Below the pieces are notes generated by a model that was not told where the DNA came from, searched no databases, and saw only the letters and a list, made by a program, of their open reading frames with translations. Below, piece by piece: positions 1-64,000 of a DNA stretch of 64,000 nucleotides. Position 1 is the first letter of the stretch, and every line of letters starts with the position of its first letter. The translations under genes and the position numbers were made by a program. Origin of the DNA: Candidatus Nitrosotalea bavarica (GTDB lineage Archaea > Thermoproteota > Nitrososphaeria > Nitrososphaerales > Nitrosopumilaceae); contig NZ_FUYK01000008.1 of the NCBI RefSeq assembly GCF_900167955.1, forward strand, positions 1-64,000, given 5' to 3'.

Positions 1-268
1 TATTGTTGTCATGGGAACTATAACCAGAAAGATGGCTCCTAGATTGAGAATGGTATATGATCAAATGCCTGATCCAAAATATGTCATAGCAATGGGAGCA
101 TGTGCAATAACTGGAGGATTATACTTTGACTCATATAACGTACTACCAGGAATCGATGGGGTTCTTCCCGTTGATGTTTATGTTCCAGGTTGTCCACCTA
201 GACCAGAAACACTAATCCAAGGATGTATGTTACTTCAAGAAAAAATAAAACGGATGAAGGCTAAATAG
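1..268 (+). CDS. nuoB: NADH-quinone oxidoreductase subunit B (NuoB), C-terminal part
   Basis: The reading frame is already open at base 2, so the 5' part lies outside the window. NuoB carries the terminal iron-sulfur cluster N2 that hands electrons to quinone at the junction of the peripheral and membrane arms of complex I. The visible C-terminal 88 or so residues contain the family signature MGACAITGG followed by [20 protein letters not shown], which includes two of the N2 cysteine ligands. It is followed after 2 nt by nuoC and heads the visible part of the complex I operon. Identification is secure; the missing 5' half cannot be judged. Confidence 0.96.
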
Positions 269-270
269 CC

Positions 271-933
271 ATGAGCTCTGGAACTGAAAAGGACGAAGTT
301 AAAGATATTGCAGAAGAACATCCTGCTAATTCTGAAAATACTACAAGTTCAGATTCCATGTCAAAAGATGAAGCAAAAAAATTTTATGAAGAAAAAGGAC
401 TTGACTTATCTCCAGACGTTCCTGTTAAACCAAAACCTATCCCTGAATTTGAAAAATCTTTGGCAGATAAGATTTCTTCAAAATTTGGCGATAAAATACA
501 TGTAGACTATATTAGATCTGACAGAATTAGGGTAACTAGTAAAAAAGAAAACATTGTAGATGTCGCTAAATTTATTCGAGATGAACTTCGATATGATCAT
601 GCCGAGTCTGTATCTGGAGTTGACTATCCAGATGCAAATGAAATCGAAGTTGTATACCACTTGGGTTCTTATACTGATGAAAAACTTGGACGACAAATTC
701 TTGCACTTGCAACCCGAGTTCCAAGAGAAGATATTCCAAACCCTGGTTCAGATAGAACAAGAATGTCATCATTACGTGATGTATTTTATAGTGTAGAGTT
801 TCATGAAAGAGAATGTTTTGAAATGTTTGGCGTTTATTTTGAAGGTCATCCTGACATGCGAAGATTGCTTCTCCCAGAAGATTGGGCAGATATACCGCCA
901 TTTAGAAAAGATTTCAAGATAAAGGGAAGATAA
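271..933 (+). CDS. nuoC: NADH-quinone oxidoreductase subunit C (NuoC)
   Basis: This is the 30-kDa subunit of the peripheral arm of complex I, which packs against NuoD near the quinone site and is located on the cytoplasmic face of the membrane. The 220-residue protein has a 50-60 residue acidic, low-complexity N-terminal extension before the conserved fold. The C-terminal signature is visible as SVEFHERECFEMFGVYFEGH and DMRRLLLPEDW, the usual 30-kDa subunit motif. The start codon follows the nuoB stop by 2 nt and the stop precedes nuoD by 1 nt, so translational coupling is likely. The extension is the only unusual feature. Confidence 0.95.
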   Translation: MSSGTEKDEVKDIAEEHPANSENTTSSDSMSKDEAKKFYEEKGLDLSPDVPVKPKPIPEFEKSLADKISSKFGDKIHVDYIRSDRIRVTSKKENIVDVAKFIRDELRYDHAESVSGVDYPDANEIEVVYHLGSYTDEKLGRQILALATRVPREDIPNPGSDRTRMSSLRDVFYSVEFHERECFEMFGVYFEGHPDMRRLLLPEDWADIPPFRKDFKIKGR

Positions 934-934
934 A

Positions 935-2068
935 ATGACAACACAACTACCTCCCGGAATGCATATTGAGACAGTGGATGAAAAAATAATGACACTCAAT
1001 GTTGGACCTCAACATCCAGGTTCTGGACATATGAGACTAATTATCAAAGTTGATGGTGATTACATTGTTTCATGTGATCCTGATCCAGGTTATGTACATC
1101 GAGGAGAAGAAAAAATGGCTGAATATCGAAATTATATTCAGAATATTCCTCACCTTGAAAGACCTGTAATCCACGACTCTTCCAATATCTTGTATCCATA
1201 TTGTCTTGGAGTAGAAGAATTATTGGGAATTGAAGTTCCAGAAAGAGCAAAATACATCCGGGTTATTGCCGCAGAACTGAATCGTTGCATCTACATCTTG
1301 TACTGGTTGGCTATCTATGGAATATTCTTAGGTCACTCTACCATGTTTATGTGGCCTGCAGGTGATAGAGAACTTTTCATTGACCTTTTAGAAGCAATGT
1401 CTGGTGCAAGAGTAACTCATGCATATCTAGTACCTGGAGGAGTACGAAATGATTTACCGTCTAACTTTGAAGAGCGATGCTTAAGACAAGTTGCATATTT
1501 TGAGAAGAGACTAAAAGAGTATGAGGCTATTTTTTATCAGAATCCTCTCTTGAAAGCAAGAACAGAAGGTAGTGGAATATTATCAAGAACAGATGCTATC
1601 CGACTTGGAACAACTGGTTCAGTACTGCGAGCATCTGGTGTTGATTTTGATGTAAGAAAAAAAGAACCATATGATGTCTATGAAAATCTAGACTTTCAAA
1701 CAATAGTGATGAAAGAAGGTGATTCCTATGCAAGATCTCGTGTACCTTATCTTGAGATGTTTGAGAGTTGCAGAATAATTAAAGACGCGTTAAAAAAGAT
1801 GCCAAAGTCTGGTTCTGTGCGTACAAAATTAAAACCAAATCCAAAAGGTGGTAATGATGAAGTTTATCGTAGAGTAGAGTCTGGTAGAGGAGCAATTGGA
1901 TATTACATTGTGTCTAACAATAGGCCAGAACCTTATAGAGTGAAGATAAGCGTTGGCTCATTTAGAAACTTGATCTGTATGCCATATTTATTGAAGGGAG
2001 AAAAATTAGGTAACATGCCAGCAGTCTACTGGGGTCTTAATTATTGGCCTGTGGAGGCAGATCGATAA
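935..2068 (+). CDS. nuoD: NADH-quinone oxidoreductase subunit D (NuoD)
   Basis: This is the 49-kDa subunit, related to hydrogenase large subunits, which forms the quinone-binding cavity with NuoB. Its 377 residues match the usual length. The N-terminal quinone-site segment NVGPQHPGSGHMRL is present, as is the PDPGYVHRGEEKMAE segment. The C terminus has RPEPYRVKISVGSFRNL and ends near a D-R pair, as the family usually does. The hydrogenase-type nickel cysteines are absent, as expected for complex I. It lies between nuoC and nuoH with 0-1 nt spacing. Confidence 0.97.
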   Translation: MTTQLPPGMHIETVDEKIMTLNVGPQHPGSGHMRLIIKVDGDYIVSCDPDPGYVHRGEEKMAEYRNYIQNIPHLERPVIHDSSNILYPYCLGVEELLGIEVPERAKYIRVIAAELNRCIYILYWLAIYGIFLGHSTMFMWPAGDRELFIDLLEAMSGARVTHAYLVPGGVRNDLPSNFEERCLRQVAYFEKRLKEYEAIFYQNPLLKARTEGSGILSRTDAIRLGTTGSVLRASGVDFDVRKKEPYDVYENLDFQTIVMKEGDSYARSRVPYLEMFESCRIIKDALKKMPKSGSVRTKLKPNPKGGNDEVYRRVESGRGAIGYYIVSNNRPEPYRVKISVGSFRNLICMPYLLKGEKLGNMPAVYWGLNYWPVEADR

Positions 2069-3370
2069 ATGTCTACTATCGCACCGCAGTTTAGATTCAG
2101 TAGATTCATTGCTTCTCTATTTGATTTAATATTCTGGGTACTTCTGATCTTCAGCCTAGTTGGATTACCAATAGTCTTTATCATATTATTTTACATCAAG
2201 CTTCCAATAATCAACGGTCAACTCATGACGCCATATCTTTCAATGACTTGGATGGCTGATCCATCACGTACTCTTCCAATTGTCAAAAATTTCATTCATA
2301 CAACTATTTTTAGAGTAATGGTATTTCCAGGATTTGGATTTGCAGCTCTACTTGCAGCTGCAACAATATTTGTTGAAAGGAAGTTTCTTGCAAAAATGCA
2401 GCTTAGAGTAGGACCGCTTTATTGTGGAAAAATAGAAGGAATTCTACAACTGATGGGTGATGGTTTTAAGCTAATGAGTAAAGAGATCATAATACCTGCA
2501 AAAGCAGACAAACCCATTTTCTGGATGGGTCCATTATTGTTTGTAGGTGCAGCAGGTGCCTTTGTTTCTCTGATTCCAGTTGCTCCTGGATGGGTAGTTG
2601 CAAATCCTTCTGTTGGTCTTTTAGCAGTATTTGCAATCATAGGTTTCTTTCCAATAATTGCCGTGCTAACAGCATGGGCAGCAAATAGCAAGTGGACGTT
2701 CATTGGTGGTCTTAGAGCACTCCATCAAATGGTTGCTTTTGAAATTCCATTAATTTTATCACTTCTTGGAGTAGTAATACTCTCTGGAAGTCTAAATCTT
2801 TCACATATTGTTGAATCACAACAACACTTTTGGTGGATCACTTTTGTACCAATTGGAGCAATAGTCTTTTTCATTACAATCTTTGCAGAACTTGAAAGAA
2901 TCCCATTTGATCTTCCAGAAGCAGAAAGTGAAATTGTTGCAGGATGGTTAACAGAATTTTCTGGAATGATGTATGGATTAATTCAGCTTGGAACTTATCT
3001 GAAATTATATGCATTTGCAGGATTGTTCGTTGTACTATTCCTTGGTGGCTGGAACGGTCCGATGGTTTGGCCACCTTTCCCACAAGATATCATAACTAAC
3101 GGAATTACCATTGGTCCTGTAACTGCCAAATTCCCTGGATTGCCACTCTTTGATCAACAAATGCTCAATGGTACGCTGTGGTTTGTGATAAAGACTGTTG
3201 GAGTTATACTTTTGATTCTACTACCTCGTGGAGTTTTCCCAAGAGTTCGAATGGATATAGCATTACACACTGGTTGGTACAAACTAATTGGTCTTGCCTT
3301 CATTAACATCTTTATAGCTCTCGGATTGCTATACGCAGGTGTCTTGGGACCTGGAGGATTATTACAATGA
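2069..3370 (+). CDS. nuoH: NADH-quinone oxidoreductase subunit H (NuoH)
   Basis: This is the membrane subunit that connects the peripheral arm and quinone channel to the proton-pumping arm. The 433-residue protein has eight or more hydrophobic segments. The conserved stretch VERKFLAKMQLRVGP occurs at about residues 105-120, and the loop ERIPFDLPEAESEIVAGW at about 275-290 is the diagnostic NuoH motif. It is longer than many bacterial NuoH proteins (about 330 residues) because of an N-terminal segment with an extra hydrophobic stretch and a longer periplasmic-side region. The start overlaps the end of nuoD, with a GGAGG-like site about 12 nt upstream. Confidence 0.97.
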   Translation: MSTIAPQFRFSRFIASLFDLIFWVLLIFSLVGLPIVFIILFYIKLPIINGQLMTPYLSMTWMADPSRTLPIVKNFIHTTIFRVMVFPGFGFAALLAAATIFVERKFLAKMQLRVGPLYCGKIEGILQLMGDGFKLMSKEIIIPAKADKPIFWMGPLLFVGAAGAFVSLIPVAPGWVVANPSVGLLAVFAIIGFFPIIAVLTAWAANSKWTFIGGLRALHQMVAFEIPLILSLLGVVILSGSLNLSHIVESQQHFWWITFVPIGAIVFFITIFAELERIPFDLPEAESEIVAGWLTEFSGMMYGLIQLGTYLKLYAFAGLFVVLFLGGWNGPMVWPPFPQDIITNGITIGPVTAKFPGLPLFDQQMLNGTLWFVIKTVGVILLILLPRGVFPRVRMDIALHTGWYKLIGLAFINIFIALGLLYAGVLGPGGLLQ

Positions 3371-3864
3371 GTAATGTTATCGGAATAATCCGCGCATTAA
3401 ATTCTGGAGTTAAACATCTTGCAGTAAAGCGATTCACATTACGATATCCTGAGCAGAAATTAAAATTCGTAGGTGATGGCTTTCAATACAATCCAGAGAT
3501 AGGAGTAGGAATAGCTGGGTTAAGAGGTCGACACATATTGTTCCATGAAAATTGTACTGGTTGTCAGCTTTGTTCTGTGGCATGTGAGGGGATAGCAGAG
3601 GCCATAAGTATGGTCAAGGTAGCTGAAACGTGGAAGCATAACAAGAAAGCAATAATGCCACAGATTGATTATGGTAAATGTGTATTCTGTGGACTATGTG
3701 TAGATGCTTGTCCGTTTTATGCACTATACATGACAAACGACTATGAACTTTCTTCGTTTACCAAATCTGCTCTTATTTACACCCCTGCTCAGCTTGCTAT
3801 AAAACCAAAGATTTCACAAGATGTTGAAATAAAAATAAGTGACAGGGGTGCTTCACATGGTTGA
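3367..3864 (+). CDS. nuoI: NADH-quinone oxidoreductase subunit I (NuoI), 2x[4Fe-4S] ferredoxin
   Basis: This subunit carries clusters N6a and N6b, which pass electrons towards NuoB. In 165 residues it has two ferredoxin motifs. The first is CTGCQLCSVACEG, where the residue after the fourth cysteine is Glu instead of the usual Pro. The second is CVFCGLCVDACPF, which is canonical. The start overlaps the nuoH stop by 4 nt. No NuoE, NuoF or NuoG genes are seen among the ten subunits visible, so the electron donor is probably not NADH; a ferredoxin-like or unknown donor is the usual inference for archaeal complex I. Confidence 0.96.
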   Translation: MSNVIGIIRALNSGVKHLAVKRFTLRYPEQKLKFVGDGFQYNPEIGVGIAGLRGRHILFHENCTGCQLCSVACEGIAEAISMVKVAETWKHNKKAIMPQIDYGKCVFCGLCVDACPFYALYMTNDYELSSFTKSALIYTPAQLAIKPKISQDVEIKISDRGASHG

Positions 3865-4369
3865 TTCAGTATTTCTAGCTCTATCTGTTCTAACAATTGG
3901 TTCTGCTATTGTGGCACTTGAGATACGATCTCTGATATATGGTTCAATAGCACTGATGATAACATTATCTGGAGTAGCAGGATTCTTTCTGCTTTTGGAT
4001 GCACCGTTTGTAGCAATGTTTCAACTTTCAGTTTATGTTGGTTCCATCGCGGTTCTAATATTATTCACAGTTATGTTAGTACGACGAGAACTTATTTTCA
4101 ATAAAGTCGAAGATAAACGTCGAAGATATGCTGGCATAGGATTGATGCTTGCACTTATGCTAGGCATGGGAACAATAATCATTGGTTCTGGACTAAAAAC
4201 AATGGATACTAATTCACCTATGGTAGATTACAAAAAGATAGGAGAAGACTTTCTGACATATTATTCACCTGCGTTGATCGTAATGGCACTAATTTTGGCT
4301 TCATCAATTACTGGAGCAATGACACTAGCAAGAAGAGAGGATGCAATAGATGACCAACGCGCTGATTGA
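3857..4369 (+). CDS. nuoJ: NADH-quinone oxidoreductase subunit J (NuoJ)
   Basis: This is a small membrane subunit of the proton-pumping arm. It has about five hydrophobic helices and the family segment QLSVYVGSIAVLILFTVML around residues 55-75. I chose the ATG at 3857, giving 170 residues, because GGGGTG precedes it by 8-13 nt. A GTG at 3839 would extend the protein by six residues into the end of nuoI. The gene overlaps nuoI by 8 nt with the chosen start and overlaps nuoK by 20 nt. Confidence 0.92.
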   Translation: MVDSVFLALSVLTIGSAIVALEIRSLIYGSIALMITLSGVAGFFLLLDAPFVAMFQLSVYVGSIAVLILFTVMLVRRELIFNKVEDKRRRYAGIGLMLALMLGMGTIIIGSGLKTMDTNSPMVDYKKIGEDFLTYYSPALIVMALILASSITGAMTLARREDAIDDQRAD

Positions 4370-4655
4370 TTTTATTTTGGTTTCAGTGGCACTACTTGCC
4401 ATTGGAATCTATGGGATGGCTGTAAAGAGAAATGCAATCCGCATGCTTTTTGGTATAGAGATGATTATTAATTCGGCCAATCTCAATTTGGTTGCATTTT
4501 CTAGATATATACCAAATAGTCAGGGTCAGACATTGGCACTATTTTCTATCGCAATAGCAGCTGCAGAAGTTGCAGTTGGATTAGCACTTGTGATTGTGGC
4601 ATATAGAATGTACAGAAACATTGACATTGCAGACTTTAGGAGTTTGAAAGGATAA
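4350..4655 (+). CDS. nuoK: NADH-quinone oxidoreductase subunit K (NuoK)
   Basis: This is an MrpC-like subunit of 101 residues with three transmembrane helices, which takes part in the proton channel formed with NuoJ and NuoN. The second helix has the conserved glutamate in MLFGIEMIINSANLNLVAF, and the third has a further glutamate in AAAEVAVGLALV. The start lies inside the end of nuoJ and the stop shares one base with the nuoM start. Length and motifs match the family closely. Confidence 0.96.
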   Translation: MTNALIDFILVSVALLAIGIYGMAVKRNAIRMLFGIEMIINSANLNLVAFSRYIPNSQGQTLALFSIAIAAAEVAVGLALVIVAYRMYRNIDIADFRSLKG

Positions 4656-6211
4656 TGCAATTCGTATTACTACAGGCTCTTTTTTTGCCTCTACTACTTT
4701 CTCCTGTGGCATATTACTTGGGACGAAAATCTGGACCTAATGTAGCAGCCTGGTTTACTTTTGGAATATTGTTGTATTGTACTGTACTAGTCATTACTCC
4801 AGCACTTTCAGGAAGTTATGAGGAACACTACAAATGGACTCAATTATTTGGAGAATTTGGATTGTTACTTGATGGTCTTGCCTCTCCATTTGCAATTATA
4901 ATTTATGTAATATCTACAGTACTTGTACTATTTTCAAAACCTTACATGGTTTCCAGAATTACTATCATGTTTGAAGAACGAATGAATTCTGAAAAACATT
5001 TGGTGGGAGGCGGTACTGAAGTCATAGAGTCTTCTTCTCTAAAAGATCATCTTAATCATCAAATTGGAGCATACTATGCGCTCTTTCTTGTCATGGCCAT
5101 GGGAATGCTTGGAACTATCCTTGCAACTAATCTAATAGAATTTTATGTCTTCTTTGAACTGATGCTAATTCCAGCATTCTTCATGTTGGCAATCTGGGGA
5201 TATGAATCAAGAAGAAGAGTGGCACTACTATTCCTTTTCTGGACTCATGTAGGGGCTGTAATTCTTTTACTTGGTTTTCTTTCAATTGGTCTAAGTGTTG
5301 GCAGCTTCAACTATGCTGATATCAAAGCACATGGCATACCGCCACATGTTTTAGGTCTTGCAGCTGTTGCAATAATTGTAGGTCTTGCAGTAAAAATGGC
5401 AGCCTTTGTAGTGCATATGTGGCTTCCACATGTTTATCGATCTTCACCAACACCGCTCAACGCATTATCTTCTGGAGCAATGCTTGGAGTTGGAGCATAC
5501 GGATTCTTTAGATTGATAATAATGCTAATGCCTGGACAATATGAACATCTTGCGCTAGCCCTAAACATTTGGGGCTTGGTAACAATGATCTACGGTGGAG
5601 TAATGGCACTAGTGCAAGACGACATCAGAAAGCTGTTTGCTTATTCTAGTATAAGTCAAATGGGTTATATTTTATTTGGAATTGGTACTGTTTCCGTACT
5701 TGGACTTTCTGGTTCTGAAATGATGTTTGTTTCTCATAGCTTGGGTAAAGTGATTTTATTCATGATGGTAGGTGCAATAATTTTGCAAGTCAAGACTCGT
5801 AGCCTTACAAAGATGGGAGGTCTTGCAGGAAAGATGCCAATAACAGCAGTTTGTGCAATGATTGGAGCACTTACTCTGATGGGAGTTCCACCAACTAGTG
5901 GATTCATGGCAGAATGGACCATGTTCTATGGTGCACTCCAAACTGCGATTCAACAAGGCTCTATGATTAGGATGGTTACATTTGGTTTAGGTTTAGTTGC
6001 AACGGTTATCACCATGGCATACATACTATGGATGATAAAACGAGTTTTCTTTGGAAAACTTCCAGAAAATCTAGAGAATACAAAAGAAGCCAACTGGTAT
6101 GTTACAGGTCCGATGATGGTCTTGGCAGGATTTAGTGTCGTAATTGGAATATATCCAGACATATTCTTTAATCAAATAATTCCTTTCATGAAAGGATTGG
6201 TGGGAGTTTAG
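4655..6211 (+). CDS. nuoM: NADH-quinone oxidoreductase subunit M (NuoM), antiporter-like
   Basis: NuoM is one of three Mrp-antiporter-like proton-pumping subunits. The protein has 518 residues and about 14 hydrophobic helices. The helix-5 glutamate is visible in EFYVFFELMLIPAFFML, and the lysine-containing segments VGLAVKMAAFVVHMWLP and YSSISQMGYI are present. A loop of about 40 residues near residue 110 (rich in E, S and K) separates two early helices. It starts at the nuoK stop and precedes nuoL by 3 nt. Confidence 0.96.
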   Translation: MQFVLLQALFLPLLLSPVAYYLGRKSGPNVAAWFTFGILLYCTVLVITPALSGSYEEHYKWTQLFGEFGLLLDGLASPFAIIIYVISTVLVLFSKPYMVSRITIMFEERMNSEKHLVGGGTEVIESSSLKDHLNHQIGAYYALFLVMAMGMLGTILATNLIEFYVFFELMLIPAFFMLAIWGYESRRRVALLFLFWTHVGAVILLLGFLSIGLSVGSFNYADIKAHGIPPHVLGLAAVAIIVGLAVKMAAFVVHMWLPHVYRSSPTPLNALSSGAMLGVGAYGFFRLIIMLMPGQYEHLALALNIWGLVTMIYGGVMALVQDDIRKLFAYSSISQMGYILFGIGTVSVLGLSGSEMMFVSHSLGKVILFMMVGAIILQVKTRSLTKMGGLAGKMPITAVCAMIGALTLMGVPPTSGFMAEWTMFYGALQTAIQQGSMIRMVTFGLGLVATVITMAYILWMIKRVFFGKLPENLENTKEANWYVTGPMMVLAGFSVVIGIYPDIFFNQIIPFMKGLVGV

Positions 6212-6214
6212 AAG

Positions 6215-8299
6215 ATGGCTATTTTACCTTTTGATCTTGGTTTTGGATTAGGAGCATTAAGGGTGTGGGGTATCTGGATACTACCATTTGTTGCAGCTCT
6301 GATAATTCCAGCTGTTGCAAAAGGATCAAAGCGTGCAACAGGATGGGTGGCAGTAGCATTTGCTCTTGCAAGTGCAGTTTCAGCTCTATCTCTTCTTCCA
6401 TCAGCTCTTGGTAATCACGAAATTCACAACCAAATTCCTTGGATATCATCAATTGGACTCAAGGCTGGAGTACTTGCAGATCCACTAGCAGTCATAATGA
6501 GTAATGTTGTTGCATGGATTTCATTTTTGATATTTGTCTATAGTACCGGTTACATGAAAGGGGACAAAGACCTAACTAGATTCTTCTTCTGGATGGCATT
6601 CTTCTTGGGATCCATGCAGCTTATTGTTTTATCTGATAATTTCTTGCAACTTTTCTTCGGTTGGGAAGGAGTAGGTCTTGCATCATACGCATTGGTAGGA
6701 TTTTGGTATAAAGACAAGAAGAAGGATCATGTGGGAATAGAAGGACGACATGTACTTGGTCTGATGGATTACTATTCTCCTACTCATTCAGGAATGAAGG
6801 CATTCATCATGACAAAAGTTGGTGATGTCATGATGCTGGCAGGAATGTTTCTAATTTTTGCATTTGCAGGTACTTTTGGATTTAGGGAATTAACTGCAAA
6901 TACAAGTTGGGCTACCGCAATGGCTTCACAACACTTGCTAATTCCAGCTGCAGTTTTGCTATTTGGCGGTGCAATAGGAAAATCTGCACAATTCCCATTA
7001 AATGAGTGGTTACTAGAGGCAATGACAGGACCTACAGCAGTATCAGCACTAATTCACGCTGCAACAATGGTAAAGGCCGGTGTATTTTTGGTGGCACGAT
7101 TAGCTCCTCTCTTCTTTGCATTGGCCGCAATTGGAATTAACATGGATCAATTCTTTGAAGTAATTGCATGGGTTGGAGCAATAACTGCACTTCTTCTTGC
7201 GACTCAAGGAATGGTGCATCCTGAGATCAAGAAAGTACTTGCATATTCTACTGGATCACAGATAGGCTACATGATGATGGCACTTGGTGTTGCTGGTCTT
7301 TCAAAACAATTTGTTGATGGTTATACTGCAGGATTCTTCCATTTGATTTCACATGCTATGTTCAAGGCATCGTTATTCATGGCTGCGGGTTCTATACTCC
7401 ATGTTGTAGGTTCTAGATTCATGACTGATATGGGTGGTCTTAGAAAATACATGAAAAAGACCTATGTTTTCATGTGGGCAGCTGGTCTTGGATTAATGGG
7501 TGCTCCGTTTATCACTACTGGTTTCTGGAGTAAGGATGCCATATTTGCAGCAGTTTATGAATCTGGTAACACTTGGGCTCTTCCACTATTTGCAATAGCA
7601 GTTATTACTGCAGTAATCACTGCATTCTATACAACTAGAATGATAGGATTGGTCTTCTTTGGTGATAAGAGTAAACATATTGAGGAATTAGAAAAAGAAG
7701 GACATCATATTCATGAAACAAGTCCTTCAATGTGGATTCCATATGGAATTCTTGCTGTATTGACAATTGGAGTAGGTGTAATGGGTCTTGCATTTGAGCA
7801 CCAAATTCACGATCTCTTCGTTAATTACTTGGGTTCAACATTTGGAATTACATCTAATGTAGGAGCGGTCGCAACAGAATCTCAACCATTACTTGGTGGA
7901 TTACTACAAGGTGTTAACCCTATAGCTCTTGTGGCATCACTATCTGCATTTGCTATTGGATTTGGACTTGGATATGTTTTCTATATTGGAAGATTTGCCG
8001 ATCCTGTAAAATTTGTAAATTCAAACATACTCTTCTACGCTATTCACAAATTCTTCTTAAACAGATGGTACCTTAACGCGTTGATCTACTGGGGATTTGT
8101 AGTAGCTCCATTATACATTGCTAGAGGTATTTACAAATACTTTGAGAACTTTGTATTGGAAGGATTCAATGTGGTCCCAGAAAAAACTATGGCTGGCGGT
8201 GCAAGAATAATGCAAGCAACACAAACAGGAGTTTCACAATCATATCTTTACATTTTTGGAGTGGGTATACTCGTAGTAGTATTCCTATTGTTAATTTAG
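6215..8299 (+). CDS. nuoL: NADH-quinone oxidoreductase subunit L (NuoL), antiporter-like
   Basis: NuoL is the distal proton-pumping subunit, with the long lateral helix that runs along the membrane arm. The protein has 694 residues and many hydrophobic helices. The conserved glutamate is in LFFGWEGVGLASYALVGFW, and further family segments are GKSAQFPLNEWLLEAMTGPT, ALIHAATMVKAGVFL and YSTGSQIGYMM. The C-terminal 150 residues contain the lateral-helix region. In this operon the order is M then L, the reverse of Escherichia coli. It is followed after 10 nt by nuoN. Confidence 0.97.
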   Translation: MAILPFDLGFGLGALRVWGIWILPFVAALIIPAVAKGSKRATGWVAVAFALASAVSALSLLPSALGNHEIHNQIPWISSIGLKAGVLADPLAVIMSNVVAWISFLIFVYSTGYMKGDKDLTRFFFWMAFFLGSMQLIVLSDNFLQLFFGWEGVGLASYALVGFWYKDKKKDHVGIEGRHVLGLMDYYSPTHSGMKAFIMTKVGDVMMLAGMFLIFAFAGTFGFRELTANTSWATAMASQHLLIPAAVLLFGGAIGKSAQFPLNEWLLEAMTGPTAVSALIHAATMVKAGVFLVARLAPLFFALAAIGINMDQFFEVIAWVGAITALLLATQGMVHPEIKKVLAYSTGSQIGYMMMALGVAGLSKQFVDGYTAGFFHLISHAMFKASLFMAAGSILHVVGSRFMTDMGGLRKYMKKTYVFMWAAGLGLMGAPFITTGFWSKDAIFAAVYESGNTWALPLFAIAVITAVITAFYTTRMIGLVFFGDKSKHIEELEKEGHHIHETSPSMWIPYGILAVLTIGVGVMGLAFEHQIHDLFVNYLGSTFGITSNVGAVATESQPLLGGLLQGVNPIALVASLSAFAIGFGLGYVFYIGRFADPVKFVNSNILFYAIHKFFLNRWYLNALIYWGFVVAPLYIARGIYKYFENFVLEGFNVVPEKTMAGGARIMQATQTGVSQSYLYIFGVGILVVVFLLLI

Positions 8300-8309
8300 G
8301 AGATAGAAA

Positions 8310-9797
8310 ATGATAGAATTCACATCAACACCAATTTTGTTAACTCTGATACTTGGAGCAGTTGGAGTAATAATTCCAGTAATCAGTGTAGCTAGAAAAG
8401 AGAAAGGTTCCTCACTTTATGGAGCTATAACTTTTGGAGCGCTATTATCTGCAATCGGAGTTGTAATCTATCAAATACTTGCAAAGAACGTCACACCGTC
8501 TGCAATATTTTCACAGAATGTTCTTGTTGATGACAGGTTTGGATCATTCTTTGCAATAGCAATGCTAATTGTTGGAATTATGACAACAGTTGGCTCATTT
8601 AACTACATGCGCGGAAGAGCAAACCCGGCTGTATACTATTCACTAATTCTACTTTCATCAATTGGAATGATTCTGATTGCATACTCTACTGATCTAGTAA
8701 TGTTATTTGTAGCATGGGAACTCATGAGCATTCCAACATACGTCTTGGCAGGATATCTCAAAAAAGATCCTGCATCAAATGAAGCAGCAATCAAGTACTT
8801 TTTGTTTGGAGCTTTATCATCTGGAATCATAATTTATGGAATCTCAATTGCATATGGTCTAACGGGCTCTACCAATATAGAACAAGTAATCACTGGATTT
8901 TCAAAACTTAGTCCTGACATGATACCTCTTGCAATTTTAGCAGTAGGTATGTTCATAGCTGGCTTTGGATTCAAAATTGGTCTAGTTCCATTCCACATGT
9001 GGTTACCTGATACATACGAAGGTTCTCCACCTACAATTGCTGCATTACTTGCAGCTGGTACAAAGAAAGCTGGCTTTGCAGCAGTGTTGAGGGTAATAAT
9101 CATGGGTGCAATAGCACTAAATCTTCACTGGGCATTTGCACTTGCTGTTATTGCTGTAGTCACTATGACGGTAGGAAATTTAACTGCAATAAAACAAAGA
9201 AATCTTACAAGAATGCTTGCCTATTCCAGTATTGGTCAAGCCGGATACATTCTGATTGGTCTAAGTGTGGCACCAGTTTCACCAATTGGAATTCAAGCCG
9301 CATTATTCCACATCTTGAATCATTCAGTAATGAAGGCTGCCGCATTCATTGCTGTTGCAGGGATAGTAACAACTCTTGGTGTAACGCACATTGAGAAAAT
9401 AAAAGGTCTTGGCAAAAGAATGCCTATTACTGCACTTGGTCTTACAATCTCGTTACTTGCATTAGCTGGTGTACCTCCTCTTAATGGATTTTGGAGTAAA
9501 CTAATGTTATTTGGATCAGCAATAGATGCAGGTCGCACTTTATCATGGGCCCCATATTTGGCCGTGGCAGGAGTTCTTAACAGTGCGCTTTCACTTGCTT
9601 ACTATGGTTGGATAATAAGAAAAATGTATTTCGAGGAGGGAGAATCAAACAAGAGACTAAAAGAACCAAAATCAATAATCGCAGTTATGATATTCTCGAT
9701 AATCTTCATGGTAGGAATAGGACTATACCCAGATCCAGTTATACAATTTGCAAAATCAGCTGTTCCTATTCTAAGCGGATTGCCAGCTATACACTAA
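8310..9797 (+). CDS. nuoN: NADH-quinone oxidoreductase subunit N (NuoN), antiporter-like
   Basis: NuoN is the antiporter-like subunit next to NuoK in the membrane arm. The 495 residues form about 14 helices. Visible family segments are LFVAWELMSIPTYVLAGY with the conserved Glu, GFKIGLVPFHMWLPDTYEG with the conserved Lys, and MLAYSSIGQAGYI. It is the last gene of the operon, and its end overlaps by 11 bp the end of the convergent prenyl synthase gene. The overlap suggests antisense read-through between the two transcripts. Confidence 0.97.
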   Translation: MIEFTSTPILLTLILGAVGVIIPVISVARKEKGSSLYGAITFGALLSAIGVVIYQILAKNVTPSAIFSQNVLVDDRFGSFFAIAMLIVGIMTTVGSFNYMRGRANPAVYYSLILLSSIGMILIAYSTDLVMLFVAWELMSIPTYVLAGYLKKDPASNEAAIKYFLFGALSSGIIIYGISIAYGLTGSTNIEQVITGFSKLSPDMIPLAILAVGMFIAGFGFKIGLVPFHMWLPDTYEGSPPTIAALLAAGTKKAGFAAVLRVIIMGAIALNLHWAFALAVIAVVTMTVGNLTAIKQRNLTRMLAYSSIGQAGYILIGLSVAPVSPIGIQAALFHILNHSVMKAAAFIAVAGIVTTLGVTHIEKIKGLGKRMPITALGLTISLLALAGVPPLNGFWSKLMLFGSAIDAGRTLSWAPYLAVAGVLNSALSLAYYGWIIRKMYFEEGESNKRLKEPKSIIAVMIFSIIFMVGIGLYPDPVIQFAKSAVPILSGLPAIH

Positions 9798-10638
9798 GCA
9801 TAGTAAAGTCTAGAAGACTTTCTAATCTCATTCTTACAGGACTGTCGCTGATTTTTCTTAATGCTGACTTTGCTTTACTGGCATAATTCTTTAGCATTTC
9901 ATCCATGCGGTCAAATACGATACGCGGATCAGAACTTTTCTTTATCAGTATATTGAATAATTTATCTTCATTATTCCAATCTTGTAAATCATCTCTGATT
10001 TGATATGCGATTCCCATGTTCTTACCATATTCAGCAAATGCCATGATTTGTTCTTCATTACCTCCGCCTAATATTGCTCCAATCTTTGCAGCTGCTTCAA
10101 ATGCAGTAGCAGTTTTGTATTCCATGACCTTTACGTAATCATCAAAAGTAACATCATCACTTGTCTCTAGCCTAGTTTCAAGCATTTCCCCCTCACTCAT
10201 CATCATTGCAGTAATTGCAAGCTCTCTTGCCATTCTTGCATTATCTAGACGAGATGATATGTTCAAAATTAAACCAAGAACAAAATCGCCAGTAATTATG
10301 CTTGTATTATATCCATATTTTATGTGAAAAGGATCTTTTCTTCTTCTTAGAATTTCATTATCAATTATGTCATCATGAATCACAGATTCTGTATGTAAAA
10401 ATTCTACAGCACATGATGCGGTATATGCATTTTCATCACATTTTCCAATGCTTTCTGCTGCTAGGATGAGAATCAAAGGTCTTATCCTTTTTCCTCCTTC
10501 CAAGGCATACTGTAATGGTTCGAAAAATTCTGAGGCAGAATACAATTCTAATTCTTGCTTAATTGCATCATCGACCTTAGCGATGTAACTTTCAAAGTCT
10601 TTTATGAGTGGATTTATCTCGAAATTCTTTCTATCCAA
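9787..10638 (-). CDS. Polyprenyl (geranylgeranyl-type) diphosphate synthase
   Basis: This trans-prenyltransferase condenses isopentenyl diphosphate with allylic diphosphates to make the C20 or longer chains of archaeal lipids. Its 283 residues have the first aspartate-rich region in SVIHDDIIDNE at about residue 85 and the second in YQIRDDLQDW at about residue 210, together with GGKRIRPL near residue 50 for pyrophosphate binding. The first region reads DDxxDNE and lacks the extra residues of bacterial farnesyl synthases, which fits a longer-chain archaeal enzyme. Exact chain length cannot be read by eye. It converges on nuoN. Confidence 0.9.
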   Translation of the reverse strand: MDRKNFEINPLIKDFESYIAKVDDAIKQELELYSASEFFEPLQYALEGGKRIRPLILILAAESIGKCDENAYTASCAVEFLHTESVIHDDIIDNEILRRRKDPFHIKYGYNTSIITGDFVLGLILNISSRLDNARMARELAITAMMMSEGEMLETRLETSDDVTFDDYVKVMEYKTATAFEAAAKIGAILGGGNEEQIMAFAEYGKNMGIAYQIRDDLQDWNNEDKLFNILIKKSSDPRIVFDRMDEMLKNYASKAKSALRKISDSPVRMRLESLLDFTMLSV

Positions 10639-10690
10639 GAATTACACTAGCAACTGTAGATCACGGTTAGAATATTAATGCTTTTGAGAG

Positions 10691-10784
10691 TGGTGCTCCA
10701 GCCGGGATTTTCATCATTAAGAATTTGAACCCGGGTCGGAGGATTGAAAGTCCCCCATGCTTGACCGGTCTACACCACTGGAGC
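10691..10784 (-). tRNA. tRNA-Glu(TTC) with a 16-nt intron in the T loop
   Basis: Read on the minus strand, the acceptor GCTCCAG pairs with CTGGAGC, the discriminator is A and CCA is encoded at 10693-10691. The anticodon arm GGGGA-CTTTCAA-TCCTC gives anticodon TTC. The T arm is interrupted: CCGGG/CCCGG close a loop carrying 16 extra bases at 10708-10723, between tRNA positions 59 and 60. Removing them restores a normal TTCAAAT loop. A bulge-helix-bulge is visible: CCGGG, TTCA, AA^T on the 5' side and TGAA, AA^T, CCCGG on the 3' side. Confidence 0.93.
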
Positions 10785-10868
10785 CCAAATTGCATCCTAA
10801 TTGTTATCCATAAAATCCTTTTGCAGCCATTCAAAAGATTTTTTTATTACCGGAATTTGATAATAGCT

Positions 10869-11507
10869 ATGAGTTCTCTTATTCAAAGAATTGACAAGAT
10901 AATTGACGAGCAGAGTTTGTTAAAGCACAAATTCTATGTTATGTGGAGTGAAGGTAAATTATCAATGGAATCTCTTAGTGGATATTCAAAAGAATACTTC
11001 CAATTAGTAAAAGCAGTTCCCTCATTTGTAGACAAAGTTATGGTGAAAAGCCCATCTGAAATTCAGAGTAAAATTGCTTCGAATAGAGATGAAGAATCTG
11101 AGCACATAGAACCATGGGTAAAATTTGCTAGTGCATTAGGTGTATCACAAAATGAACTAAGAAATTATGGCGGTCTTGATAAAACAAAACAAGCTATTTC
11201 AAATCTTTCATGTCTTATGAATTCCTTTGAGGGTGGAGCTGCCGCAATGTATGCTTTGGAGCAGGAAATTCCAAAAATTAGTTTATCAAAGATAGATGGT
11301 TTGAGAAAATTCTATGGTTTGTCAGAAGATGATGCAATAGAATATTTCAGACTTCATGCAGAAGCTGATATAAGACATGCAGCTCTTTGGCGAAAAATCT
11401 TAGGAAAAACTTCTGCATCACAAGAGGATGATTTAGTAGAAACAGCCAACAAATCCTTAGTAGCTCAAAATCTATTGCTTGATAGCTGCTATGATGCATA
11501 CTGTTAA
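10869..11507 (+). CDS. Haem-oxygenase-like dimetal protein, TenA/PqqC/CADD-like
   Basis: The protein has 212 residues, is all-helical by appearance, and starts at the ATG at 10869 because the upstream open frame runs through a tRNA gene. It resembles the TenA/PqqC superfamily and its CADD branch. Candidate metal ligands are visible as EESEHIEPW at about residue 80, MYALEQE at about residue 140, and LHAEADIRHAALW at about residue 170, whose H-x3-D-x2-H spacing is that of haem-oxygenase-like dimetal oxidases. CADD proteins make p-aminobenzoate, so a role in folate or pterin cofactor synthesis is possible but inferred. A thiaminase or PqqC role is the alternative. Confidence 0.7.
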   Translation: MSSLIQRIDKIIDEQSLLKHKFYVMWSEGKLSMESLSGYSKEYFQLVKAVPSFVDKVMVKSPSEIQSKIASNRDEESEHIEPWVKFASALGVSQNELRNYGGLDKTKQAISNLSCLMNSFEGGAAAMYALEQEIPKISLSKIDGLRKFYGLSEDDAIEYFRLHAEADIRHAALWRKILGKTSASQEDDLVETANKSLVAQNLLLDSCYDAYC

Positions 11508-11549
11508 CTCTATACTATTTTATAGCGCATCTCAATTTGCTCTTTCGTA

Positions 11550-11623
11550 GGGCCCATAACTCAGCTTGGTAGAGTAACCGGCTCATAACCGGTGAGCCAA
11601 GGGATCGAAGCCCTTTGGGCCCA
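11550..11623 (+). tRNA. tRNA with CAT anticodon, probably tRNA-Ile2
   Basis: The acceptor GGGCCCA pairs with TGGGCCC at 11616-11622 and is followed by A at 11623. The anticodon arm ACCGG-CTCATAA-CCGGT shows anticodon CAT, and the T arm AAGGG-ATCGAAG-CCCTT is regular. There is no intron. The acceptor closely resembles the tRNA-Ile(GAT) in this window (GGGCCGA), which favours the AUA-decoding isoleucine tRNA whose C34 becomes agmatidine in archaea. Elongator methionine tRNA is the alternative. Confidence 0.9.
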
Positions 11624-11934
11624 CTATTTAGTTCCTTTTGTTGTTATACTGTATCAACTATGACCATTTTTCTTCATTAGTAAATTGTTGATCTAGAATT
11701 AACAAGCAATAATCATGATTTTCTAAATTTTCATTTTGATATACTAATTTTAAAATAAGCAGTAAATTATCTTCATTTGGCCGCAATGAAGAATCAGAGT
11801 TATAACTGAACTGATGATGTTAAGGCATTTGTCTGAGCTGCCTCTCTTCTAGAAATAATTTGATAAATTTGACACAAAGAATTTCTACAAGAAATGTTAT
11901 AGAGTATATATAAAGCGCATATATATTCACGAAA
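11624..11934. other. Intergenic region, AT-rich
   Basis: The 311 bases between the tRNA and the TBP gene contain no convincing reading frame. The only feature I can support is the TATA box of the TBP gene at its right end. T-rich runs directly after the tRNA are consistent with transcript termination. Confidence 0.6.
11905..11915 (+). promoter_or_regulatory. TATA box of the TBP gene
   Basis: The sequence TATATATAAAG is centred about 26 nt upstream of the ATG at 11935, the spacing expected if transcription starts at the start codon. The gene is therefore probably leaderless. A second AT run nearer the gene is too close to act as its TATA box. Confidence 0.7.
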
Positions 11935-12498
11935 ATGCCACAAACAAAACCTATTATCAGTATAGAAAATGTTGTGGCTTCAGCTTCTGTTGATCAAAAA
12001 ATTGATCTTAATGTTATAACTCAAACATTTCCTGATGTTGAATATCATCCTGAACAATTTCCTGGTTTAGTGTTTAGAATAAAGTCTCCCAAAACTGCAA
12101 CATTGATTTTTAGTTCTGGAAAAATGGTTTGCACTGGAGCAAAATCAGAAGAACAATCAATCGCTGCAGTACGAACTGTTGTTCAAAAATTAAGAAAAGG
12201 TGGAATTAAGATAAAAAAAGATGCGGTCATTACAATACAAAATATGGTTGCCTCTGCTAATCTTGGTGGGAAAATACATTTAGAGCAAGCTGCTAGAAGT
12301 CTTCCAAGAAGTATGTATGAACCAGAGCAATTTCCTGGGTTAATACATAGAATGATTGATCCTAAAACTGTACTACTATTATTTGCATCTGGCAAACTTG
12401 TATGTACTGGTGCAAAAAAAGAGTCTGATGTTTACAGATCAGTACATAACGTGCACACACTTTTAGAAGAAAAAGAACTAATGGTTTACGATAGCTAA
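11935..12498 (+). CDS. tbp: TATA-box binding protein
   Basis: This is the general transcription factor that bends promoter DNA and recruits TFB and RNA polymerase. The 187 residues contain two clear internal repeats: IENVVASASVDQKIDLN and YHPEQFPGLVFRIKSPKTA in the first half, and IQNMVASANLGGKIHLE and YEPEQFPGLIHRMIDPKT in the second. Both repeats end with an FxSGKxVCTGAK segment. Length and repeat structure match archaeal TBP. The gene stands alone with its own strong TATA box, which leaves room for autoregulation. Confidence 0.97.
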   Translation: MPQTKPIISIENVVASASVDQKIDLNVITQTFPDVEYHPEQFPGLVFRIKSPKTATLIFSSGKMVCTGAKSEEQSIAAVRTVVQKLRKGGIKIKKDAVITIQNMVASANLGGKIHLEQAARSLPRSMYEPEQFPGLIHRMIDPKTVLLLFASGKLVCTGAKKESDVYRSVHNVHTLLEEKELMVYDS

Positions 12499-12518
12499 TT
12501 TAGAAAATCTGTTAGAAA

Positions 12519-13127
12519 TTATATTGTATTCATCTGTTTTTTAATTCTATTCAAAGTTTGTTCGTCGAGAATTTTCTCAGCGTACAAAGCGTTGGAAATT
12601 GCAAGTATGTCTGTAATCTCATACATTTTTACTTTCTCATTTTCCAAGTTTTCCCTTGCACCCTCAAGCCTATTGACTATGACAAATGCAGAATCTACTA
12701 CTATTTTGGCATCTTTTAGAGCCCTGACAGCATTAAGTAATGAATGGCCTGTCGTTCCAACATCATCTACTAGGACTACTTTTGATCCCTCTGATATCTT
12801 TCCCTCTATGAGGCTACCCGTACCATAGTCCTTTGGCTTTTGTCTGATGTAGATTAGAGGCTTTACAGTTTCTATGGCCAATGCAGATGCTATTACAAGT
12901 CCTGATGTTGGAACCGATGCGATATAATCAAAATTATCTAAACCTATTTTCTCTGATATCAAGTTTTGAAGAGATTTTACCATCTTTCTAAATTGGTGTG
13001 GAAAACTTGGTACTAGTCTCAGATCTACATAATATGCACTTTCTTTTCCGCTGGAAAGCTTGAAATTTCCAAATTTGATTGCGCCGCTTTCTTGCAAAAA
13101 TATCGCAAATTCTTTGACAAAATCCAC
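12519..13127 (-). CDS. pyrE: Orotate phosphoribosyltransferase
   Basis: This enzyme converts orotate and PRPP to orotidine monophosphate in pyrimidine synthesis. The 202-residue protein has the PRPP-binding signature VVLVDDVGTTGHSLLNA at about residues 117-133 and the N-terminal FKLSSGKESAYYVDLR, which binds orotate in this family. It converges with the TBP gene, with 20 nt between the stops, and is divergent from the LarA-like gene at 13177 with a short 49-nt gap. A loop with KPKDYGTGSLIEG corresponds to the mobile catalytic loop. Confidence 0.95.
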   Translation of the reverse strand: MDFVKEFAIFLQESGAIKFGNFKLSSGKESAYYVDLRLVPSFPHQFRKMVKSLQNLISEKIGLDNFDYIASVPTSGLVIASALAIETVKPLIYIRQKPKDYGTGSLIEGKISEGSKVVLVDDVGTTGHSLLNAVRALKDAKIVVDSAFVIVNRLEGARENLENEKVKMYEITDILAISNALYAEKILDEQTLNRIKKQMNTI

Positions 13128-13176
13128 AGCAAAATTTACCGAACTAGATTTATTTTAACTGTCCCATCGGTATGGT

Positions 13177-14265
13177 ATGCCTGAAATCTGGCTCAGTTAT
13201 GGACCCACAGACGTAGTTCTTGATGTAAAGGCAGAGAATCTAGAAAAACAGATAGTTCCTGGCGGTGTAAACTTGACTGATTCGGAGATTGCAACGAAAT
13301 TGGAATCTCTTGACATGTCAAAACCTACAGAATTTGTTATTATGGAGCATTCTAAAACTATTCAAAAAGTTATCTCAGTTTTGTTGGATATTTGTACAAA
13401 GAAATCTTTTCCAAAACCAAAATTCTTGGTAGATAAATCAAATTTACATTCTCTAAAAAGTGTCTTTTCTGATCCTACAATATCTATATCAGAATTTAAT
13501 GCATTACAATTTTCTAATGCAAATCTCATTTTTATTGGTGAGATGGAATTTGATGGTTTGTTTGGATACAATAACATCTCTACTAAATTATTACGAAGAT
13601 TTGGCAAAGACAGTATGCTTGAGGCATATGAGAAAAGGGAAGGAAATCTTCCTCTTCCTGGCTATGAATTAAAAACTATGGATGTCGCAAAAAAATTTAC
13701 TGATGAATTTGAAATATCTGCTATAGAGATAGTAGCAAATCAAATGGGAGTAGTTGATATTGCAACTGGTCACCCATCATCGACTTCTTTACTCTCAACA
13801 TCACTATCATCCATTGCAATACATCAGACTGAAAAACATAGAGTGGCAATTGTTAGCACTGGAAAAGAGGCAAGCAATGAAACGTTGAGCAGATCTCTAT
13901 CTACAATCTGGAATTGCTCAAATGCTATAAAGGAAGAAGGATTGGTAATTCTTCTTGCAGAGTGTAAGCACGGATTGGGCTCTGATGCAATCCAGCAGTA
14001 TGTGGAAGGTAGAATGAGCTTGGATCGACTGAAGAGTCCTTCCAAGTACATAGATGGAATGGATGATCTTTTATTTCTAACAGAAATACATAAAAAATTT
14101 GGGATGGGTATTGTATCAATTTTACCACATCTTTTCACTAAAGATAAACTTGGAATGATTCCATTTAGTGGGGCAAAACAGGCCATTGATTATGTTCTTA
14201 AAACATATGGTGAACGACAAAAAGTTGTAATTGTTTCTGATGGTTCACATGTACTACTTAGGTAA
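13177..14265 (+). CDS. LarA-like protein (DUF2088-type fold)
   Basis: The product has 362 residues. The C-terminal half resembles the lactate racemase LarA family: NCSNAIKEEGLVILLAECKHGLGSDAIQQYV resembles the family pattern of a helix, a strand ending in AEC, and a GLG loop (only the key positions A-E-C and G-L-G are compared here). LarA binds a nickel-pincer nucleotide, but I cannot place its four catalytic residues, and the N-terminal domain is poorly matched. A racemase or epimerase of unknown substrate is the best guess. The gene end overlaps the convergent M50 protease by 8 bp. Confidence 0.5.
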   Translation: MPEIWLSYGPTDVVLDVKAENLEKQIVPGGVNLTDSEIATKLESLDMSKPTEFVIMEHSKTIQKVISVLLDICTKKSFPKPKFLVDKSNLHSLKSVFSDPTISISEFNALQFSNANLIFIGEMEFDGLFGYNNISTKLLRRFGKDSMLEAYEKREGNLPLPGYELKTMDVAKKFTDEFEISAIEIVANQMGVVDIATGHPSSTSLLSTSLSSIAIHQTEKHRVAIVSTGKEASNETLSRSLSTIWNCSNAIKEEGLVILLAECKHGLGSDAIQQYVEGRMSLDRLKSPSKYIDGMDDLLFLTEIHKKFGMGIVSILPHLFTKDKLGMIPFSGAKQAIDYVLKTYGERQKVVIVSDGSHVLLR

Positions 14266-15337
14266 AAATAGAAAATGGTAAGGGTGCACAAAGAAACGCA
14301 AGTGCAATAACTAGTGAAAACATTCTTTTTCTTTTTTTAGATAATGGAGAAATGTCATCTAATGGTTTTACATCTTGACTCCTCAAACTAAACATCAAAA
14401 CAAACAATGCCATTATGTAATATCCTGTCAAAGCTAGAATTCCTATGCTTGCATATGTCAAAATTCTGTGCCATTTAACGCCAAAAGTTGCTCTAGCTAT
14501 ATGACCGCCGTCAAGTTGCCATGCTGGCAAAAGATTGAGAAACGTTATGAGAAATCCAAACCATGCAGCTAACAAAACTGGTGACATTACAAGTTCTTGA
14601 TTAGGAACATGTTTTCCAACAAGGGAAATTGTTGCATCCATTAGTATGCTGGAATGTAATTCCATAAGACCTGATTTTTCTAAAAGTTCATGGGCTTGTG
14701 AGCTTGGTACCATTGGAGATATGTATGCGCCATATGTGGAAACGATTATTGCTACAATAAGGCCTGCTATGGGACCCGAAATCCCAATATCGAAAAGTAT
14801 GTTTCTATTTACAATTAATCCACGAGACATTATGAGAGCTCCAAAAGTTGGTATGAAACCAAGTATTGGAATTCCTGGAATGAAATAAGGCCAGCTGATC
14901 TTGAGTTTGTGTATCTTTGATGCAATCATGTGACCAAGTTCGTGAATTCCAAGTATTCCGATCAAGGAGATGGTGTATAGAACAGCAATGTATATCGGGT
15001 CGTCTCCTTTTACAATTGAGTTTGTACTGATGGCTCGATAGTAACCATCTATCATTACAGTTACTATTGTTGCCATAAACAATACTCTTGGAATCCAAGA
15101 TCGCCGTGACTTTGGAAGTACAAATCTTGAAATCAGTAAAAATGTTTTCCCAAAATTTGCTTCTAATCTGACTATCATATTCTTTGATTCCATCTTTTGA
15201 ACCAGTTGAGGGAATTTCATAGTTATATTATTTCCAGAAATCTCGATTTGCAGTATAGTTGGACTTTGATTAAATCCTATTATGGTAAAATATGAAGAAA
15301 CATCAGATAGAACTTCGTCAAGAGTTGATATGTTCAT
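14258..15337 (-). CDS. M50 family membrane metalloprotease (site-2 protease)
   Basis: This is an intramembrane zinc protease of 359 residues. The zinc motif GIHELGHMIASK (HExxH) lies at about residue 135, and the third ligand region LLPAWQLDGGHIARA (the NxxPxxxLDG type) at about residue 270. Six or more hydrophobic segments surround these motifs, and a soluble N-terminal region of about 90 residues precedes them. There is no PDZ domain. The family releases membrane-tethered regulators, but the substrate here is unknown. The gene converges on the LarA-like gene. Confidence 0.92.
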   Translation of the reverse strand: MNISTLDEVLSDVSSYFTIIGFNQSPTILQIEISGNNITMKFPQLVQKMESKNMIVRLEANFGKTFLLISRFVLPKSRRSWIPRVLFMATIVTVMIDGYYRAISTNSIVKGDDPIYIAVLYTISLIGILGIHELGHMIASKIHKLKISWPYFIPGIPILGFIPTFGALIMSRGLIVNRNILFDIGISGPIAGLIVAIIVSTYGAYISPMVPSSQAHELLEKSGLMELHSSILMDATISLVGKHVPNQELVMSPVLLAAWFGFLITFLNLLPAWQLDGGHIARATFGVKWHRILTYASIGILALTGYYIMALFVLMFSLRSQDVKPLDDISPLSKKRKRMFSLVIALAFLCAPLPFSIFT

Positions 15338-15415
15338 ATATGCTTCTTTGGCTGGCTTTAATTATTTCCCTTATTTGCTTAAAGTTAAATAATTAATAAT
15401 TCCAGTATCATCAGG

Positions 15416-15916
15416 ATGCAGGTAGCATTAAGAGAAATTGGAAACTGTGTTATTAGAAGATGCGATCTATCTGATTTAATTTCAACCATGGAGATTAACC
15501 TAAAAACATTACCAGAGCACTATTCCGACTATTTCTATGAAAGTCTACTTGCTGAATTACCTGAAGCATTTCTAGTAGCTGAGGTAGACAAGAAACTTGT
15601 TGGATATATAATGTGTAAAATTGAATATGGCTTTTCAAACTTCAAAAAACTTGGATTTGTAAAAAAAGGCCATGTTGTATCTGTGGCGGTATTGCCAGAG
15701 TATAGACGAAAGGGAATTGGAGAAGGTCTAGTTCAAGAGTCTATTGGAGGAGTAAAACTGAAAAAATGTGATGAGCTTTATCTTGAAGTCAGATGTAGTA
15801 ACAATGAAGCCGTAAAATTGTATGAAAAACTTGGATTTATTATAAAACAGAGACTAAAAGCCTATTATCGTGATGGCGAAGATGCCTATCTTATGGCAAT
15901 TGAGTTTGCTTACTAG
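15416..15916 (+). CDS. GNAT-family N-acetyltransferase (RimI/Ard1-like)
   Basis: The 166 residues form a single acetyltransferase domain. The acetyl-CoA binding motif is visible as SVAVLPEYRRKGIGEGLVQ at about residues 92-110 (R-x-x-G-I-G), followed by YLEVRCSNNEAVKLYEKLGF, the typical motif of N-terminal acetyltransferases such as RimI and archaeal Ard1. N-terminal protein acetylation is the most likely role. It is divergent from the M50 gene. An alternative start a few codons downstream is possible. Confidence 0.88.
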   Translation: MQVALREIGNCVIRRCDLSDLISTMEINLKTLPEHYSDYFYESLLAELPEAFLVAEVDKKLVGYIMCKIEYGFSNFKKLGFVKKGHVVSVAVLPEYRRKGIGEGLVQESIGGVKLKKCDELYLEVRCSNNEAVKLYEKLGFIIKQRLKAYYRDGEDAYLMAIEFAY

Positions 15917-15951
15917 ATTAAAATAAATAAGTCAGAAAAAGACTCTAGCTT

Positions 15952-16173
15952 ATGACACGACAACGAACTATTGGAATTATGATCTTTGTCTTAGCAATTG
16001 TAGGATTTTTTCTCTATGCATATCTACTAATGCTCTCTGAATGGAGTCCTATTGTACTACAACTATCAGTATTGATGGCAGTAGGAGGAATTCTTGGAGT
16101 CATTTCTTGGATAGGATACAACATGGCAACTTCTAGACCATCACCATCCTCTCTTGTAACAGATGACAAGTAA
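15952..16173 (+). CDS. Small membrane protein, two transmembrane helices
   Basis: The 73-residue protein consists of a short basic N terminus (TRQRT), two hydrophobic segments at about residues 8-28 and 36-58, and a polar tail. It follows the acetyltransferase gene by 35 nt on the same strand and ends exactly next to the end of the convergent Trm5-like gene. I do not recognise a family. Two-helix proteins of this size are common in thaumarchaeal genomes and no function should be assumed. Confidence 0.75.
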   Translation: MTRQRTIGIMIFVLAIVGFFLYAYLLMLSEWSPIVLQLSVLMAVGGILGVISWIGYNMATSRPSPSSLVTDDK

Positions 16174-17010
16174 TCACTTGGATATTGCAGCATCAACAAC
16201 TGCTTGATAAAATCTTGGACCTACTGGTCTTACTATCTTTGCTCCAAGAATTTCCGATTTGACATTTACAACACTTAGAAAATGTTGTGGTGCAAGTGAC
16301 GCGACCTGATCTTTCTTTTCTGCATGGATATGGCAGTAATAATGAATTATTGCTTTTTTCTTTGCTGCTTTTATGGCAGAATCCAGAAATTCATCTGATC
16401 TTTCAGGTAATAACATTAAAACTCTATCTCCTGTTTCAAGCAATCTTTCTTCTATTATTTTTGTAGCATCGCCCTCTATTGATTCAATAGTTCCTTTTAG
16501 TTTGTTTAATAGTATATTTTCTGAGCATAATCTAGCTGCATCAGGATTGATATCTATGTTGTAAACATGGCATTTCTTTTTCTTTGCAGCAACGATGGAA
16601 AACATCCCAACACCACCAAACATATTGATTATTGTTTCATCTTCTTTGATTAATCCTGCAATTCTATCTCGCTCCGTTGAAAGCCTAGGAGAAAAAAAGG
16701 TCTTTTCCACATCTAGTTTGAATCTACAACCATGTTCTTTGTATTCAGTTTCAGTCTTGTCTTCTCCTGCAAGCAACTCGAGCTTTCTTATTCTAAAATC
16801 TCCTTCAACTGGGGATGATTGACAATAGACTGATCTGGCAGTCTTTACTTTATCTAAAAGTACTTCACCAATTGTCTTTCTTTTGTGTAAAAGAGAATCT
16901 GGAATTCTTAGTATGATTATATTTCCTATCTGATCAAAGGCACCATAAATCTCATCTGCCTCTACTTCTGTGAGGATTCCAATCATTGCCTGTTTTAGCA
17001 TCTTTGTCAA
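16174..17010 (-). CDS. tRNA (guanine-N1)-methyltransferase, Trm5-like
   Basis: This SAM-dependent methyltransferase has 278 residues. The SAM motif is INMFGGVGMFSIVAAKK at about residues 126-142, followed by VYNIDINPDAARLCSENI. Trm5 enzymes methylate G37 of tRNA and carry a catalytic NLP motif; here the equivalent segment reads MLLPERSDEFLDSA, with Leu replacing Asn, which is an unusual change. The N-terminal domain with IILRIPDSLLHKRKTIGEVLL also fits the family. It shares 4 bp with the start-side neighbour ABCE1, so the two are probably co-transcribed. Confidence 0.8.
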   Translation of the reverse strand: MTKMLKQAMIGILTEVEADEIYGAFDQIGNIIILRIPDSLLHKRKTIGEVLLDKVKTARSVYCQSSPVEGDFRIRKLELLAGEDKTETEYKEHGCRFKLDVEKTFFSPRLSTERDRIAGLIKEDETIINMFGGVGMFSIVAAKKKKCHVYNIDINPDAARLCSENILLNKLKGTIESIEGDATKIIEERLLETGDRVLMLLPERSDEFLDSAIKAAKKKAIIHYYCHIHAEKKDQVASLAPQHFLSVVNVKSEILGAKIVRPVGPRFYQAVVDAAISK

Positions 17011-18794
17011 TTTCTATAGTAAAACTTTCCAGATTGTTTTTGCTCTCTGTCCAGTCGACTCTCCAATTTGTTTACTCTGGGTCTCATACTTGTTTCATCT
17101 CGTCTGTATGTCATTTCAAGAGATTTCAAGAATTCATTCATGCCCTCAACTTTAGGTTTTGGAGTTGTTGCATGACCCTCTCTTCCAGGAGTTCCATGAA
17201 ATATAACAATTGAATCAGAAATCAAATCCATTAGTTGAATGTCATGGTCAACTATTATTGCAGATTTTCCATATGATCTAACATATCTTTGAATAAGTTT
17301 TGCTACAGCTATTCTATCTTCAACATCCAAGAATGCAGAAGGTTCGTCAAGTGCATAAATGTCAACTTTTTGCAAAAGACATGCTCCGATTGCTACTTTT
17401 TGAAGTTCTCCACCTGATAAATTCTTGATAGATTTATTGTATAATTTTTTTATCTTCATTGGATTGACTATGATCTCCTCTTCTGGAGTTTCATCTATCG
17501 TTCCACCATGTGCTTTTTCAAGAAGTGTAATTACATCAACATCGTAATCATTTGTTAGATACTGCGGTTTGTACGCAATCTTTACTTTGCTTTCTATGTT
17601 TCCAGAATCAGGCTTTTCAACACCTGCAATCATCTTCATCATGGTTGTTTTTCCTAATGCATTTGCACCTACAATGCCTAGAACTTCGCTTTTCCTTACT
17701 CTGCCTGCTTCAATTGAAAGAGAAAAATTATTTGCAAATTTTTTCTCTAAATTTGGATATGTCATAATATTCTCAATCGTAACAAATTCCTCTATGGTGT
17801 TAACTGCATCAAATTTGAATGCGATATCTCTGAACCTGACATTTTCATTAGGAAGATACCCATCTAGGAATACATTGATTCCAACCTTGGTTGATAGCAT
17901 GCTTGCAACTATGCCATATGCTGCAGGCTCACCATAAAGAATCTCAATAAAATCACTAAGATAATCTAGCAATGTTAGATCATGTTCTACTACCATCACA
18001 CTCTTTCCAATTTTAGCAAGATCCTGAATCACTCTTGCAACTCCAATTCTCTGAAATACATCGTTGTAAGATGAAGGCTCGTCAAAGAAATAGAAGTCTG
18101 ACTCTCTTGACGCGGCAACTGCTACAGCTATTCTTTGTAATTCTCCTCCACTTAGATCTGCTAGTCTATTTTCTAAAGAATTTTGTAATCCAAGTTGTTG
18201 AATCAATTCTTTTGCTTTTCCACGTTCATCATATTTTTCAAAAAGTTCTTTTGCAGTACCATCAAATACTTTTGCCAAGTTGTAGACTTGCTGAGGTTTT
18301 ATAGATGCCTTTAATTCGTTATTTGCAATTTTCTCAAAATGCGGTTTAAGCTCAGTACCTTGAAAATGTTTTAAAATTTCACTCCATTCTGGAGGTGATG
18401 CAAAATTCCCCAAGTTTGGTCTTAGATTTCCAGATAATATACCTACAACTGTACTCTTACCTATACCGTTTCTTCCTAGCAGACCCATGACTTGACCTTT
18501 CTTCAAACTTGGAATTTTATAGAGTCTAAATGCATTCTGTCCATATTGATGAATCTTATCTGATTTTAATTCCTCTGCCAAGTTGACAATTGTTATTGCA
18601 TCAAATGGACAAACCTTGACACAAATTCCACATCCATTACAAATGTCCTCATCGATTTGAGCCTTGGCGATTTCTTCATTTAGAACTATACACTCTGATC
18701 CCATCTTATTTACTGGACAATATTTTATACACTCTAATCCACATTTTTTGGTCTGACAATTTTCTTTATCTAAGACTGCTACTCGATGGGTCAT
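17007..18794 (-). CDS. ABCE1/Rli1 ribosome-recycling ATPase
   Basis: ABCE1 splits ribosomes after termination and is essential in archaea and eukaryotes. The 595 residues start with an iron-sulfur domain whose ferredoxin motif is CNGCGICVKVCPF. Two ABC domains follow: Walker A GRNGIGKST, signature LSGGELQRIAVA and Walker B FFDEPSS in the first; GANALGKTT, LSGGELQKVAIG and ALDEPSAFLD in the second. All key residues are present. The Trm5-like gene follows with a 4-bp overlap. Confidence 0.97.
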   Translation of the reverse strand: MTHRVAVLDKENCQTKKCGLECIKYCPVNKMGSECIVLNEEIAKAQIDEDICNGCGICVKVCPFDAITIVNLAEELKSDKIHQYGQNAFRLYKIPSLKKGQVMGLLGRNGIGKSTVVGILSGNLRPNLGNFASPPEWSEILKHFQGTELKPHFEKIANNELKASIKPQQVYNLAKVFDGTAKELFEKYDERGKAKELIQQLGLQNSLENRLADLSGGELQRIAVAVAASRESDFYFFDEPSSYNDVFQRIGVARVIQDLAKIGKSVMVVEHDLTLLDYLSDFIEILYGEPAAYGIVASMLSTKVGINVFLDGYLPNENVRFRDIAFKFDAVNTIEEFVTIENIMTYPNLEKKFANNFSLSIEAGRVRKSEVLGIVGANALGKTTMMKMIAGVEKPDSGNIESKVKIAYKPQYLTNDYDVDVITLLEKAHGGTIDETPEEEIIVNPMKIKKLYNKSIKNLSGGELQKVAIGACLLQKVDIYALDEPSAFLDVEDRIAVAKLIQRYVRSYGKSAIIVDHDIQLMDLISDSIVIFHGTPGREGHATTPKPKVEGMNEFLKSLEMTYRRDETSMRPRVNKLESRLDREQKQSGKFYYRN

Positions 18795-18871
18795 GTATAA
18801 CCACGCCCTTTCTGAATTTATATCTCTATCAAGTAAGATTAATACATAACATTAGAAACTAAAGAAAATAA

Positions 18872-18985
18872 GCCGGCCACAGCGTTGGGGTCCGACCCGG
18901 TCCCATTCCGAACCCGGAAGTCAAACCCAATGTCGCTACTGTGCTACTAAGGTGCGAGAGCCCTTGGGAAGCAGTAGTGCTGGCG
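18872..18985 (+). rRNA. 5S ribosomal RNA
   Basis: The ends GCCGGCCAC and GTGCTGGC form helix I. Conserved 5S elements are visible: GGGGTCCGACCCGGTCCCATTC, the loop segment CCGAACCCGGAAGTCAA (only partly quoted), and GGTGCGAGAGCCC near the 3' end. The gene stands alone, with no 16S or 23S rRNA in the window, which matches the unlinked 5S genes of Thaumarchaeota. Ends are accurate to within two or three bases. Confidence 0.95.
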
Positions 18986-18991
18986 CCTTTT

Positions 18992-19249
18992 CTATTCTAG
19001 TGCTACAGAATTAGGAGTGGCATACCACATCGTTTCTATTGGTGTGTCTTTATCAAAGCCCTTTTTTTCCGAATCATCTGGAAAGTCATTGATATATTCC
19101 AGGAGAAGTTCTCTGACAATTCTATCTACCTCTACAATTGATGGTGTATCTGTGAATAGTGATGGTATCTCACTACATGATATGACATAGCCGTTTGCGT
19201 TAGGTGTTATGGTAAAGGTGATTTTGTGTATTTTTTGGTTATTTTGCAT
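18992..19249 (-). CDS. HicB-like small protein
   Basis: The protein has 85 residues from the ATG at 19249. A longer frame reaching 19345 would overlap the divergent zinc-finger gene, so the shorter start is preferred. The segment ANGYVISCSEIPSLFTDTPS, followed by a helix VEVDRIVRELLLEYI, has the HicB partial RNase H-like fold pattern (a GYxxxxxExP strand, then a helix). No HicA-type toxin is adjacent. A role as an orphan HicB-like regulator or binding protein is possible. It ends a few bases from the 5S rRNA. Confidence 0.65.
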   Translation of the reverse strand: MQNNQKIHKITFTITPNANGYVISCSEIPSLFTDTPSIVEVDRIVRELLLEYINDFPDDSEKKGFDKDTPIETMWYATPNSVALE

Positions 19250-19301
19250 TATATTGTATTGTTTACAAAACCTAAAAAGATCGCGGTCATTTAGTAGTAT
19301 A

Positions 19302-19430
19302 ATGAGCAATTGTTCTATATGTGGAGAAAAATTCTCTGATGACATTAGATTCCTAAATCATATGATGGATAAGCATGGATTTAGAAATCCAAATACTGGA
19401 ACTCCTGACAGGAACAGTAGAGGATACTAA
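19302..19430 (+). CDS. Single C2H2 zinc-finger microprotein
   Basis: The 42-residue protein starts at the ATG at 19302. It is almost entirely one zinc finger: CSICGEKFSDDIRFLNHMMD then KHGF, that is C-x2-C-x12-H-x4-H, with the conserved Phe and Leu in place. The tail is polar and ends in Gly-Tyr. It is divergent from the HicB-like gene with 52 bp between the two start codons. DNA or RNA binding, or protein contacts, are possible. Confidence 0.8.
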   Translation: MSNCSICGEKFSDDIRFLNHMMDKHGFRNPNTGTPDRNSRGY

Positions 19431-19432
19431 TT

Positions 19433-19822
19433 CTAAGACTTGAGAGGTATTTTTTCACTATTGGAAAGTAAACTCTTTGTTCTTGTAAAAAATGCTCTAG
19501 AAGTTTTACAATCTTGACTACAACTGGAAGATGGCGTGTACTCTAGTTTTCTTCTTGACTTGCTCATCAGAATGCTTTGAAGGAGAGGTAAAATTGCTGC
19601 TCTTCCACCATAGGCAGTTTTCTTTGTTATGAACCAGAACATCATAGTTGAATCATAATTTTGTTTAAAAATCTCTGATTTTATTTTCATACCTATATCG
19701 GAATAATGACCTACGATCAAGATCTTGTCTTTAGCAAAGGTATGAACAATACTAGCAAATTTTGAACAAAGATAACATTTATCATCATAAATCACAAGGG
19801 GAACAAGTTCTCTAATGCTCAT
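19433..19822 (-). CDS. DCC-family thiol-disulfide oxidoreductase-like protein (DUF393)
   Basis: I chose the ATG at 19822, giving 129 residues; an upstream ATG at 19897 would add 25 poorly matched residues. The segment LVIYDDKCYLCSKFASIV matches the DCC family pattern (hydrophobic strand, Y-D-x-x-C-x-x-C). The family is predicted to have a thioredoxin-like fold. Two further cysteines are close together near residue 100 (SSCSQDC). The stop is 3 nt from the end of the convergent zinc-finger gene. Redox function is inferred from the motif. Confidence 0.7.
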   Translation of the reverse strand: MSIRELVPLVIYDDKCYLCSKFASIVHTFAKDKILIVGHYSDIGMKIKSEIFKQNYDSTMMFWFITKKTAYGGRAAILPLLQSILMSKSRRKLEYTPSSSCSQDCKTSRAFFTRTKSLLSNSEKIPLKS

Positions 19823-19939
19823 GTTTATCGTAAGTTGTTTTTGGATTAATGTTTTGTGAAATAACTTTTTATTTGATACAAATACGGTAAAAATCATGAA
19901 TTTGGATTCTAGTAATTATTCTGAAATTCAAATTATGGA

Positions 19940-21613
19940 ATGGGCATGGCCATAAATTACTATCATATTTTCAAGAGAGTAAAAGAAGCAAGAAAACTTG
20001 TAATCAAGGGAATTACTATTGCAGGGTCTGGTCATCCCGGTGGTTCATTCTCAATGGCTGAAATTATGGGGTGCATGTATTTTAAATTCCTAAAATATGA
20101 TCCAAAGAACCCTCTCTGGGCAGATAGGGATAGACTTGTTTTATCAAAAGGACACGCTTCCCCTGGACTATTCTCAAATCTTGCAGTAGCTGGATTTTTT
20201 GACAAATCTGAAATGGAGACTTTGCGAAAGTTTGGAAGTAGATTGCAAGGTCATCCTGATTTCAAATGTCCAGGAGTTGAATTCTGTGGTGGGTCACTTG
20301 GATTAGGCTTATCATTTTCAACTGGAATGGCACTTGCAGCAAGAATTGATGGGAAAAATCATCATATTTACACAATAATAGGAGATGGTGAATCTGATGA
20401 AGGACAAGTCTGGGAAGCTGCTATGACCGGCTCTAAATATAGAGTTGATAATCTCACTGTTTTCTTGGACAGAAATTTCATTCAACAAGATGACTATACT
20501 GAAAAAATAATGCCTCTGGATGAGGAGCTTGTAGGTGATGATATTTCTGAGATGTGGAAAAATGCGGCAAGGTGGAAAGTGGGAGATAAGTGGAGATCTT
20601 TTGGATGGAATGTTTTAGAAATTGATGGTCATCGTATAGAACAAATCGTCAAGGCAGTAAACTCTGCACTTCAAACAAAGGGAACTCCATCTATTATTGT
20701 AGCTCGTACCATCAAAGGTAAATCAGTAGAACACATGGAAGATAATCCGAAATGGCACGGTGTTGCACCAAATCCTCAGATATCTCCAATAATTGATCTA
20801 GAATTAGATTGTCAATCTCTGATATCTCCATCTATAATCGCTGGAGATATGGCAAACTTGGAAAATGAGGTTAAGAGAGCTGCACATGCAAGAGCAGATT
20901 TTATTCATCTTGATGTGATGGACGGAATGTTTGTTGAGACTAAAACATTTGATCATGAAAAGATAAAACAACTAAGACAGATTACACCAATTCCTTTTGA
21001 TACTCATCTTATGATTAATGAACCAGTAAAACATGTCAAGAATTATGTTGATGCTGGCTGTGATATAATTACAGTACATGCCGAAGTCTGTGATGAATCA
21101 AGTTTTGGGGAGATTCATGATATTCTTCGTTCAAACCAAGTAAGTGTTGGTCTTGCAATTAATCCTAGTACTGAATTGCCTACATGGTCTGAGAAATTTA
21201 TTTCAGATTTGGATCAACTAATAATAATGTCCGTAATTCCTGGCAAATCAGGTCAAAAATACATCGAATCTACACACGAAAAGACTCAACGAATAGCCAA
21301 ATTCTTATCTGAAAGAAAATTTGAGGGTCTAATCGAAGCTGATGGTGGTGTAGATTTGTCTAACGTAGAATCCGTTTTCTTGGACGGTGCCAGAGTGTTT
21401 GTAGGCGGTAGTGCCATAATAGGACAAAAAGATGTTAGGACAACAATCCTTGAATTTAGAAAGAAGATCGTACATGCAAGAAGAAATCTACTGATTAACA
21501 AAGCTCACAACCTTGGTGGAGTTGATCTTGTGAAAAAATGGATTGATCTACATGAAGTAGGAAAGAAAAAGACCGAACTCTTACAGATTGCCCAGAAGGC
21601 AGGTTTTGTATGA
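19940..21613 (+). CDS. Fused transketolase N-terminal subunit and ribulose-phosphate 3-epimerase
   Basis: A single uninterrupted frame of 557 residues joins two enzymes of the non-oxidative pentose phosphate pathway. Residues 1 to about 275 are the thiamine-binding half of transketolase, with SGHPGGSFS, SKGHASPGLF and the GDGESDEGQVWEAA motif. Residues about 288-505 are ribulose-phosphate 3-epimerase: SPSIIAGDMANL, FIHLDVMDGMFV, DTHLMI, SVIPGKSGQKYI and EADGGVDLSNV retain the catalytic aspartates. A basic helical tail of about 50 residues follows. The stop overlaps the transketolase C-terminal gene by 4 bp. Transketolase can also start at the second ATG at 19946. Confidence 0.95.
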   Translation: MGMAINYYHIFKRVKEARKLVIKGITIAGSGHPGGSFSMAEIMGCMYFKFLKYDPKNPLWADRDRLVLSKGHASPGLFSNLAVAGFFDKSEMETLRKFGSRLQGHPDFKCPGVEFCGGSLGLGLSFSTGMALAARIDGKNHHIYTIIGDGESDEGQVWEAAMTGSKYRVDNLTVFLDRNFIQQDDYTEKIMPLDEELVGDDISEMWKNAARWKVGDKWRSFGWNVLEIDGHRIEQIVKAVNSALQTKGTPSIIVARTIKGKSVEHMEDNPKWHGVAPNPQISPIIDLELDCQSLISPSIIAGDMANLENEVKRAAHARADFIHLDVMDGMFVETKTFDHEKIKQLRQITPIPFDTHLMINEPVKHVKNYVDAGCDIITVHAEVCDESSFGEIHDILRSNQVSVGLAINPSTELPTWSEKFISDLDQLIIMSVIPGKSGQKYIESTHEKTQRIAKFLSERKFEGLIEADGGVDLSNVESVFLDGARVFVGGSAIIGQKDVRTTILEFRKKIVHARRNLLINKAHNLGGVDLVKKWIDLHEVGKKKTELLQIAQKAGFV

Positions 21614-22578
21614 CAGAGTTTGCTGATATGAGAACAGTTTATGGAGATACTTTAATCAAGTTAGGTGAGAAAAATTCTGATATTGTAGTAGTTGGTGCTG
21701 ATACTACAGATTCATTAAAGACAAAGCCCTTTGGAAAAAAGTTTCCAAATAGATTCTTCAATGTTGGTATTGCTGAAGCCAACCTGATCACTATTGCAGC
21801 AGGTCTTGCAAACGAGGGAAAAATTCCATTTGCAAGCACATATGCCGCATTTCTTCCTGGTAGGTGTGTTGATCAAATACGTAATGCAATAGCATATCCT
21901 TCGAGAAATGGTAAAAATGGGTTGAATGTAAAAATGGTTGTATCTCATGGTGGTCTTAGTGTAGGCCCTGATGGAGGCTCACATCAACAGATTGAGGATA
22001 TTGCAATAATGAGAGTCATTCCAAATGTCAAAGTCTTTATTCCATCTGATACTGTAACGGTGGAAAAATTAACTCAAATCTTTGCACAGGTTTATGGTCC
22101 ATGTTACATGCGATTGGCAAGATCAAAGACACCAGTAATCCATTCAAAAGAACAAGACTTTCAAATCGGTAAAGGTATTGTATTACGCGATGGTTCAGAT
22201 TGTACAATTGTTGCATGTGGCATAACTGTTAGTATTGCTCTTGAGGCAGCTGATGCTTTGAAGCAAGAAGGAATAGCATGTAGAGTAATTGACATGTTCT
22301 CAATCAAACCTATAGATTCTGAACTTTTGGAAAAAGCTGCTCGTGAAACAGGTGGAATAGTTACTTGTGAAGAACATAATGTAATGGCAGGATTTGGTTC
22401 TGCAGTTGCTGAGACAGTTTCTGAGATATATCCTGTTCCTGTAAAACGTATAGGCGTACAAGACAAATTTGGTGAATCTGCAAGAGATGCTGAGATTCAT
22501 CTCTTGCTTGAAAAACACGGTATCACATCAATTCATATATCTAATGCCGTCAAGTCTATTCGGAGTCAAATCCGATGA
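21610..22578 (+). CDS. Transketolase C-terminal subunit
   Basis: This is the pyrimidine-binding and C-terminal half of a split transketolase, 322 residues long, which completes the enzyme encoded upstream. Visible family features are ADTTDSLKTKPFGKKFPNRF, the catalytic region NVGIAEANLITIAAGLA with the conserved Glu of thiamine activation, SHGGLSVGPDGGSHQ, and the C-terminal TCEEHNVMAGFGSAVAE. It overlaps both neighbours by 4 bp, so the operon is translationally coupled. Confidence 0.95.
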   Translation: MTEFADMRTVYGDTLIKLGEKNSDIVVVGADTTDSLKTKPFGKKFPNRFFNVGIAEANLITIAAGLANEGKIPFASTYAAFLPGRCVDQIRNAIAYPSRNGKNGLNVKMVVSHGGLSVGPDGGSHQQIEDIAIMRVIPNVKVFIPSDTVTVEKLTQIFAQVYGPCYMRLARSKTPVIHSKEQDFQIGKGIVLRDGSDCTIVACGITVSIALEAADALKQEGIACRVIDMFSIKPIDSELLEKAARETGGIVTCEEHNVMAGFGSAVAETVSEIYPVPVKRIGVQDKFGESARDAEIHLLLEKHGITSIHISNAVKSIRSQIR

Positions 22579-23240
22579 AGATATTTCTTGATACTGCAAA
22601 TATTTCTGCAATAAAGATGTATAATGACATGGGTCTTGTTGATGGAATTACTACAAACCCATCTCTTATGGCAAAGGAAGGTGGCGATCCTCAAAAAGTC
22701 ATGGAGGAAATTGTTCGAATTATCAAAGGTGATGTGAGCTTGGAAGTATTGAGTATGGAGACTAGTGGAATGTTGGAAGAAGGTCGAAGGCTAAGAAAAT
22801 ATGGCAACAATGTGGTTGTAAAATGTCCTATGACACCTGAAGGTCTCAAAGCTTGTAAGATCTTGACATCAGAGGGCATTCCAGTAAATGTTACACTTTG
22901 TTTTTCAGTAAATCAAGCAATATTAGCAGCTAAAGCCGGTGCAAAATATGTTAGTCCATTTATTGGAAGACTAGATGACAATGGGCAAGATGGAATGAAT
23001 CTCATTAAAGAAATGCGCCAAGTATTTCAAAATTATAAATTTAGTACACAAATTCTTGTGGCAAGTGTTAGACATCCTATGCATGTAGTAGAAGCTGCAA
23101 AAATTGGAGCAGATGTAGTTACTTTACCACCTGATGTATTGGGTAAAATGCTAAAACATCCATTAACGGATGTAGGTCTGAAAAACTTTCTTTTAGATTG
23201 GGAAAAACTCAAAAAAGATAATCCAAACATCAATCTCTAA
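22575..23240 (+). CDS. Transaldolase, small fructose-6-phosphate aldolase-like form
   Basis: The 221-residue protein belongs to the small TalC/MipB class of transaldolases. Visible motifs are IFLDTANI at the N terminus, LVDGITTNPSLMAKEG, the catalytic lysine in VVKCPMTPEGLKA, NVTLCFSVNQA and YVSPFIGRLDD. It swaps C3 units between sugar phosphates, or acts as a fructose-6-phosphate aldolase. It is the last of three overlapping genes, so one transcript covers transketolase, epimerase and transaldolase. Confidence 0.93.
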   Translation: MKIFLDTANISAIKMYNDMGLVDGITTNPSLMAKEGGDPQKVMEEIVRIIKGDVSLEVLSMETSGMLEEGRRLRKYGNNVVVKCPMTPEGLKACKILTSEGIPVNVTLCFSVNQAILAAKAGAKYVSPFIGRLDDNGQDGMNLIKEMRQVFQNYKFSTQILVASVRHPMHVVEAAKIGADVVTLPPDVLGKMLKHPLTDVGLKNFLLDWEKLKKDNPNINL

Positions 23241-23259
23241 ATTTTTCTCTAAAATTTTG

Positions 23260-23715
23260 TTAGTGTTTTCCTATCCACTGATATCTGTATTCTTCATCAA
23301 ATAGTTCTGATTTTATGTCATTTTTAGACTGTCTAGATTTTATCTTAGCCTCAAAAAAACCTAGACTACCTTTGTATGGAATTGGAACTCGAAGAGCCTG
23401 CGGTTTTCTAAGCAGAAACCCGAATTTGTGACGGAAAATATCTTCGTTGAAAAGGTGTTTGCCATGATCTTTTTTGAGTTCTTCCAAGGAATTGTATGAT
23501 TTTACATCATAAACCTCAACTTTTCCAATAATTACTCCTGTTCTTAGATTGGATTTTTCTATGCCTAATCTATCACATACATCATTTTTGATTTTGATTG
23601 GTGCATGAATTAGACACTCTCCTCGAAACTTTGTATTCCATGTTCTTAGTTCAATAGTTTTTTTACCATTTATTATAAAGTCAGCATAAGGTTGAGATAC
23701 TGAGAGGCATTTCAT
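23260..23715 (-). CDS. ASCH (PUA-like) domain protein
   Basis: The protein has 151 residues and is a single ASCH domain. The N terminus MKCLSVSQPYADFIINGKKT, followed by IELRTWN and ECLIHAPIKI, is the ASCH signature with the RNA-facing pocket typical of PUA-like folds. ASCH domains bind RNA or modified nucleobases, and some hydrolyse acetylated cytidine. It is the last gene of a three-gene operon with MoxR and VWA genes, 3 nt downstream of the VWA stop, which is an unusual association. Confidence 0.85.
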   Translation of the reverse strand: MKCLSVSQPYADFIINGKKTIELRTWNTKFRGECLIHAPIKIKNDVCDRLGIEKSNLRTGVIIGKVEVYDVKSYNSLEELKKDHGKHLFNEDIFRHKFGFLLRKPQALRVPIPYKGSLGFFEAKIKSRQSKNDIKSELFDEEYRYQWIGKH

Positions 23716-23718
23716 TTC

Positions 23719-25284
23719 TCAGCTAGTTCCCAAAACATTCAAAACTCTTTTTGGAATATCACTTAACCTGCTAACAGCAAGAGTTCTCTCATAACCTAAT
23801 CTTCTAAGATTATTTGCAATTAATATGGCATCTTCTGTATCAGGTCCAAAGCCTATGGCGACCATCTTTATACCAATAGATTTGAAATCTCTCATTAAAT
23901 AACGAACTGCATCAGGATCTGAGGGTTCTCCATCTGTTAATGTTAAAAATATGTCTGGTTTTTTTGAACGAAGAGATGGCAATAACATGTTGTAAACTTC
24001 AGCCAGTGGTGTACTTCCATTTGCTTTTATTTGTGCAAGTCTTTTGGCAGAAATATTATTCCATTTTAAATTCTCTGGTTTTATTAGCCAACATATGACA
24101 TGTTTTTGTTCTGTGTTAAACGCATAGACAGAAAATTTTACTTTTAAATATTCTAAAACTTCACAAAGAGCAAGTGTAGCTTTCTTGTATTGTATCTCCT
24201 GACTTGCTATGCTTGAAGAGTGATCTAAAAGTATGATGATCCTAGTCTTGATTGCAATTTTTCTATCTGAAATAAATGGTTTATGGCCGTCAATGTGTGA
24301 TTCTTCGTCAAACTCATCTCCTGAAAACACATGTTCTTCCTTCCATCCTGATTTCCATTCTTTGAATTTTGCTTTTAGGTGATTTATTAGATCTATGTCA
24401 ATAATCTTTGTTTCATCCACGTTTGTTGCAGTGGGAATGTTGATTCCAATTGTTTCACTACTCAAACCTTTATTCTCTGTTCTTTTTGCTTCTTCAAGCA
24501 AAACTTTGAATTCTTCAAAAACCTCTTTGCCTTCAGAAATTTTCTGGGGATCTAATTCTCCAAAATCGTCTTCACGATATTTTGCAATCTTGTTTAGAGT
24601 CTTTACAAATTCCTCTTCTGAAAGTGCCATACCTGAACTGATTTTAGGAATTGATATTGGGATAGTTAAAAGCGGGTCAATCTCTAAGATCTTGATTATT
24701 TCAGGTACTCTTTTTTCAAGCCAATCTGTACCGTATTTTTTTTCAATTGCCTCTTTTACTATCTCTGAGGCAAGATTGATTGCCTTTTTGACCTTCTCAA
24801 ATGCACTAGGCTGCAGTTCTCCCTTGATATCGCCTAGAAGAAAATACTGGGCAAAACCTTCCACTATTCGGGTATTTCCATATAACGTGTTTAATAATGG
24901 TCTGTATAGCCAAGCAACTCCATATCTGAAAATGATCTCATCGTCCATTCCTTGCCAAACAGTTCTTGCAATGGTCTCGATTCTTCTTGTTTCAAGAGTA
25001 TTGAGGATAAATCCAAAAGCGTGATCATTACTAAGAATTTTACTTGAATATCTGATTCTCATTGCTTCATACCACAAGGCAGTTCTGAATTGTCTATATT
25101 TTTGAAAGTCAGTTCCTTGATATTTTTCTAATGGAAACATTATGACTTTATTTTCTTTTAGTTTAGTTTGTACTTCTTTTTGATCCGATATACTAACTAT
25201 AATGGATTCTTTTCCAGACCATCTTCTAACAAGAAATGTAGCTATCTCAATTAATGTGTCATTTCTAAGATGTAATGATTGCAT
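23719..25284 (-). CDS. VWA-domain protein, CoxE/CobT-like partner of MoxR
   Basis: The 521 residues end in a von Willebrand A domain. The metal-ion-dependent adhesion site is present as IILLDHSSSIAS (D-x-S-x-S), with LTLTDGEPSDPD further on. The N-terminal 330 residues are helical with a charged middle region and have no recognised domain. MoxR-VWA pairs act as chaperones that insert metals or activate metalloenzymes, as in NorQ/NorD and CobS/CobT. It overlaps the MoxR stop by one base. The client is unknown. Confidence 0.85.
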   Translation of the reverse strand: MQSLHLRNDTLIEIATFLVRRWSGKESIIVSISDQKEVQTKLKENKVIMFPLEKYQGTDFQKYRQFRTALWYEAMRIRYSSKILSNDHAFGFILNTLETRRIETIARTVWQGMDDEIIFRYGVAWLYRPLLNTLYGNTRIVEGFAQYFLLGDIKGELQPSAFEKVKKAINLASEIVKEAIEKKYGTDWLEKRVPEIIKILEIDPLLTIPISIPKISSGMALSEEEFVKTLNKIAKYREDDFGELDPQKISEGKEVFEEFKVLLEEAKRTENKGLSSETIGINIPTATNVDETKIIDIDLINHLKAKFKEWKSGWKEEHVFSGDEFDEESHIDGHKPFISDRKIAIKTRIIILLDHSSSIASQEIQYKKATLALCEVLEYLKVKFSVYAFNTEQKHVICWLIKPENLKWNNISAKRLAQIKANGSTPLAEVYNMLLPSLRSKKPDIFLTLTDGEPSDPDAVRYLMRDFKSIGIKMVAIGFGPDTEDAILIANNLRRLGYERTLAVSRLSDIPKRVLNVLGTS

Positions 25285-26078
25285 TAACTACCAAACATCG
25301 ATGTTATGATGTCATTTACTTTTTGGAATTCTACGCTACCCCATTGCAAGTATATATTGGCAAATACTACCTCTGCTGCCTGCCTTGTTTTCATACCTGA
25401 ATCAAGAATCTTTGCAAATGCTATTGTTTCACGCAAGCTTGGAGAATAGTACAACTCTTCAACTGCAGCTGCCTGTCGTAAAATATTTGCCAATTTTATT
25501 CCTTGTAAGATCTCTTTTTCGTGAGATGATGAATATTGCTTGACTATCTGAAATTCAATATCCTCTGGTGGATAGTCTAGTCGAAGTCTTATGGGAAATC
25601 TACTTAGTAATTGCGGTGGAAGCTCTTTTGTACCAACATGTGATAACGGATTAATTGTAGCAACAACAAACCATCCTTTAGTAGCTTTTATCAATTCACC
25701 ACCTGATTCTTTTAGAACAATCTGTCTTCTGTCATCAAGTGCTTCATCAAGGCGAAGAAGTACGTCTGCTTCTGCAGAATTTATCTCATCAAGATAAAGC
25801 ATATCTCCCTCTTTCATGGATTTGACTAGAATTCCTTGTTCAAATCCGATTGCGCCGTTTTCCATTGTTTTTGCTCCTACCAGATGACTCTCACGTGTTC
25901 TTAAACTAAAATTGATTGACTCAAGCTTTATTCCTTTTCTTGCGGCAAATTCTCTTACTAGTGTAGTCTTACCTGTGCCCTTGGGACCTATTATAAGAAC
26001 AAAAAGATCAGCGGTAAATGCCTTGTCTAGAACTTCAAATGAATTATTCCAATCAATATACAATGATTCTGTAAGCAT
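25284..26078 (-). CDS. MoxR-family AAA ATPase
   Basis: This is a 264-residue AAA+ ATPase. Walker A is GPKGTGKTTL at about residues 31-40, Walker B is MLYLDEINSAEADVLLRLDEAL, the sensor 1 region is FVVATINPLSHVGTKELPPQL, and LLSRFPIRLRLDYP contains the arginine finger. The short C-terminal helical lid fits the MoxR/NorQ group. It heads the operon MoxR, VWA, ASCH. It probably remodels a metalloenzyme; copper enzymes such as AMO or the nitrite reductase are attractive but unsupported clients. Confidence 0.92.
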   Translation of the reverse strand: MLTESLYIDWNNSFEVLDKAFTADLFVLIIGPKGTGKTTLVREFAARKGIKLESINFSLRTRESHLVGAKTMENGAIGFEQGILVKSMKEGDMLYLDEINSAEADVLLRLDEALDDRRQIVLKESGGELIKATKGWFVVATINPLSHVGTKELPPQLLSRFPIRLRLDYPPEDIEFQIVKQYSSSHEKEILQGIKLANILRQAAAVEELYYSPSLRETIAFAKILDSGMKTRQAAEVVFANIYLQWGSVEFQKVNDIITSMFGS

Positions 26079-26213
26079 GTTTGAACAAAGTTCTTTCCTT
26101 AATTTAAAAATGTCTCATTGTTTAGCACTAGGTTAGGAGAATTAATCTTCAGAGAATATGAAAAGCGGTTCTGTTCCAATTAATATTCCTTGATCTGAAT
26201 GTTTTTGAATTTT

Positions 26214-27665
26214 CTATACGCCTATTTTTGCGTATGATTCATCCAAAATATGATGCAAGGTTTTATGCCAAGCATCAAAGCCATCTGGTTTCTTGGGGAA
26301 GTTGTAATAATGCTCTGTTAATGCTTTATTTTGTTGTGCAGTGAATCTAAGTCCATCTGCAAGGGTTTTGTTAAGTGCACCTCTTATCATCATACCTAGT
26401 TTTCCAACAGTTCCAAAGTCTGGATGCTCTCCTTTGCTAATTGCTTCCACGTCTAATTTTGACAAAAAGTGCTTCATTCCATAGTTTATCTGTTCATTTG
26501 TTAGAGTCTGGAGTAAACGTCTGAAAATTTCAAGACCTGCTGTTTTGTATCCATAATCATTAATGAAATCAATATTGTACTGCCAAAGCCCTGCTTCGCT
26601 AACATCTCCTGCTTCAATTGCATTTACTGCGTTTTTACCTAAGATGGTTGCTGCAACTATTGCTGGACCAATTCCTCCCGCATCAAGTGGTTTTGGCATC
26701 CATGCAGAATCGCCAACAAGCATGTATCCATTTGTAACCAAGCAATCATTTTGTCTTCTTACAGAGACTTGCCAATTACCTGTTACATTATTGGAATCCA
26801 TTGAATCGTCTGATAATTTTGGATTGACTATGACCTTGTTCATCTTAACATAGTCATTAATTAATTTAGTAACATCATCATGTTTTCCTAATCTTTGGTT
26901 TCTTTTCACCAACTCTTTTTGCTGTACACCTAAACCGATATTGACCTTGTTTTTTCCTTTTGGAAATACCCATCCATATCCTCCAGGAGCTATATCTTGA
27001 TCAAGATGAATTATGCAATAATCTGGATCAAATTCTTTCTTATCGTCTATACCTTGATCAAACTTCATGATGTGTCTTCCGGTAGATTCTAAATCATCAC
27101 GATCTATTTTTCGTTCTATTTTTGTACCTATGGTGAGACCATTTCTTAACATTGAAGTAACACCAGTGGCATCAACTACAATTTTTGCAGTTTTTTTGAA
27201 TGGTTCCTTTGTAAGTAGATTTGTTCCTTCTACTCCAACAACGGCTCCATTATCATATGTTAAATTTCTTAATGCAACAGAATACTGGATATTAATTCCG
27301 GCTTTTTTTGCATCACGAAGCTGACGTTGAGGAAGCTGTTGTCTGTTTAACATGTATCCCTCCCCATCAAAAGGAATTGATGTTTCTCTATCTGGGGAAA
27401 ATGCCATCACTCCTTTTACGGGATGCTCAATCTCTGGATTACCCCATGAAATTTTTATCCTCTCAGTCATGTAATCTACAGTATTTTTTCCAACGGCATC
27501 ACCACAAACCCATCCATTGAGTGTCTTCATGCCAATTGTGATCTCGGGATTTCTATCTATTACAAGAATTGATAATTTTTGTTTAGAATAATATGCAGCA
27601 GATTGTGCAGCAATCATTCCTGCAAGGCCTCCCCCTGCTACAATTATATCATAATCTGTTTTCAC
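26214..27665 (-). CDS. Geranylgeranyl reductase family FAD protein
   Basis: This flavoprotein saturates the geranylgeranyl chains of archaeal lipids or related isoprenoids. The 483 residues start with the FAD motif IIVAGGGLAGMIAAQSA. The family signature GYGWVFPKGKNKVNIGLGV is present at about residues 237-255, and VGDSAWMPKPLDAGGIGPAI marks the second FAD contact. Length is somewhat greater than the 390-450 residues common in the family, with extra helical sequence at the C terminus. It is transcribed alone. Confidence 0.92.
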   Translation of the reverse strand: MKTDYDIIVAGGGLAGMIAAQSAAYYSKQKLSILVIDRNPEITIGMKTLNGWVCGDAVGKNTVDYMTERIKISWGNPEIEHPVKGVMAFSPDRETSIPFDGEGYMLNRQQLPQRQLRDAKKAGINIQYSVALRNLTYDNGAVVGVEGTNLLTKEPFKKTAKIVVDATGVTSMLRNGLTIGTKIERKIDRDDLESTGRHIMKFDQGIDDKKEFDPDYCIIHLDQDIAPGGYGWVFPKGKNKVNIGLGVQQKELVKRNQRLGKHDDVTKLINDYVKMNKVIVNPKLSDDSMDSNNVTGNWQVSVRRQNDCLVTNGYMLVGDSAWMPKPLDAGGIGPAIVAATILGKNAVNAIEAGDVSEAGLWQYNIDFINDYGYKTAGLEIFRRLLQTLTNEQINYGMKHFLSKLDVEAISKGEHPDFGTVGKLGMMIRGALNKTLADGLRFTAQQNKALTEHYYNFPKKPDGFDAWHKTLHHILDESYAKIGV

Positions 27666-27726
27666 AGCGAAAAAACAGGATGGACTCTATTTAAAAGAAC
27701 CGTATGAAAATAGATCAAAAGGTATT

Positions 27727-27778
27727 GTGGGTCGGTTCGTCGCGGCTTCTTCACAGCGCGTGCTCAGACTGGAGCGGC
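27727..27778. other. GC-rich island, possible small structured RNA
   Basis: In the 187-bp gap between two minus-strand genes, about 50 bp is strikingly GC-rich in an AT-rich genome. Two short hairpins can be drawn: CGCG/CGCG around a 12-base loop at 27740-27759, and GCTC-AGACTG-GAGC at 27762-27775. No reading frame or tRNA fits. It may be a small RNA, a box-type guide RNA or part of a 5' leader. Strand is undecided. Confidence 0.35.
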
Positions 27779-27852
27779 AAAAATATTACCTCATTCCCTT
27801 TTCTCTAAGGTTGATAAATATTATTAAACTATGCTGGAGTTGCAGATTTTAT

Positions 27853-28275
27853 TCAAACCGTAAGTAATTCAATGTATTTTTTTGAAATTTCATCTTTTTT
27901 GTAGACTGGCATTTTTATCTTGATTTTTATTGCATTATTTTGTTGTAGGCTGATTTCTTTACTTACAAGTTCATTCTTACCTATCCTTAAGAAAAGTGTA
28001 GTGTCTTCAAAATGCAAATCTATGTTTTCTATTAGATCTTTCATCTGGGTCTTTGATATTTTAGAGGCTAATTTTTTAACAAATTCTTCTGCGCGTTTTT
28101 TTGAAAGTGTTATCTTGGCAAACAATATTGGGTTTCCGTAATGACCAAGAGTTTCTTCTATGGTAAACTCGTCTTCTTTTATTTGAAACAAGTCAAAGAT
28201 TGGTTCAAAGATTTTTTTATTATCCTCTGTTGCATGTAAGATTAATTCAACCTCTACTTCGAACTGATGTGTCAT
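27853..28275 (-). CDS. RNA-binding protein, exosome-associated COG1325-like
   Basis: The 140-residue protein resembles the archaeal COG1325/DUF54 family, predicted exosome-associated RNA-binding proteins. The segments VEVELILHATEDNKKI, EETLGHYGNPILFAKI and FVKKLASKIS match the family layout of alternating strands and helices. It lies at the end of a minus-strand information-processing cluster, 34 nt after the S3Ae gene, which supports the assignment. A direct RNA-degradation role is inferred only from family context. Confidence 0.75.
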   Translation of the reverse strand: MTHQFEVEVELILHATEDNKKIFEPIFDLFQIKEDEFTIEETLGHYGNPILFAKITLSKKRAEEFVKKLASKISKTQMKDLIENIDLHFEDTTLFLRIGKNELVSKEISLQQNNAIKIKIKMPVYKKDEISKKYIELLTV

Positions 28276-28309
28276 ATTGTATAATATGTGAAGAATGGGC
28301 TAATATCTA

Positions 28310-28924
28310 TTAGGCTTGTAGTAGGGCAATCTCACCCTCTGCAGTTCTGATGAGCTTTGCCTTTTCAATTCCTACGTGTCTTACGTGAACTATCTTCTTG
28401 ACAGCTGCCATGACATCCGAATTTATCTTTCCAAATACTGTCGCTTGGATGAACTGGTCTATTGTCATATCTGGTATAGTCTTTGACATTACTTCTTGTG
28501 CTACTAGTCTGATTGCATGTTTTCTTGATGTGTTCAATTTCTTCTGGGTCAAGGCAACTATCTTTATTCTAAAAATATAACCGTCCTTTGTCTTAAAATC
28601 TGCAATAAAACTAATCAATGAGGAACCACGTCTTACTAAACTTCTAAGAAATTCCTTTGCATATTCAAATCTCTTGAAAATTGTAGTTGCCGTTTCTCCA
28701 TCTATTTTGTCAATCTGGAAATACAATTTGAACTGGTGTTGGGAAGGATCTCCTTTTAGTATGTCGTGTAATGTGCATTCTATTACTCTGCCAATTGCAG
28801 CCTTGTCATCAGTTACTGGAATATAGGCAATTGATTTTTTGTCAAACGAAGCAGGAAGTAATACTGTGACCCACTTTTTCTCTCTCCACTTGTCTTTTAC
28901 TCTTGATGTCTTTTGACGAGCCAA
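28310..28924 (-). CDS. rps3ae: 30S ribosomal protein S3Ae (eS1)
   Basis: This archaeal-eukaryotic small-subunit protein of 204 residues begins with a basic segment (RQKTSRVKDKWREKKWV) and contains GRVIECTLHDILKGDPSQH and IRLVAQEVMSKTI, both typical of S3Ae. It binds near the mRNA exit platform. It is in the minus-strand cluster with serS, pcc1, the RecJ-like gene and rps15, a common archaeal arrangement. Confidence 0.95.
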   Translation of the reverse strand: MARQKTSRVKDKWREKKWVTVLLPASFDKKSIAYIPVTDDKAAIGRVIECTLHDILKGDPSQHQFKLYFQIDKIDGETATTIFKRFEYAKEFLRSLVRRGSSLISFIADFKTKDGYIFRIKIVALTQKKLNTSRKHAIRLVAQEVMSKTIPDMTIDQFIQATVFGKINSDVMAAVKKIVHVRHVGIEKAKLIRTAEGEIALLQA

Positions 28925-28967
28925 CTATGATGAACTTCTGAGGCCAAAATATAAGTTGTACGACATT

Positions 28968-30233
28968 TTAGATTAGGTTAGAGCCTACGTATTTTTGCAA
29001 TACCTTTGGAACTGTAATATGTCCATCTTTTGTCTGGAAATTTTCTATTATCGCAACCATAGTTCGTGTAGTTGCAACCAGTGTACTATTCAAGGAATGG
29101 AGATATTGGGGTTGTTCATCTGTTCTATCTCTAAATCTTATCTTCAATCTTCTTGCTTGAAAATCAAGGCAATTTGAACAAGATACTATTTCTCTATAGC
29201 TTTTTTGTCCTGCCATCCATGCTTCAAGATCATATGTCTTGGCAGAAATCTTGCCCAAATCTCCACTTGATAGTAACATGATTCTATATGGTATCTCAAT
29301 TTTTTGATAAAATTCTTCTGCTATTGCAAGCATTTTTTCATGTTCATTCCATGAATCCTCAGGTCTTGTAAAGACAAACTGTTCTACCTTTTCAAATTGA
29401 TGTACTCGAAATATTCCCTTTTGGTCTCTACCATGAGCTCCTGCTTCCTTTCTAAAACATGTACTTATTCCTGCATATCGTAGAGGTAATTTTTTACCAT
29501 CAATTATCTCATCTGAATGCATTGATGCTACTGCATGTTCACTTGTCCCAATGAGGTAAAGATCTTCTCCCTCAATCTTGTAAATTACTTCTTCAAAATC
29601 TTGGGCAATTATGGCACCTTCCATTGCATTCCTATTTATCAAAAATGGTGTTTGTATGGGAGTGTAATTTTTCTCAGTTAGAAAATCAAGTGCAAATTGT
29701 AGTAACGCTTGATTTAATCTAACAAGTTGATTTTTGAGAAAGTAAAATCTTGCTCCTGAGACCTTGGCAGCTCTTTCTAAATCCACAAGATCAAGATTCT
29801 GTGTCAAATCAATGTGATCCTTTATCTCAAAATCAAAAGTGGGTATGTTGCCCCATTTTTTTATCTCTATGTTTGTAGCATCATCTTTTCCAAGAGGAAC
29901 TGATTCGTGTACCATATTGGGTAGTGTTAAAGAAAGTTTTGTGAAATTATCTTCTATCTTTATCTGCGTTTCTTCTAATTTGCGAAGATCATCAGAAACT
30001 GTTTGCATTTGCCCAATGAGGCTAGATGCATCTTGTCCTGCTTTCTTTTTTCTTGAAATTTCTAACGATACCTCATTTCTTTTTTTCCTCAATTCATCAG
30101 TTTTTATAATTAGTTCTCTTCTTTCCTTGTCTAATGATATTAGTTCATCAAGAGGAAATTTGACAGCTCTTGCTTCCAACATGTTTCTGATTTTCTCTGG
30201 ATTCTCTCGAAGAAGTTTTGGATCAAGCATCAA
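28968..30233 (-). CDS. serS: Seryl-tRNA synthetase
   Basis: This class II synthetase attaches serine to tRNA-Ser. Its 421 residues comprise an N-terminal coiled coil (about residues 40-105, rich in K, E and R) and a catalytic domain. Motif 2 is visible as STCFRKEAGAHGRDQKGIFRVHQF at about residues 258-281 (key residues F-R-x-E-A-G and R-x-H-Q-F), and motif 3 as the C-terminal LNSTLVATTRTMVAIIE. It is the bacterial-type enzyme, not the rare methanogen type. The start overlaps the pcc1 stop by 4 bp. Confidence 0.96.
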   Translation of the reverse strand: MMLDPKLLRENPEKIRNMLEARAVKFPLDELISLDKERRELIIKTDELRKKRNEVSLEISRKKKAGQDASSLIGQMQTVSDDLRKLEETQIKIEDNFTKLSLTLPNMVHESVPLGKDDATNIEIKKWGNIPTFDFEIKDHIDLTQNLDLVDLERAAKVSGARFYFLKNQLVRLNQALLQFALDFLTEKNYTPIQTPFLINRNAMEGAIIAQDFEEVIYKIEGEDLYLIGTSEHAVASMHSDEIIDGKKLPLRYAGISTCFRKEAGAHGRDQKGIFRVHQFEKVEQFVFTRPEDSWNEHEKMLAIAEEFYQKIEIPYRIMLLSSGDLGKISAKTYDLEAWMAGQKSYREIVSCSNCLDFQARRLKIRFRDRTDEQPQYLHSLNSTLVATTRTMVAIIENFQTKDGHITVPKVLQKYVGSNLI

Positions 30234-30472
30234 CTAGTCACTTTGAGTATAACTTGGGTTTGTTCAAGAACTTCATCAATAGTAGAAATCAAGGTTCGTA
30301 TATTTCCTTTACCCTCAAATATGAAAACTAGAGATGTCTCTTTCTTTTCTATTTTAAAAGAAAGATTCTCTGGAAAATCTACATTATCAGGCTCCAAAGA
30401 TTTTCTTATGGAATCTATCCTTTTTTCTGAAAGGTTATTCAGAAACACTTCAACTTTACATTCTAGTGACAT
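30230..30472 (-). CDS. pcc1: KEOPS complex subunit Pcc1
   Basis: Pcc1 is the small dimerising subunit of KEOPS, which adds threonylcarbamoyl to A37 of tRNAs. The 80-residue protein has the expected pattern: an N-terminal strand (CKVEVFLN), SIRKSLEPDN, a central strand ETSLVFIFEGK, and a C-terminal helix IRTLISTIDEVLEQTQVIL. Length matches family members at 75-90 residues. It overlaps both the RecJ-like gene upstream (17 bp) and serS downstream (4 bp), a frequent archaeal context for pcc1. Confidence 0.88.
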   Translation of the reverse strand: MSLECKVEVFLNNLSEKRIDSIRKSLEPDNVDFPENLSFKIEKKETSLVFIFEGKGNIRTLISTIDEVLEQTQVILKVTS

Positions 30473-31853
30473 TTTTTTCCAGATGATCTAGAAATTCATC
30501 CAATTTGTCTTTTGTAATCCTTGCTCCAGCTGCTGCGGCATGACCTCCTCCTACACCTGATACCTTTGCAGCGCATTCTCGCATTAATAGTCCTAAATTT
30601 ACTTCAGATTTGCAACCAGTAGATTTGCGTGAAGAGAACTTGATTGTACCTTCATCACCGTTTGTTCGAAGTATGATTATTTTTCCAGTATTTTTCTGTG
30701 AACCGCCAAGAAGTGATGATACTGCACCTGTCATGTTCTCTGGCACAAGACCTTCGCCATTGACCATCAAGTATGAACCGTTATCAGTTATTCTCCATCT
30801 TTCACTGGAAAGTGTATTCATGTATGTTCTCAAAAATGTTCTATATTCCACCAAAATGTTCTCACCCTCTTCCAACATCTTGGTTCTATCTCCCATACAG
30901 ATTGCAACGCCCACTCCAGCTTTTCTGATTCTACCACAAGAGTTTAACATTGTTGAAAACTCTCTTGCATCACGAAGAAAACTTCGCTTATCTTCACCAG
31001 ATAACGTGTATGTATATCCAACAAGCTCGTCTAGTATATCGCTTGCATTTTTTGTAGAAATGTATTTTGATATGGTCTGAAGTAAAGTTCTTTTTTCATC
31101 TTCTGTAAGTTCAGCAGGAACTCTCCATCTACTACCATCCTTTAATTTTATTCCTGATGAATTTAAAAGTGAAAGACAGGCATCACGATTCCATGTTAGG
31201 CCTTCTATGAAAGGCTGAGAAGTAAATGCAAGTGAATCTGGTAGTGGCCTTGTCTCTCTTCCAACTAGTAATATGTCTAAATCAATTTCAACTTGATTAT
31301 TCTTTTTTGCTATGGCTGCAATTTCTAAATTCAGTCCTGTAAAAGATTTCTTTTCACCTTGGTCTTGACGATCACCTAATGCTGCAACCACTGCAATCCA
31401 TGCTAGATCTGTATTTTCTTTGTGAAGTGCTTTTGATACAAGATATGCCATACCTCCAGCAGATACATCCTTTCCACCATCTACGTCATACTTCCAAGCA
31501 TTGATGACTTTTTGATTATCAAATTCTTCTTGTGGTATTTGGTGATGATCAACTATAATCCATTCCTCACCTAATGCATTATCGATATCCTTTGCAAATC
31601 CTCCACCAAGATCAGTGATTATATGAAATTGTCTTGAATCACTTTTCATTTTCTCAAGAATGTTTTTACTAAATTCATTAACTGTGCGAACAGTACATTT
31701 GGCACCTGCTCTTATCAAAGATTTTGTTACAATGCTGCCAGAAGTTATACCGTCACAATCAAGATGAGTGATAACTGAAATATTTTTTCCTGTTTTGATA
31801 CAATCAGAAACTCTGTCATGAAAATAAGATAATGCTTGGTCTAACTTTACCAT
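30456..31853 (-). CDS. DHH-family phosphoesterase, RecJ-like
   Basis: This is a 465-residue manganese-dependent nuclease or phosphoesterase. The N-terminal motif VITHLDCDGITSGSI supplies metal-binding aspartates, FHIITDLGGGF a second site, and EEWIIVDHHQIP the DHH motif. The C-terminal DHHA1 domain has SGVGGGHAAAAGARI. Archaeal RecJ homologues (GAN) associate with the replicative helicase and process single-stranded DNA or RNA ends. The start coincides with the stop of rps15, so they are co-translated. Confidence 0.92.
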   Translation of the reverse strand: MVKLDQALSYFHDRVSDCIKTGKNISVITHLDCDGITSGSIVTKSLIRAGAKCTVRTVNEFSKNILEKMKSDSRQFHIITDLGGGFAKDIDNALGEEWIIVDHHQIPQEEFDNQKVINAWKYDVDGGKDVSAGGMAYLVSKALHKENTDLAWIAVVAALGDRQDQGEKKSFTGLNLEIAAIAKKNNQVEIDLDILLVGRETRPLPDSLAFTSQPFIEGLTWNRDACLSLLNSSGIKLKDGSRWRVPAELTEDEKRTLLQTISKYISTKNASDILDELVGYTYTLSGEDKRSFLRDAREFSTMLNSCGRIRKAGVGVAICMGDRTKMLEEGENILVEYRTFLRTYMNTLSSERWRITDNGSYLMVNGEGLVPENMTGAVSSLLGGSQKNTGKIIILRTNGDEGTIKFSSRKSTGCKSEVNLGLLMRECAAKVSGVGGGHAAAAGARITKDKLDEFLDHLEKNVTRM

Positions 31854-32302
31854 TACTCGAGTTGAGCAATGACTGCCTTATATTTCCAAGTTTTGGGAAT
31901 CTTGCCCATTTTCTTGTAATATGAAGATAGTCTATGGACCTTTGCCTCTAAGAGCTCAAGTGATCTAACATTTCTTTTATCTGATCTATGTTCCTTCAAA
32001 TGTTTTTGCAGACCTAGTGCCTTGGTTACTAGATTATTCAAGTCTTCAGGCATGTCTGTTTTTATTCCCTTTTCTTCAAGAATGTCTGTAATTGATTTTT
32101 TGACAATTTGTCTTGTGATCGGTATTGCGTATTGATCACGTAATTTTATTCCGATCTTGCTTGGGGTGAAACCTTCCTTTGCATATTTTACAACAAGTTC
32201 TTCGATCTCGGCTGGACTTTGTTTTACCCATGTAGGTGCACTAGGAGTGATCGGTCTTGTTGAATGTGATTTTCCGTGTCTGTGTGAATGAAGTCGTCCC
32301 AC
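31853..32302 (-). CDS. rps15: 30S ribosomal protein S15 (uS15)
   Basis: The 149-residue protein is the archaeal S15 with its N-terminal extension. It begins with a His/Arg-rich segment (MGRLHSHRHGKSHSTRP), then WVKQSPAEIEELVVKYAKEG, and ends with the rRNA-binding helices LLEAKVHRLSSYYKKMGK. It heads the minus-strand operon rps15, RecJ-like, pcc1, serS, rps3ae. It is divergent from the putative AMO-accessory gene at 32410. Confidence 0.96.
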   Translation of the reverse strand: MGRLHSHRHGKSHSTRPITPSAPTWVKQSPAEIEELVVKYAKEGFTPSKIGIKLRDQYAIPITRQIVKKSITDILEEKGIKTDMPEDLNNLVTKALGLQKHLKEHRSDKRNVRSLELLEAKVHRLSSYYKKMGKIPKTWKYKAVIAQLE

Positions 32303-32409
32303 GAACCGCTTGTTTTTTAAGGAAACATAAATGTTACTTGGCTCTCTGCAAGCATGATAATTACAAAAAAGTTAAATATCTACGGATTGGATTTACAATA
32401 GGTATTCAT

Positions 32410-32712
32410 ATGAAAACACCAATAATTGTTGGAACTGTACTGTTGGCTCTATTTGTAGTCTCTACATTTGTTCCATTTGCTGCGGCTCAGTATACACCAG
32501 GCGGTGGTCTTGGGCTCGAACAGGAATTGGCACTAGCAAGAGCTAAAGTGACAGCAGCACAAAATAATCCACACGCAGGTTCCGGTACTCCATACCTTGA
32601 TGCAAACGGTGTAGTAGGTGCAACAATCATCTCAGGTGGAATATTCGGTGGAATCTTCATTGCTTTTGTCGTAAAAGCAAAGCAAGCGGAAAAAGCAAAG
32701 AGATCTCAATAA
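32410..32712 (+). CDS. Small secreted or anchored membrane protein, candidate AMO subunit (AmoY or AmoZ)
   Basis: The 100-residue protein starts at the ATG at 32410. It has a signal peptide (hydrophobic residues 4-22 ending AAAQ), a short extracellular region rich in Gly and Pro, and one C-terminal helix (about residues 70-92) with a basic tail. Next to it is a second small membrane protein gene, and both have strong TATA boxes and codon use resembling the amo genes. From memory, the two extra AMO subunits AmoY and AmoZ of Nitrososphaera viennensis are adjacent small membrane proteins, away from the amo genes, and this pair fits. The identity is inferred from context. Confidence 0.5.
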   Translation: MKTPIIVGTVLLALFVVSTFVPFAAAQYTPGGGLGLEQELALARAKVTAAQNNPHAGSGTPYLDANGVVGATIISGGIFGGIFIAFVVKAKQAEKAKRSQ

Positions 32713-32786
32713 TTCTTCTCTTTTTCTTATTTTATTAATTCCTGAACAAATCTATTTTTGATCTCATTTTTTACATCCTTACAGAA

Positions 32787-32797
32787 ATGTATATATC
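32787..32797 (+). promoter_or_regulatory. TATA box deciding the start of the 32819 gene
   Basis: The sequence TGTATATATCG is centred about 26 nt upstream of the ATG at 32819. A GTG at 32807 would lie too close to the box to be in the transcript. The start at 32819 is therefore preferred. Confidence 0.65.
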
Positions 32798-32818
32798 GCA
32801 CCTAAAGTGTTTTCAATT

Positions 32819-33088
32819 ATGATGAGCACGATATTCACTATGCTCGTAGGTATACTGTCAAACTTTGCAGGTCAGATAGGTCCAAACTACGACCCGCTAT
32901 TTTATGATGTGATGGTCTACATATTTGCAACCATCATGTTCTCAGTATTCCTTCTAGGAGTAATTGCATTCTGGCTCAGAGTGCACGGTCTTGGTGGCGA
33001 CACACGAGAAAGATGGGTCGCAGAACTCAACAAGCACTTTGAAAGAGAAGGCATTGGTCTTATCCCAGACAACGGTAAATACTGGTAA
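32819..33088 (+). CDS. Small membrane protein, candidate AMO subunit (AmoY or AmoZ)
   Basis: The 89-residue protein has two hydrophobic helices (about residues 2-20 and 30-55) separated by an extracytoplasmic loop (GQIGPNYDPLFYDV), then a soluble tail with HGLGGDTRERWVAEL and an aromatic C terminus ending Gly-Lys-Tyr-Trp. The start at 32819 is chosen from the TATA spacing. It follows the 32410 gene on the same strand by 106 bp with its own promoter. The two form the pair that I propose as AmoY and AmoZ. Which is which cannot be decided here. Confidence 0.5.
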   Translation: MMSTIFTMLVGILSNFAGQIGPNYDPLFYDVMVYIFATIMFSVFLLGVIAFWLRVHGLGGDTRERWVAELNKHFEREGIGLIPDNGKYW

Positions 33089-33161
33089 ACTCCAACTCTT
33101 TTTCTTATTTTTAATTAATCTCTAGATTATATCATTTTGAATAATTTTACTTGGTCTAATT

Positions 33162-33686
33162 TTATTTTGTATAGTTACTTGGAGGCGTAAATGTTGGGGC
33201 TCCGGCATTCTTTGTGACAAATTCTGCTCTGTAATGAGATCCGTCATGAACTATTGCATGAATAAATTGAGATGATTCTGCGTCATTTTCGTATATCTTT
33301 GATTTGATCTCATCCATATCCCGTAAAGGAAAACCTGATAACCATAGGAATTGGCCTACCTCAAATGGATATTCGTTTACCCACGTACCAGTAATTGTTC
33401 CATCATCTGTAAAAACCATGGATCTTTGACAATTTGCTGGAATCGCCATAGTACTAATTGGTCTTATCCATTTTTTACCATCAACTAGAACTTCTAGCGA
33501 GGCCGATACATGATATTGGATATTTAGTCCATTGAGACATTTGTGATAAAGAGGATCTTGTGATTTTATCTGTGAAATGGCTGTAGTGCTAATCAAGACA
33601 ACTGCTATTCCTACAGCGGCTGAAATTGCAAGAAACTTGATCGTTTTTTTACGTTTTGACGGATCTCCCATTCCAGGCCAGAACAT
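33162..33686 (-). CDS. Membrane-anchored extracytoplasmic protein of unknown function
   Basis: The 174-residue protein has a basic cytoplasmic N terminus (PSKRKKTIK), a single transmembrane segment at about residues 16-36 and an extracellular domain of about 135 residues. The domain has two cysteines (residues 50 and about 85) that could pair, and alternating strand-like segments such as IQYHVSASLEVLVDGK and FEVGQFLWLSGF. I do not recognise the family. It converges with the candidate AMO-subunit gene and precedes glnB on the same strand by about 75 bp. Confidence 0.8.
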   Translation of the reverse strand: MFWPGMGDPSKRKKTIKFLAISAAVGIAVVLISTTAISQIKSQDPLYHKCLNGLNIQYHVSASLEVLVDGKKWIRPISTMAIPANCQRSMVFTDDGTITGTWVNEYPFEVGQFLWLSGFPLRDMDEIKSKIYENDAESSQFIHAIVHDGSHYRAEFVTKNAGAPTFTPPSNYTK

Positions 33687-33760
33687 GACTTTGATGTCCT
33701 TTCTAGAGTTATATAGATTAAGATATTATTTTTTAAATAATTAAAATATATAAAAGAAAT

Positions 33761-34108
33761 TTAGAGTGAGGATTCGCCGCGTTTTTTGGTTCCTACATCT
33801 ACAGCATCTGCTACATCATAGATGAAGATCTTTCCTTCTCCAGCCTGACCAGTACCTGCATGAGAAGTTATTGCGTTCACTACTGCTTCCACCTTACTCT
33901 CATTTACAACTGTAATGATGATAGCATTCACATTGTGTGTAGCTTCTACACGTCCTCCTCTACCAGATGAAACCATTTCTCTTTTTCTTTGACCTCTACC
34001 CTTGACATTAAAATACGTAAATCCTCCAATGTCAAGTTCTACCAGAGCATAGAAGACGGAATCCAATTTCTCTTCTGGAATTATAGCCTCGATTTTTTTC
34101 ATGGTCAT
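33761..34108 (-). CDS. glnB: PII-family nitrogen regulatory protein
   Basis: This small trimeric signal protein senses ATP/ADP and 2-oxoglutarate and controls ammonium transport and assimilation. The 115 residues include the ATP-binding GTGQAGEGKIFIYDV and the T-loop region GRGQRKREMVSSGRGGRVE. The tyrosine that bacteria uridylylate in the T loop is absent, so control is probably by ligand alone. A TATA box at 34130-34142 (read on the minus strand) lies 28 nt from the ATG at 34108, so the gene is leaderless. A conserved promoter block is on the other side of the divergent spacer. Confidence 0.93.
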   Translation of the reverse strand: MTMKKIEAIIPEEKLDSVFYALVELDIGGFTYFNVKGRGQRKREMVSSGRGGRVEATHNVNAIIITVVNESKVEAVVNAITSHAGTGQAGEGKIFIYDVADAVDVGTKKRGESSL

Positions 34109-34176
34109 GATTCATTGCACATATGAAATGCTTTTATTAAAATCATTGCTTAAAATATTCCAAAATGCAGAATATT

Positions 34177-34220
34177 ATCATAAAATAACTGTTTTAGGAT
34201 AAAATACCTTTTATAGATGA
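34177..34220 (+). promoter_or_regulatory. Conserved promoter block, copy 1 (glnB/Cas4-like spacer)
   Basis: ATCATAAAA at 34177-34185 and a 29-bp core at 34192-34220, beginning TTTTAGGATAAAAT and ending in the TATA box TTTTATAG plus ATGA, recur upstream of amt with the same 15-bp internal offset. The core differs at only one base between the two copies. The TATA box lies 28 nt before the ATG at 34240. It is a likely operator and promoter shared by nitrogen genes. Confidence 0.8.
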
Positions 34221-34239
34221 AATCCCATTTCTCAAAAGA

Positions 34240-34989
34240 ATGACAGAATCCAAAGCTAGCTACAAAAAAGCAAAAATCATTGGAAAAGTTCAAGACAAAA
34301 TTAAGGAAGGAATTGAAAACTATCGTGCAGCATCTGATTCACCACCGCGAGTAGATGTTTACGATGTCATTGAGCAAGTCTTTGCAGCAATTAATCCACA
34401 AGTAGCTGATGAAGGAAAGATCACAGTAGATGAGGTAAGCGGATGTTTAAGAAATGCATACCTTGATCGAAAGGATCCGTCTGAAAGCAATCACAAACAG
34501 ATGGTGTCAAAGATAATGAAAAAGAGCGCATTTAGCATCATGGAAAAACCACTTGATGGTCAACTCGATGCAGGTTCTAACGTAAAGATTGTCGGTAGAG
34601 CTGACAGAGTTGAAGATGAAGTAGTGATGCTCTTTAGAGGTTCAGAAAAATTACCTGAAATGCCATATCCGGCAGATTTCATACATCTGAACTCCTATTT
34701 GTTCATGTTTGACAAACCAGAAGGCGTGATTGTCTACTTTGATAGGGAAGGAAATGAAATGGAATTCAATGTTCCAAAAAGTGAGAAGCTCTTAAACGAA
34801 ACAAAACGTAGAGCAAAAATTCTCAATACCTTGCTGACAAACAATATTGCTCCGGCAATCGAACCATCTGAAAAATGCATGGAATGTCCTCATAATGAGA
34901 AATGTTACTACGCAAATGAAGACAAACAGAAATGGGGATTCTGGGCTCGTGGCAAGTGGCGTGAACTCAAACCAAAACCCTTCCTATAA
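34240..34989 (+). CDS. Cas4/RecB-like iron-sulfur protein, possibly inactive nuclease
   Basis: The 249-residue protein has the cysteine layout of Cas4-type nucleases: one cysteine in the SGCLRNAYLDRK segment at about residue 68 and three near the C terminus in KCMECPHNEKCYY, enough for one [4Fe-4S] cluster. The nuclease core has GRADRV with the metal-binding Asp, but the expected E-x-K strand reads VVMLFR and the Q-x-x-Y helix reads HLNSY. Catalysis may therefore be lost. There is no CRISPR array nearby. The promoter is the conserved block shared with amt. Confidence 0.75.
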   Translation: MTESKASYKKAKIIGKVQDKIKEGIENYRAASDSPPRVDVYDVIEQVFAAINPQVADEGKITVDEVSGCLRNAYLDRKDPSESNHKQMVSKIMKKSAFSIMEKPLDGQLDAGSNVKIVGRADRVEDEVVMLFRGSEKLPEMPYPADFIHLNSYLFMFDKPEGVIVYFDREGNEMEFNVPKSEKLLNETKRRAKILNTLLTNNIAPAIEPSEKCMECPHNEKCYYANEDKQKWGFWARGKWRELKPKPFL

Positions 34990-35044
34990 TCACAACTTTT
35001 TTCATTTTAATTTTTAATCTAATACCCAAAAGATAATTTTGAAA

Positions 35045-35272
35045 TTATTTGAGAGATTCTGATTCTTCTGGATTTAGAAAAACTCGTGTCTTGTAGGGTT
35101 TTTCAGAATCCTTGTGGAAATAAAAAATCTTGATGCCATGTTCAAAAGGTTTCATCTCTATTTTGTCAGTTGATTGGATTGAACTATCTTCTTGTCTGAG
35201 ATATTGGTATAATTCCTCTTCATTCATCTTCAGTATTTCGCTTATCCGCTTTCTTGTTCCCATGTTATTCAA
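35045..35272 (-). CDS. Small hypothetical protein
   Basis: The 75-residue protein starts at the ATG at 35272, or four codons later in a closely spaced second ATG. It is charged (MKPFEHGIKIFYFHKDSEK) with an N-terminal helix (TRKRISEILKMNEEELYQYL) and strand-like C-terminal half. I do not recognise a family. It converges with the Cas4-like gene and is divergent from the 35369 gene. Confidence 0.6.
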   Translation of the reverse strand: MNNMGTRKRISEILKMNEEELYQYLRQEDSSIQSTDKIEMKPFEHGIKIFYFHKDSEKPYKTRVFLNPEESESLK

Positions 35273-35368
35273 AATAATCTGAATTAATTGAACATCTTAA
35301 CTTTTCTTATTGGAAACTTTTGCTTGGCAATCTAATCATTAAATACAATCTTGCTTCTTGGAATTGAC

Positions 35369-35842
35369 ATGTCTGATTCAAAAATAGAGTGGTTTGAAGA
35401 TTTTATAGGCTTGGGATATCACGTATTTGATGTACGACCTACTGTATACCTGATATTTGATAATAAAAGAAAACTTGTCAATGCGTGGAATCAGATAATA
35501 AAATATTGGCCAGACTATGAAATCAAAATGAGATTTTTTGAAGGAGATGCCAACTATGAATTTGTTCTGTACTGCCAATCTCGTATATTGCAAACAACAA
35601 ATGTTTTCTTGAAATCACTAAAAATGTCGGATCACTATCAACAGTTTATGGAAGAATACAATGGGTCTGCATCATTACAAATTGCAAACTATTCCCCCAA
35701 GAACAAAAAATATGAACTTGAGATATTCAAGTTCAAAAAGAAGGTGATTGACGTACAATTTCTAAAAAATCAAGATATCGTTGATGATTTTATCGTTTTA
35801 CAGGCACGAGAAAGACTCAAACAGGCTGAGGGGAAAAAATAG
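35369..35842 (+). CDS. Hypothetical protein, alpha/beta
   Basis: The protein has 157 residues from the ATG at 35369; an ATG-like start at 35351 would add six residues. Alternating strands and helices, with aromatic segments such as YHVFDVRPTVYLIFD and a charged C terminus, suggest a small cytoplasmic domain. No signal or membrane segment is present. I see no catalytic motif and no family. It converges with the PH-like gene, with 8 bp between the stops. Confidence 0.65.
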   Translation: MSDSKIEWFEDFIGLGYHVFDVRPTVYLIFDNKRKLVNAWNQIIKYWPDYEIKMRFFEGDANYEFVLYCQSRILQTTNVFLKSLKMSDHYQQFMEEYNGSASLQIANYSPKNKKYELEIFKFKKKVIDVQFLKNQDIVDDFIVLQARERLKQAEGKK

Positions 35843-35850
35843 TTCTACAG

Positions 35851-36342
35851 TCATGGTTTTTTTAGTTTTGATGCTATCAAACCTACCCATAGACTCCAGT
35901 CCAAATTTTTAAAAACAAGAGGTTGACGAGAAGGGTAATTTGTTACCGTTTTTGAAATTCCAAAATCATATTTTTTCTCTTTTCCTTTTTCTGTAAATGT
36001 GATTCGTAAGAAATTTACATTTCTTGCTATTATGCTTCTGACATCTATAATGGAATTTAATGGCATTATCCAAGATTTTGGATTCTCAGTCAAATCCTCA
36101 TCAAGATCTGATTCATTGTAATCTGACATCTTTCCTATGCTTGCCTTGTCGTCTGCAAAATATCTCACCTTTTCTTTTCCAGTTATCCATATGTAACGTG
36201 GGACAAAAATTACCTTTCTGTTTGTAAGAACAAGAACTCCTTCTTTATTTTTATGAAAGAAACCACTTAACCCTAACGCTATTCCCCAAATCTGAGGAAG
36301 TGACGCAATGATGTACTCTTCTTCTTCGAGATTTTCTCTCAT
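35851..36342 (-). CDS. Hypothetical protein with PH-like fold
   Basis: The 163-residue protein has strand-rich segments typical of bacterial-type PH or GRAM domains: EEEYIIASLPQIWG, then GVLVLTNRKVIFVPRYIW, then RNVNFLRITFTEKGKEKKYDF. The LTNRKVIF element is the usual second strand pair of such domains. There is no membrane helix. Lipid or protein binding is a guess from the fold. The upstream gap holds a 53-residue gene on the same strand. Confidence 0.65.
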   Translation of the reverse strand: MRENLEEEEYIIASLPQIWGIALGLSGFFHKNKEGVLVLTNRKVIFVPRYIWITGKEKVRYFADDKASIGKMSDYNESDLDEDLTENPKSWIMPLNSIIDVRSIIARNVNFLRITFTEKGKEKKYDFGISKTVTNYPSRQPLVFKNLDWSLWVGLIASKLKKP

Positions 36343-36422
36343 AATTCGTTCAGCATATTTTATGAATAAATCAATCTATCTAATTCTGGTGATGATGCAA
36401 AAATGTGGTAAAGGGATTTGTT

Positions 36423-36584
36423 CTAGGCGTGACCTTGACCTTCGTATCTCATGCCGTAGGTTCCCCAAGTTTTTCCTTTCTTTGCTAAATTATACCTGTG
36501 GGCTCTTTCACCGAAGTAAATTGCTATTGTCATTACAAGAGTCACTGCAGTTGCAATGAAAATTGTTATGTCTGCTTCAGTCAT
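36423..36584 (-). CDS. 53-residue single-helix membrane microprotein
   Basis: The protein has an acidic N terminus (MTEADITIFIA), one transmembrane helix at about residues 6-26 (TVAIATAV-like, ending AIYFGE), and a basic soluble tail with a glycine-rich end (TWGTYGMRYEGQGHA). Frequent C-ending codons (TAC, GGC, CAC, GCC) resemble highly expressed genes of this window, which supports real coding. It lies between the PH-like gene and amt. It may be a small subunit of a membrane complex, but no family is recognised. Confidence 0.7.
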   Translation of the reverse strand: MTEADITIFIATAVTLVMTIAIYFGERAHRYNLAKKGKTWGTYGMRYEGQGHA

Positions 36585-36684
36585 GCGTGGTTTAGTTGGG
36601 AAGTGGTATAATAATTTTATTTAGAATTTTTTCAAATTCTATGATACCAAAATTTTTACAAAATATTGATCGACATGGTATAAT

Positions 36685-36728
36685 ATCATAAAAAAAATAT
36701 TTTAGGATAAAATGCCTTTTATAGATGA
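36685..36728 (+). promoter_or_regulatory. Conserved promoter block, copy 2 (amt)
   Basis: ATCATAAAA at 36685-36693 and the 29-bp core at 36700-36728 match copy 1 at 34177-34220, with one mismatch in the core and identical offset. The TATA box TTTTATAG at 36717-36724 lies 28 nt before the ATG at 36748. The core contains the ATG at 36712, which would otherwise look like an amt start codon. Confidence 0.82.
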
Positions 36729-36747
36729 GAAACATCTCTATCGAAAG

Positions 36748-38253
36748 ATGCTGGAGACAATTTCTAAATCGCCAATTCAGATAGTAACAAAACACAAATG
36801 GCCGGTAGTTTTTGTGCTCGCAGGCTTATTAGTCGGGTTATCCGGATTCGCGGCAATACAGGATGCACACGCTCAATTTGGTCCGTTAGGAGCTCTTGCA
36901 GATCCTAAAAAGACAAATGAGCTTCACTGTGCTCAGCCGATGATACCTCCGGGTAATGGAACGTTCGGTGGAAGTAATGCCCCATGTATAGACACAGGAG
37001 ATACAACCTTCATGTACGCAGCAGCAGTCTTCGTCATGATAATGACTCCTGGTGGTGTGGGATTCTTGTATGGAGGTCTTACAAGAAGAAAGCACTCTCT
37101 AACAGTAATTTTACAGGCATTCATGGTCTATGCAATTGTCAGTGTTCAATGGGTAGTCTTTGGATACTCGATAATGTTTGGTCCTTCTGCCGATCCCGTT
37201 GGATTTATCGGAAACCTTGACTGGGTAGGCTTGAATAACGTATCGCACAATGCGCCAGCCGATGTATACGCTCCAACTATTCCACACTTAGCCTATGTGA
37301 TGTTCCAGCTGATGTTTGCTGCCATCACTCCGTCACTTGCCATAGCTGGTTATGCTGACAGAGTAAAGATGAGTGCATTTCTAATACACGTTGTATTGTG
37401 GACTACATTCGTCTATGATTTCGTAGGACATGCAAACTGGTCTCTTGCAAGTCAGGGTACCGCGATGGGCTGGTTAGCCAAGATCGGTACAGAAGACTTT
37501 GCGGGTGGAACAGTCATTCACATCACCTCAGGATTTGCAGGTTTAGCTACCGCAATGTTCTTGGGAAGAAGAATAGGATATGGTAAAGCACCATTTGAAC
37601 CACACTCAATTCCGCTTATAATTTTGGGTGCATCATTACTTTGGTTTGGATGGTTTGGTTTTAACCCTGGTAGTGCAGGATTTGCTGGTTTCCTTGAAAC
37701 ACAAGCATTCCAGAACACCAACATTGCAACTGCGGTTGCAGCAATATGGTGGATGTTCTTAAGCTGGGCACATACAGGAAAGACTAGTGCCATAGGTGCA
37801 GTAAACGGAGCTGTAGCTGGACTTGTAGCAATCACGCCAGCCTCTGGTTTCATTGGAACATGGGCATCCATAATAGTAGGATTTGCATGTGCAACGGTAT
37901 GCTTCTACTGTGTATTAATCAAGAACAGGGCAAGAATAGATGATGCGCTGGATACTTGGGGTGTACACGGAATGGGCGGTGTTGTTGGTGCATTACTTAC
38001 AGGTGCATTCAGTGAAGTCAGAATCAATCCATTTGGACACAATGGTCTCTTCTTTGGAAACCCAATGCAGTTTGTAATTAATTGTATGGGTGCAGGATTT
38101 GGTGCAGCTTGGTCATTTGGCATAACTTACATCATTTGGAGAATCCAAGATGCAATTTGGCCAGGTGGAGTTAGAGTCACACCAAAAGAAGAAGAAGTAG
38201 GATTGGACATATCTCAAGTAGGCGAACACGCATACTCTGGATTCGCAGAGTAA
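36748..38253 (+). CDS. amt: Ammonium transporter Amt
   Basis: Amt moves ammonium through the membrane and supplies AMO and assimilation. From the ATG at 36748 the protein has 501 residues: a cytoplasmic basic N terminus, a signal-like helix ending AHAQFG, then eleven helices. The family signature DFVGHANWSLAS and GGTVIHITSGFAGLATAM, FGWFGFNPGSAG and DTWGVHGMGGVVGALLTGAFS with the pore histidines are visible. The ATG at 36712 would fall inside a promoter block conserved upstream of another gene, so I prefer 36748. PII (glnB) lies 2.6 kb away. Confidence 0.95.
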   Translation: MLETISKSPIQIVTKHKWPVVFVLAGLLVGLSGFAAIQDAHAQFGPLGALADPKKTNELHCAQPMIPPGNGTFGGSNAPCIDTGDTTFMYAAAVFVMIMTPGGVGFLYGGLTRRKHSLTVILQAFMVYAIVSVQWVVFGYSIMFGPSADPVGFIGNLDWVGLNNVSHNAPADVYAPTIPHLAYVMFQLMFAAITPSLAIAGYADRVKMSAFLIHVVLWTTFVYDFVGHANWSLASQGTAMGWLAKIGTEDFAGGTVIHITSGFAGLATAMFLGRRIGYGKAPFEPHSIPLIILGASLLWFGWFGFNPGSAGFAGFLETQAFQNTNIATAVAAIWWMFLSWAHTGKTSAIGAVNGAVAGLVAITPASGFIGTWASIIVGFACATVCFYCVLIKNRARIDDALDTWGVHGMGGVVGALLTGAFSEVRINPFGHNGLFFGNPMQFVINCMGAGFGAAWSFGITYIIWRIQDAIWPGGVRVTPKEEEVGLDISQVGEHAYSGFAE

Positions 38254-38362
38254 ACTATTCCCACCTTTTTCATTTTTATGTTTTGTTCAAGTCACTCTTG
38301 ATTGATTATTATTTTCTAAATTGAGAAACAGTAAATAGATGTCAATTTACCAAACTTTGTAA

Positions 38363-38569
38363 ATGGCAGACAAGTGGTTAGTTTTTGTTGCATTACAATT
38401 TGTTAGTGCAGCAATTGGATTTGGTTTTTGGTATCTTGTTGATCATAGTTTCATCTTTCTAATGGTAGGAGGACTCTTCTTTACACTTGGAACATTTGGT
38501 GCCACACGCTGGGGCTTTGACAAATGGAAAGGTAAAAACAAACCAAGAAAACGCGAAAAGAAACGATAA
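38363..38569 (+). CDS. Small membrane protein, two helices with basic tail
   Basis: The 68-residue protein has two hydrophobic helices (residues about 5-24 and 28-47) with a short hairpin (YLVDHSF) and a strongly basic C terminus (KWKGKNKPRKREKKR). It follows amt by about 110 bp on the same strand. I do not recognise a family. The layout is typical of small single-domain membrane proteins of this lineage and gives no function. Confidence 0.75.
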   Translation: MADKWLVFVALQFVSAAIGFGFWYLVDHSFIFLMVGGLFFTLGTFGATRWGFDKWKGKNKPRKREKKR

Positions 38570-38655
38570 TTTTATTTTTTTATGTTTTAATTTTTTATTT
38601 TCATATAATGGTATCTTTATATCAATCACGATTTGCACTCTACCTGTAGATATTC

Positions 38656-39342
38656 TTGTCATCAAAAAAACCGCCATTTAGTAAGAAGAAACGTTTGGTA
38701 ATATTTGCCATAATTACAATGGTTGGAATATCATATGCGTTTTATAACTCACAAGTTAATTCTGGCTTTAAACATACTGTAACATGGAACTTTGATTCAT
38801 ATCAAAATGGAACAATTCCCCAAGGCTTTGCTGCACTATCTACTGATCAAATACCTTCTTGGGTAATAATATCGGACACTAGTGCACCATCTCCACCAAA
38901 TGTATTGGAAAAATTACCGATTAATGATACAAATGACTATCATCTGCAATTAATTCCAAATTCGCCTAATGTTGATACTGAAAATGTTACCATGAGTTTT
39001 AAAATTGTATCAGGCGAAAATGCAAAGTCTGCAGGTATGATTCTTCGATTCATTGACATGAAACATTATTTTGTTTTGATGGCAGATTCTGGCCAAAACA
39101 GGCTCTCTTTATGCAAGAATACTCCTGACTTTTTATTATGTATTTATGAAAAAACCGTCACAATTACTCCCGGGGAATGGCATACCCTCAAAGCATTGGT
39201 ATCTTCGCAGGGAATAGCTGCATATCTTGATGGTCAGGTTATCCTACGAGCAAATGATCACAATTATTTGCAAGGACAAGTTGGACTGTGGACTAAGAAA
39301 GACACTAATGCACTTTTTGATGATCTTAAAATAGAATACTAG
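38656..39342 (+). CDS. Secreted/anchored concanavalin-like (LamG-type) domain protein
   Basis: The 228-residue protein begins at a TTG at 38656 because no suitable ATG precedes the membrane segment. It has a basic N terminus (KKPPFSKKKRLV), a signal-anchor helix at about residues 14-32, and an extracellular beta-rich domain. GMILRFIDMKHYFVLMADSG, GEWHTLKALVSSQGIAAYLDG and QGQVGLWTKKDTNALFDDL match the LamG or glycoside-binding jelly-roll layout. It may bind surface polysaccharide or protein; catalytic function is not shown. Confidence 0.72.
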   Translation: MSSKKPPFSKKKRLVIFAIITMVGISYAFYNSQVNSGFKHTVTWNFDSYQNGTIPQGFAALSTDQIPSWVIISDTSAPSPPNVLEKLPINDTNDYHLQLIPNSPNVDTENVTMSFKIVSGENAKSAGMILRFIDMKHYFVLMADSGQNRLSLCKNTPDFLLCIYEKTVTITPGEWHTLKALVSSQGIAAYLDGQVILRANDHNYLQGQVGLWTKKDTNALFDDLKIEY

Positions 39343-39354
39343 ACAAACCTGTCT

Positions 39355-39810
39355 CTATCTAGTACACCACCAATCTGTAAAGTATGACTCTTGAAGCTTG
39401 ACAAAATTTGAGTTTAATGAAGAATCTACTATTACAACACCTTGTGCTAAAGGATTCATACTATCATAGTAGGTAAACGCACCTTTTCTATCAAACACAT
39501 GTGAAAATATTCCATTTTGTGGCATGATAAAACTTGAAAACTGTCCATCTGAACCACCTTGTCCATTTCCGCCTATTATCATGTGGTTAACTGTATCCTT
39601 GTTTATCCATGTGATGGTGTCTCCTGTTGTAATGGTTATTTGACATGGAATAAAACAAGACTCGTTTATCAGACATCCTATGATGGAGATGATGTATGAT
39701 TTACTTGACTCATTGTTTTTCAGAGTATAACCATATGAAGCAGGAATTGTAGTAACAAGTACAAGGGCAAAACATAATGCAATTATTTCTATTGTCTTAT
39801 TTTTCGTGAT
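39355..39810 (-). pseudogene. Cupredoxin-like protein lacking copper ligands and a standard start codon
   Basis: An open frame from 39810 to 39355 encodes a signal peptide (TIEIIALCFALVLVTTIPAS), then a cupredoxin fold: TGDTITWINKDTVNHMIIGG with the first ligand His, and GIFSHVFDRKGAFTYYDSMN ending in PLAQG. Aligned to the usual C-S-I-H-P-W-M-T-G loop this reads D-S-M-N-P-L-A-Q-G, so Cys, His and Met ligands are replaced by Asp, Asn and Ala. No ATG, GTG or TTG lies before the signal peptide; ATC at 39810 occupies the expected position. It is either a decayed gene or one using an unusual start. Confidence 0.6.
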
Positions 39811-39920
39811 GTTATAATGTCAAGTGAGTGCTATTAACATTACAAATTTGTTCTAAAACTGGTTCTAAGGTACTTACACTAAAATTGCAAGAGATTTGTA
39901 TAAACTCAAGTTACAACAAT

Positions 39921-40199
39921 ATGGAATCAAATGATGCCCAAGAAAAATTTCTCAAGACTCAGATGATACTTGCAGTCATACCTACATTTGTGACCCAGTT
40001 ATTTGCATTTTATAGAATACGAAAACTAACCTATGGTATCATAATTGAAGTGATAATATTTTTTGTAGACTTGGTACTGCAGATGAATATATCGTGGCCA
40101 TTTGGAGTGATGATTGTACTACCAATATCTGTTTTAATTCCTGTTTACTTTGTGCGAAAGTGGACTTTGGAATTTAATAAAACTCCGTCTATGTTCTAA
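39921..40199 (+). CDS. Small membrane protein of unknown function
   Basis: The 92-residue protein starts at the ATG at 39921; the longer upstream frame overlaps the signal region of the cupredoxin gene and is not supported. It has a polar N terminus (ESNDAQEKFLK), then about three hydrophobic segments from residue 15 to 80 and a short basic end. I do not recognise a family. It is convergent with amoB, with about 60 bp between the stops. Confidence 0.68.
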   Translation: MESNDAQEKFLKTQMILAVIPTFVTQLFAFYRIRKLTYGIIIEVIIFFVDLVLQMNISWPFGVMIVLPISVLIPVYFVRKWTLEFNKTPSMF

Positions 40200-40256
40200 A
40201 AAAATAGTTTACACTACATCAAAGTAAGAAAATGAAAAGAGAGGGGGTGATTGTTT

Positions 40257-40823
40257 TTAAATCACTTGCCAAGGTCTTGTTGCGAAAGTAACCGCATATC
40301 CTACTGCAATGACTATCGATTGATAGGCTACATTGACATATGGAATTGGTTTTACGATTGGATCGCCTGTTACCACGACTGTTTGTCCTGGACCTAGACC
40401 TGGACCGATGCTTGCTATGTTAAGCTGTGTGTGCATGTGATATACTGCTGGTTCAAGTGCCATGATGGTTAGCTTGTATGGAACCACTCCGTTTGCTGGT
40501 ATTGTAATTACGTTACCAGGTGGATCTCTTGCCATAATTTCCCATCTATTACCAGCGTTTGGTGAGTCACCGTATACGGTGTACCATCCTCGTAAGTCTC
40601 TATTTACAAGACTTACAAATTTTCCAGATACTGTCAGAGTGTCTCCGGTGTGAACAGATTGTTTTGACCAAGTCTCACCATCTATTCTAACGAAACGACT
40701 CTGTAGTTGTGCCTGGACACCATGTGCCTCAGCATGTTGGAACATTTGTGCCATTGATGGTCCAACTGCTCCAAGTGCTACTATCACACTTATTGCAGCC
40801 ACAATAAACTTCTTATCGACCAT
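40257..40823 (-). CDS. amoB: Ammonia monooxygenase subunit B
   Basis: AmoB is the mostly extracytoplasmic subunit of ammonia monooxygenase. The 188-residue archaeal form is much shorter than bacterial AmoB. It has an N-terminal signal helix ending VGPSMAQ, copper-site histidines in MFQHAEAHGVQAQLQ and YHMHTQLNIAS (the H-x-H pair), and a C-terminal helix near residue 170. It is on the strand opposite amoC, amoX and amoA, with a divergent spacer of 252 bp. A TATA-like run at 40855-40864 lies about 36 nt upstream. Confidence 0.97.
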   Translation of the reverse strand: MVDKKFIVAAISVIVALGAVGPSMAQMFQHAEAHGVQAQLQSRFVRIDGETWSKQSVHTGDTLTVSGKFVSLVNRDLRGWYTVYGDSPNAGNRWEIMARDPPGNVITIPANGVVPYKLTIMALEPAVYHMHTQLNIASIGPGLGPGQTVVVTGDPIVKPIPYVNVAYQSIVIAVGYAVTFATRPWQVI

Positions 40824-41075
40824 ATTGAACTAAACCAAATGAGAAACTACAACGATATATATTTTGCCCTGCCTGATCCATCTGACGATAGTAATGGTGT
40901 ATAGCATCCATGTTAATCATGAATAGAATGATTTTATCTGTATTATTATTATCATATTATGGTATAGATTCAAGTGTTATTAATATTATTTTGGGCATAA
41001 AAATATAGGAATTATACTATATTTTACAGAAATTATAACTTATGGTTTAAATAAGTATCAACCACTCACTACTCC
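40824..41075. promoter_or_regulatory. Divergent amoB/amoC promoter region
   Basis: The 252-bp spacer holds two promoters. AmoB has an AT run at 40855-40864 read on the minus strand. AmoC has TTTAAATAAG at 41046-41055, centred 26 nt upstream of its ATG, so amoC is probably leaderless. The middle is AT-rich without a reading frame. A shared regulator site could sit here, but I see no clear dyad. Confidence 0.7.
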
Positions 41076-41639
41076 ATGGCACAAATGCCCGCACTAATTC
41101 CAAAAGAAGTTGAAATCCAGAGACTGAAGAAGATCTGGCTTATCATCATCGCATTGGGATCGATTGCAGCATCAGTAGAGGTTGATAACTTCGTAGACGG
41201 ATCTTTACACCAGACATCAATCAGAGACAGTGCCTTCACACCAGCACACTGGTGGTTATACAGTCACTTCATTGCTCTTCCATTAGGATGGGGAATGGTA
41301 GCTATGTATGATAGAAAGGTACCAATCCTGAGAGGTCCAAACAACTCAATGAACACAGGTCTTAAGATGACTATCCTTGGTTACTTGGCAACAATGTTTA
41401 CCATTGGTGTTAATGAGATGTGGCACTTCTGGTATGTAGAGGAGATCTTTGCAGTTCCAAACCACTGGATGTTTAACATGGGTGTCGTCGTTGCTTTCAT
41501 GGGCGCACTTGCCTATGTAGTAAGAGTATATGCACGACTCGTCGAACTTGGAGCAGAAACCCCAGGTGAGAACCCATATGTTGCAGAAATGTACAAGATG
41601 GCCTTAGAGGGCAAATTGTACAGCAGATCAATCCCATAA
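41076..41639 (+). CDS. amoC: Ammonia monooxygenase subunit C
   Basis: AmoC is an integral membrane subunit proposed to carry a copper site of AMO. The 187 residues form about five helices. The conserved segment RDSAFTPAHWWLYSHF has the Asp and two His residues that bind copper in the related methane monooxygenase PmoC. The downstream region has WHFWYVEEIFAVPNHWMFNMG, a further conserved His-rich stretch (only key residues H and E are compared). It starts 26 nt after its TATA box. Confidence 0.97.
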   Translation: MAQMPALIPKEVEIQRLKKIWLIIIALGSIAASVEVDNFVDGSLHQTSIRDSAFTPAHWWLYSHFIALPLGWGMVAMYDRKVPILRGPNNSMNTGLKMTILGYLATMFTIGVNEMWHFWYVEEIFAVPNHWMFNMGVVVAFMGALAYVVRVYARLVELGAETPGENPYVAEMYKMALEGKLYSRSIP

Positions 41640-41641
41640 AC

Positions 41642-41659
41642 GCGCACAAGCGCTTTTTT
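41642..41659 (+). terminator. Hairpin and T-run after amoC
   Basis: GCGC at 41642-41645 pairs with GCGC at 41650-41653 around ACAA, followed by six T. The stem is short but lies directly after the amoC stop and before the separate amoX promoter. It may act as a terminator; archaeal termination mainly needs the T-rich run. Confidence 0.5.
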
Positions 41660-41715
41660 CTCTTTTATTTTTCTCGATCAAATTAACGTAAGTTATGTCT
41701 CATCTTGGGAAAAGA

Positions 41716-41723
41716 TTTAAAAG
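41716..41723 (+). promoter_or_regulatory. TATA box of amoX
   Basis: TTTAAAAG is centred 28 nt upstream of the amoX ATG at 41747. The spacing implies a leaderless transcript and a promoter separate from amoC. Confidence 0.6.
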
Positions 41724-41746
41724 CATACATCTGTCAATAAATCCAA

Positions 41747-42109
41747 ATGACCTTACCAAAAGGATTCGGTACTGGTGGCGGAGCTTCAAGTTCCGACATA
41801 AGCAAGATGATAGGGCGACGTGTAGAAGATCACTTCGGAATTATTACTGCCTTCTTCCTCGCATTATGGGGAGGAACATGGGCTGGAATAGCAGTCGCAT
41901 GCGTCTACTATCCTTGGGCATATCCACCGCCAAGCGCACACTTTGCATTGACTTGCCTTACAATTATCGAGGCAATAGGTTACTTGTTCTGTGTTAAAGT
42001 AGTAACTGAAGGTACATCAAAAGCAAAGACATACAATGGTGCAATCGCTGGCATAATCGCAGCAGTAGCAATCGCCACACTGCTTACAGATTGCTTCTTC
42101 TTCGGTTAG
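41747..42109 (+). CDS. amoX: AMO accessory membrane subunit AmoX
   Basis: AmoX is the fourth gene of the archaeal amo cluster and has no bacterial counterpart. The 120-residue protein has a glycine-rich soluble N terminus (PKGFGTGGGASSSD), then four hydrophobic segments including LALWGGTWAGIAVACVYYPW and FALTCLTIIEAIGYLFCVKV. Its position between amoC and amoA and its length match AmoX of other ammonia-oxidising archaea. It is thought to be an AMO structural subunit. Confidence 0.93.
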   Translation: MTLPKGFGTGGGASSSDISKMIGRRVEDHFGIITAFFLALWGGTWAGIAVACVYYPWAYPPPSAHFALTCLTIIEAIGYLFCVKVVTEGTSKAKTYNGAIAGIIAAVAIATLLTDCFFFG

Positions 42110-42193
42110 AAAATTTCCCTTTTCATCTTTTCTTTTATTATTAAGATTCAACTTTAGTTAAGATCATTTCTGCTGATCTCGCACATGATAAAA

Positions 42194-42203
42194 TTTTATA
42201 TAC
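42194..42203 (+). promoter_or_regulatory. TATA box of amoA
   Basis: TTTTATATAC is centred about 28 nt upstream of the amoA ATG at 42226. It gives amoA its own, probably leaderless, transcript. Confidence 0.65.
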
Positions 42204-42225
42204 ATCACTTCCTGAATACAATCCA

Positions 42226-42876
42226 ATGGTCTGGCTAAGACGATGTACTCACTACTTATTCATAGTAGTGGTAGCAGTCAACTCGACCCTGTTGGTAATC
42301 AACGCAGGAGACTACATATTCTACACTGATTGGGCATGGACATCATATGTGATATTTACACTATCACAATCATTGATGCTCGCAGTCGGTGCAGCATATT
42401 ACCTTACGTTCACTGGTGTACCAGGAACGGCAACATACTATGCACTGATAATGACGGTGTATACGTGGATTGCAAAAGGTGCGTGGTTCTCCTTAGGATA
42501 CCCATACAGCTTCATCGTTGTTCCGATATGGATTCCATCTGCAATATTGATGGATCTGGCATATTGGGCAACAAAGAGAAACAAACACTCTTTGATCCTT
42601 ATAGGCGGTGTGCTCTGTGGAATGTCTATGTCGTTGTTCAACATGATCAATCTAATCACAATAGATGATCCTCTTGAGACTGCTTTCAAATACCCGAGAA
42701 CCACATTGCCTCCATACATGACACCGATAGAACCACAAGTAGGTAAGTTCTATGATAGTCCCGTAGCTTTGGGTGCAGGCGCTAGTGCCGTATTAACGGT
42801 AACAATGACTGCGTTAGGAACCAAACTAACAACATGGACTTACAGGTGGATGGCAGCTTGGTCTAAGTGGGACTAA
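42226..42876 (+). CDS. amoA: Ammonia monooxygenase subunit A
   Basis: AmoA is the marker gene of archaeal ammonia oxidisers. The 216-residue membrane protein begins MVWLRRCTHYLFIVVVAVN and contains the widely conserved segments AGDYIFYTDWAWTS, FTGVPGTATYYALIMTVYTW, AWFSLGYPYSF, PPYMTPIEPQVGKFYDSPVA and the C-terminal TWTYRWMAAWSKWD. Family length is about 216 residues. The sequence fits Group I.1a. The next gene downstream is a DNA methylase and is not part of nitrogen metabolism. Confidence 0.98.
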   Translation: MVWLRRCTHYLFIVVVAVNSTLLVINAGDYIFYTDWAWTSYVIFTLSQSLMLAVGAAYYLTFTGVPGTATYYALIMTVYTWIAKGAWFSLGYPYSFIVVPIWIPSAILMDLAYWATKRNKHSLILIGGVLCGMSMSLFNMINLITIDDPLETAFKYPRTTLPPYMTPIEPQVGKFYDSPVALGAGASAVLTVTMTALGTKLTTWTYRWMAAWSKWD

Positions 42877-43006
42877 CTTCCCTTTCCTTTTACTTTTATT
42901 ATTTTAGTACTACTAAGCTATCTTGATCTTTATTTTTGATTAAAAAAAGTTACACAAGGTGTGATCTTTTGTTATCTAATTAAAGGAAATATAATTTAAC
43001 AATTAA

Positions 43007-43873
43007 TTGATATTGAAACAACAATATCATGTAATCTCTGTTGCTCCAAGACCGTTTGTCAAATGGGCAGGCGGAAAGAGACAGCTATTGCCAGTAATAT
43101 CAGAAAATATTCCTACTAAATTTGATAGATATTTTGAGCCGTTTCTAGGCGGGGGTGCAGTCTTTTTTTCTTTGGCTGCAAAAGAGCGAAAAGCAAAGTG
43201 GTTCATCTCTGATCTAAACTCTGACTTGGTCTTGTCATATGTTACCATTAGAGATAAAGTAAAGGAACTTGTTTCATCGTTAGAAAATCATACTGCACAT
43301 TATTCTAAAAATCAAAGCGGTTATTATTACAATATACGAGAAGCCAATCCCAAAAATGAGATTGATAAAGTTTCAAGACTGATATTTCTCAACAAGACTT
43401 GCTTTAATGGACTATACCGAGTAAACAGTAAAGGGAAATTCAATGTCCCTGTTGGAAGATATGTAAACCCAAACATTGTAAACAAGGAAAATCTCTTTGA
43501 GGTAAGCAAGATATTGCAATCAAAGGACATATCAATAAAATGTCAGGATTTTGAAGATGCCCTAAAAGGAGTAGGACAAGGAGATTTTGTTTATCTAGAC
43601 CCACCTTATCAACCGGTTAGTTCTACAGCAAGTTTTACAAGCTATACAGACAGTGATTTTGATTTTAGTGACCAAAAGAGGCTCTATAACAAATTCAAGT
43701 CTCTTGACAAAAAGGGCGTCAAGGTATTGTTATCAAATTCAAAATCTGATGAAATTATAGATCTATTCCAAGAGTTCTCCGATGGTATTATGGAAATTAA
43801 CGCAAATAGATTCATCAACTCTGTTTCAAAAAATAGAACTGGTCATACTGAACTATTGATTAAAAACTACTAA
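43007..43873 (+). CDS. Dam-type DNA adenine methyltransferase
   Basis: This 288-residue D12-class enzyme methylates adenine N6. SAM motif I is visible as RPFVKWAGGKRQLLPVI and DRYFEPFLGGGAVFFSL, and the catalytic motif is DFVYLDPPYQPVS (DPPY). The start is uncertain; TTG at 43007 is used because no ATG lies before the conserved motif. There is no restriction endonuclease next to it. The next gene encodes an AbiTii-like protein. The pair sits between amoA and a histidine kinase and may be an acquired defence island. Confidence 0.88.
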   Translation: MILKQQYHVISVAPRPFVKWAGGKRQLLPVISENIPTKFDRYFEPFLGGGAVFFSLAAKERKAKWFISDLNSDLVLSYVTIRDKVKELVSSLENHTAHYSKNQSGYYYNIREANPKNEIDKVSRLIFLNKTCFNGLYRVNSKGKFNVPVGRYVNPNIVNKENLFEVSKILQSKDISIKCQDFEDALKGVGQGDFVYLDPPYQPVSSTASFTSYTDSDFDFSDQKRLYNKFKSLDKKGVKVLLSNSKSDEIIDLFQEFSDGIMEINANRFINSVSKNRTGHTELLIKNY

Positions 43874-43929
43874 GGATAGTCATTATGCCAGACAACCAGT
43901 AGAGTAAAATCAAAGATAATTTTCCAGTC

Positions 43930-44478
43930 TTGATAGAATTGGATTCAAGTAAGAAAGAACAGGCTCTAAAAGCTGCCAAAATTGCAAGCATAGAACTCTT
44001 GGAATCAACAAGGCCTTTGCATGGAATCTTGGAGACCTGCAAGAGTATCTGTAAGATGGCTGGAATATCTGATCAAAACACCTGGATAGACCTTGAGATT
44101 AATGGCTATTTGGTAAAATGCAAGACAATGGATGATCTGTGCCAAAATCTTCCGTCATATAGGAAGACTGACTGGAAGTTTCATGATCTTTATGGGAACT
44201 TGATCTCTCTGTCCCCCACAATAGTTGCTCTTTTTGGACAGTCTACAATATATCATCCAATTAGGGAATTGGAAAGTAACAATCCTATAGTGGTTGAAGC
44301 AAAGTTTCTAGATAAATTTAACAACTTCAGATCCAAATACGGTTTGGATGAGATCTCAAAAATTTTAATTTATGAAGCAAGAATCTCAAAAGATGAGATC
44401 AAACATGTTCTAGAAGGTGTAAAGAAGAGAATTCAAGAGTTGCTTGATATGATTATCTCTTTACTAGAGATGCAATAA
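43930..44478 (+). CDS. AbiTii-like protein, possible abortive-infection component
   Basis: The 182-residue protein uses a TTG start at 43930. Its N-terminal third resembles the AbiTii domain: LHGILETCKSICKMAGISDQ, then TWIDLEINGY and a later LPSYRK, matching the pattern of a helical pair, W-x-x-x-E-x-x-G-Y and L-P-x-Y-R. A central beta region and a C-terminal coiled helix (RISKDEIKHVLEGVKKRIQELL) follow. It lies 56 bp after the methylase. The family is associated with phage abortive infection; the mechanism is unknown and function here is inferred. Confidence 0.6.
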   Translation: MIELDSSKKEQALKAAKIASIELLESTRPLHGILETCKSICKMAGISDQNTWIDLEINGYLVKCKTMDDLCQNLPSYRKTDWKFHDLYGNLISLSPTIVALFGQSTIYHPIRELESNNPIVVEAKFLDKFNNFRSKYGLDEISKILIYEARISKDEIKHVLEGVKKRIQELLDMIISLLEMQ

Positions 44479-44627
44479 TCTGTATGCCATGAAAAGTTAA
44501 TCTGCTAGTTGTTACTAGAATTATTATCAAAAATAATTCATCAATAATAAAATTCAATTTCCTGTTACATGTTTTGCAGTCAAATCTATGCAACAAAAAT
44601 CTATCGATGGAGGCTTGCAAATAAGAG

Positions 44628-45959
44628 ATGGCCGGTTTTGGAAATATTGGTGGACTGTTGTTGGCAATCTTTGGGCTCTTAATTGCAGCCTATGGATTAA
44701 ACGTGCAAGGACATTTCTCAACTTACGCATTCATTCTTGGAGTAGGTTGTGTTGCAAGTGGAGGTGTTATTGTATGGTCTAGTATGAGACAGGGAAAAAC
44801 ATTTCAAACACAACCATATCAGGTGATATCTCAAAAAACAACATCATCCCATGCAGATTCAAAATACAAAAATATCTATGAAGGATCACCTGTTCCACAA
44901 AGGACAGTAAATACTTCTGGAGTAATACTAGAATGTAATTCTGCATATGTGAAAAATTTTGGATTATCAAGAGAAGATATCATTGGGAAATCTCTCTTTG
45001 ATCATGTTTCAGAAAAAAGTTTGGATGATATGAAAAAATGCTTTGAAGCCTGGAAGAAATCTAATAGGGTAGAGAATGTTGAGATATGGTTCAAAAGAAA
45101 AGACGGGACAACTTTCCCTGGACTACTTAGTGCCAATAATATCTATGATGATAAAGGAAAATTGATAGGAAGCAATACCGCAATAAGAGATATCTCTGAA
45201 ATTTATCAGGCTCATAAAGTTCTGGAAGAACATGAAAGACAAAAAATCCAGATTGATGAACTACAAAAAATGGATTCTTCTAAAGCAGAATTTTACATGA
45301 CGGTTGCAAAAGAATCACAAGTTCCTATATCTCCAATTTTAAAATATTCTGAGCAGCTTCTAAAGGAGATTCCGCGTGGAAAGATTACTGCAAAACAAGT
45401 CGAGGCGATAACTGAAATTCATGATAATGCAGCCAAGTTGGATCAATTAATGATTGACATAATCGACGTACAAAAACTCAACACCAAAACCATGGAATTC
45501 AAAAAGGAATCATTTGATGTTGACGGTTTGATGAAACAAGTTGTTGAATTGTGTAAACCTATGATGGCTGACAAAAATATAGAGTTTGTAGATTCTTCTA
45601 GCACCAAAAAAACAATAACAAGTGACAAAGCCCTGTTAAGTAAGGTCTTTTTTAATCTAGTACAAAATGCAGTTGATTTTGTGCCTACAAAGGAAGGAAG
45701 AATCGAGATAGGTGCCAAGGAGGAGGGCGATTCTATGGTGTTTCATGTAAAAGACAATGGGATAGGAATAATGGAGAAAAAGAAAGATTTTGTCTTTAAA
45801 AAATTCTATCAGGTAGATATTACATATAAGAGAAAATATGGCGGTAGTGGGTTTGGGTTGGTTATCTGTAAAGGAATTGTTGAACATCTTGGTGGAAAAA
45901 TTTGGTTTGACACTAAAGAAGCGGAAGGTACGACATTTTATTTCTCAATTCTTTCATGA
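44628..45959 (+). CDS. PAS-domain histidine kinase lacking the phospho-acceptor histidine
   Basis: The 443-residue protein has two N-terminal helices (about residues 5-50), a PAS domain at about 85-190, a dimerisation helix pair near 215-285 and an ATPase domain. The H-box normally reads S-H-E-L-R-x-P; here it is VAKESQVPISPI, with Lys at the His position. The N-box FFNLVQNAVDF, the G1 box DNGIGI and the G2 box GGSGFGLVICKG are intact. It probably binds ATP but cannot autophosphorylate in the usual way. No response regulator is adjacent. Confidence 0.85.
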   Translation: MAGFGNIGGLLLAIFGLLIAAYGLNVQGHFSTYAFILGVGCVASGGVIVWSSMRQGKTFQTQPYQVISQKTTSSHADSKYKNIYEGSPVPQRTVNTSGVILECNSAYVKNFGLSREDIIGKSLFDHVSEKSLDDMKKCFEAWKKSNRVENVEIWFKRKDGTTFPGLLSANNIYDDKGKLIGSNTAIRDISEIYQAHKVLEEHERQKIQIDELQKMDSSKAEFYMTVAKESQVPISPILKYSEQLLKEIPRGKITAKQVEAITEIHDNAAKLDQLMIDIIDVQKLNTKTMEFKKESFDVDGLMKQVVELCKPMMADKNIEFVDSSSTKKTITSDKALLSKVFFNLVQNAVDFVPTKEGRIEIGAKEEGDSMVFHVKDNGIGIMEKKKDFVFKKFYQVDITYKRKYGGSGFGLVICKGIVEHLGGKIWFDTKEAEGTTFYFSILS

Positions 45960-45977
45960 TATAATTAGAAAACATCA

Positions 45978-46051
45978 AGCTTCGAACGGGATTCGATCCC
46001 GCGACCTTTACCTTACCAAGGTAACGCTCTACCAGGCTGAGCTATCGAAGC
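45978..46051 (-). tRNA. tRNA-Thr(GGT)
   Basis: On the minus strand the acceptor GCTTCGA pairs with TTCGAAGC, ending next to discriminator T at 45978. The anticodon arm TTACC-TTGGTAA-GGTAA gives anticodon GGT. The T arm CGGGA-TCGAAT-CCCG type is regular. No intron is seen. The gene is close to the end of the kinase gene and 99 bp from the tRNA-Leu gene on the other strand. Confidence 0.95.
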
Positions 46052-46149
46052 ATGACAAGCTCGCTCTTGTGAATCCTTATTAATCTTACTTGGTTTTAGA
46101 AAAAATTTTCATAAAACGTTTAATTTCTCCGACATCTCGCTAATAAAAC

Positions 46150-46271
46150 GCAGGAGTCGCCGAGCCTGGCCAAAGTAGGTCTGATGGCCTTTGGACGCGC
46201 GGGACTTAAGATCATACAAATGGGTGATCCCGTCTCTTAGGGGTTCGTGGGTTCAAATCCCACCTCCTGCA
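46150..46271 (+). tRNA. tRNA-Leu(TAA) with two introns
   Basis: Acceptor GCAGGAG pairs with CTCCTGC, discriminator A. The anticodon arm CGGGA-CTTAAGA-TCCCG gives anticodon TAA, and a long variable arm is present. Two introns must be removed for a normal fold. Intron 1 (46176-46196, 21 nt) splits the D arm; its helix CCAA/TTGG is flanked by bulges AG^T and AC^G. Intron 2 (46211-46226, 16 nt) sits at the canonical 37/38 site with helix CTTA/TGGG and bulges AG^A and TG^A. No CCA is encoded. Confidence 0.92.
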
Positions 46272-46276
46272 CCTCT

Positions 46277-46663
46277 TTATCTTTGGTGCTTTATTCCTCT
46301 AGCATTTAGAACTTCATAAATCTCAGGAAGAGAAAATACAAATCCAACATGGACACAATTTTTCTCTTCACACAATAAACAATAGAGCTCATTATTCTGG
46401 ACAGCAACTTCAGCTATTCTATTTTTGATGTTGTCTTTTACTACAACTCTGTCATCATCAACTGAAATCTTTTCAAGTTTTGGAGCATATCTTGCAAAAG
46501 TATCATCCTTCTGCATGAGGTCTTCCATCATGAAAGTAATGTATCCTGCAAAACTGTTTACACCCTTCATTGCAAGGTCGTGTTTACTTTTCTTGTATGT
46601 ATCGTGGAATCTGTTGTACACTTCTTCTGAAATTGTTATTGATTTAAAACCTGCTTTTGGCAT
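46277..46663 (-). CDS. Ribbon-helix-helix-like protein with C-terminal cysteine cluster
   Basis: The 128-residue protein begins with a strand-helix-helix layout (KAGFKSITISEEVYNRFHDT) reminiscent of ribbon-helix-helix DNA-binding proteins. A C-terminal zinc-like motif CLLCEEKNCVHVGF has C-x2-C-x4-C-x-H. DNA binding with metal stabilisation is plausible but not shown. A perfect 14-bp palindrome lies between the start codon and the likely TATA region, consistent with autoregulation. The tRNA-Leu 3' end is 5 bp from its stop. Confidence 0.6.
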   Translation of the reverse strand: MPKAGFKSITISEEVYNRFHDTYKKSKHDLAMKGVNSFAGYITFMMEDLMQKDDTFARYAPKLEKISVDDDRVVVKDNIKNRIAEVAVQNNELYCLLCEEKNCVHVGFVFSLPEIYEVLNARGIKHQR

Positions 46664-46677
46664 TACTTATCTATACC

Positions 46678-46691
46678 GTACTTTAAAGTAC
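46678..46691. promoter_or_regulatory. Perfect 14-bp palindrome upstream of the RHH-like gene
   Basis: GTACTTTAAAGTAC is identical on both strands. It starts 15 bp upstream of the ATG at 46663, at or near the expected transcription start. Its position suits an operator for the ribbon-helix-helix-like protein. Confidence 0.55.
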
Positions 46692-47021
46692 TAATATTTA
46701 ATACTTTTGGCTGTAAAGATTCCAACCAAAGGTCAGCTCCATGTCAACTAATTATATAATGAGATGTACAGTGTTGTAGATGTTAATTATATTATAATTA
46801 AAATAATTTTAAAATTTAATTAAAAAAATATTCAAAATATAATTTGATTTATATCCCGTGATACGTTTGAAAACCAAATTTCTGTGATCAAACTATTAAG
46901 GGTTTAGTATGAATTCTGAGGTTTTCTTAATTACTTTTTTGATATAATACAAACAGTGCGATTGTAGTATACGACATACCACACCACTACTTGGACCAAC
47001 CAGACCATACCAAAGTACCGG

Positions 47022-47057
47022 TCAGCGGGGACCTTTTCATCACAGGTCCTTTGCTGA
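47022..47057 (+). ncRNA. Strong hairpin, possible terminator of a small RNA or operator
   Basis: TCAGCGGGGACC at 47022-47033 pairs with GGTCCTTTGCTGA at 47045-47057 around an 11-base loop, giving about 12 base pairs including two G-U pairs and one unpaired T. T-rich sequence follows. It is upstream of the TATA box CTATATACC at 47069-47077 that serves the 47097 gene, so it is not in that leader. It could end a small RNA starting near 46970. Confidence 0.45.
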
Positions 47058-47096
47058 TTTTATTAATGCTATATACCAGAAAATTACACAAAGTTT

Positions 47097-47996
47097 GTGG
47101 TACGAGAATATAGTACAGAAAAAATACGTGAAAAACTAATTGATGCTCTTAGTCAATCAAAGACTGGGCTGACAGGAGTTGAGATTTCAGAAAAACTCAA
47201 GGTAAATCGTGTAACAATGTCAAAATATCTCAGAGTTTTTGCAGGTGAGGGCCTGATAAAACAAAAAAATATGGGCAGTGTCAATCTTTGGTTCATTGAA
47301 GAGGGTGCCGACAAACTCAATTTTCCAGCAGATTTTTTCCAAGTTAAAAACAAGTATCTGGAATATGTCTTATCGGGATCAACTCCAGAGGCACATACTC
47401 TAATTCGAACGTCGCTTCATTCTGGAGCCACGCCTACTAAATTAGTAAGTGAAGTTATAATTCCAGCAATTGAATCAATTGAAAATTCCTATGATAGTGG
47501 AAAGATGGGAAGATCAGAGAAGAATTTCTATGATGAAATAATATCAACTTCAATCTCTCTGATTGGTCTATCAGAAGAAGAGGTGGATCAAAAAAAGAAT
47601 ATTGTCATTTTGTCTAGTGATTATCAGAATGCTCTAGTTGCACAAGCCGCTTCTGGCGCACTTCGTACTGAAAAATGGAAAGTATCCCTGCTTGGTGACA
47701 TGTCTTCTGCAATTGATGTAATGTTTGATATAGACTTGCAAAGATTTCTAAATAAAATCTGGCCCAAGCGCGATGGCATAATGATTATAGTAGTATTTGC
47801 TTCAAAGGAAGCTGAAATCAAATTCTTTACTCAAGCCATCGAAGCAAGCAAGGGAAAATATGGAAAGAATATTCATCTTGCACTGTGTACTAGGATTGGA
47901 AAAAAAACAAAGACTAGTGCTGATTTTGTATCTGCTGATGTGGAAACTTTATTGCAGTGGTGCCAGACTGTGTATGAAAGTTACCAAAATCAGTGA
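47097..47996 (+). CDS. CarH-like wHTH regulator with degenerate cobalamin-binding domain
   Basis: The 299-residue protein starts at GTG 47097, 24 nt after a TATA box. Residues 1-75 form a winged helix (LTGVEISEKLKVNRVTMSKYL). Residues about 85-160 have the helical cap of B12-dependent regulators: LSGSTPEAHTLIRTSLHSGA and VIIPAIESIENSYDSGKMGR. The cap signature W-x9-E-H is changed to Tyr and E-K. The Rossmann-like domain has SSDYQNALVAQA where D-x-H-x-x-G is expected, so the cobalt-binding His is absent. It probably no longer binds cobalamin normally. Confidence 0.72.
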   Translation: MVREYSTEKIREKLIDALSQSKTGLTGVEISEKLKVNRVTMSKYLRVFAGEGLIKQKNMGSVNLWFIEEGADKLNFPADFFQVKNKYLEYVLSGSTPEAHTLIRTSLHSGATPTKLVSEVIIPAIESIENSYDSGKMGRSEKNFYDEIISTSISLIGLSEEEVDQKKNIVILSSDYQNALVAQAASGALRTEKWKVSLLGDMSSAIDVMFDIDLQRFLNKIWPKRDGIMIIVVFASKEAEIKFFTQAIEASKGKYGKNIHLALCTRIGKKTKTSADFVSADVETLLQWCQTVYESYQNQ

Positions 47997-48340
47997 TTGA
48001 TAAGTTCTAAAATCTTGAATGGAAGTTTGGAAAAATCAATTTCCTTTTCAACTGAAATCAAAAGTATATTCTCATTTACTGGAAAACTCATTATTATCAG
48101 CTTGTCTCTGTATGACATTGCAAATTTTACTGGACCCAATACTTTGTCAAATTCCCTTCGCATCTTTGCCCTCAAAACTAGTTCCATGTACATCATTTCA
48201 TCATCTCTTGCATCTTCTAAAGACTCAAACCCCGGTTTCATTCCACCTGCAATCAGTCTACCGTTTGTATTGATCAAACCTGAAAATCTTATCAATGGTT
48301 CTAACTCGAGGATTTTTTTGCACAACTCGTCTTTGTCCAT
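47990..48340 (-). CDS. DUF6659-like thaumarchaeal protein, copy 1
   Basis: The 116-residue protein has an alpha/beta profilin-like layout. Key segments are IRFSGLINTNGRLIAGGMKP, LGPVKFAMSYRDKLIIMSFP and VNENILLISVEKEIDFSKLPF. Two further copies occur at 60447-60818 (very close in sequence) and 61662-62009 (more distant). To my recollection the family is listed as DUF6659 and is largely thaumarchaeal. The fold resembles roadblock/LC7 domains, which bind GTPases, but that is an inference. It overlaps the end of the CarH-like gene by 7 bp. Confidence 0.78.
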   Translation of the reverse strand: MDKDELCKKILELEPLIRFSGLINTNGRLIAGGMKPGFESLEDARDDEMMYMELVLRAKMRREFDKVLGPVKFAMSYRDKLIIMSFPVNENILLISVEKEIDFSKLPFKILELINH

Positions 48341-48452
48341 GTTATGCTATTTCCTCGTCTGAGAGATATATTGATAGCTTAAATATTGACAACAAAAGTG
48401 TAATGGGTTGTTCCTATTTATTGAAATCTATCATTTTTAGATTGAAAACTAG

Positions 48453-48540
48453 TGGGCCGAATGGGATTCGAACCCACGACCTTTCGATATCTGAATAATT
48501 TTATCAGTCGAACGCTCCAGCCAAGCTGAGCTATCGGCCC
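48453..48540 (-). tRNA. tRNA-Ile(GAT) with a 13-nt anticodon-loop intron
   Basis: The acceptor GGGCCGA pairs with TCGGCCC, and the discriminator is A at 48453. The anticodon stem TTCGA/TCGAA encloses CTGATA followed by the intron and A38, giving anticodon GAT. The intron at 48489-48501 lies at the canonical 37/38 position. The bulge-helix-bulge is exact: CTGA pairs with TCAG, with bulges TA^A and AT^A. Confidence 0.94.
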
Positions 48541-48565
48541 AAATTTTTTTTTATCCGACTGTCAT

Positions 48566-49126
48566 TTAAGTCTGCTGGCTTTTCCACTTTATTGAACAAC
48601 CCATCGATGGGTCAAAATCTTTCTCTATCTTCTTTGCAGAAAGAACTTGCTCTATATTTTGAATCATTGTTTTCTCTGTGGGCTTGTCTTCTGGTTTCAT
48701 TGCGTTATCAATTCTACCATGAAAAACTAATCTTCCTTCCTTGTCAAAAAGAAACGGATCTGGAGTACAAACTGCGCCATATTTTTTTGCAACCTCTTGA
48801 GTTTCATCAACTAGATACGTAAATCCAAAACCTTTCTCTTTTGCAAATTTTTTCATGCTGCTAAAACTATCATCTGGATATTTTACCGCGTCATTACTGT
48901 TAATTCCAATCATGGCAATCTTTCCCTTGAATTTTTCATATATCTCATTTAATGCATCTACTTTGGCTTGAACATATGGACAGTGATTGCACATGAAAAT
49001 TATCAACTTGGCGCTATAGTCTTTGTATTCAGAAAGAGAATGATTCTTGTCATCAATTCCTAATAAATTAAAATCTGGAGCCTTGTCTCCTGCTTTTAGG
49101 ACAACCTCTGATTTTAGTAGTACCAT
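48566..49126 (-). CDS. Thioredoxin-fold redoxin (AhpC/TSA-like)
   Basis: I use the ATG at 49126, giving 186 residues; an ATG at 49168 would add 14. The protein has the redoxin start LKAGDKAPDFNLLGIDDK, the motif IIFMCNHCPYVQAKVDAL with C-x2-C, and AVCTPDPFLFDKEGRLVFHG. These match the PRX-like2 group of bacterial and archaeal redoxins (ResA/TlpA-like reductants). It has no signal peptide with this start, so it is cytoplasmic. It is flanked by tRNA genes on both sides. Confidence 0.88.
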   Translation of the reverse strand: MVLLKSEVVLKAGDKAPDFNLLGIDDKNHSLSEYKDYSAKLIIFMCNHCPYVQAKVDALNEIYEKFKGKIAMIGINSNDAVKYPDDSFSSMKKFAKEKGFGFTYLVDETQEVAKKYGAVCTPDPFLFDKEGRLVFHGRIDNAMKPEDKPTEKTMIQNIEQVLSAKKIEKDFDPSMGCSIKWKSQQT

Positions 49127-49211
49127 GAATATTTTGAAAGATAATATCAATAAAATCTTTGCCCACACAAAGGGAACAATTAAAATCTAAGCGGTTTTCA
49201 AATCATGCAAT

Positions 49212-49283
49212 GGGCTGGTAGTTCAGCGGTAGAATACTCGCCTTGCACGCGAGGGGTCAGGGGTTCAAATCCCCTCCAGTCCA
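49212..49283 (+). tRNA. tRNA-Ala(TGC)
   Basis: The acceptor GGGCTGG pairs with CCAGTCC, followed by discriminator A at 49283. The anticodon arm CTCGC-CTTGCAC-GCGAG gives anticodon TGC. The T arm AGGGG-TTCAAAT-CCCCT is regular. There is no intron and no encoded CCA. Confidence 0.96.
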
Positions 49284-49376
49284 CTCTTTTATCAATAAAA
49301 TTGGAAAATCTTTTTGTTGCATATGTCATCAATATGCTAATGTATAGTATAGTCTGAAAATGTACAAGACATTTTT

Positions 49377-50849
49377 ATGAACATAAAAAATACCGCCATT
49401 CTCTTTATTGCAATACCTTTGGTCTTGGCTGCATTTACACATCTATGGAATCCAGTTGGGTTTCCAGATATCTTCTATGATGAGGGAGTTTACATGTACA
49501 GAGCAATGCATTTGATGTCTGGAGGTGGACTACAGATTGATTATTTTCATGATCATCCCTTCTTTGGGCAGCTATTCTTGGCAGGCATATTATCTTTAAC
49601 GGGATATCCAAATTCACTCCATCCCACAACTGATGCAAATTCAATACAGATGCTCTACCTTGTTCCGCGTGTATTGATGGGAATACTTGCAATCTTTGAT
49701 ACTTTTTTGATATACAAAATATCCGAGAGACGTTATTCCAAAAATGTCGCCCTGCTGGCATCTGTCATGTTTGCAGTAATGCCAATTACCTGGCTTACGC
49801 GGAGAATTTTACTAGATTCTATCTTATTGCCATTTTTGCTATCATCTATTTTATTTGCAATATACGCAAAAGATTCTAAAAATAAAAAATTACTTGTCAT
49901 ACTCTCTGGAATATTTCTTGGAATAGCACTATTTACAAAAGAGACGATGGCTGTCATGATTCCATTGATTGCAATCATGGTGTATCAGGGTGCCAAGAAT
50001 CGCAAAATGTTGGGACTGTGGTTGATTCCGGTGATTTTGATTCCTATGATCTGGCCAATCCAGAGTTTATCTGACAATCAATCTCACTTGTTTATTGGTG
50101 ATATTATATCCCAAGTACATAGACAAAATAATAATTTTGTCAACATATTGGAAAATTTCTTTTTCTTTGATCCTGTCTTGCTAATTTTAGGACTGGCTGG
50201 GATACTTTATGCTATACTAAAAAAAGACTCTGTAATTTTATTGTGGTTTGTTCCGTTTCTAGTATTTCTTGCCTCTGTAGGATATGCCCAGTATTTTTAC
50301 TGGATTCCAGTCTTGCCAGTTCTCTGTATTGCTGCAGCTAGATTCATCATAGATCTTTGTGCAAAAGCAAAAGAAAATTTTCGGCATATTGCTCCTTATG
50401 TTGTAATATCCTGTATAGGGATATTTGGATTGACAATGTCATTTTTCTTGATTAATTCAAATGTATCAGGCCAGTATGACGCTGCAGCATATGTTCTTCA
50501 AAATGTTCACAATAGTAATATTGAAAATGATCCAAACAACATAACAATTGTCTCTAGCCCAATTTACTCGTGGGTATTCCAGTACGTTTACCACATCAGT
50601 GACGTTTTACCAGATTATAGAGCCTTATTGTATTATCCTGCTCCCACAAGTCATGTTCTTTTAATTTCAGATCTTCACTTTACATCAAATCTAAACTCTG
50701 GAAAGCAACTTTCAGATTTATACTATAACACTACTGTGGTCAAAAAATTCCGGGGCGGAGTTTTAGATGAAAACCTTGGACAGTATCCATTTACTAGCAT
50801 GATTGTAAATTATGAAGGAAGTGAAGTTGAGATAAGGACAAGTAAATGA
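49377..50849 (+). CDS. GT39/PMT-like membrane glycosyltransferase
   Basis: The 490-residue protein has about ten transmembrane helices and an extracytoplasmic C-terminal domain of about 100 residues. Near residue 30 it has FYDEGVYMYRAMHLMSGGG, with the D-E pair expected for a GT-C active site, followed by YFHDHPFFGQLFLAGI, the characteristic H-D-H-P-x-x-x-x-x segment of this superfamily. It probably transfers a lipid-linked sugar to a protein or lipid. Donor and acceptor cannot be deduced. Confidence 0.85.
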   Translation: MNIKNTAILFIAIPLVLAAFTHLWNPVGFPDIFYDEGVYMYRAMHLMSGGGLQIDYFHDHPFFGQLFLAGILSLTGYPNSLHPTTDANSIQMLYLVPRVLMGILAIFDTFLIYKISERRYSKNVALLASVMFAVMPITWLTRRILLDSILLPFLLSSILFAIYAKDSKNKKLLVILSGIFLGIALFTKETMAVMIPLIAIMVYQGAKNRKMLGLWLIPVILIPMIWPIQSLSDNQSHLFIGDIISQVHRQNNNFVNILENFFFFDPVLLILGLAGILYAILKKDSVILLWFVPFLVFLASVGYAQYFYWIPVLPVLCIAAARFIIDLCAKAKENFRHIAPYVVISCIGIFGLTMSFFLINSNVSGQYDAAAYVLQNVHNSNIENDPNNITIVSSPIYSWVFQYVYHISDVLPDYRALLYYPAPTSHVLLISDLHFTSNLNSGKQLSDLYYNTTVVKKFRGGVLDENLGQYPFTSMIVNYEGSEVEIRTSK

Positions 50850-50898
50850 TAAAAAACATTAGTATTCTTTATAGCACGGAAAAAAGAGGCTATTGTTA

Positions 50899-51075
50899 AT
50901 GCCTTTTGATATTGACCGGACAATGCTTGTTTACCTTGGCATGATTACAGCTGGCATCTTTTTCATTGCGTACCCTCCTCCATATTATCTGGCTCTAGGT
51001 CTTGGACTGATTGTAGTAGGTGGGATATTGGTTCTTCATAAATCTAGAAAGAAGGAACTAGGTACGAAACTTTGA
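50899..51075 (+). CDS. Small membrane protein, two helices
   Basis: The protein has 58 residues from the ATG at 50899 (a TTG at 50893 adds two). Two hydrophobic helices lie at about residues 10-27 and 30-48, separated by a Pro-Pro-Pro-Tyr-Tyr turn, followed by a basic tail (HKSRKKEL). It follows the glycosyltransferase gene by 49 bp, probably in the same transcript. The 3' end overlaps the convergent 51058 gene by 18 bp. No family is recognised. Confidence 0.65.
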   Translation: MPFDIDRTMLVYLGMITAGIFFIAYPPPYYLALGLGLIVVGGILVLHKSRKKELGTKL

Positions 51076-51420
51076 TTGTGTCTTTAATTTTTCTGTTAAA
51101 CTACTAAATATCTCATTGTGGGAAACATCTGAGAAATTAACAGTTCCTCCTTCACGGATTATTTGTTTGTCAAACTTTTCCTTGATGGCAAATGTCACCG
51201 ATGAATAATGAATTCGTCCTTTGAGTTTCTCTTGCACTATAGCTTCAGTATCCGGAAATGTCGCAAAATGAAATGCTATTCCTCCTGCCCACAATATTGT
51301 TGGTATTCCACCACCGCCAGACCTTGCACCTGCTATAATCTGTGTAATCCAGTCTTCAAATTTCTGTTCCAGTACTTCATGAATGACAAGTTGCTTCCAT
51401 GGTTCAATTATAATTTCCAA
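51058..51420 (-). CDS. Hypothetical protein
   Basis: The 120-residue protein has an N-terminal helical region (EPWKQLVIHEVLEQKFEDW), a central glycine-rich loop (GARSGGGGIPTILWAGG) and a C-terminal region with strands. The GGGG loop could bind a phosphate or act as a hinge, but no P-loop signature is present. I do not recognise the family. It overlaps the end of the small membrane protein gene. Confidence 0.6.
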   Translation of the reverse strand: MEIIIEPWKQLVIHEVLEQKFEDWITQIIAGARSGGGGIPTILWAGGIAFHFATFPDTEAIVQEKLKGRIHYSSVTFAIKEKFDKQIIREGGTVNFSDVSHNEIFSSLTEKLKTQSKFRT

Positions 51421-51560
51421 ATGTAATTCAAAATCACGCTCAAGTTTTATTTAAGGAACTATGATTGTAATTATATCCACGGGCGATCTGGCAAAAATTA
51501 GGCGTCTTAAAGATGGATTTAAATACTATTCTGTTTTTTTGTTGATTAGGTAATTTAGAT

Positions 51561-51662
51561 ATGCAAGATTGGAGTCAAGCGGGCGTGTACATACCACTGA
51601 TGGTAGGATTAATTCCAGGATTCATTTACTGGTGTGTAATTACCGCAAAGAAACACAAGTAA
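51561..51662 (+). CDS. 33-residue membrane microprotein
   Basis: The frame encodes MQDWSQAGVYIPLMVGLIPG, then FIYWCVITAKKHK. It is one transmembrane helix with an aromatic-polar N terminus and a basic C terminus. A TTTAAATAC TATA-like site at about 51518-51526 lies 35-40 nt upstream. Such tiny single-helix subunits occur in respiratory and AMO-type complexes, but no family is recognised. Codon use (GCG GGC GTG TAC) is like well-expressed neighbours. Confidence 0.6.
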   Translation: MQDWSQAGVYIPLMVGLIPGFIYWCVITAKKHK

Positions 51663-51793
51663 ATCAACCAAATCTTTTATCTTCTTTTTATAATTTTGAG
51701 ATCCTAACGAAAGTTAGTAGAACCTTCTATACTAGGTTGTATAGATTATGAATGCAGTATATGATTAATGCCTTAATATCATTAAAAGTGGGT

Positions 51794-52825
51794 ATGAGAA
51801 ATGTAATTCTTTCTGGTATGTTGATTATAACATTATTTACACCAAACTTTGTTTGGGCTCAGGAGAATCTTCCCCTTTCCACAAATCTGGGAGTTGTAGT
51901 ACTTGATGCAACTGTTTACTCTCACAAGGCAATTAATGGTTCCACTATAGTATATGGCGAAGTTCAAAATAATCTCAGTTCTCCAGTTAATCGTGTAACT
52001 ATTGGTGTTACATTCATGGATGATAACTCTAACCAAATAGAATACAAGACTGGCTCGACACTTTTACAGGTAGTCCAGCCTGGAGGAATGGTTCCATTTT
52101 CAATGTCTTCAACTAAAGCAGATTCTTCCATTTCACAAATCCAGGTAAAAATTGCGGGTTTCCAGTCATCATCTGACAGACCACTATCACTAGTTGTCTC
52201 TCCTGGTTCTCTTCAAGTATCTAACAGCTTGATTGTTTCAGGTACTGTAACAAACAACGGGGCCCAAAAATCTACCAATACAATATTTTATTTAATTTCA
52301 TATGATGCATTTCAAAGAATAGTTGGCATTGGAGTTTCTTCTCCGGTTGATGTTGGCATTAATCAAAATTCCCAATTCAGTATTGTATCAGATTCTAGTC
52401 CCAAGGCAAAATCATACATGATTGTAGCAGAGTCTGATAGTTATCAATCAAAACTAACTCCTGTAACTGCTGTTCAAGTTTCATTGCCTGTTCTAGTAAG
52501 CAATACAACTGTCACTGGTCCTAATGATACATCGTTTAGTGCCATACCGGTAAATACTCCAGTAACTATATCCAGTAACGTAAATTATCTTCTCACTTCA
52601 ACACAATCGTTTGTCTATTATGTTCAAGTCAAACACTTTGGTGGACAAACAGCATTCATAGGAAAATATGAGGGAGTACTTGTTAGCTCTGACAATCAAA
52701 AAGTCTCTGTAAACTGGACTCCAAATGTAGCAGGTTCGTATTTTATAGAGACCTATGTGTGGGATTATGGTAATATTCCTCTGTCTTCATCAGTGCCATC
52801 AGTTAATCTAGTACTTGTTAGATGA
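51794..52825 (+). CDS. Secreted surface protein with immunoglobulin-like repeats
   Basis: From the ATG at 51794 the protein has 343 residues. A signal peptide (MRNVILSGMLIITLFTPNFV ending WAQ) precedes three strand-rich domains. The first has VYGEVQNNLSSPVNRVTIGV, a pattern of FxLYD-like domains; the second has SNSLIVSGTVTNNGAQKSTN; the third ends GSYFIETYVWDYG. The domains are probably Ig-like folds on the cell surface. No catalytic residues are visible. An upstream ATG at 51752 would add 14 residues to the signal region. Confidence 0.75.
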   Translation: MRNVILSGMLIITLFTPNFVWAQENLPLSTNLGVVVLDATVYSHKAINGSTIVYGEVQNNLSSPVNRVTIGVTFMDDNSNQIEYKTGSTLLQVVQPGGMVPFSMSSTKADSSISQIQVKIAGFQSSSDRPLSLVVSPGSLQVSNSLIVSGTVTNNGAQKSTNTIFYLISYDAFQRIVGIGVSSPVDVGINQNSQFSIVSDSSPKAKSYMIVAESDSYQSKLTPVTAVQVSLPVLVSNTTVTGPNDTSFSAIPVNTPVTISSNVNYLLTSTQSFVYYVQVKHFGGQTAFIGKYEGVLVSSDNQKVSVNWTPNVAGSYFIETYVWDYGNIPLSSSVPSVNLVLVR

Positions 52826-52851
52826 TAATATAGTAAATACAAATTGTTTCC

Positions 52852-53319
52852 ATGACTAGATTCAAACTTGTTGCAATGGGAGGTACGTTTGATATTGTAC
52901 ATAAAGGCCATCTGGAACTTCTCAAAGGCGCGTTTTCCATATCTGATAAAGTAATAATCGGTCTGACTAGTGACGAGTTTGCCAAAAAGAAAGGTAAAGA
53001 TCCTGAAAATGACTACTCCCAACGATACAAAACGCTAGAAAATATAATACGAGAAAACTTTGCAAATTCTAAATATCATATAGCAAAACTTGAAAGTGAT
53101 TTTGGACCGGCTGTGCTAGAAAAAGAGGTCGAGGCGTTAGTTGTAAGTGATGAGACCTCATCAAAGGGAATAGAGTTGAATAAATTAAGAGCTGCCAAGA
53201 ACTCTCCGCCTGTGGAGATAATAGTAATTCCACTAGTACTTGCAAAAGACGGCACTAGGATATCTACGACAAGAATCAAAAAGTCTGAGATTGATTCTGA
53301 TGGCAATATACTAAATTGA
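52852..53319 (+). CDS. coaD: Phosphopantetheine adenylyltransferase, archaeal type
   Basis: This enzyme makes dephospho-CoA from 4'-phosphopantetheine and ATP. The 155-residue nucleotidyltransferase has GGTFDIVHKGHLELLKGAF with the H-x-x-H-type ATP site at about residues 10-28, and the C-terminal GTRISTTRIKK replacing ISSTxIR of bacterial enzymes. Length fits the archaeal COG1019 group. The upstream surface protein is on the same strand with 26 bp between. Confidence 0.9.
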   Translation: MTRFKLVAMGGTFDIVHKGHLELLKGAFSISDKVIIGLTSDEFAKKKGKDPENDYSQRYKTLENIIRENFANSKYHIAKLESDFGPAVLEKEVEALVVSDETSSKGIELNKLRAAKNSPPVEIIVIPLVLAKDGTRISTTRIKKSEIDSDGNILN

Positions 53320-53399
53320 CAAATAACTTTTCAATCTTTGAGTCGTTTCCATAAAACTCTAGAATTTCTGATATATCATTGAAAGAACTCACAGATAGG

Positions 53400-53711
53400 A
53401 TGATGGGCAAAATGTCCTCAGATATTATAGGTCTAAAGGATGGTCTTGATCCTCAGAATATTGCATTTTGGTACAAAAAAGTAATAGCAGAGGCAAAAGA
53501 GATGGCACCACCGTGGCTAGTAGATAAGATTGGAGTAAAGCAAGATCCTATACTATATTTGAAATTTAATCTTGATATCTCAAAGCGAGCTGTTCGATAT
53601 CTGATGATGGCAATTGAAGACAATCTGGATGCCATGCCGTATACCACTAGATTGTATTTTCTCAAAGTACAAGAACTGGTTACTCAGGAAATGGACAAGG
53701 CTCTAGTCTAA
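53400..53711 (+). CDS. Small helical protein of unknown function
   Basis: The protein has 103 residues from the ATG at 53400. A TTG at 53379 would add seven residues, but a TATA-like GATATATCA at 53370-53378 lies 26 nt upstream of 53400, which favours the ATG. The sequence is helical with AEAKEMAPPWLVDKIGV and DILYLKFNLDISKRAVRYLM-type segments. I do not recognise a family. It converges with the 53714 gene, 2 bp apart. Confidence 0.62.
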   Translation: MMGKMSSDIIGLKDGLDPQNIAFWYKKVIAEAKEMAPPWLVDKIGVKQDPILYLKFNLDISKRAVRYLMMAIEDNLDAMPYTTRLYFLKVQELVTQEMDKALV

Positions 53712-53713
53712 AA

Positions 53714-53995
53714 CTATTCTTTAGTTATTTCTATTATATCTTCGATAACTTCGGTCTTGATAATTTTGTTTATGCCATCAATTACAGACTGGATAAAATC
53801 TGCAAATTCATCAGCTTGTGTTTTATCTCGGAATAAAACACTGTGTGCAGATTTATCCTTTAGAGATATAACAATCTCGTTTTCAATAATTTCTAAAATT
53901 CCACTGATGAAAATTTCATTATCGTCTTTGATGTATATCAGGCTGGCGAGTTTTTGTGCCTCGTAACTGTCTGCGCAGGTTATGTTTTTCTTCAT
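53714..53995 (-). CDS. Small hypothetical protein
   Basis: The 93-residue protein has a short strand region with DNEIFISGILEIIENEIVIS and a C-terminal helix ADEFADFIQSVIDGINKIIK. It begins 2 bp after the TrpRS gene stop on the same strand, so it is probably co-transcribed with trpS. No motif or membrane segment is recognised. Confidence 0.65.
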   Translation of the reverse strand: MKKNITCADSYEAQKLASLIYIKDDNEIFISGILEIIENEIVISLKDKSAHSVLFRDKTQADEFADFIQSVIDGINKIIKTEVIEDIIEITKE

Positions 53996-53997
53996 TT

Positions 53998-55113
53998 TTA
54001 TTCAAACATGAATTTATCTACTATATCTTTGGCTTTCTCTCTTCTATCTTGAAATTCTTTAAGAAATGGCTTTGTTGCATCTTTTAGGTTGCCCTTGCAT
54101 TCTCCGCAAAGCAATCCTCCGCTCTTGCACTTTCTTGCCCTTTCATCAGACTTTTTTTCAGTATCAAAAAAGTATCTCAAATACCAAAACACTGGACAGA
54201 TGGCAAAGTTTGCTCCAAGACTTTTCTGAAGTTCAACAGTAGGCTGACCCCCAGTAAAAGTACTATTAATTTTCTTGTCTACTGTTTTATCATCATCTGT
54301 TGTAAATATTGCAGTCTCTGGAATTGATGATGACATTTTTCCTTGCATTCCTAATCCTGGCAAGAACTTGGAGTGGATCTGCGCAGGCTTGGGGTATCCC
54401 ATCTTTTCTGCAATGTCTCTTGTAACTCTCCAGTATGGGTCCTGGTCTATTGCAGCGGGAATCAAAACTTGAGTTGGCTTGCCTTCTATTATTGATGGAA
54501 GAAAACATGGTGCTGCTTGAATTGGAGGAAATCCAATCATGCCAATATTTGTAGAATTTTCAAATCCAAATACTGCCTTTACAGTTGAAAAAGTAATTCG
54601 CTTTGCTATTTCAAGTGCTATAGGATAAATTCTCTTGATGTCTTTGGTATCAATTAGAATTTTGGTCTTTTTTGGATCAAATCCTATTGCTATGATATCT
54701 AAAATGTTCTCTTCAGTGAATTTTTTAACATCCTCCATTGACTTTTGGTCGCTGTAGAGAAACTTTTCATCATCAGTTAATTGGAATATTAATTTAACAT
54801 CAAACTTTTCTTGGAGATATTTTGTGAAAATCCAGGGTAGCAAGTGTCCCATGTGGATCTTTCCAGACGGACCTCTTCCTGTGTACAAGTAAAACTTGTT
54901 TCCCTTTTCATATTCTGTGATGATTTTATCCAAATCTCTGTGGCTAAAGAAATAACCCAGCTTTAGCATTGGATGAACTTCTCCAGTAATCTTTTCAATT
55001 CGTGCCTCTAATTCGGGTGAAATTTTTTCTGTGCCAAACTTTACCATGAGTTTATCATAGTCAATCTCTCCTTCTACGCTCCAAGGAGTTACGGTAAACT
55101 CTTCAGATGACAT
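53998..55113 (-). CDS. trpS: Tryptophanyl-tRNA synthetase
   Basis: This class I synthetase of 371 residues has the HIGH motif as GPSGKIHMGHLLPWIF at about residues 80-95 and the KMSKS motif as GKMSSSIPETAIF. The regions FQLTDDEKFLYSD and AAIDQDPYWRVTRDIAEKMG are typical of archaeal-eukaryotic TrpRS, which is longer than bacterial TrpRS. A zinc-like cysteine cluster CKSGGLLCGEC lies near the C terminus. It is divergent from pheS. Confidence 0.95.
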   Translation of the reverse strand: MSSEEFTVTPWSVEGEIDYDKLMVKFGTEKISPELEARIEKITGEVHPMLKLGYFFSHRDLDKIITEYEKGNKFYLYTGRGPSGKIHMGHLLPWIFTKYLQEKFDVKLIFQLTDDEKFLYSDQKSMEDVKKFTEENILDIIAIGFDPKKTKILIDTKDIKRIYPIALEIAKRITFSTVKAVFGFENSTNIGMIGFPPIQAAPCFLPSIIEGKPTQVLIPAAIDQDPYWRVTRDIAEKMGYPKPAQIHSKFLPGLGMQGKMSSSIPETAIFTTDDDKTVDKKINSTFTGGQPTVELQKSLGANFAICPVFWYLRYFFDTEKKSDERARKCKSGGLLCGECKGNLKDATKPFLKEFQDRREKAKDIVDKFMFE

Positions 55114-55159
55114 TCATGGTTTAGTTAGGTTAAGGTTTAAAAAGTCTTTTTGGCTTTTT

Positions 55160-56632
55160 GTGATAATGTCTCAAGTTCTGCATCCGATTGAACAAAAACT
55201 TCTCAAGACCTTGATTGTACAACAAAACTTGTCTCCTGAAGAACTTTGTGAAATTTCAAAACTTTCAATTGATCAGGTGCGACGTGGAATTGAATGGTTA
55301 AAGTTCAAAAATTTAGCAAGTGTAATAGAAACTGAGAAAAATTTTGTAACACTTGGCAAAAGAGGAACTGAAGCGCATGAGAAGGGTTTTCCTGAGAGAC
55401 AACTAGTGAACCATCTAAGGTCATTGCAAGGATACTCGTGTGAGATGAATGACGTTAAAAATTTACTACAAAATGAATTTGGTCCGGCTATTGCAAATGC
55501 CAAGAAAAATGGATGGGTTGAGATTGTAGAAAACAGAATTATGCTCAAAGGATATCATGATGTTACATCTGAGGAGAAGATTATCAAGACTGTATCAAAA
55601 AACCCATCTGGTGTTTCTGTAGATGAGTTGGACAAGGATGTAGTTGAATCGCTTAAAAAAAGACCCGAGTTTATTATTGTTAGTTCAAAAAAATCTGCAT
55701 TAGTTAGTCTTACTGAAAAGGGAATTGAATCTGCCAAGACAGTACAGGATACAATTGAATTTATAGCAGATGTGGAAGTGACATCCTCTACAGAACCAGA
55801 AGCTAAATCTGTTCGAGCAATAGATGTTGAAGCTACCGCTCCTACAGTATTTGCAGCAAAGAGCCACCCTCTACGAGATGTCATAGATGAAGTAAGAGAG
55901 ATATTTGTTAGTCTTGGATTTTCTGAAATTATTGGAAACAATGTACAGAGTAGTTTTTGGAACTTTGATGCTCTCTTTACACCACAAGACCATCCTGCAA
56001 GAGAGATGCAAGATACATTTTATCTCAAAGATATCAAGGCAAAAAATATCGCAAACCTTTCCCAGATAAAAAAAGTATCTGACGCACACAAAAAGGGCTG
56101 GAATTATCAGTGGCAAAGTGAAGAGGCAAAAAGACTAGTCCTACGAACGCATACTACATGTGTTACAATACGTGAACTTGCTGACAAAAAGCATGATGAA
56201 GCTAGATTATTTTCAATAGGACGAGTATTTAGAAATGAGAAACTAAGCTACAAGCATCTTGCAGAGTTTCATCAAGTAGAGGGAGTTGTAGTTGGCAAAA
56301 ATGTCACACTACGGGATTTAATGGGACTGCAGACTGAATTTTATCATAAAATGGGAATAAAGAAAATAAAATTCTGGCCGACATTTTTCCCGTATACAGA
56401 GCCGTCGTTGCAGTCCATGATATATAATGAAAAACTTGGCAAGTGGGTGGAACTCTTTGGAATGGGTATATTCAGACCAGAGGTAACACAACCGCTTGGA
56501 ATCAAAAATCCAGTACTTGCATGGGGTGGAGGAATTGAAAGAATCGCAATGCTGCGGTATGGTCTAACAGATGTAAGAGAGTTATATGAAAATAAATTTG
56601 GCTGGTTGAGGAGTGTACCAAAATGCCAGTAG
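55160..56632 (+). CDS. pheS: Phenylalanyl-tRNA synthetase alpha subunit
   Basis: This is the catalytic subunit of the heterotetrameric PheRS, 490 residues long. The N-terminal 230 residues are winged-helix and linker sequence of the archaeal-eukaryotic type (LDQVRRGIEWLKFK). The class II core has motif 2 as GRVFRNEKLSYKHLAEFHQVEG (key R and E residues) and motif 3 as LAWGGGIERIAMLRYG. The start could be either of two adjacent ATG codons at 55160 and 55166. It overlaps pheT by 10 bp. Confidence 0.96.
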   Translation: MIMSQVLHPIEQKLLKTLIVQQNLSPEELCEISKLSIDQVRRGIEWLKFKNLASVIETEKNFVTLGKRGTEAHEKGFPERQLVNHLRSLQGYSCEMNDVKNLLQNEFGPAIANAKKNGWVEIVENRIMLKGYHDVTSEEKIIKTVSKNPSGVSVDELDKDVVESLKKRPEFIIVSSKKSALVSLTEKGIESAKTVQDTIEFIADVEVTSSTEPEAKSVRAIDVEATAPTVFAAKSHPLRDVIDEVREIFVSLGFSEIIGNNVQSSFWNFDALFTPQDHPAREMQDTFYLKDIKAKNIANLSQIKKVSDAHKKGWNYQWQSEEAKRLVLRTHTTCVTIRELADKKHDEARLFSIGRVFRNEKLSYKHLAEFHQVEGVVVGKNVTLRDLMGLQTEFYHKMGIKKIKFWPTFFPYTEPSLQSMIYNEKLGKWVELFGMGIFRPEVTQPLGIKNPVLAWGGGIERIAMLRYGLTDVRELYENKFGWLRSVPKCQ

Positions 56633-58260
56633 TCGCATTATACTATAACAGAGTAAAACAAATTCTTGGAAAAAGCATTCCTAAAACAAAACTAATTGAG
56701 ACTTTACCGTTCATTGGGCTGGATATTGAAGATGAGACAACTGACCACATCAACGTAGAGTATAGTCCAAACAGACCAGACTATTCCACTGATTATGGTA
56801 TCATAACAGGTCTTCAAGGATTACTTGGAATTAAAACCGGAATGCCTGTGTTGAAAATCAAAAAAGGAAAATATTCTATCAAGGCTGATCCGTCTGTATC
56901 CAAAGTAAGATCATATGTTACAGCAATAGAGGCAAGAAATGGCAAGCTAGACGATGAAACTATAAGACAAATTATTACAATGCAAGAAGATCTTCATAAT
57001 GGACTGGGTAGAAGACGAAAGAAGGCATCTATTGGTATACATGATCTCGAAAAAATAAAATTTCCTTTATTGTATAAAACAGTAACACGTGAACATAGCT
57101 TTGTTCCTTTAGAATCGGATTTGTCCATGACTGTAAAGGAGATTCTAGACAAGACAGAGACTGGAAAAAAATACCGGCATATACTTGATGGACATGCCAA
57201 AATTCCAATTATAATAGATTCCGATGGGAAAACAATATCGCTTCCTCCTATATCTAACGCAAAACTAACAGAGATGAATACAAAGACTACCAATTTGCTA
57301 GTAGAAGTTACTGCAACTGATAAGATTGCTGCTGAAGGTGTGCTTGCAGTTATTGCAAATACTTTACAGATTGCAGGATTTGAGTTGTATTCTGTTAAAG
57401 TAACTGGAGCTGGAAATTCTACTCCTGTACTAAAATCTCGAGAACTAGTTTTAGAGCCTGAGCTTGTAAACAAGACTCTAGGGATTGAGATATCAAACTC
57501 TGTTATTGTAAAATCTTTGAGAAAAAGCAGACTTGATGCCAAGATGAGAGGTAAAAAAATTGTATGTACCATACCACGATATAGGACAGATATCTTTGGA
57601 GTGATGGACTTGGTAGAAGAAGTAGCTTTAGGTTATGGAATCCAAAATCTTGTACCTACCATGCCTGGTTCGGTTTCAGCTGGTGAGAGAAATGATATTA
57701 CAAAAACACTCGAAGCTTTACGCCAAACTATGATTGGCCTTGGGTATTTGGAAGTGATGAACTTTGAGCTTACTGGAAAAGAGATTCTATATGATAAGAC
57801 TGGTAGGGAGGATTCAAAAATCATATCTGTTGCAGATTCAAAAAGTCAGGAGCATATTATTTTGCGTGATATACTACTTCCTGGAATGCTTGAAGTCTTA
57901 TCAAGAAATATTCATGAATCCTATCCTCAGAAAATATTTGAGATTGGAACTGTATTTGAAAAAGACTCGCCAATTGTTGAAAGCATTCATCTGGCTTGTC
58001 TTTCAGCACACAAAGATGTCAACTATACAGAAATAAAATCTGTCTTACAGTCATTGCTAAAGACTGGACTTGATTTGACATGTAATACTGTACCACAAAA
58101 GGAAAAGATGTACGTTGATGGAAGAACTGCAAGTATTATGGTATATGGTAAAAAGTTTGGAACGCTTGGAGAGATTGATGGTAAAGTTTTGGAGAACTTT
58201 AAACTTAGAACGCCAGTAGCTGGGTTTGAGATTGATCTTTCTGGATTGGCGTTTGATTAG
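56623..58260 (+). CDS. pheT: Phenylalanyl-tRNA synthetase beta subunit
   Basis: PheT provides the editing and structural subunit of PheRS. The 545-residue length is that of the archaeal-eukaryotic beta subunit. The N-terminal B1 domain has PFIGLDIEDETTDHINVEYS and NRPDYSTDYGII, and the B3/B4 editing region has GRRRKKASIGIHDLEKI, the usual motif in these proteins. The class II-like core contains RTDIFGVMDLVEEVALGYG. It overlaps pheS, so the subunits are made in step. Confidence 0.95.
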   Translation: MPVVALYYNRVKQILGKSIPKTKLIETLPFIGLDIEDETTDHINVEYSPNRPDYSTDYGIITGLQGLLGIKTGMPVLKIKKGKYSIKADPSVSKVRSYVTAIEARNGKLDDETIRQIITMQEDLHNGLGRRRKKASIGIHDLEKIKFPLLYKTVTREHSFVPLESDLSMTVKEILDKTETGKKYRHILDGHAKIPIIIDSDGKTISLPPISNAKLTEMNTKTTNLLVEVTATDKIAAEGVLAVIANTLQIAGFELYSVKVTGAGNSTPVLKSRELVLEPELVNKTLGIEISNSVIVKSLRKSRLDAKMRGKKIVCTIPRYRTDIFGVMDLVEEVALGYGIQNLVPTMPGSVSAGERNDITKTLEALRQTMIGLGYLEVMNFELTGKEILYDKTGREDSKIISVADSKSQEHIILRDILLPGMLEVLSRNIHESYPQKIFEIGTVFEKDSPIVESIHLACLSAHKDVNYTEIKSVLQSLLKTGLDLTCNTVPQKEKMYVDGRTASIMVYGKKFGTLGEIDGKVLENFKLRTPVAGFEIDLSGLAFD

Positions 58261-58507
58261 CAATATCTTTTGTTCGTAAAATAACTGGTTTTAACTGGTC
58301 GAAGAAAATTTTTCTGATTTGATTGATAAACGGCCTATTTACACATGTACATGAAAATAATGTAGACAATGAAGCACGTAGACTTGGTTTCGGTATAGAA
58401 ATAGACGCACTTAATTCTAATAATTCCTAATGGGAAAAAGAAAATATGATCTAATTTGTATATTGTATCCTTAAGATTTATTAGAAATAACCATGGAAAA
58501 ATACTAG

Positions 58508-58816
58508 TTGCTTTTTGGAGTTTTAGCAGTACATAGTCCAGAATTATGCCCTTTACATAATAAGACCAGCAAAAAGATATTTCTGGAAGTTCAAAGAAAA
58601 ATCAAAGCAAATCAAAAAAAATTAAACATACTAAAAATAGTCGGTTTTTACGTCTCTGTCCTTGAGCATCAATGGATAATAATCCTAGATGCAAAGAACG
58701 CACATGACATAGAACAGTTGTGCATAACTGTAGGAATATCTGCAATGAGCACAGTCAAGATTGTTCCAATAAATGACTTTAACAAGGTAGTATCTAAAAT
58801 GCAATCAAGCCAGTAA
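58508..58816 (+). CDS. Small alpha/beta hypothetical protein
   Basis: The 102-residue protein uses a TTG at 58508. It starts LFGVLAVHSPELCPLHN and later has VGFYVSVLEHQWIIILDAK and AHDIEQLCITVGISAMS, a strand-helix-strand layout resembling small ferredoxin-like domains. No metal or catalytic motif is certain. The upstream 247-bp gap after pheT has no gene; a frame-like fragment at about 58330-58430 lacks a start. Confidence 0.6.
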   Translation: MLFGVLAVHSPELCPLHNKTSKKIFLEVQRKIKANQKKLNILKIVGFYVSVLEHQWIIILDAKNAHDIEQLCITVGISAMSTVKIVPINDFNKVVSKMQSSQ

Positions 58817-58873
58817 CATTGTTACTGAACAATGTATCACAACTCCTTATAGATTCTTAGACGTAGTTAGGGC

Positions 58874-59104
58874 ATGATGATAATTAGCAAGGAATCATTT
58901 GATCAAGTCTGGGTATCAAACAACTATGAAACCGTATTTTGCACAGACGAAGAAAAAGAACATTATTTCAGCTATTTGACCTCGAGAAAAGAAATCCCAA
59001 GAGGAATGAGCATTGTATTACTCAAAAAGAAATTAAACAGATTATACACCAAAGATGAAATAATGAATGCTTCTCCAGAAAAGCTCAGAGAAATGATAAA
59101 GTAA
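58874..59104 (+). CDS. Small charged hypothetical protein
   Basis: The 76-residue protein has two methionine starts at 58874 and 58877. It is charged and helical, with YETVFCTDEEKEHYFSYL and IPRGMSIVLLKKKLNRLY. No membrane segment, zinc motif or family is recognised. The next gene is about 100 bp downstream on the same strand. Confidence 0.55.
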   Translation: MMIISKESFDQVWVSNNYETVFCTDEEKEHYFSYLTSRKEIPRGMSIVLLKKKLNRLYTKDEIMNASPEKLREMIK

Positions 59105-59206
59105 AGAAAAGTTTTCCTTTAAACCCTTCAGCAATTTCCTCAAAAGCTTTTGAGTTGAACGATATGGCTTGAAAATCTTTAAGATTATAATACAAGACAT
59201 GACACT

Positions 59207-59806
59207 GTGGATGAAAAACTAGTCAGCATTATAGCCGTAATTGCCATAGTGGGTATAGTCAGTATATTGTTGGTACCTCAAACAATCCACCCTTTACCTG
59301 TAACAACAAACATGCATGTACCAAAGCCAACACCTATGCAAACTCCAAAACAAATTCCAACACTTCCTAAAGTAACACCATCAACTACACTGACAGATCA
59401 AGAGTTTGAAGACAAGCTTACACAGATTCAACTAGACCTAAAAAATGGAACTCAGAATTTGGATATGTATCTGGTACAATATAAAAACGGACAAATCTCA
59501 AAAGACCAGATGCTCAATATGACAGATAGCCGCATATCCATAATGCAAAACATTCTTCCACAATATGACAAACTAAACCCGCCTGAAAATTTTAAACAGT
59601 CATTACATTTATTCAGACTTTCTACACTGATGGAGATTGAAAGTGACAAGGCTCTAAGAGAATGGGTTGTAACAGGAGATAATGCAACATTTACCAAGTC
59701 AGACCAGTTATTGCAACAGTCATTTCAATATGAGACCAATGCACTCCAGTCTTATAATGACGCAATCAATGACGGTAAAATGGTAGATTCCTTACCAATT
59801 GTATGA
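59207..59806 (+). CDS. Membrane-anchored secreted protein, helical
   Basis: The 199-residue protein starts at GTG 59207. A single N-terminal helix (KLVSIIAVIAIVGIVSILLV) anchors it, followed by a Pro/Thr-rich linker (residues 28-65) and a helical extracellular domain with DQEFEDKLTQIQLDLKNGTQ and RLSTLMEIESDKALREW. No catalytic motif is recognised. The linker suggests display away from the S-layer-covered membrane. Confidence 0.65.
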   Translation: MDEKLVSIIAVIAIVGIVSILLVPQTIHPLPVTTNMHVPKPTPMQTPKQIPTLPKVTPSTTLTDQEFEDKLTQIQLDLKNGTQNLDMYLVQYKNGQISKDQMLNMTDSRISIMQNILPQYDKLNPPENFKQSLHLFRLSTLMEIESDKALREWVVTGDNATFTKSDQLLQQSFQYETNALQSYNDAINDGKMVDSLPIV

Positions 59807-59983
59807 GATAACATATAGTTCTGTTTTGCAAGTCCAAGATGTACTAATCCTCTTTTCTTGTTTTGATGATTTAACCAAATTTTTAAGCAAGATACGGTAT
59901 TGTTATATGGTAAATGCAACAGGTCAAACTGGGAACAACAACGATAATGCAAAACAAGATTGCAAGTGTTGGTATCATAAGGC

Positions 59984-60316
59984 ATGGGTAATTCAGATAA
60001 TTGGAATCATGATCATAATTCAGATAAACTACCAAACAAGCCAAAGAAGAAAATAAGACTAATCTACCTAGTACCTATCTTTGCGGTGTTGGGAATTGTA
60101 GGATTTGCATATGTTTGGCAAAACCTGTACAACGACAATAGTAAATGTGATGATGAGATTGCACAGGTAAATCAAGTAATCAACTCGACAGGTAGTATAG
60201 ATGCAAACGATACATTATTTCAACAACTTGGAACTGATGGATGTGTAGATATTTCTAAAGCCACTGGTATGATCACTACTCCACTTCCACACCTCAACCA
60301 TAGCTTCAAGCCCTAA
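59984..60316 (+). CDS. Small membrane-anchored protein
   Basis: The 110-residue protein has an N-terminal His/Asn/Asp-rich region (NSDNWNHDHNSDKLPNKPKK), one transmembrane helix at about residues 27-47 (LVPIFAVLGIVGFAYVWQN), and an outside domain with two cysteines. The His-Asp-rich N terminus could bind metal, but there is no defined motif. I do not recognise a family. Confidence 0.58.
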   Translation: MGNSDNWNHDHNSDKLPNKPKKKIRLIYLVPIFAVLGIVGFAYVWQNLYNDNSKCDDEIAQVNQVINSTGSIDANDTLFQQLGTDGCVDISKATGMITTPLPHLNHSFKP

Positions 60317-60446
60317 CTTGCAAAATAAGATTTGAATCCAGGCACACAGGGGATTTTCTCTTTTTATACACAATCAGTAAAAAATGGTTCACCAACAATT
60401 TGTTCGGTGGAATATACTCTTGTCACAAAACTTTAGAACTTGGAAC

Positions 60447-60818
60447 ATGACATCACCTGACATGGATAAAGACAAATTATGCAATAGAGTCCTAGAGGCA
60501 GACTCGAGAATTAGATTTGCAGGTTTGATAAATAAAATGGGCAGACTAGTTGCAGGAGGAATGAAACCAGGATTACTATCTCTTGAAGAGTCAAAAGATA
60601 ATGAAATGATATTTCTCCAACTAGCTTTGAAGGTAAATCAACGAAAGGAATTCGATAAGGCTTATGGTCCAGTAGAATTTTCAATGGCATATAGGGATAA
60701 GTTGATCATTATGAGCTTCCCAGTAAATGATTACATATTATTAATCTCATCTGAAAAGGAAGTTGATTTTTTTAAACTCCCATTCAAGATTTTAGAAATA
60801 ATTCACAATGAAAATTAA
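60447..60818 (+). CDS. DUF6659-like thaumarchaeal protein, copy 2
   Basis: The ATG at 60447 gives 123 residues; an ATG at 60462 aligns exactly with copy 1. The sequence is close to the 47990-48340 gene: RIRFAGLINKMGRLVAGGMK, YGPVEFSMAYRDKLIIMSFP and DYILLISSEKEVDFFKLPFK. The very high similarity suggests a recent duplication or common selection. The same profilin-like fold and possible GTPase-binding role are inferred. An upstream in-frame ATG at 60384 adds 21 unmatched residues and is not preferred. Confidence 0.78.
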   Translation: MTSPDMDKDKLCNRVLEADSRIRFAGLINKMGRLVAGGMKPGLLSLEESKDNEMIFLQLALKVNQRKEFDKAYGPVEFSMAYRDKLIIMSFPVNDYILLISSEKEVDFFKLPFKILEIIHNEN

Positions 60819-60935
60819 CTAAAAAACAAATCACATACTAGTTATGATTCTAGTTGTATCGCCATTTTTACACCTAGGTTGTCTTTTTACTTTTGATAAA
60901 CTCGTTTGGACTAGTTCTAAAAATATACCATGAAT

Positions 60936-61211
60936 TCATTTCATGCTGCTGACAAGTATTATAGCTAACGCACTACCAATCACTGCAACTGACCATGGTA
61001 ATGGACCATAGTATTTTTTTCCAAACTTTCCTTTCTTTGAGTTAAAGACCATCCATATTAAAAATGGAATAATCCAGAATATGGCTGAAGAATGAGTCTT
61101 GAATATTACATTATTTGCAACAAATATGCTAACAACAGATACAACTGTGGCAAGTGTAACAATGGCAAAATGCTTTTTGTTCCATGGCACTAGATTACTA
61201 TCTGACTTCAT
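60936..61211 (-). CDS. Small membrane protein, three helices
   Basis: The 91-residue protein has three hydrophobic segments (about residues 15-35, 42-57 and 72-88) and a Lys/Gly-rich loop (FNSKKGKFGKKYYGPLP). The C terminus is on the outside or inside depending on the basic loop, which by the positive-inside rule is cytoplasmic. No family is recognised. It converges with copy 2 of the DUF6659-like genes. Confidence 0.65.
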   Translation of the reverse strand: MKSDSNLVPWNKKHFAIVTLATVVSVVSIFVANNVIFKTHSSAIFWIIPFLIWMVFNSKKGKFGKKYYGPLPWSVAVIGSALAIILVSSMK

Positions 61212-61534
61212 ACTCTAGTACAATTATTCCATACTATAACACATTCGGTTTATCTATTTTTTTTTACTAGACATCTTAAGTTCATATGTTACAAGAAATG
61301 GTATGAGTAAAACATCAAACAAAGCAAAGAAAAGAAAAAAAGATCAAGATAACGCCAAATCAAAAAAGTAGTCCCCCTAATGGAACCATATACTAAATAG
61401 GATGCTATGCTCCTATGATAGCTTCCTTGACATGTTTCCAGATTATTCCACAGATTTATCATTAAAAAATTCTAGTAACAAGGCAACAATTGACGACTAT
61501 ATCTGTATAATGACTTGATACCACATACACCAGT

Positions 61535-61660
61535 ATGGCAAAACGAACACATGCGTCTTATGTAGCAGCAGGAAAGAAAGCTGCAAAGAATAGGACACAC
61601 GCATCTTATGTAGCAGCAGGAAAGAAAGGTGCAAAGACTAGAAAAAGAAAAGGTAACTAG
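61535..61660 (+). CDS. Basic microprotein with two tandem repeats
   Basis: The 41-residue protein is made of two near-identical units, each RTHASYVAAGKK followed by A-A-K-N or G-A-K-T, with a basic tail (RKRKGN). The DNA also repeats with an offset of 48 bp. The composition (Lys, Arg, Ala, Gly) suggests nucleic-acid or anionic-surface binding; similar KGG-like stress proteins are known from bacteria, but I claim no homology. The stop is 1 bp from the end of the convergent 61662 gene. Confidence 0.65.
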   Translation: MAKRTHASYVAAGKKAAKNRTHASYVAAGKKGAKTRKRKGN

Positions 61661-61661
61661 A

Positions 61662-62009
61662 TTACTTTAATGCATTTCTGATATTTTTTATTATATCTAG
61701 CGAAGCCTCAGGTGACCATGTAAGCAAGAGCATGTACTTGTCCCCAATAGGCATTGTCAATCTACAGAGATTGTCATATACTGCCAACACATAATGATTT
61801 TTCCCAAGCTTTGCACTCAGTTTCTCGCGAACCTTCATTGCATTGACTGCATACATTAGCGCTTCCCTATGTTCATCTTCATTGAGTAACGTTTTGATAC
61901 CTTCTTGAATCTCTGTTCCAAGCACTTGGCCCTCCATGTCACAGACTGTAGCATAACGTATACGAGAATCTGACTTCATGACAGAATTTAGCATCTCTTG
62001 GACACTCAA
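61662..62009 (-). CDS. DUF6659-like protein, divergent copy 3
   Basis: The 115-residue protein shares the layout of copies 1 and 2: SDSRIRYATVCDMEGQVLGT, then a helix with EHREALMYAVNAMKVREKL, then HYVLAVYDNLCRLTMPIGDK and YMLLLTWSPEASLDIIKNI. The glycine-rich turn is changed (GTEIQEGIKT) and sequence identity is low, so it is an older paralogue or a separate subfamily. Roadblock-like dimer formation is possible. Confidence 0.68.
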   Translation of the reverse strand: MSVQEMLNSVMKSDSRIRYATVCDMEGQVLGTEIQEGIKTLLNEDEHREALMYAVNAMKVREKLSAKLGKNHYVLAVYDNLCRLTMPIGDKYMLLLTWSPEASLDIIKNIRNALK

Positions 62010-62168
62010 TGGTATGGATACAACTATGATGCATAAAAACTACATGTAGATTAAAAATTGGAAAATGCCTACTAGATACAAATTTTTTTATAATGAAATT
62101 ATTTGAAAAAATCTGTTCAATATTTCACAATTCTACAAAAAGGGGCCCAAAAATACAATCATGGTATA

Positions 62169-62561
62169 TTATGAATCGTTCTTGTCGATTATTCTTTTTG
62201 GGATGTAATTTTCTATATCTGTACTGAAAATTCTAATATTTGCAAATGTCCTTAGTATGGATTTTGCAATTAAACCCATCGCACTTTTTGCAAAATCTGA
62301 TCTTTTAAGACTTTCGTCTGAAAAAATACTCAGAGTAGATCTCTGCTGCATAGAAATTATTTCAATTATGAATTCATGATTGTCATTGTCAGATGTCACC
62401 GGAATTAGTGCTCGCTTTTTTTTCTTGTCAAGGAAGATGTCATCTATTTTAATCAGAAATGGCCTCTCTTGAACTATGTTTTGAAATCTTGATGAAAACT
62501 CCTCAAGGTTAATTCCGTTGTCAAAAATAACATGTGGCATGGTCTTCTTTGAATTTATCAT
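62169..62561 (-). CDS. Hypothetical protein, alpha/beta
   Basis: The 130-residue protein starts at 62561 or at the ATG seven codons later, which precedes PHVIFDNGINLEEFSS. Strands such as PFLIKIDDIFLDKKKKRALI and NHEFIIEIISMQQRSTLSIF alternate with helices. I do not recognise a family. It is transcribed alone, with about 150 bp of non-coding sequence on either side. Confidence 0.6.
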   Translation of the reverse strand: MINSKKTMPHVIFDNGINLEEFSSRFQNIVQERPFLIKIDDIFLDKKKKRALIPVTSDNDNHEFIIEIISMQQRSTLSIFSDESLKRSDFAKSAMGLIAKSILRTFANIRIFSTDIENYIPKRIIDKNDS

Positions 62562-63055
62562 TTAAACAAGAATAGCTATTCTAATTTAGTATATTAGAAA
62601 TTTGTACAAGTTCCCACGGTTTTTTTGATGTAGGCTTTTAATTCTCATTCTACAGATTTAGAATCCACTTCTAATGCTATTTTCAGTTGTATCAACTGAT
62701 ACTTTCTATATTAGTTCATGAATCAACTCCAAGTACACAACAAAAGACAATGCTGGAAAATGAAAAACAAAGTCACAGAAAGAAGAAACTATTGGAATCT
62801 TGAACAGACTAAATTATAATTATATGACTACATCTTAAAACTAGGTCTCTTTAAGTTACTAGTAAATTTTCTACAGTTCAAGATATGTTCTAGTCAGAAC
62901 CAGTTTAATAGGAACGGAGACGTAATAGTATTGGAGAATTAGCATATGGCATATAATGTCGCTAAAAATTATTTTCCGAATTATGCCTCAGGGTTTAGAG
63001 TGGAGTTTTTTGAATTTACCTGCATACGTGGTATCAAGATTGGTAGTGATGCAAT
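62562..63055. other. Intergenic region without a supported gene
   Basis: About 490 bp with in-frame stops throughout. A 39-codon frame from the ATG at 62946 exists but has no recognisable features and overlaps the next gene start. No tRNA or hairpin is evident. Confidence 0.5.
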
Positions 63056-63175
63056 GTGCAAATAATTATACTGAAAGAACCAAAAACCTATCAAAAATGT
63101 AGAACTGAATTTGATGAAGAAAATGACTATCCCATATGCAATTATTGCCTCAAATTAATGGGTGGTTGGAGGTAG
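63056..63175 (+). CDS. Zinc microprotein 1 (39 residues)
   Basis: The frame starts at GTG 63056; upstream in-frame stops exclude a longer form. The sequence QIIILKEPKTYQKCRTEFDE, then ENDYPICNYCLKLMGGWR, has three cysteines, with C-x-x-C near the end, which look like a partial zinc site. Thaumarchaeal genomes have many such tiny cysteine proteins. The next small gene begins 4 bp after the stop. Confidence 0.5.
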   Translation: MQIIILKEPKTYQKCRTEFDEENDYPICNYCLKLMGGWR

Positions 63176-63178
63176 GAA

Positions 63179-63337
63179 TTGTCTCTCCAAAGCGTCGTTC
63201 CAAAAGAGATCAACGAACACCTCCGCCTTTATTCAAAAGAACCATGGGAGGTACAGTTTCTTGAAGAGTGTGGGATATGCGGAAGCAAAATTGACGAATT
63301 TGGACTATGCGGATGTGATACTGGAGGAGGAGATTGA
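63179..63337 (+). CDS. Zinc microprotein 2 (52 residues)
   Basis: The frame starts at TTG 63179, directly after the stop of microprotein 1, and ends at 63337. The C-terminal third has ECGICGSKIDEFGLCGCD, that is C-x2-C with a second pair near the end, the layout of a four-cysteine zinc ribbon. The N-terminal part is helical and charged (PKEINEHLRLYSKEPWEVQF). No family is recognised. Confidence 0.5.
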   Translation: MSLQSVVPKEINEHLRLYSKEPWEVQFLEECGICGSKIDEFGLCGCDTGGGD

Positions 63338-63339
63338 TA

Positions 63340-63507
63340 ATGGAATCTCGTTCAAATCAAAAAATATCTGAAAAAGAATCACCAAAATATCGTAAAGGTA
63401 CCTGTTGGTTTTGTCAAAATCATTGCAATAATTTTGGTTATACTCATGAAGCATGCATAATAGATTATTTTAGCAAATCAAAATCACGCCAACTAGTCTC
63501 AGCATAG
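63340..63507 (+). CDS. Zinc microprotein 3 (55 residues)
   Basis: The frame starts at ATG 63340, 2 bp after microprotein 2. It has a polar N terminus (ESRSNQKISEKESPKYRKG), then TCWFCQNHCNNFGYTHEACI with C-x2-C-x3-C and a later His and Cys, and a basic tail. The composition fits a small zinc-binding domain. Three such genes in tandem suggest a small operon. Confidence 0.55.
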   Translation: MESRSNQKISEKESPKYRKGTCWFCQNHCNNFGYTHEACIIDYFSKSKSRQLVSA

Positions 63508-63559
63508 CAAACCAATGTGGTGAAAAATGCTTATTGGTTAGCAAGTCGTATGGATATCT

Positions 63560-64000
63560 ATGGGAGTAGCACTTGAAAGTCCCCATAAAGATGAACCATA
63601 CAAGAAACTGGAAATGACAGACGAGATTATAGTGGATTTATTTGAAGGAATTATCAGATCTAAACGCATTACAATGGCAGATGTCATGACACGAGATGTC
63701 ATAACTCTTGATCACACCAAAACTGCACATGATGCGGCTATGACCATGATGGAAAAAAGGATTGGGAGTGTCATAATAACAGCATATGGAAAACCCTTTG
63801 GCATAGTTACAGAAAGAGACTTGGCGCGTCTAGTGGCATTTCTAGATATACCTGCAAAGTGCCTAATACTGAGTTTTCTTGCATCAAGACCGCTAATTTA
63901 TGCAAGAACAACTCTAACTATTCAAGAGGCATCAGATATCATGGGAATACATAACATTGATCACCTTCCAATATTGGAACAAGGTAAGATTGTTGGAATG
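63560..64000 (+). CDS. CBS-domain pair protein, truncated by the window end
   Basis: The frame starts at ATG 63560 and remains open to the last base, so the 3' end is missing. The first CBS domain has MADVMTRDVITLDHTKTAHD, then GSVIITAYGKPFGIVTERDL; the second begins RPLIYARTTLTIQEASDIMG, IHNIDHLPILEQGKIVGM. CBS pairs bind adenine nucleotides and regulate enzymes or channels. Stand-alone CBS proteins are numerous in Thaumarchaeota; the target is unknown. An alternative ATG at 63550 is in another frame. Confidence 0.85.
   Translation, partial: MGVALESPHKDEPYKKLEMTDEIIVDLFEGIIRSKRITMADVMTRDVITLDHTKTAHDAAMTMMEKRIGSVIITAYGKPFGIVTERDLARLVAFLDIPAKCLILSFLASRPLIYARTTLTIQEASDIMGIHNIDHLPILEQGKIVGM

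Follow-up and report, generated by a model that had tools for sequence, protein, structure and literature searches.

A shared, putatively regulated promoter element at amt2 and a cas4-like gene of Nitrosotalea, with a candidate regulon

The stretch of Candidatus Nitrosotalea bavarica DNA analyzed here (64,000 nt; the window) carries two near-identical blocks of 46 bases. One precedes a cas4-like gene (34172-34217) and the other an ammonium transporter gene, amt (36680-36725). Judged from its conservation and layout, the block appears to be an operator and a core promoter in one element. That the two genes share this operator and are co-regulated through it is very probable. A fuller reading, which we consider fairly likely, is an operator-promoter at which a 221-aa protein would activate amt2, the cas4-like gene, its own gene and a small RNA together, with ammonium or nitrogen as the signal. 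A literature search found no described regulator or operator for the ammonium transporters of ammonia-oxidizing archaea, so that an operator and control circuit at this uptake gene would be new. The analysis gives an exact operator, a candidate regulator of the ammonia-oxidizing families, a partner gene of amt2 that is kept through changes of gene order, and a candidate regulatory RNA.

The two blocks and their genes

Each block consists of an everted TATCATAAAA-N6-TTTTAGGATA, 7 bp (AAATACC or AAATGCC) and a TATA box (TTTTATA). The two arms, TATCATAAAA and TTTTAGGATA, match in inverted orientation at 9/10 positions and face outward around 6 variable bases. Before the cas4-like gene the putative operator occupies 34176..34201 (+), with TATCATAAAA at 34176-34185, the 6 variable bases and TTTTAGGATA at 34192-34201; the BRE-like 7 bp (AAATACC) and the TATA box follow at 34202..34215 (+). 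Before amt2 it occupies 36684..36709 (+), with TATCATAAAA at 36684-36693 and TTTTAGGATA at 36700-36709 on either side of the 6 variable bases. The BRE-like 7 bp (AAATGCC) and TATA box at 36710..36723 (+) contain a spurious ATG at 36712. An extra conserved half-site, TTCTATGATA, lies upstream of the amt2 block (36637..36646, +), and a TTYTATGATA half-site is found 59-76 nt upstream of the core in 27/27 amt2 promoters of the genus. A sequence-only reading had described a two-copy block at these genes, and both copies are present as it stated. It had given the extent as 44 bp, but the similarity runs slightly longer, from 34172 and 36680; the 15-bp offset that it placed inside the block is really the second arm.

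The element is rare. The pattern ATCATAAAA-N6-29 nt core is matched 2 times in the window and never in 100 dinucleotide-shuffled sequences. When up to 3 mismatches are allowed, the 24-nt core has two matches in the complete genome of 1.55 Mb (reversed control, 0). In a genome scan with a 46-column block profile, the two blocks reach 50.0 and 49.1 bits and the next best place 14.7. Other promoters of the window, including those of amoA, amoB and amoC, lack the block. A repeat or mobile element is ruled out by the two fixed places and their conservation across species. A genome-wide nitrogen box before glnA and glnB is likewise ruled out, because the genome search gave no further copies.

The TATA box stands 28 nt before the ATG in both genes, as had been claimed, and the core begins 48 nt before it. 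This places the block upstream of the expected transcript start and rules out an RNA leader element. The choice of 36748 over 36712 as the start of amt is supported: homology begins at 36748, and the ATG at 36712 is limited to species with an AATGCC core. The core of most species reads AATACC and is thus without the upstream ATG. From the 28-nt spacing and the conserved protein start, the transcripts of amt2 and the cas4-like gene are both expected to be leaderless.

The transporter gene (36748..38253, +) encodes a high-affinity-type protein of 501 aa with a signal peptide. It passes the Amt family cut-offs (PF00909, 353.5 vs 23.2 bits; TIGR00836, 395 vs 343.3 bits). Three amt genes in one related genome (G178) have a spacing that fits the amt1b, amt1a and amt2 locus tags of N. 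devanaterra, from which we infer that the block-bearing amt is amt2. In N. devanaterra, amt2 transcripts exceed those of amt1a and amt1b more than 10-fold, and the amt2 gene has a PII gene nearby (PMC4836417). One amt gene was found in the present genome, which is 97% complete; most members of the genus have two or three. A search for related loci starting from amt returned only distant Amt proteins of other groups.

Both blocks lie among genes that, by our reading of the open reading frames, belong to the amo region: amoB (40257-40823, −), amoC (41076-41639), amoX (41747-42109) and amoA (42226-42876) on one side, and amoY/amoZ-like genes at 32.3-33.1 kb on the other. About a dozen genes separate the two amo groups in the window. 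Spacings of 11-12 genes have been reported for Nitrosotalea only, against 1-2 in most others (PMC10030591). The PII gene glnB (33761..34108, −; PF00543, 73 bits) is divergent from the cas4-like gene and has its own TATA-like region, and its promoter lacks the block. The location in the glnB spacer had been taken to point to nitrogen control. That argument is weak, since glnB has no block and the proximity of glnB to amt2 is special to the Nitrosotalea lineage, and the promoter reading does not need it.

The cas4-like gene (34240..34989, +) encodes a PD-(D/E)XK-like protein of 249 aa with four invariant cysteines, and is predicted to be leaderless. The window protein scores 20.7 bits and an orthologue from another genus 28.3 bits against TIGR00372, both below the cut-off of 65, and an orthologue reaches 22.1 bits against the PF01930 cut-off of 22.7. 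The four-cysteine Fe-S site is present, with C69, C213, C216 and C222 invariant in 19 sequences. By inspection, the E-x-K of the PD-(D/E)XK active site is found in 0/19 of them; the strand after GRAD/GQAD reads VVMLFRG or SIILFR. The family is single-copy in nearly all Nitrosopumilaceae and usually lies close to amt2. These features suggest that the protein is probably a non-nuclease Fe-S partner.

Conservation in Nitrosopumilaceae and the half-site array of other genera

Among 250 family genomes surveyed, the core is found in 27/37 species of the same genus and in 5/5 species of one sister genus (32 species). In every case fetched, the copies precede the cas4-like gene and amt2, and where the contig is long enough they form one syntenic locus with glnB. 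The core starts 48 nt before the ATG in nearly all members of the genus. The block had been proposed to be a regulated promoter, and as an element of that type, conserved upstream of orthologous amt and cas4-like genes, the proposal is supported in Nitrosotalea and the sister genus. Across thaumarchaea, however, the full block is not general: 20/22 family genera lack it, except for one isolated 3-mismatch match in one genus (g15) where the block context is absent. Four members of the genus that are at least 90% complete are without the block (G190, G193, G199, G202), and these are also without amt2 and the cas4-like gene. In G190 the stretch around amoA (G190:C6:52000-70000) contains amoA and no amt2/cas4-like cassette.

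Pairwise comparison of 18 full amt2 genes shows an average divergence of 3.2% in the block. The N6 diverges by 37%, the upstream 50 bp by 56% and four-fold sites by 44%. Invariant columns number 31/36 in the block vs 9/183 at four-fold sites. The block thus has the character of a deeply conserved putative regulator-binding site. Alignment of both promoter groups gives the consensus ATAnTATCATAAAA-N6-TTTTAGGATAAAATRCCTTTTATAGA.

What extends across the family is not the full block but the array of operator half-sites that separates amt2 from the 221-aa gene. In most other genera the cas4-like gene ends an operon (221-aa protein, ATPase subunit C, 78-aa protein, cas4-like) that is divergent from the high-affinity amt, and the sites are located between amt2 and the divergent 221-aa gene. 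The most conserved 21 bp of 17 aligned amt2/221-aa spacers are TTnTATGnTAnTATCAnAAtA, approximately 100 bp before the amt ATG, and the array reads TGACATAATT-N6-TTTTATGWTA-N-TATCAGAATA. A half-site matrix derived from the other genera only, with an everted spacing of 6, assigns 22.6 to each block and no more than 9.4 to any other place in the window. In the opposite direction, a matrix from the blocks only, applied to the spacers of other genera, gives best spacings of everted 6 (z 13.3) and inverted 1 (z 16.6); these z values are inflated, as the sequences are related. The array offset was located using the block matrix; the fixed position of the array and its recovery in an unguided spacer alignment argue against circularity. 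With the array near the 221-aa start and approximately 100 bp before amt2, autorepression in these genera would also fit.

We infer that the ancestral locus lost its ATPase operon in Nitrosotalea, a V-type operon taking its place (PMC6863869). In the present genome A-type ATPase subunit C is missing, with only a remote relative near the 221-aa gene. The cluster is broken up in Nitrosotalea, yet amt2, the cas4-like gene and the 221-aa gene each retain a site. Both amt2 and the cas4-like gene now lie in the interval that separates the amo groups, and each has a promoter copy to itself.

The candidate regulon and alternative readings

Seven Nitrosotalea genomes contain 20 everted-6 matches at up to 2 mismatches, namely 14 blocks, 1 promoter of the 221-aa gene and 5 promoters of a small RNA. 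All 20 are confined to these four promoters (amt2, cas4-like, small RNA, 221-aa gene). The genome-wide scan scored 150 first-pass candidates per genome, and weak sites were rechecked by pattern search; the bare inverted-repeat pattern at 2 mismatches is too common to inform.

The small-RNA copies are unannotated (G178:C1:742394, G180:C5:14662, G189:C43:30562, G179:C1:614701 and G212:C19:29157). They adjoin a succinyl-CoA-synthetase-like gene. The operator is followed by 7 bp and a TATA box and then, approximately 30 nt on, by a conserved RNA-like hairpin of 55-65 nt with compensatory changes in its stem. The 7-bp gap between operator and TATA box is the same at the block and at 5/5 small-RNA promoters. 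Such identical geometry, before an RNA at the expected start distance, speaks for reading the block as a promoter. The RNA has no Rfam match and ARAGORN predicts no tRNA. In the genome of the window itself, a small-RNA site was not found at three mismatches.

The 221-aa orthologue of this genome lies on another contig (G000:C18:15317-15976), and the third-best genome match of the block profile is approximately 75 bp before it. The relocated gene keeps an inverted site in Nitrosotalea (15-21 bits, the best of the locus in 7/7 loci). The site is also present in G190 and G202, assemblies without amt2 and the cas4-like gene. The 221-aa gene of the sister genus has no clear site. Searches recovered the protein from nearly all Nitrosopumilaceae examined and from three further families of the order, and from none of the genomes searched outside the order. 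The candidate regulator thus occurs in the ammonia-oxidizing families of the class, and the other class members examined did not yield it. Outside Nitrosopumilaceae its gene was seen with neither the site nor an amt neighbor. Searches of the protein against Pfam, NCBIfam, PHROGs and PDB sequences, including curated HTH and wHTH families, gave no match, and neither did a profile comparison of the family with a window protein that we took for a helix-turn-helix regulator. Inspection of the family alignment suggests that the conserved N-terminal half may be a winged helix.

Taken together, a four-member regulon is the best reading, with the 221-aa protein probably its activator. A sequence-specific regulator would bind two everted half-sites (consensus TATCATAAAA, 6 bp apart) beside the BRE, 7 bp upstream of the TATA box, and once bound would jointly activate amt2 and the cas4-like gene, both as leaderless transcripts. 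The 221-aa gene, under the same half-sites, would most likely encode this regulator and be autoregulated, and in several Nitrosotalea species the same half-sites would control the small structured RNA. Archaeal regulators bound immediately upstream of the BRE are typically activators (PMC5512572). Sites beside the BRE therefore favor activation of amt2 and the cas4-like gene over repression. Because the target is a high-affinity ammonium transporter, ammonium or nitrogen status would be the likely signal; we give such a response an even chance.

The leading alternative keeps the operator and the co-regulation and assigns them to another binder, for example an Lrp-type protein or a TFB paralogue, with the 221-aa gene merely a further target. 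The evidence for the operator is independent of the identity of the binder, the 221-aa family has no recognized DNA-binding domain in the databases, and in Nitrososphaeraceae and Nitrosocaldaceae the family occurs without the site. However, the site stays with the relocated 221-aa gene even where amt2 and the cas4-like gene were not found, and the divergent arrangement of regulator and target, with the site between, is family-wide. We regard another binder as rather unlikely, and that the 221-aa protein itself binds the operator as slightly favored. The most specific form of the proposal would make the 221-aa protein a transcription factor of an unrecognized family, specific to ammonia oxidizers, that serves as the ammonium regulator of Nitrosopumilaceae, with a TATCATAAAA array controlling amt2, an apparently nuclease-dead Fe-S partner protein of Cas4-like type, the regulator itself and the small RNA. 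We advance this form tentatively, below an even chance.

Recombination, too, could keep two promoters alike. In two sister-genus genomes (G235, G237) near-identity of both promoters extends over approximately 65 bp and takes in the leader and the first codons (ATGTCTGGAG), which points to gene conversion or to a very recent copying event. The leaders and first codons of the two genes are also alike within the main genus. This suggests that one promoter copy seeded the other, and duplication is probably the origin of the second copy; it does not explain the upkeep. In the main genus, the two copies within a genome differ in N6, leader and flanks while the arms, spacing and TATA box are constant, and the same operator occurs at two further promoters that are not homologous, as well as in other genera. 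That promoter duplication and gene conversion uphold the similarity, with no common regulator, is accordingly improbable. More improbable still is a strong but unregulated constitutive core promoter with an extended BRE: Nitrosotalea amt2 is highly transcribed (PMC4836417), and the conserved part includes the TATA box and BRE, but the amoA, amoB, amoC and other window promoters are without the block, two to four promoters per genome use the element, and the arms lie outside BRE and TATA and match the operator-like array that other genera carry 100 bp before amt2.

Comparison with known systems

The locus is the same as the amt2-PII locus of N. devanaterra, where a high-affinity Amt2 is encoded near PII and the amo cluster. 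The accessible part of that account deals with how the genes are ordered and how strongly they are transcribed; it does not describe promoters, a regulator or the cas4-like partner (PMC4836417).

The methanogen regulator NrpR recognizes the operator GGTA-N6-TACC, and its targets include glnA, nifH and potentially sRNA154 of Methanosarcina mazei (PMC3177094, PMC5512572). The present element resembles the NrpR regulon in its dyad, whose half-sites stand 6 bp apart, and in its targets, which serve nitrogen acquisition and include a small RNA. It differs in the half-site, and its arms lie upstream of the BRE and TATA box, whereas the NrpR operator is downstream of the TATA box (PMC5512572). An NrpR operator was ruled out at the blocks: GGTA-N6-TACC with up to 1 mismatch has no match within 34172-34217 or 36680-36725. 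Elsewhere in the window the exact pattern occurs at 29485, 35934 and 46020, and at up to 1 mismatch there are 21 matches vs 9.5 expected from shuffling.

Like the copper-responsive motifs of Nitrososphaera viennensis (PMC7785015), the element is a conserved promoter motif found computationally in ammonia-oxidizing archaea. Those motifs (TTCSGSMTTTGWACYANT and RATTTAAABATAGATTTAAATAATAAS) are other sequences at other genes (PMC7785015).

In architecture the element is like the EarA sites at fla of Methanococcus maripaludis and the Ptr2 sites at rb2, where short sites are repeated directly upstream of the BRE and adjoin the TATA box (PMC5512572). At both Nitrosotalea promoters two arms likewise lie directly upstream of the BRE, ending 7 bp before the TATA box, with the extra half-site at amt2. 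The half-site sequence, the everted spacing and the candidate protein are different from those of EarA and Ptr2, and the targets here are ammonium uptake and a Cas4-like protein.
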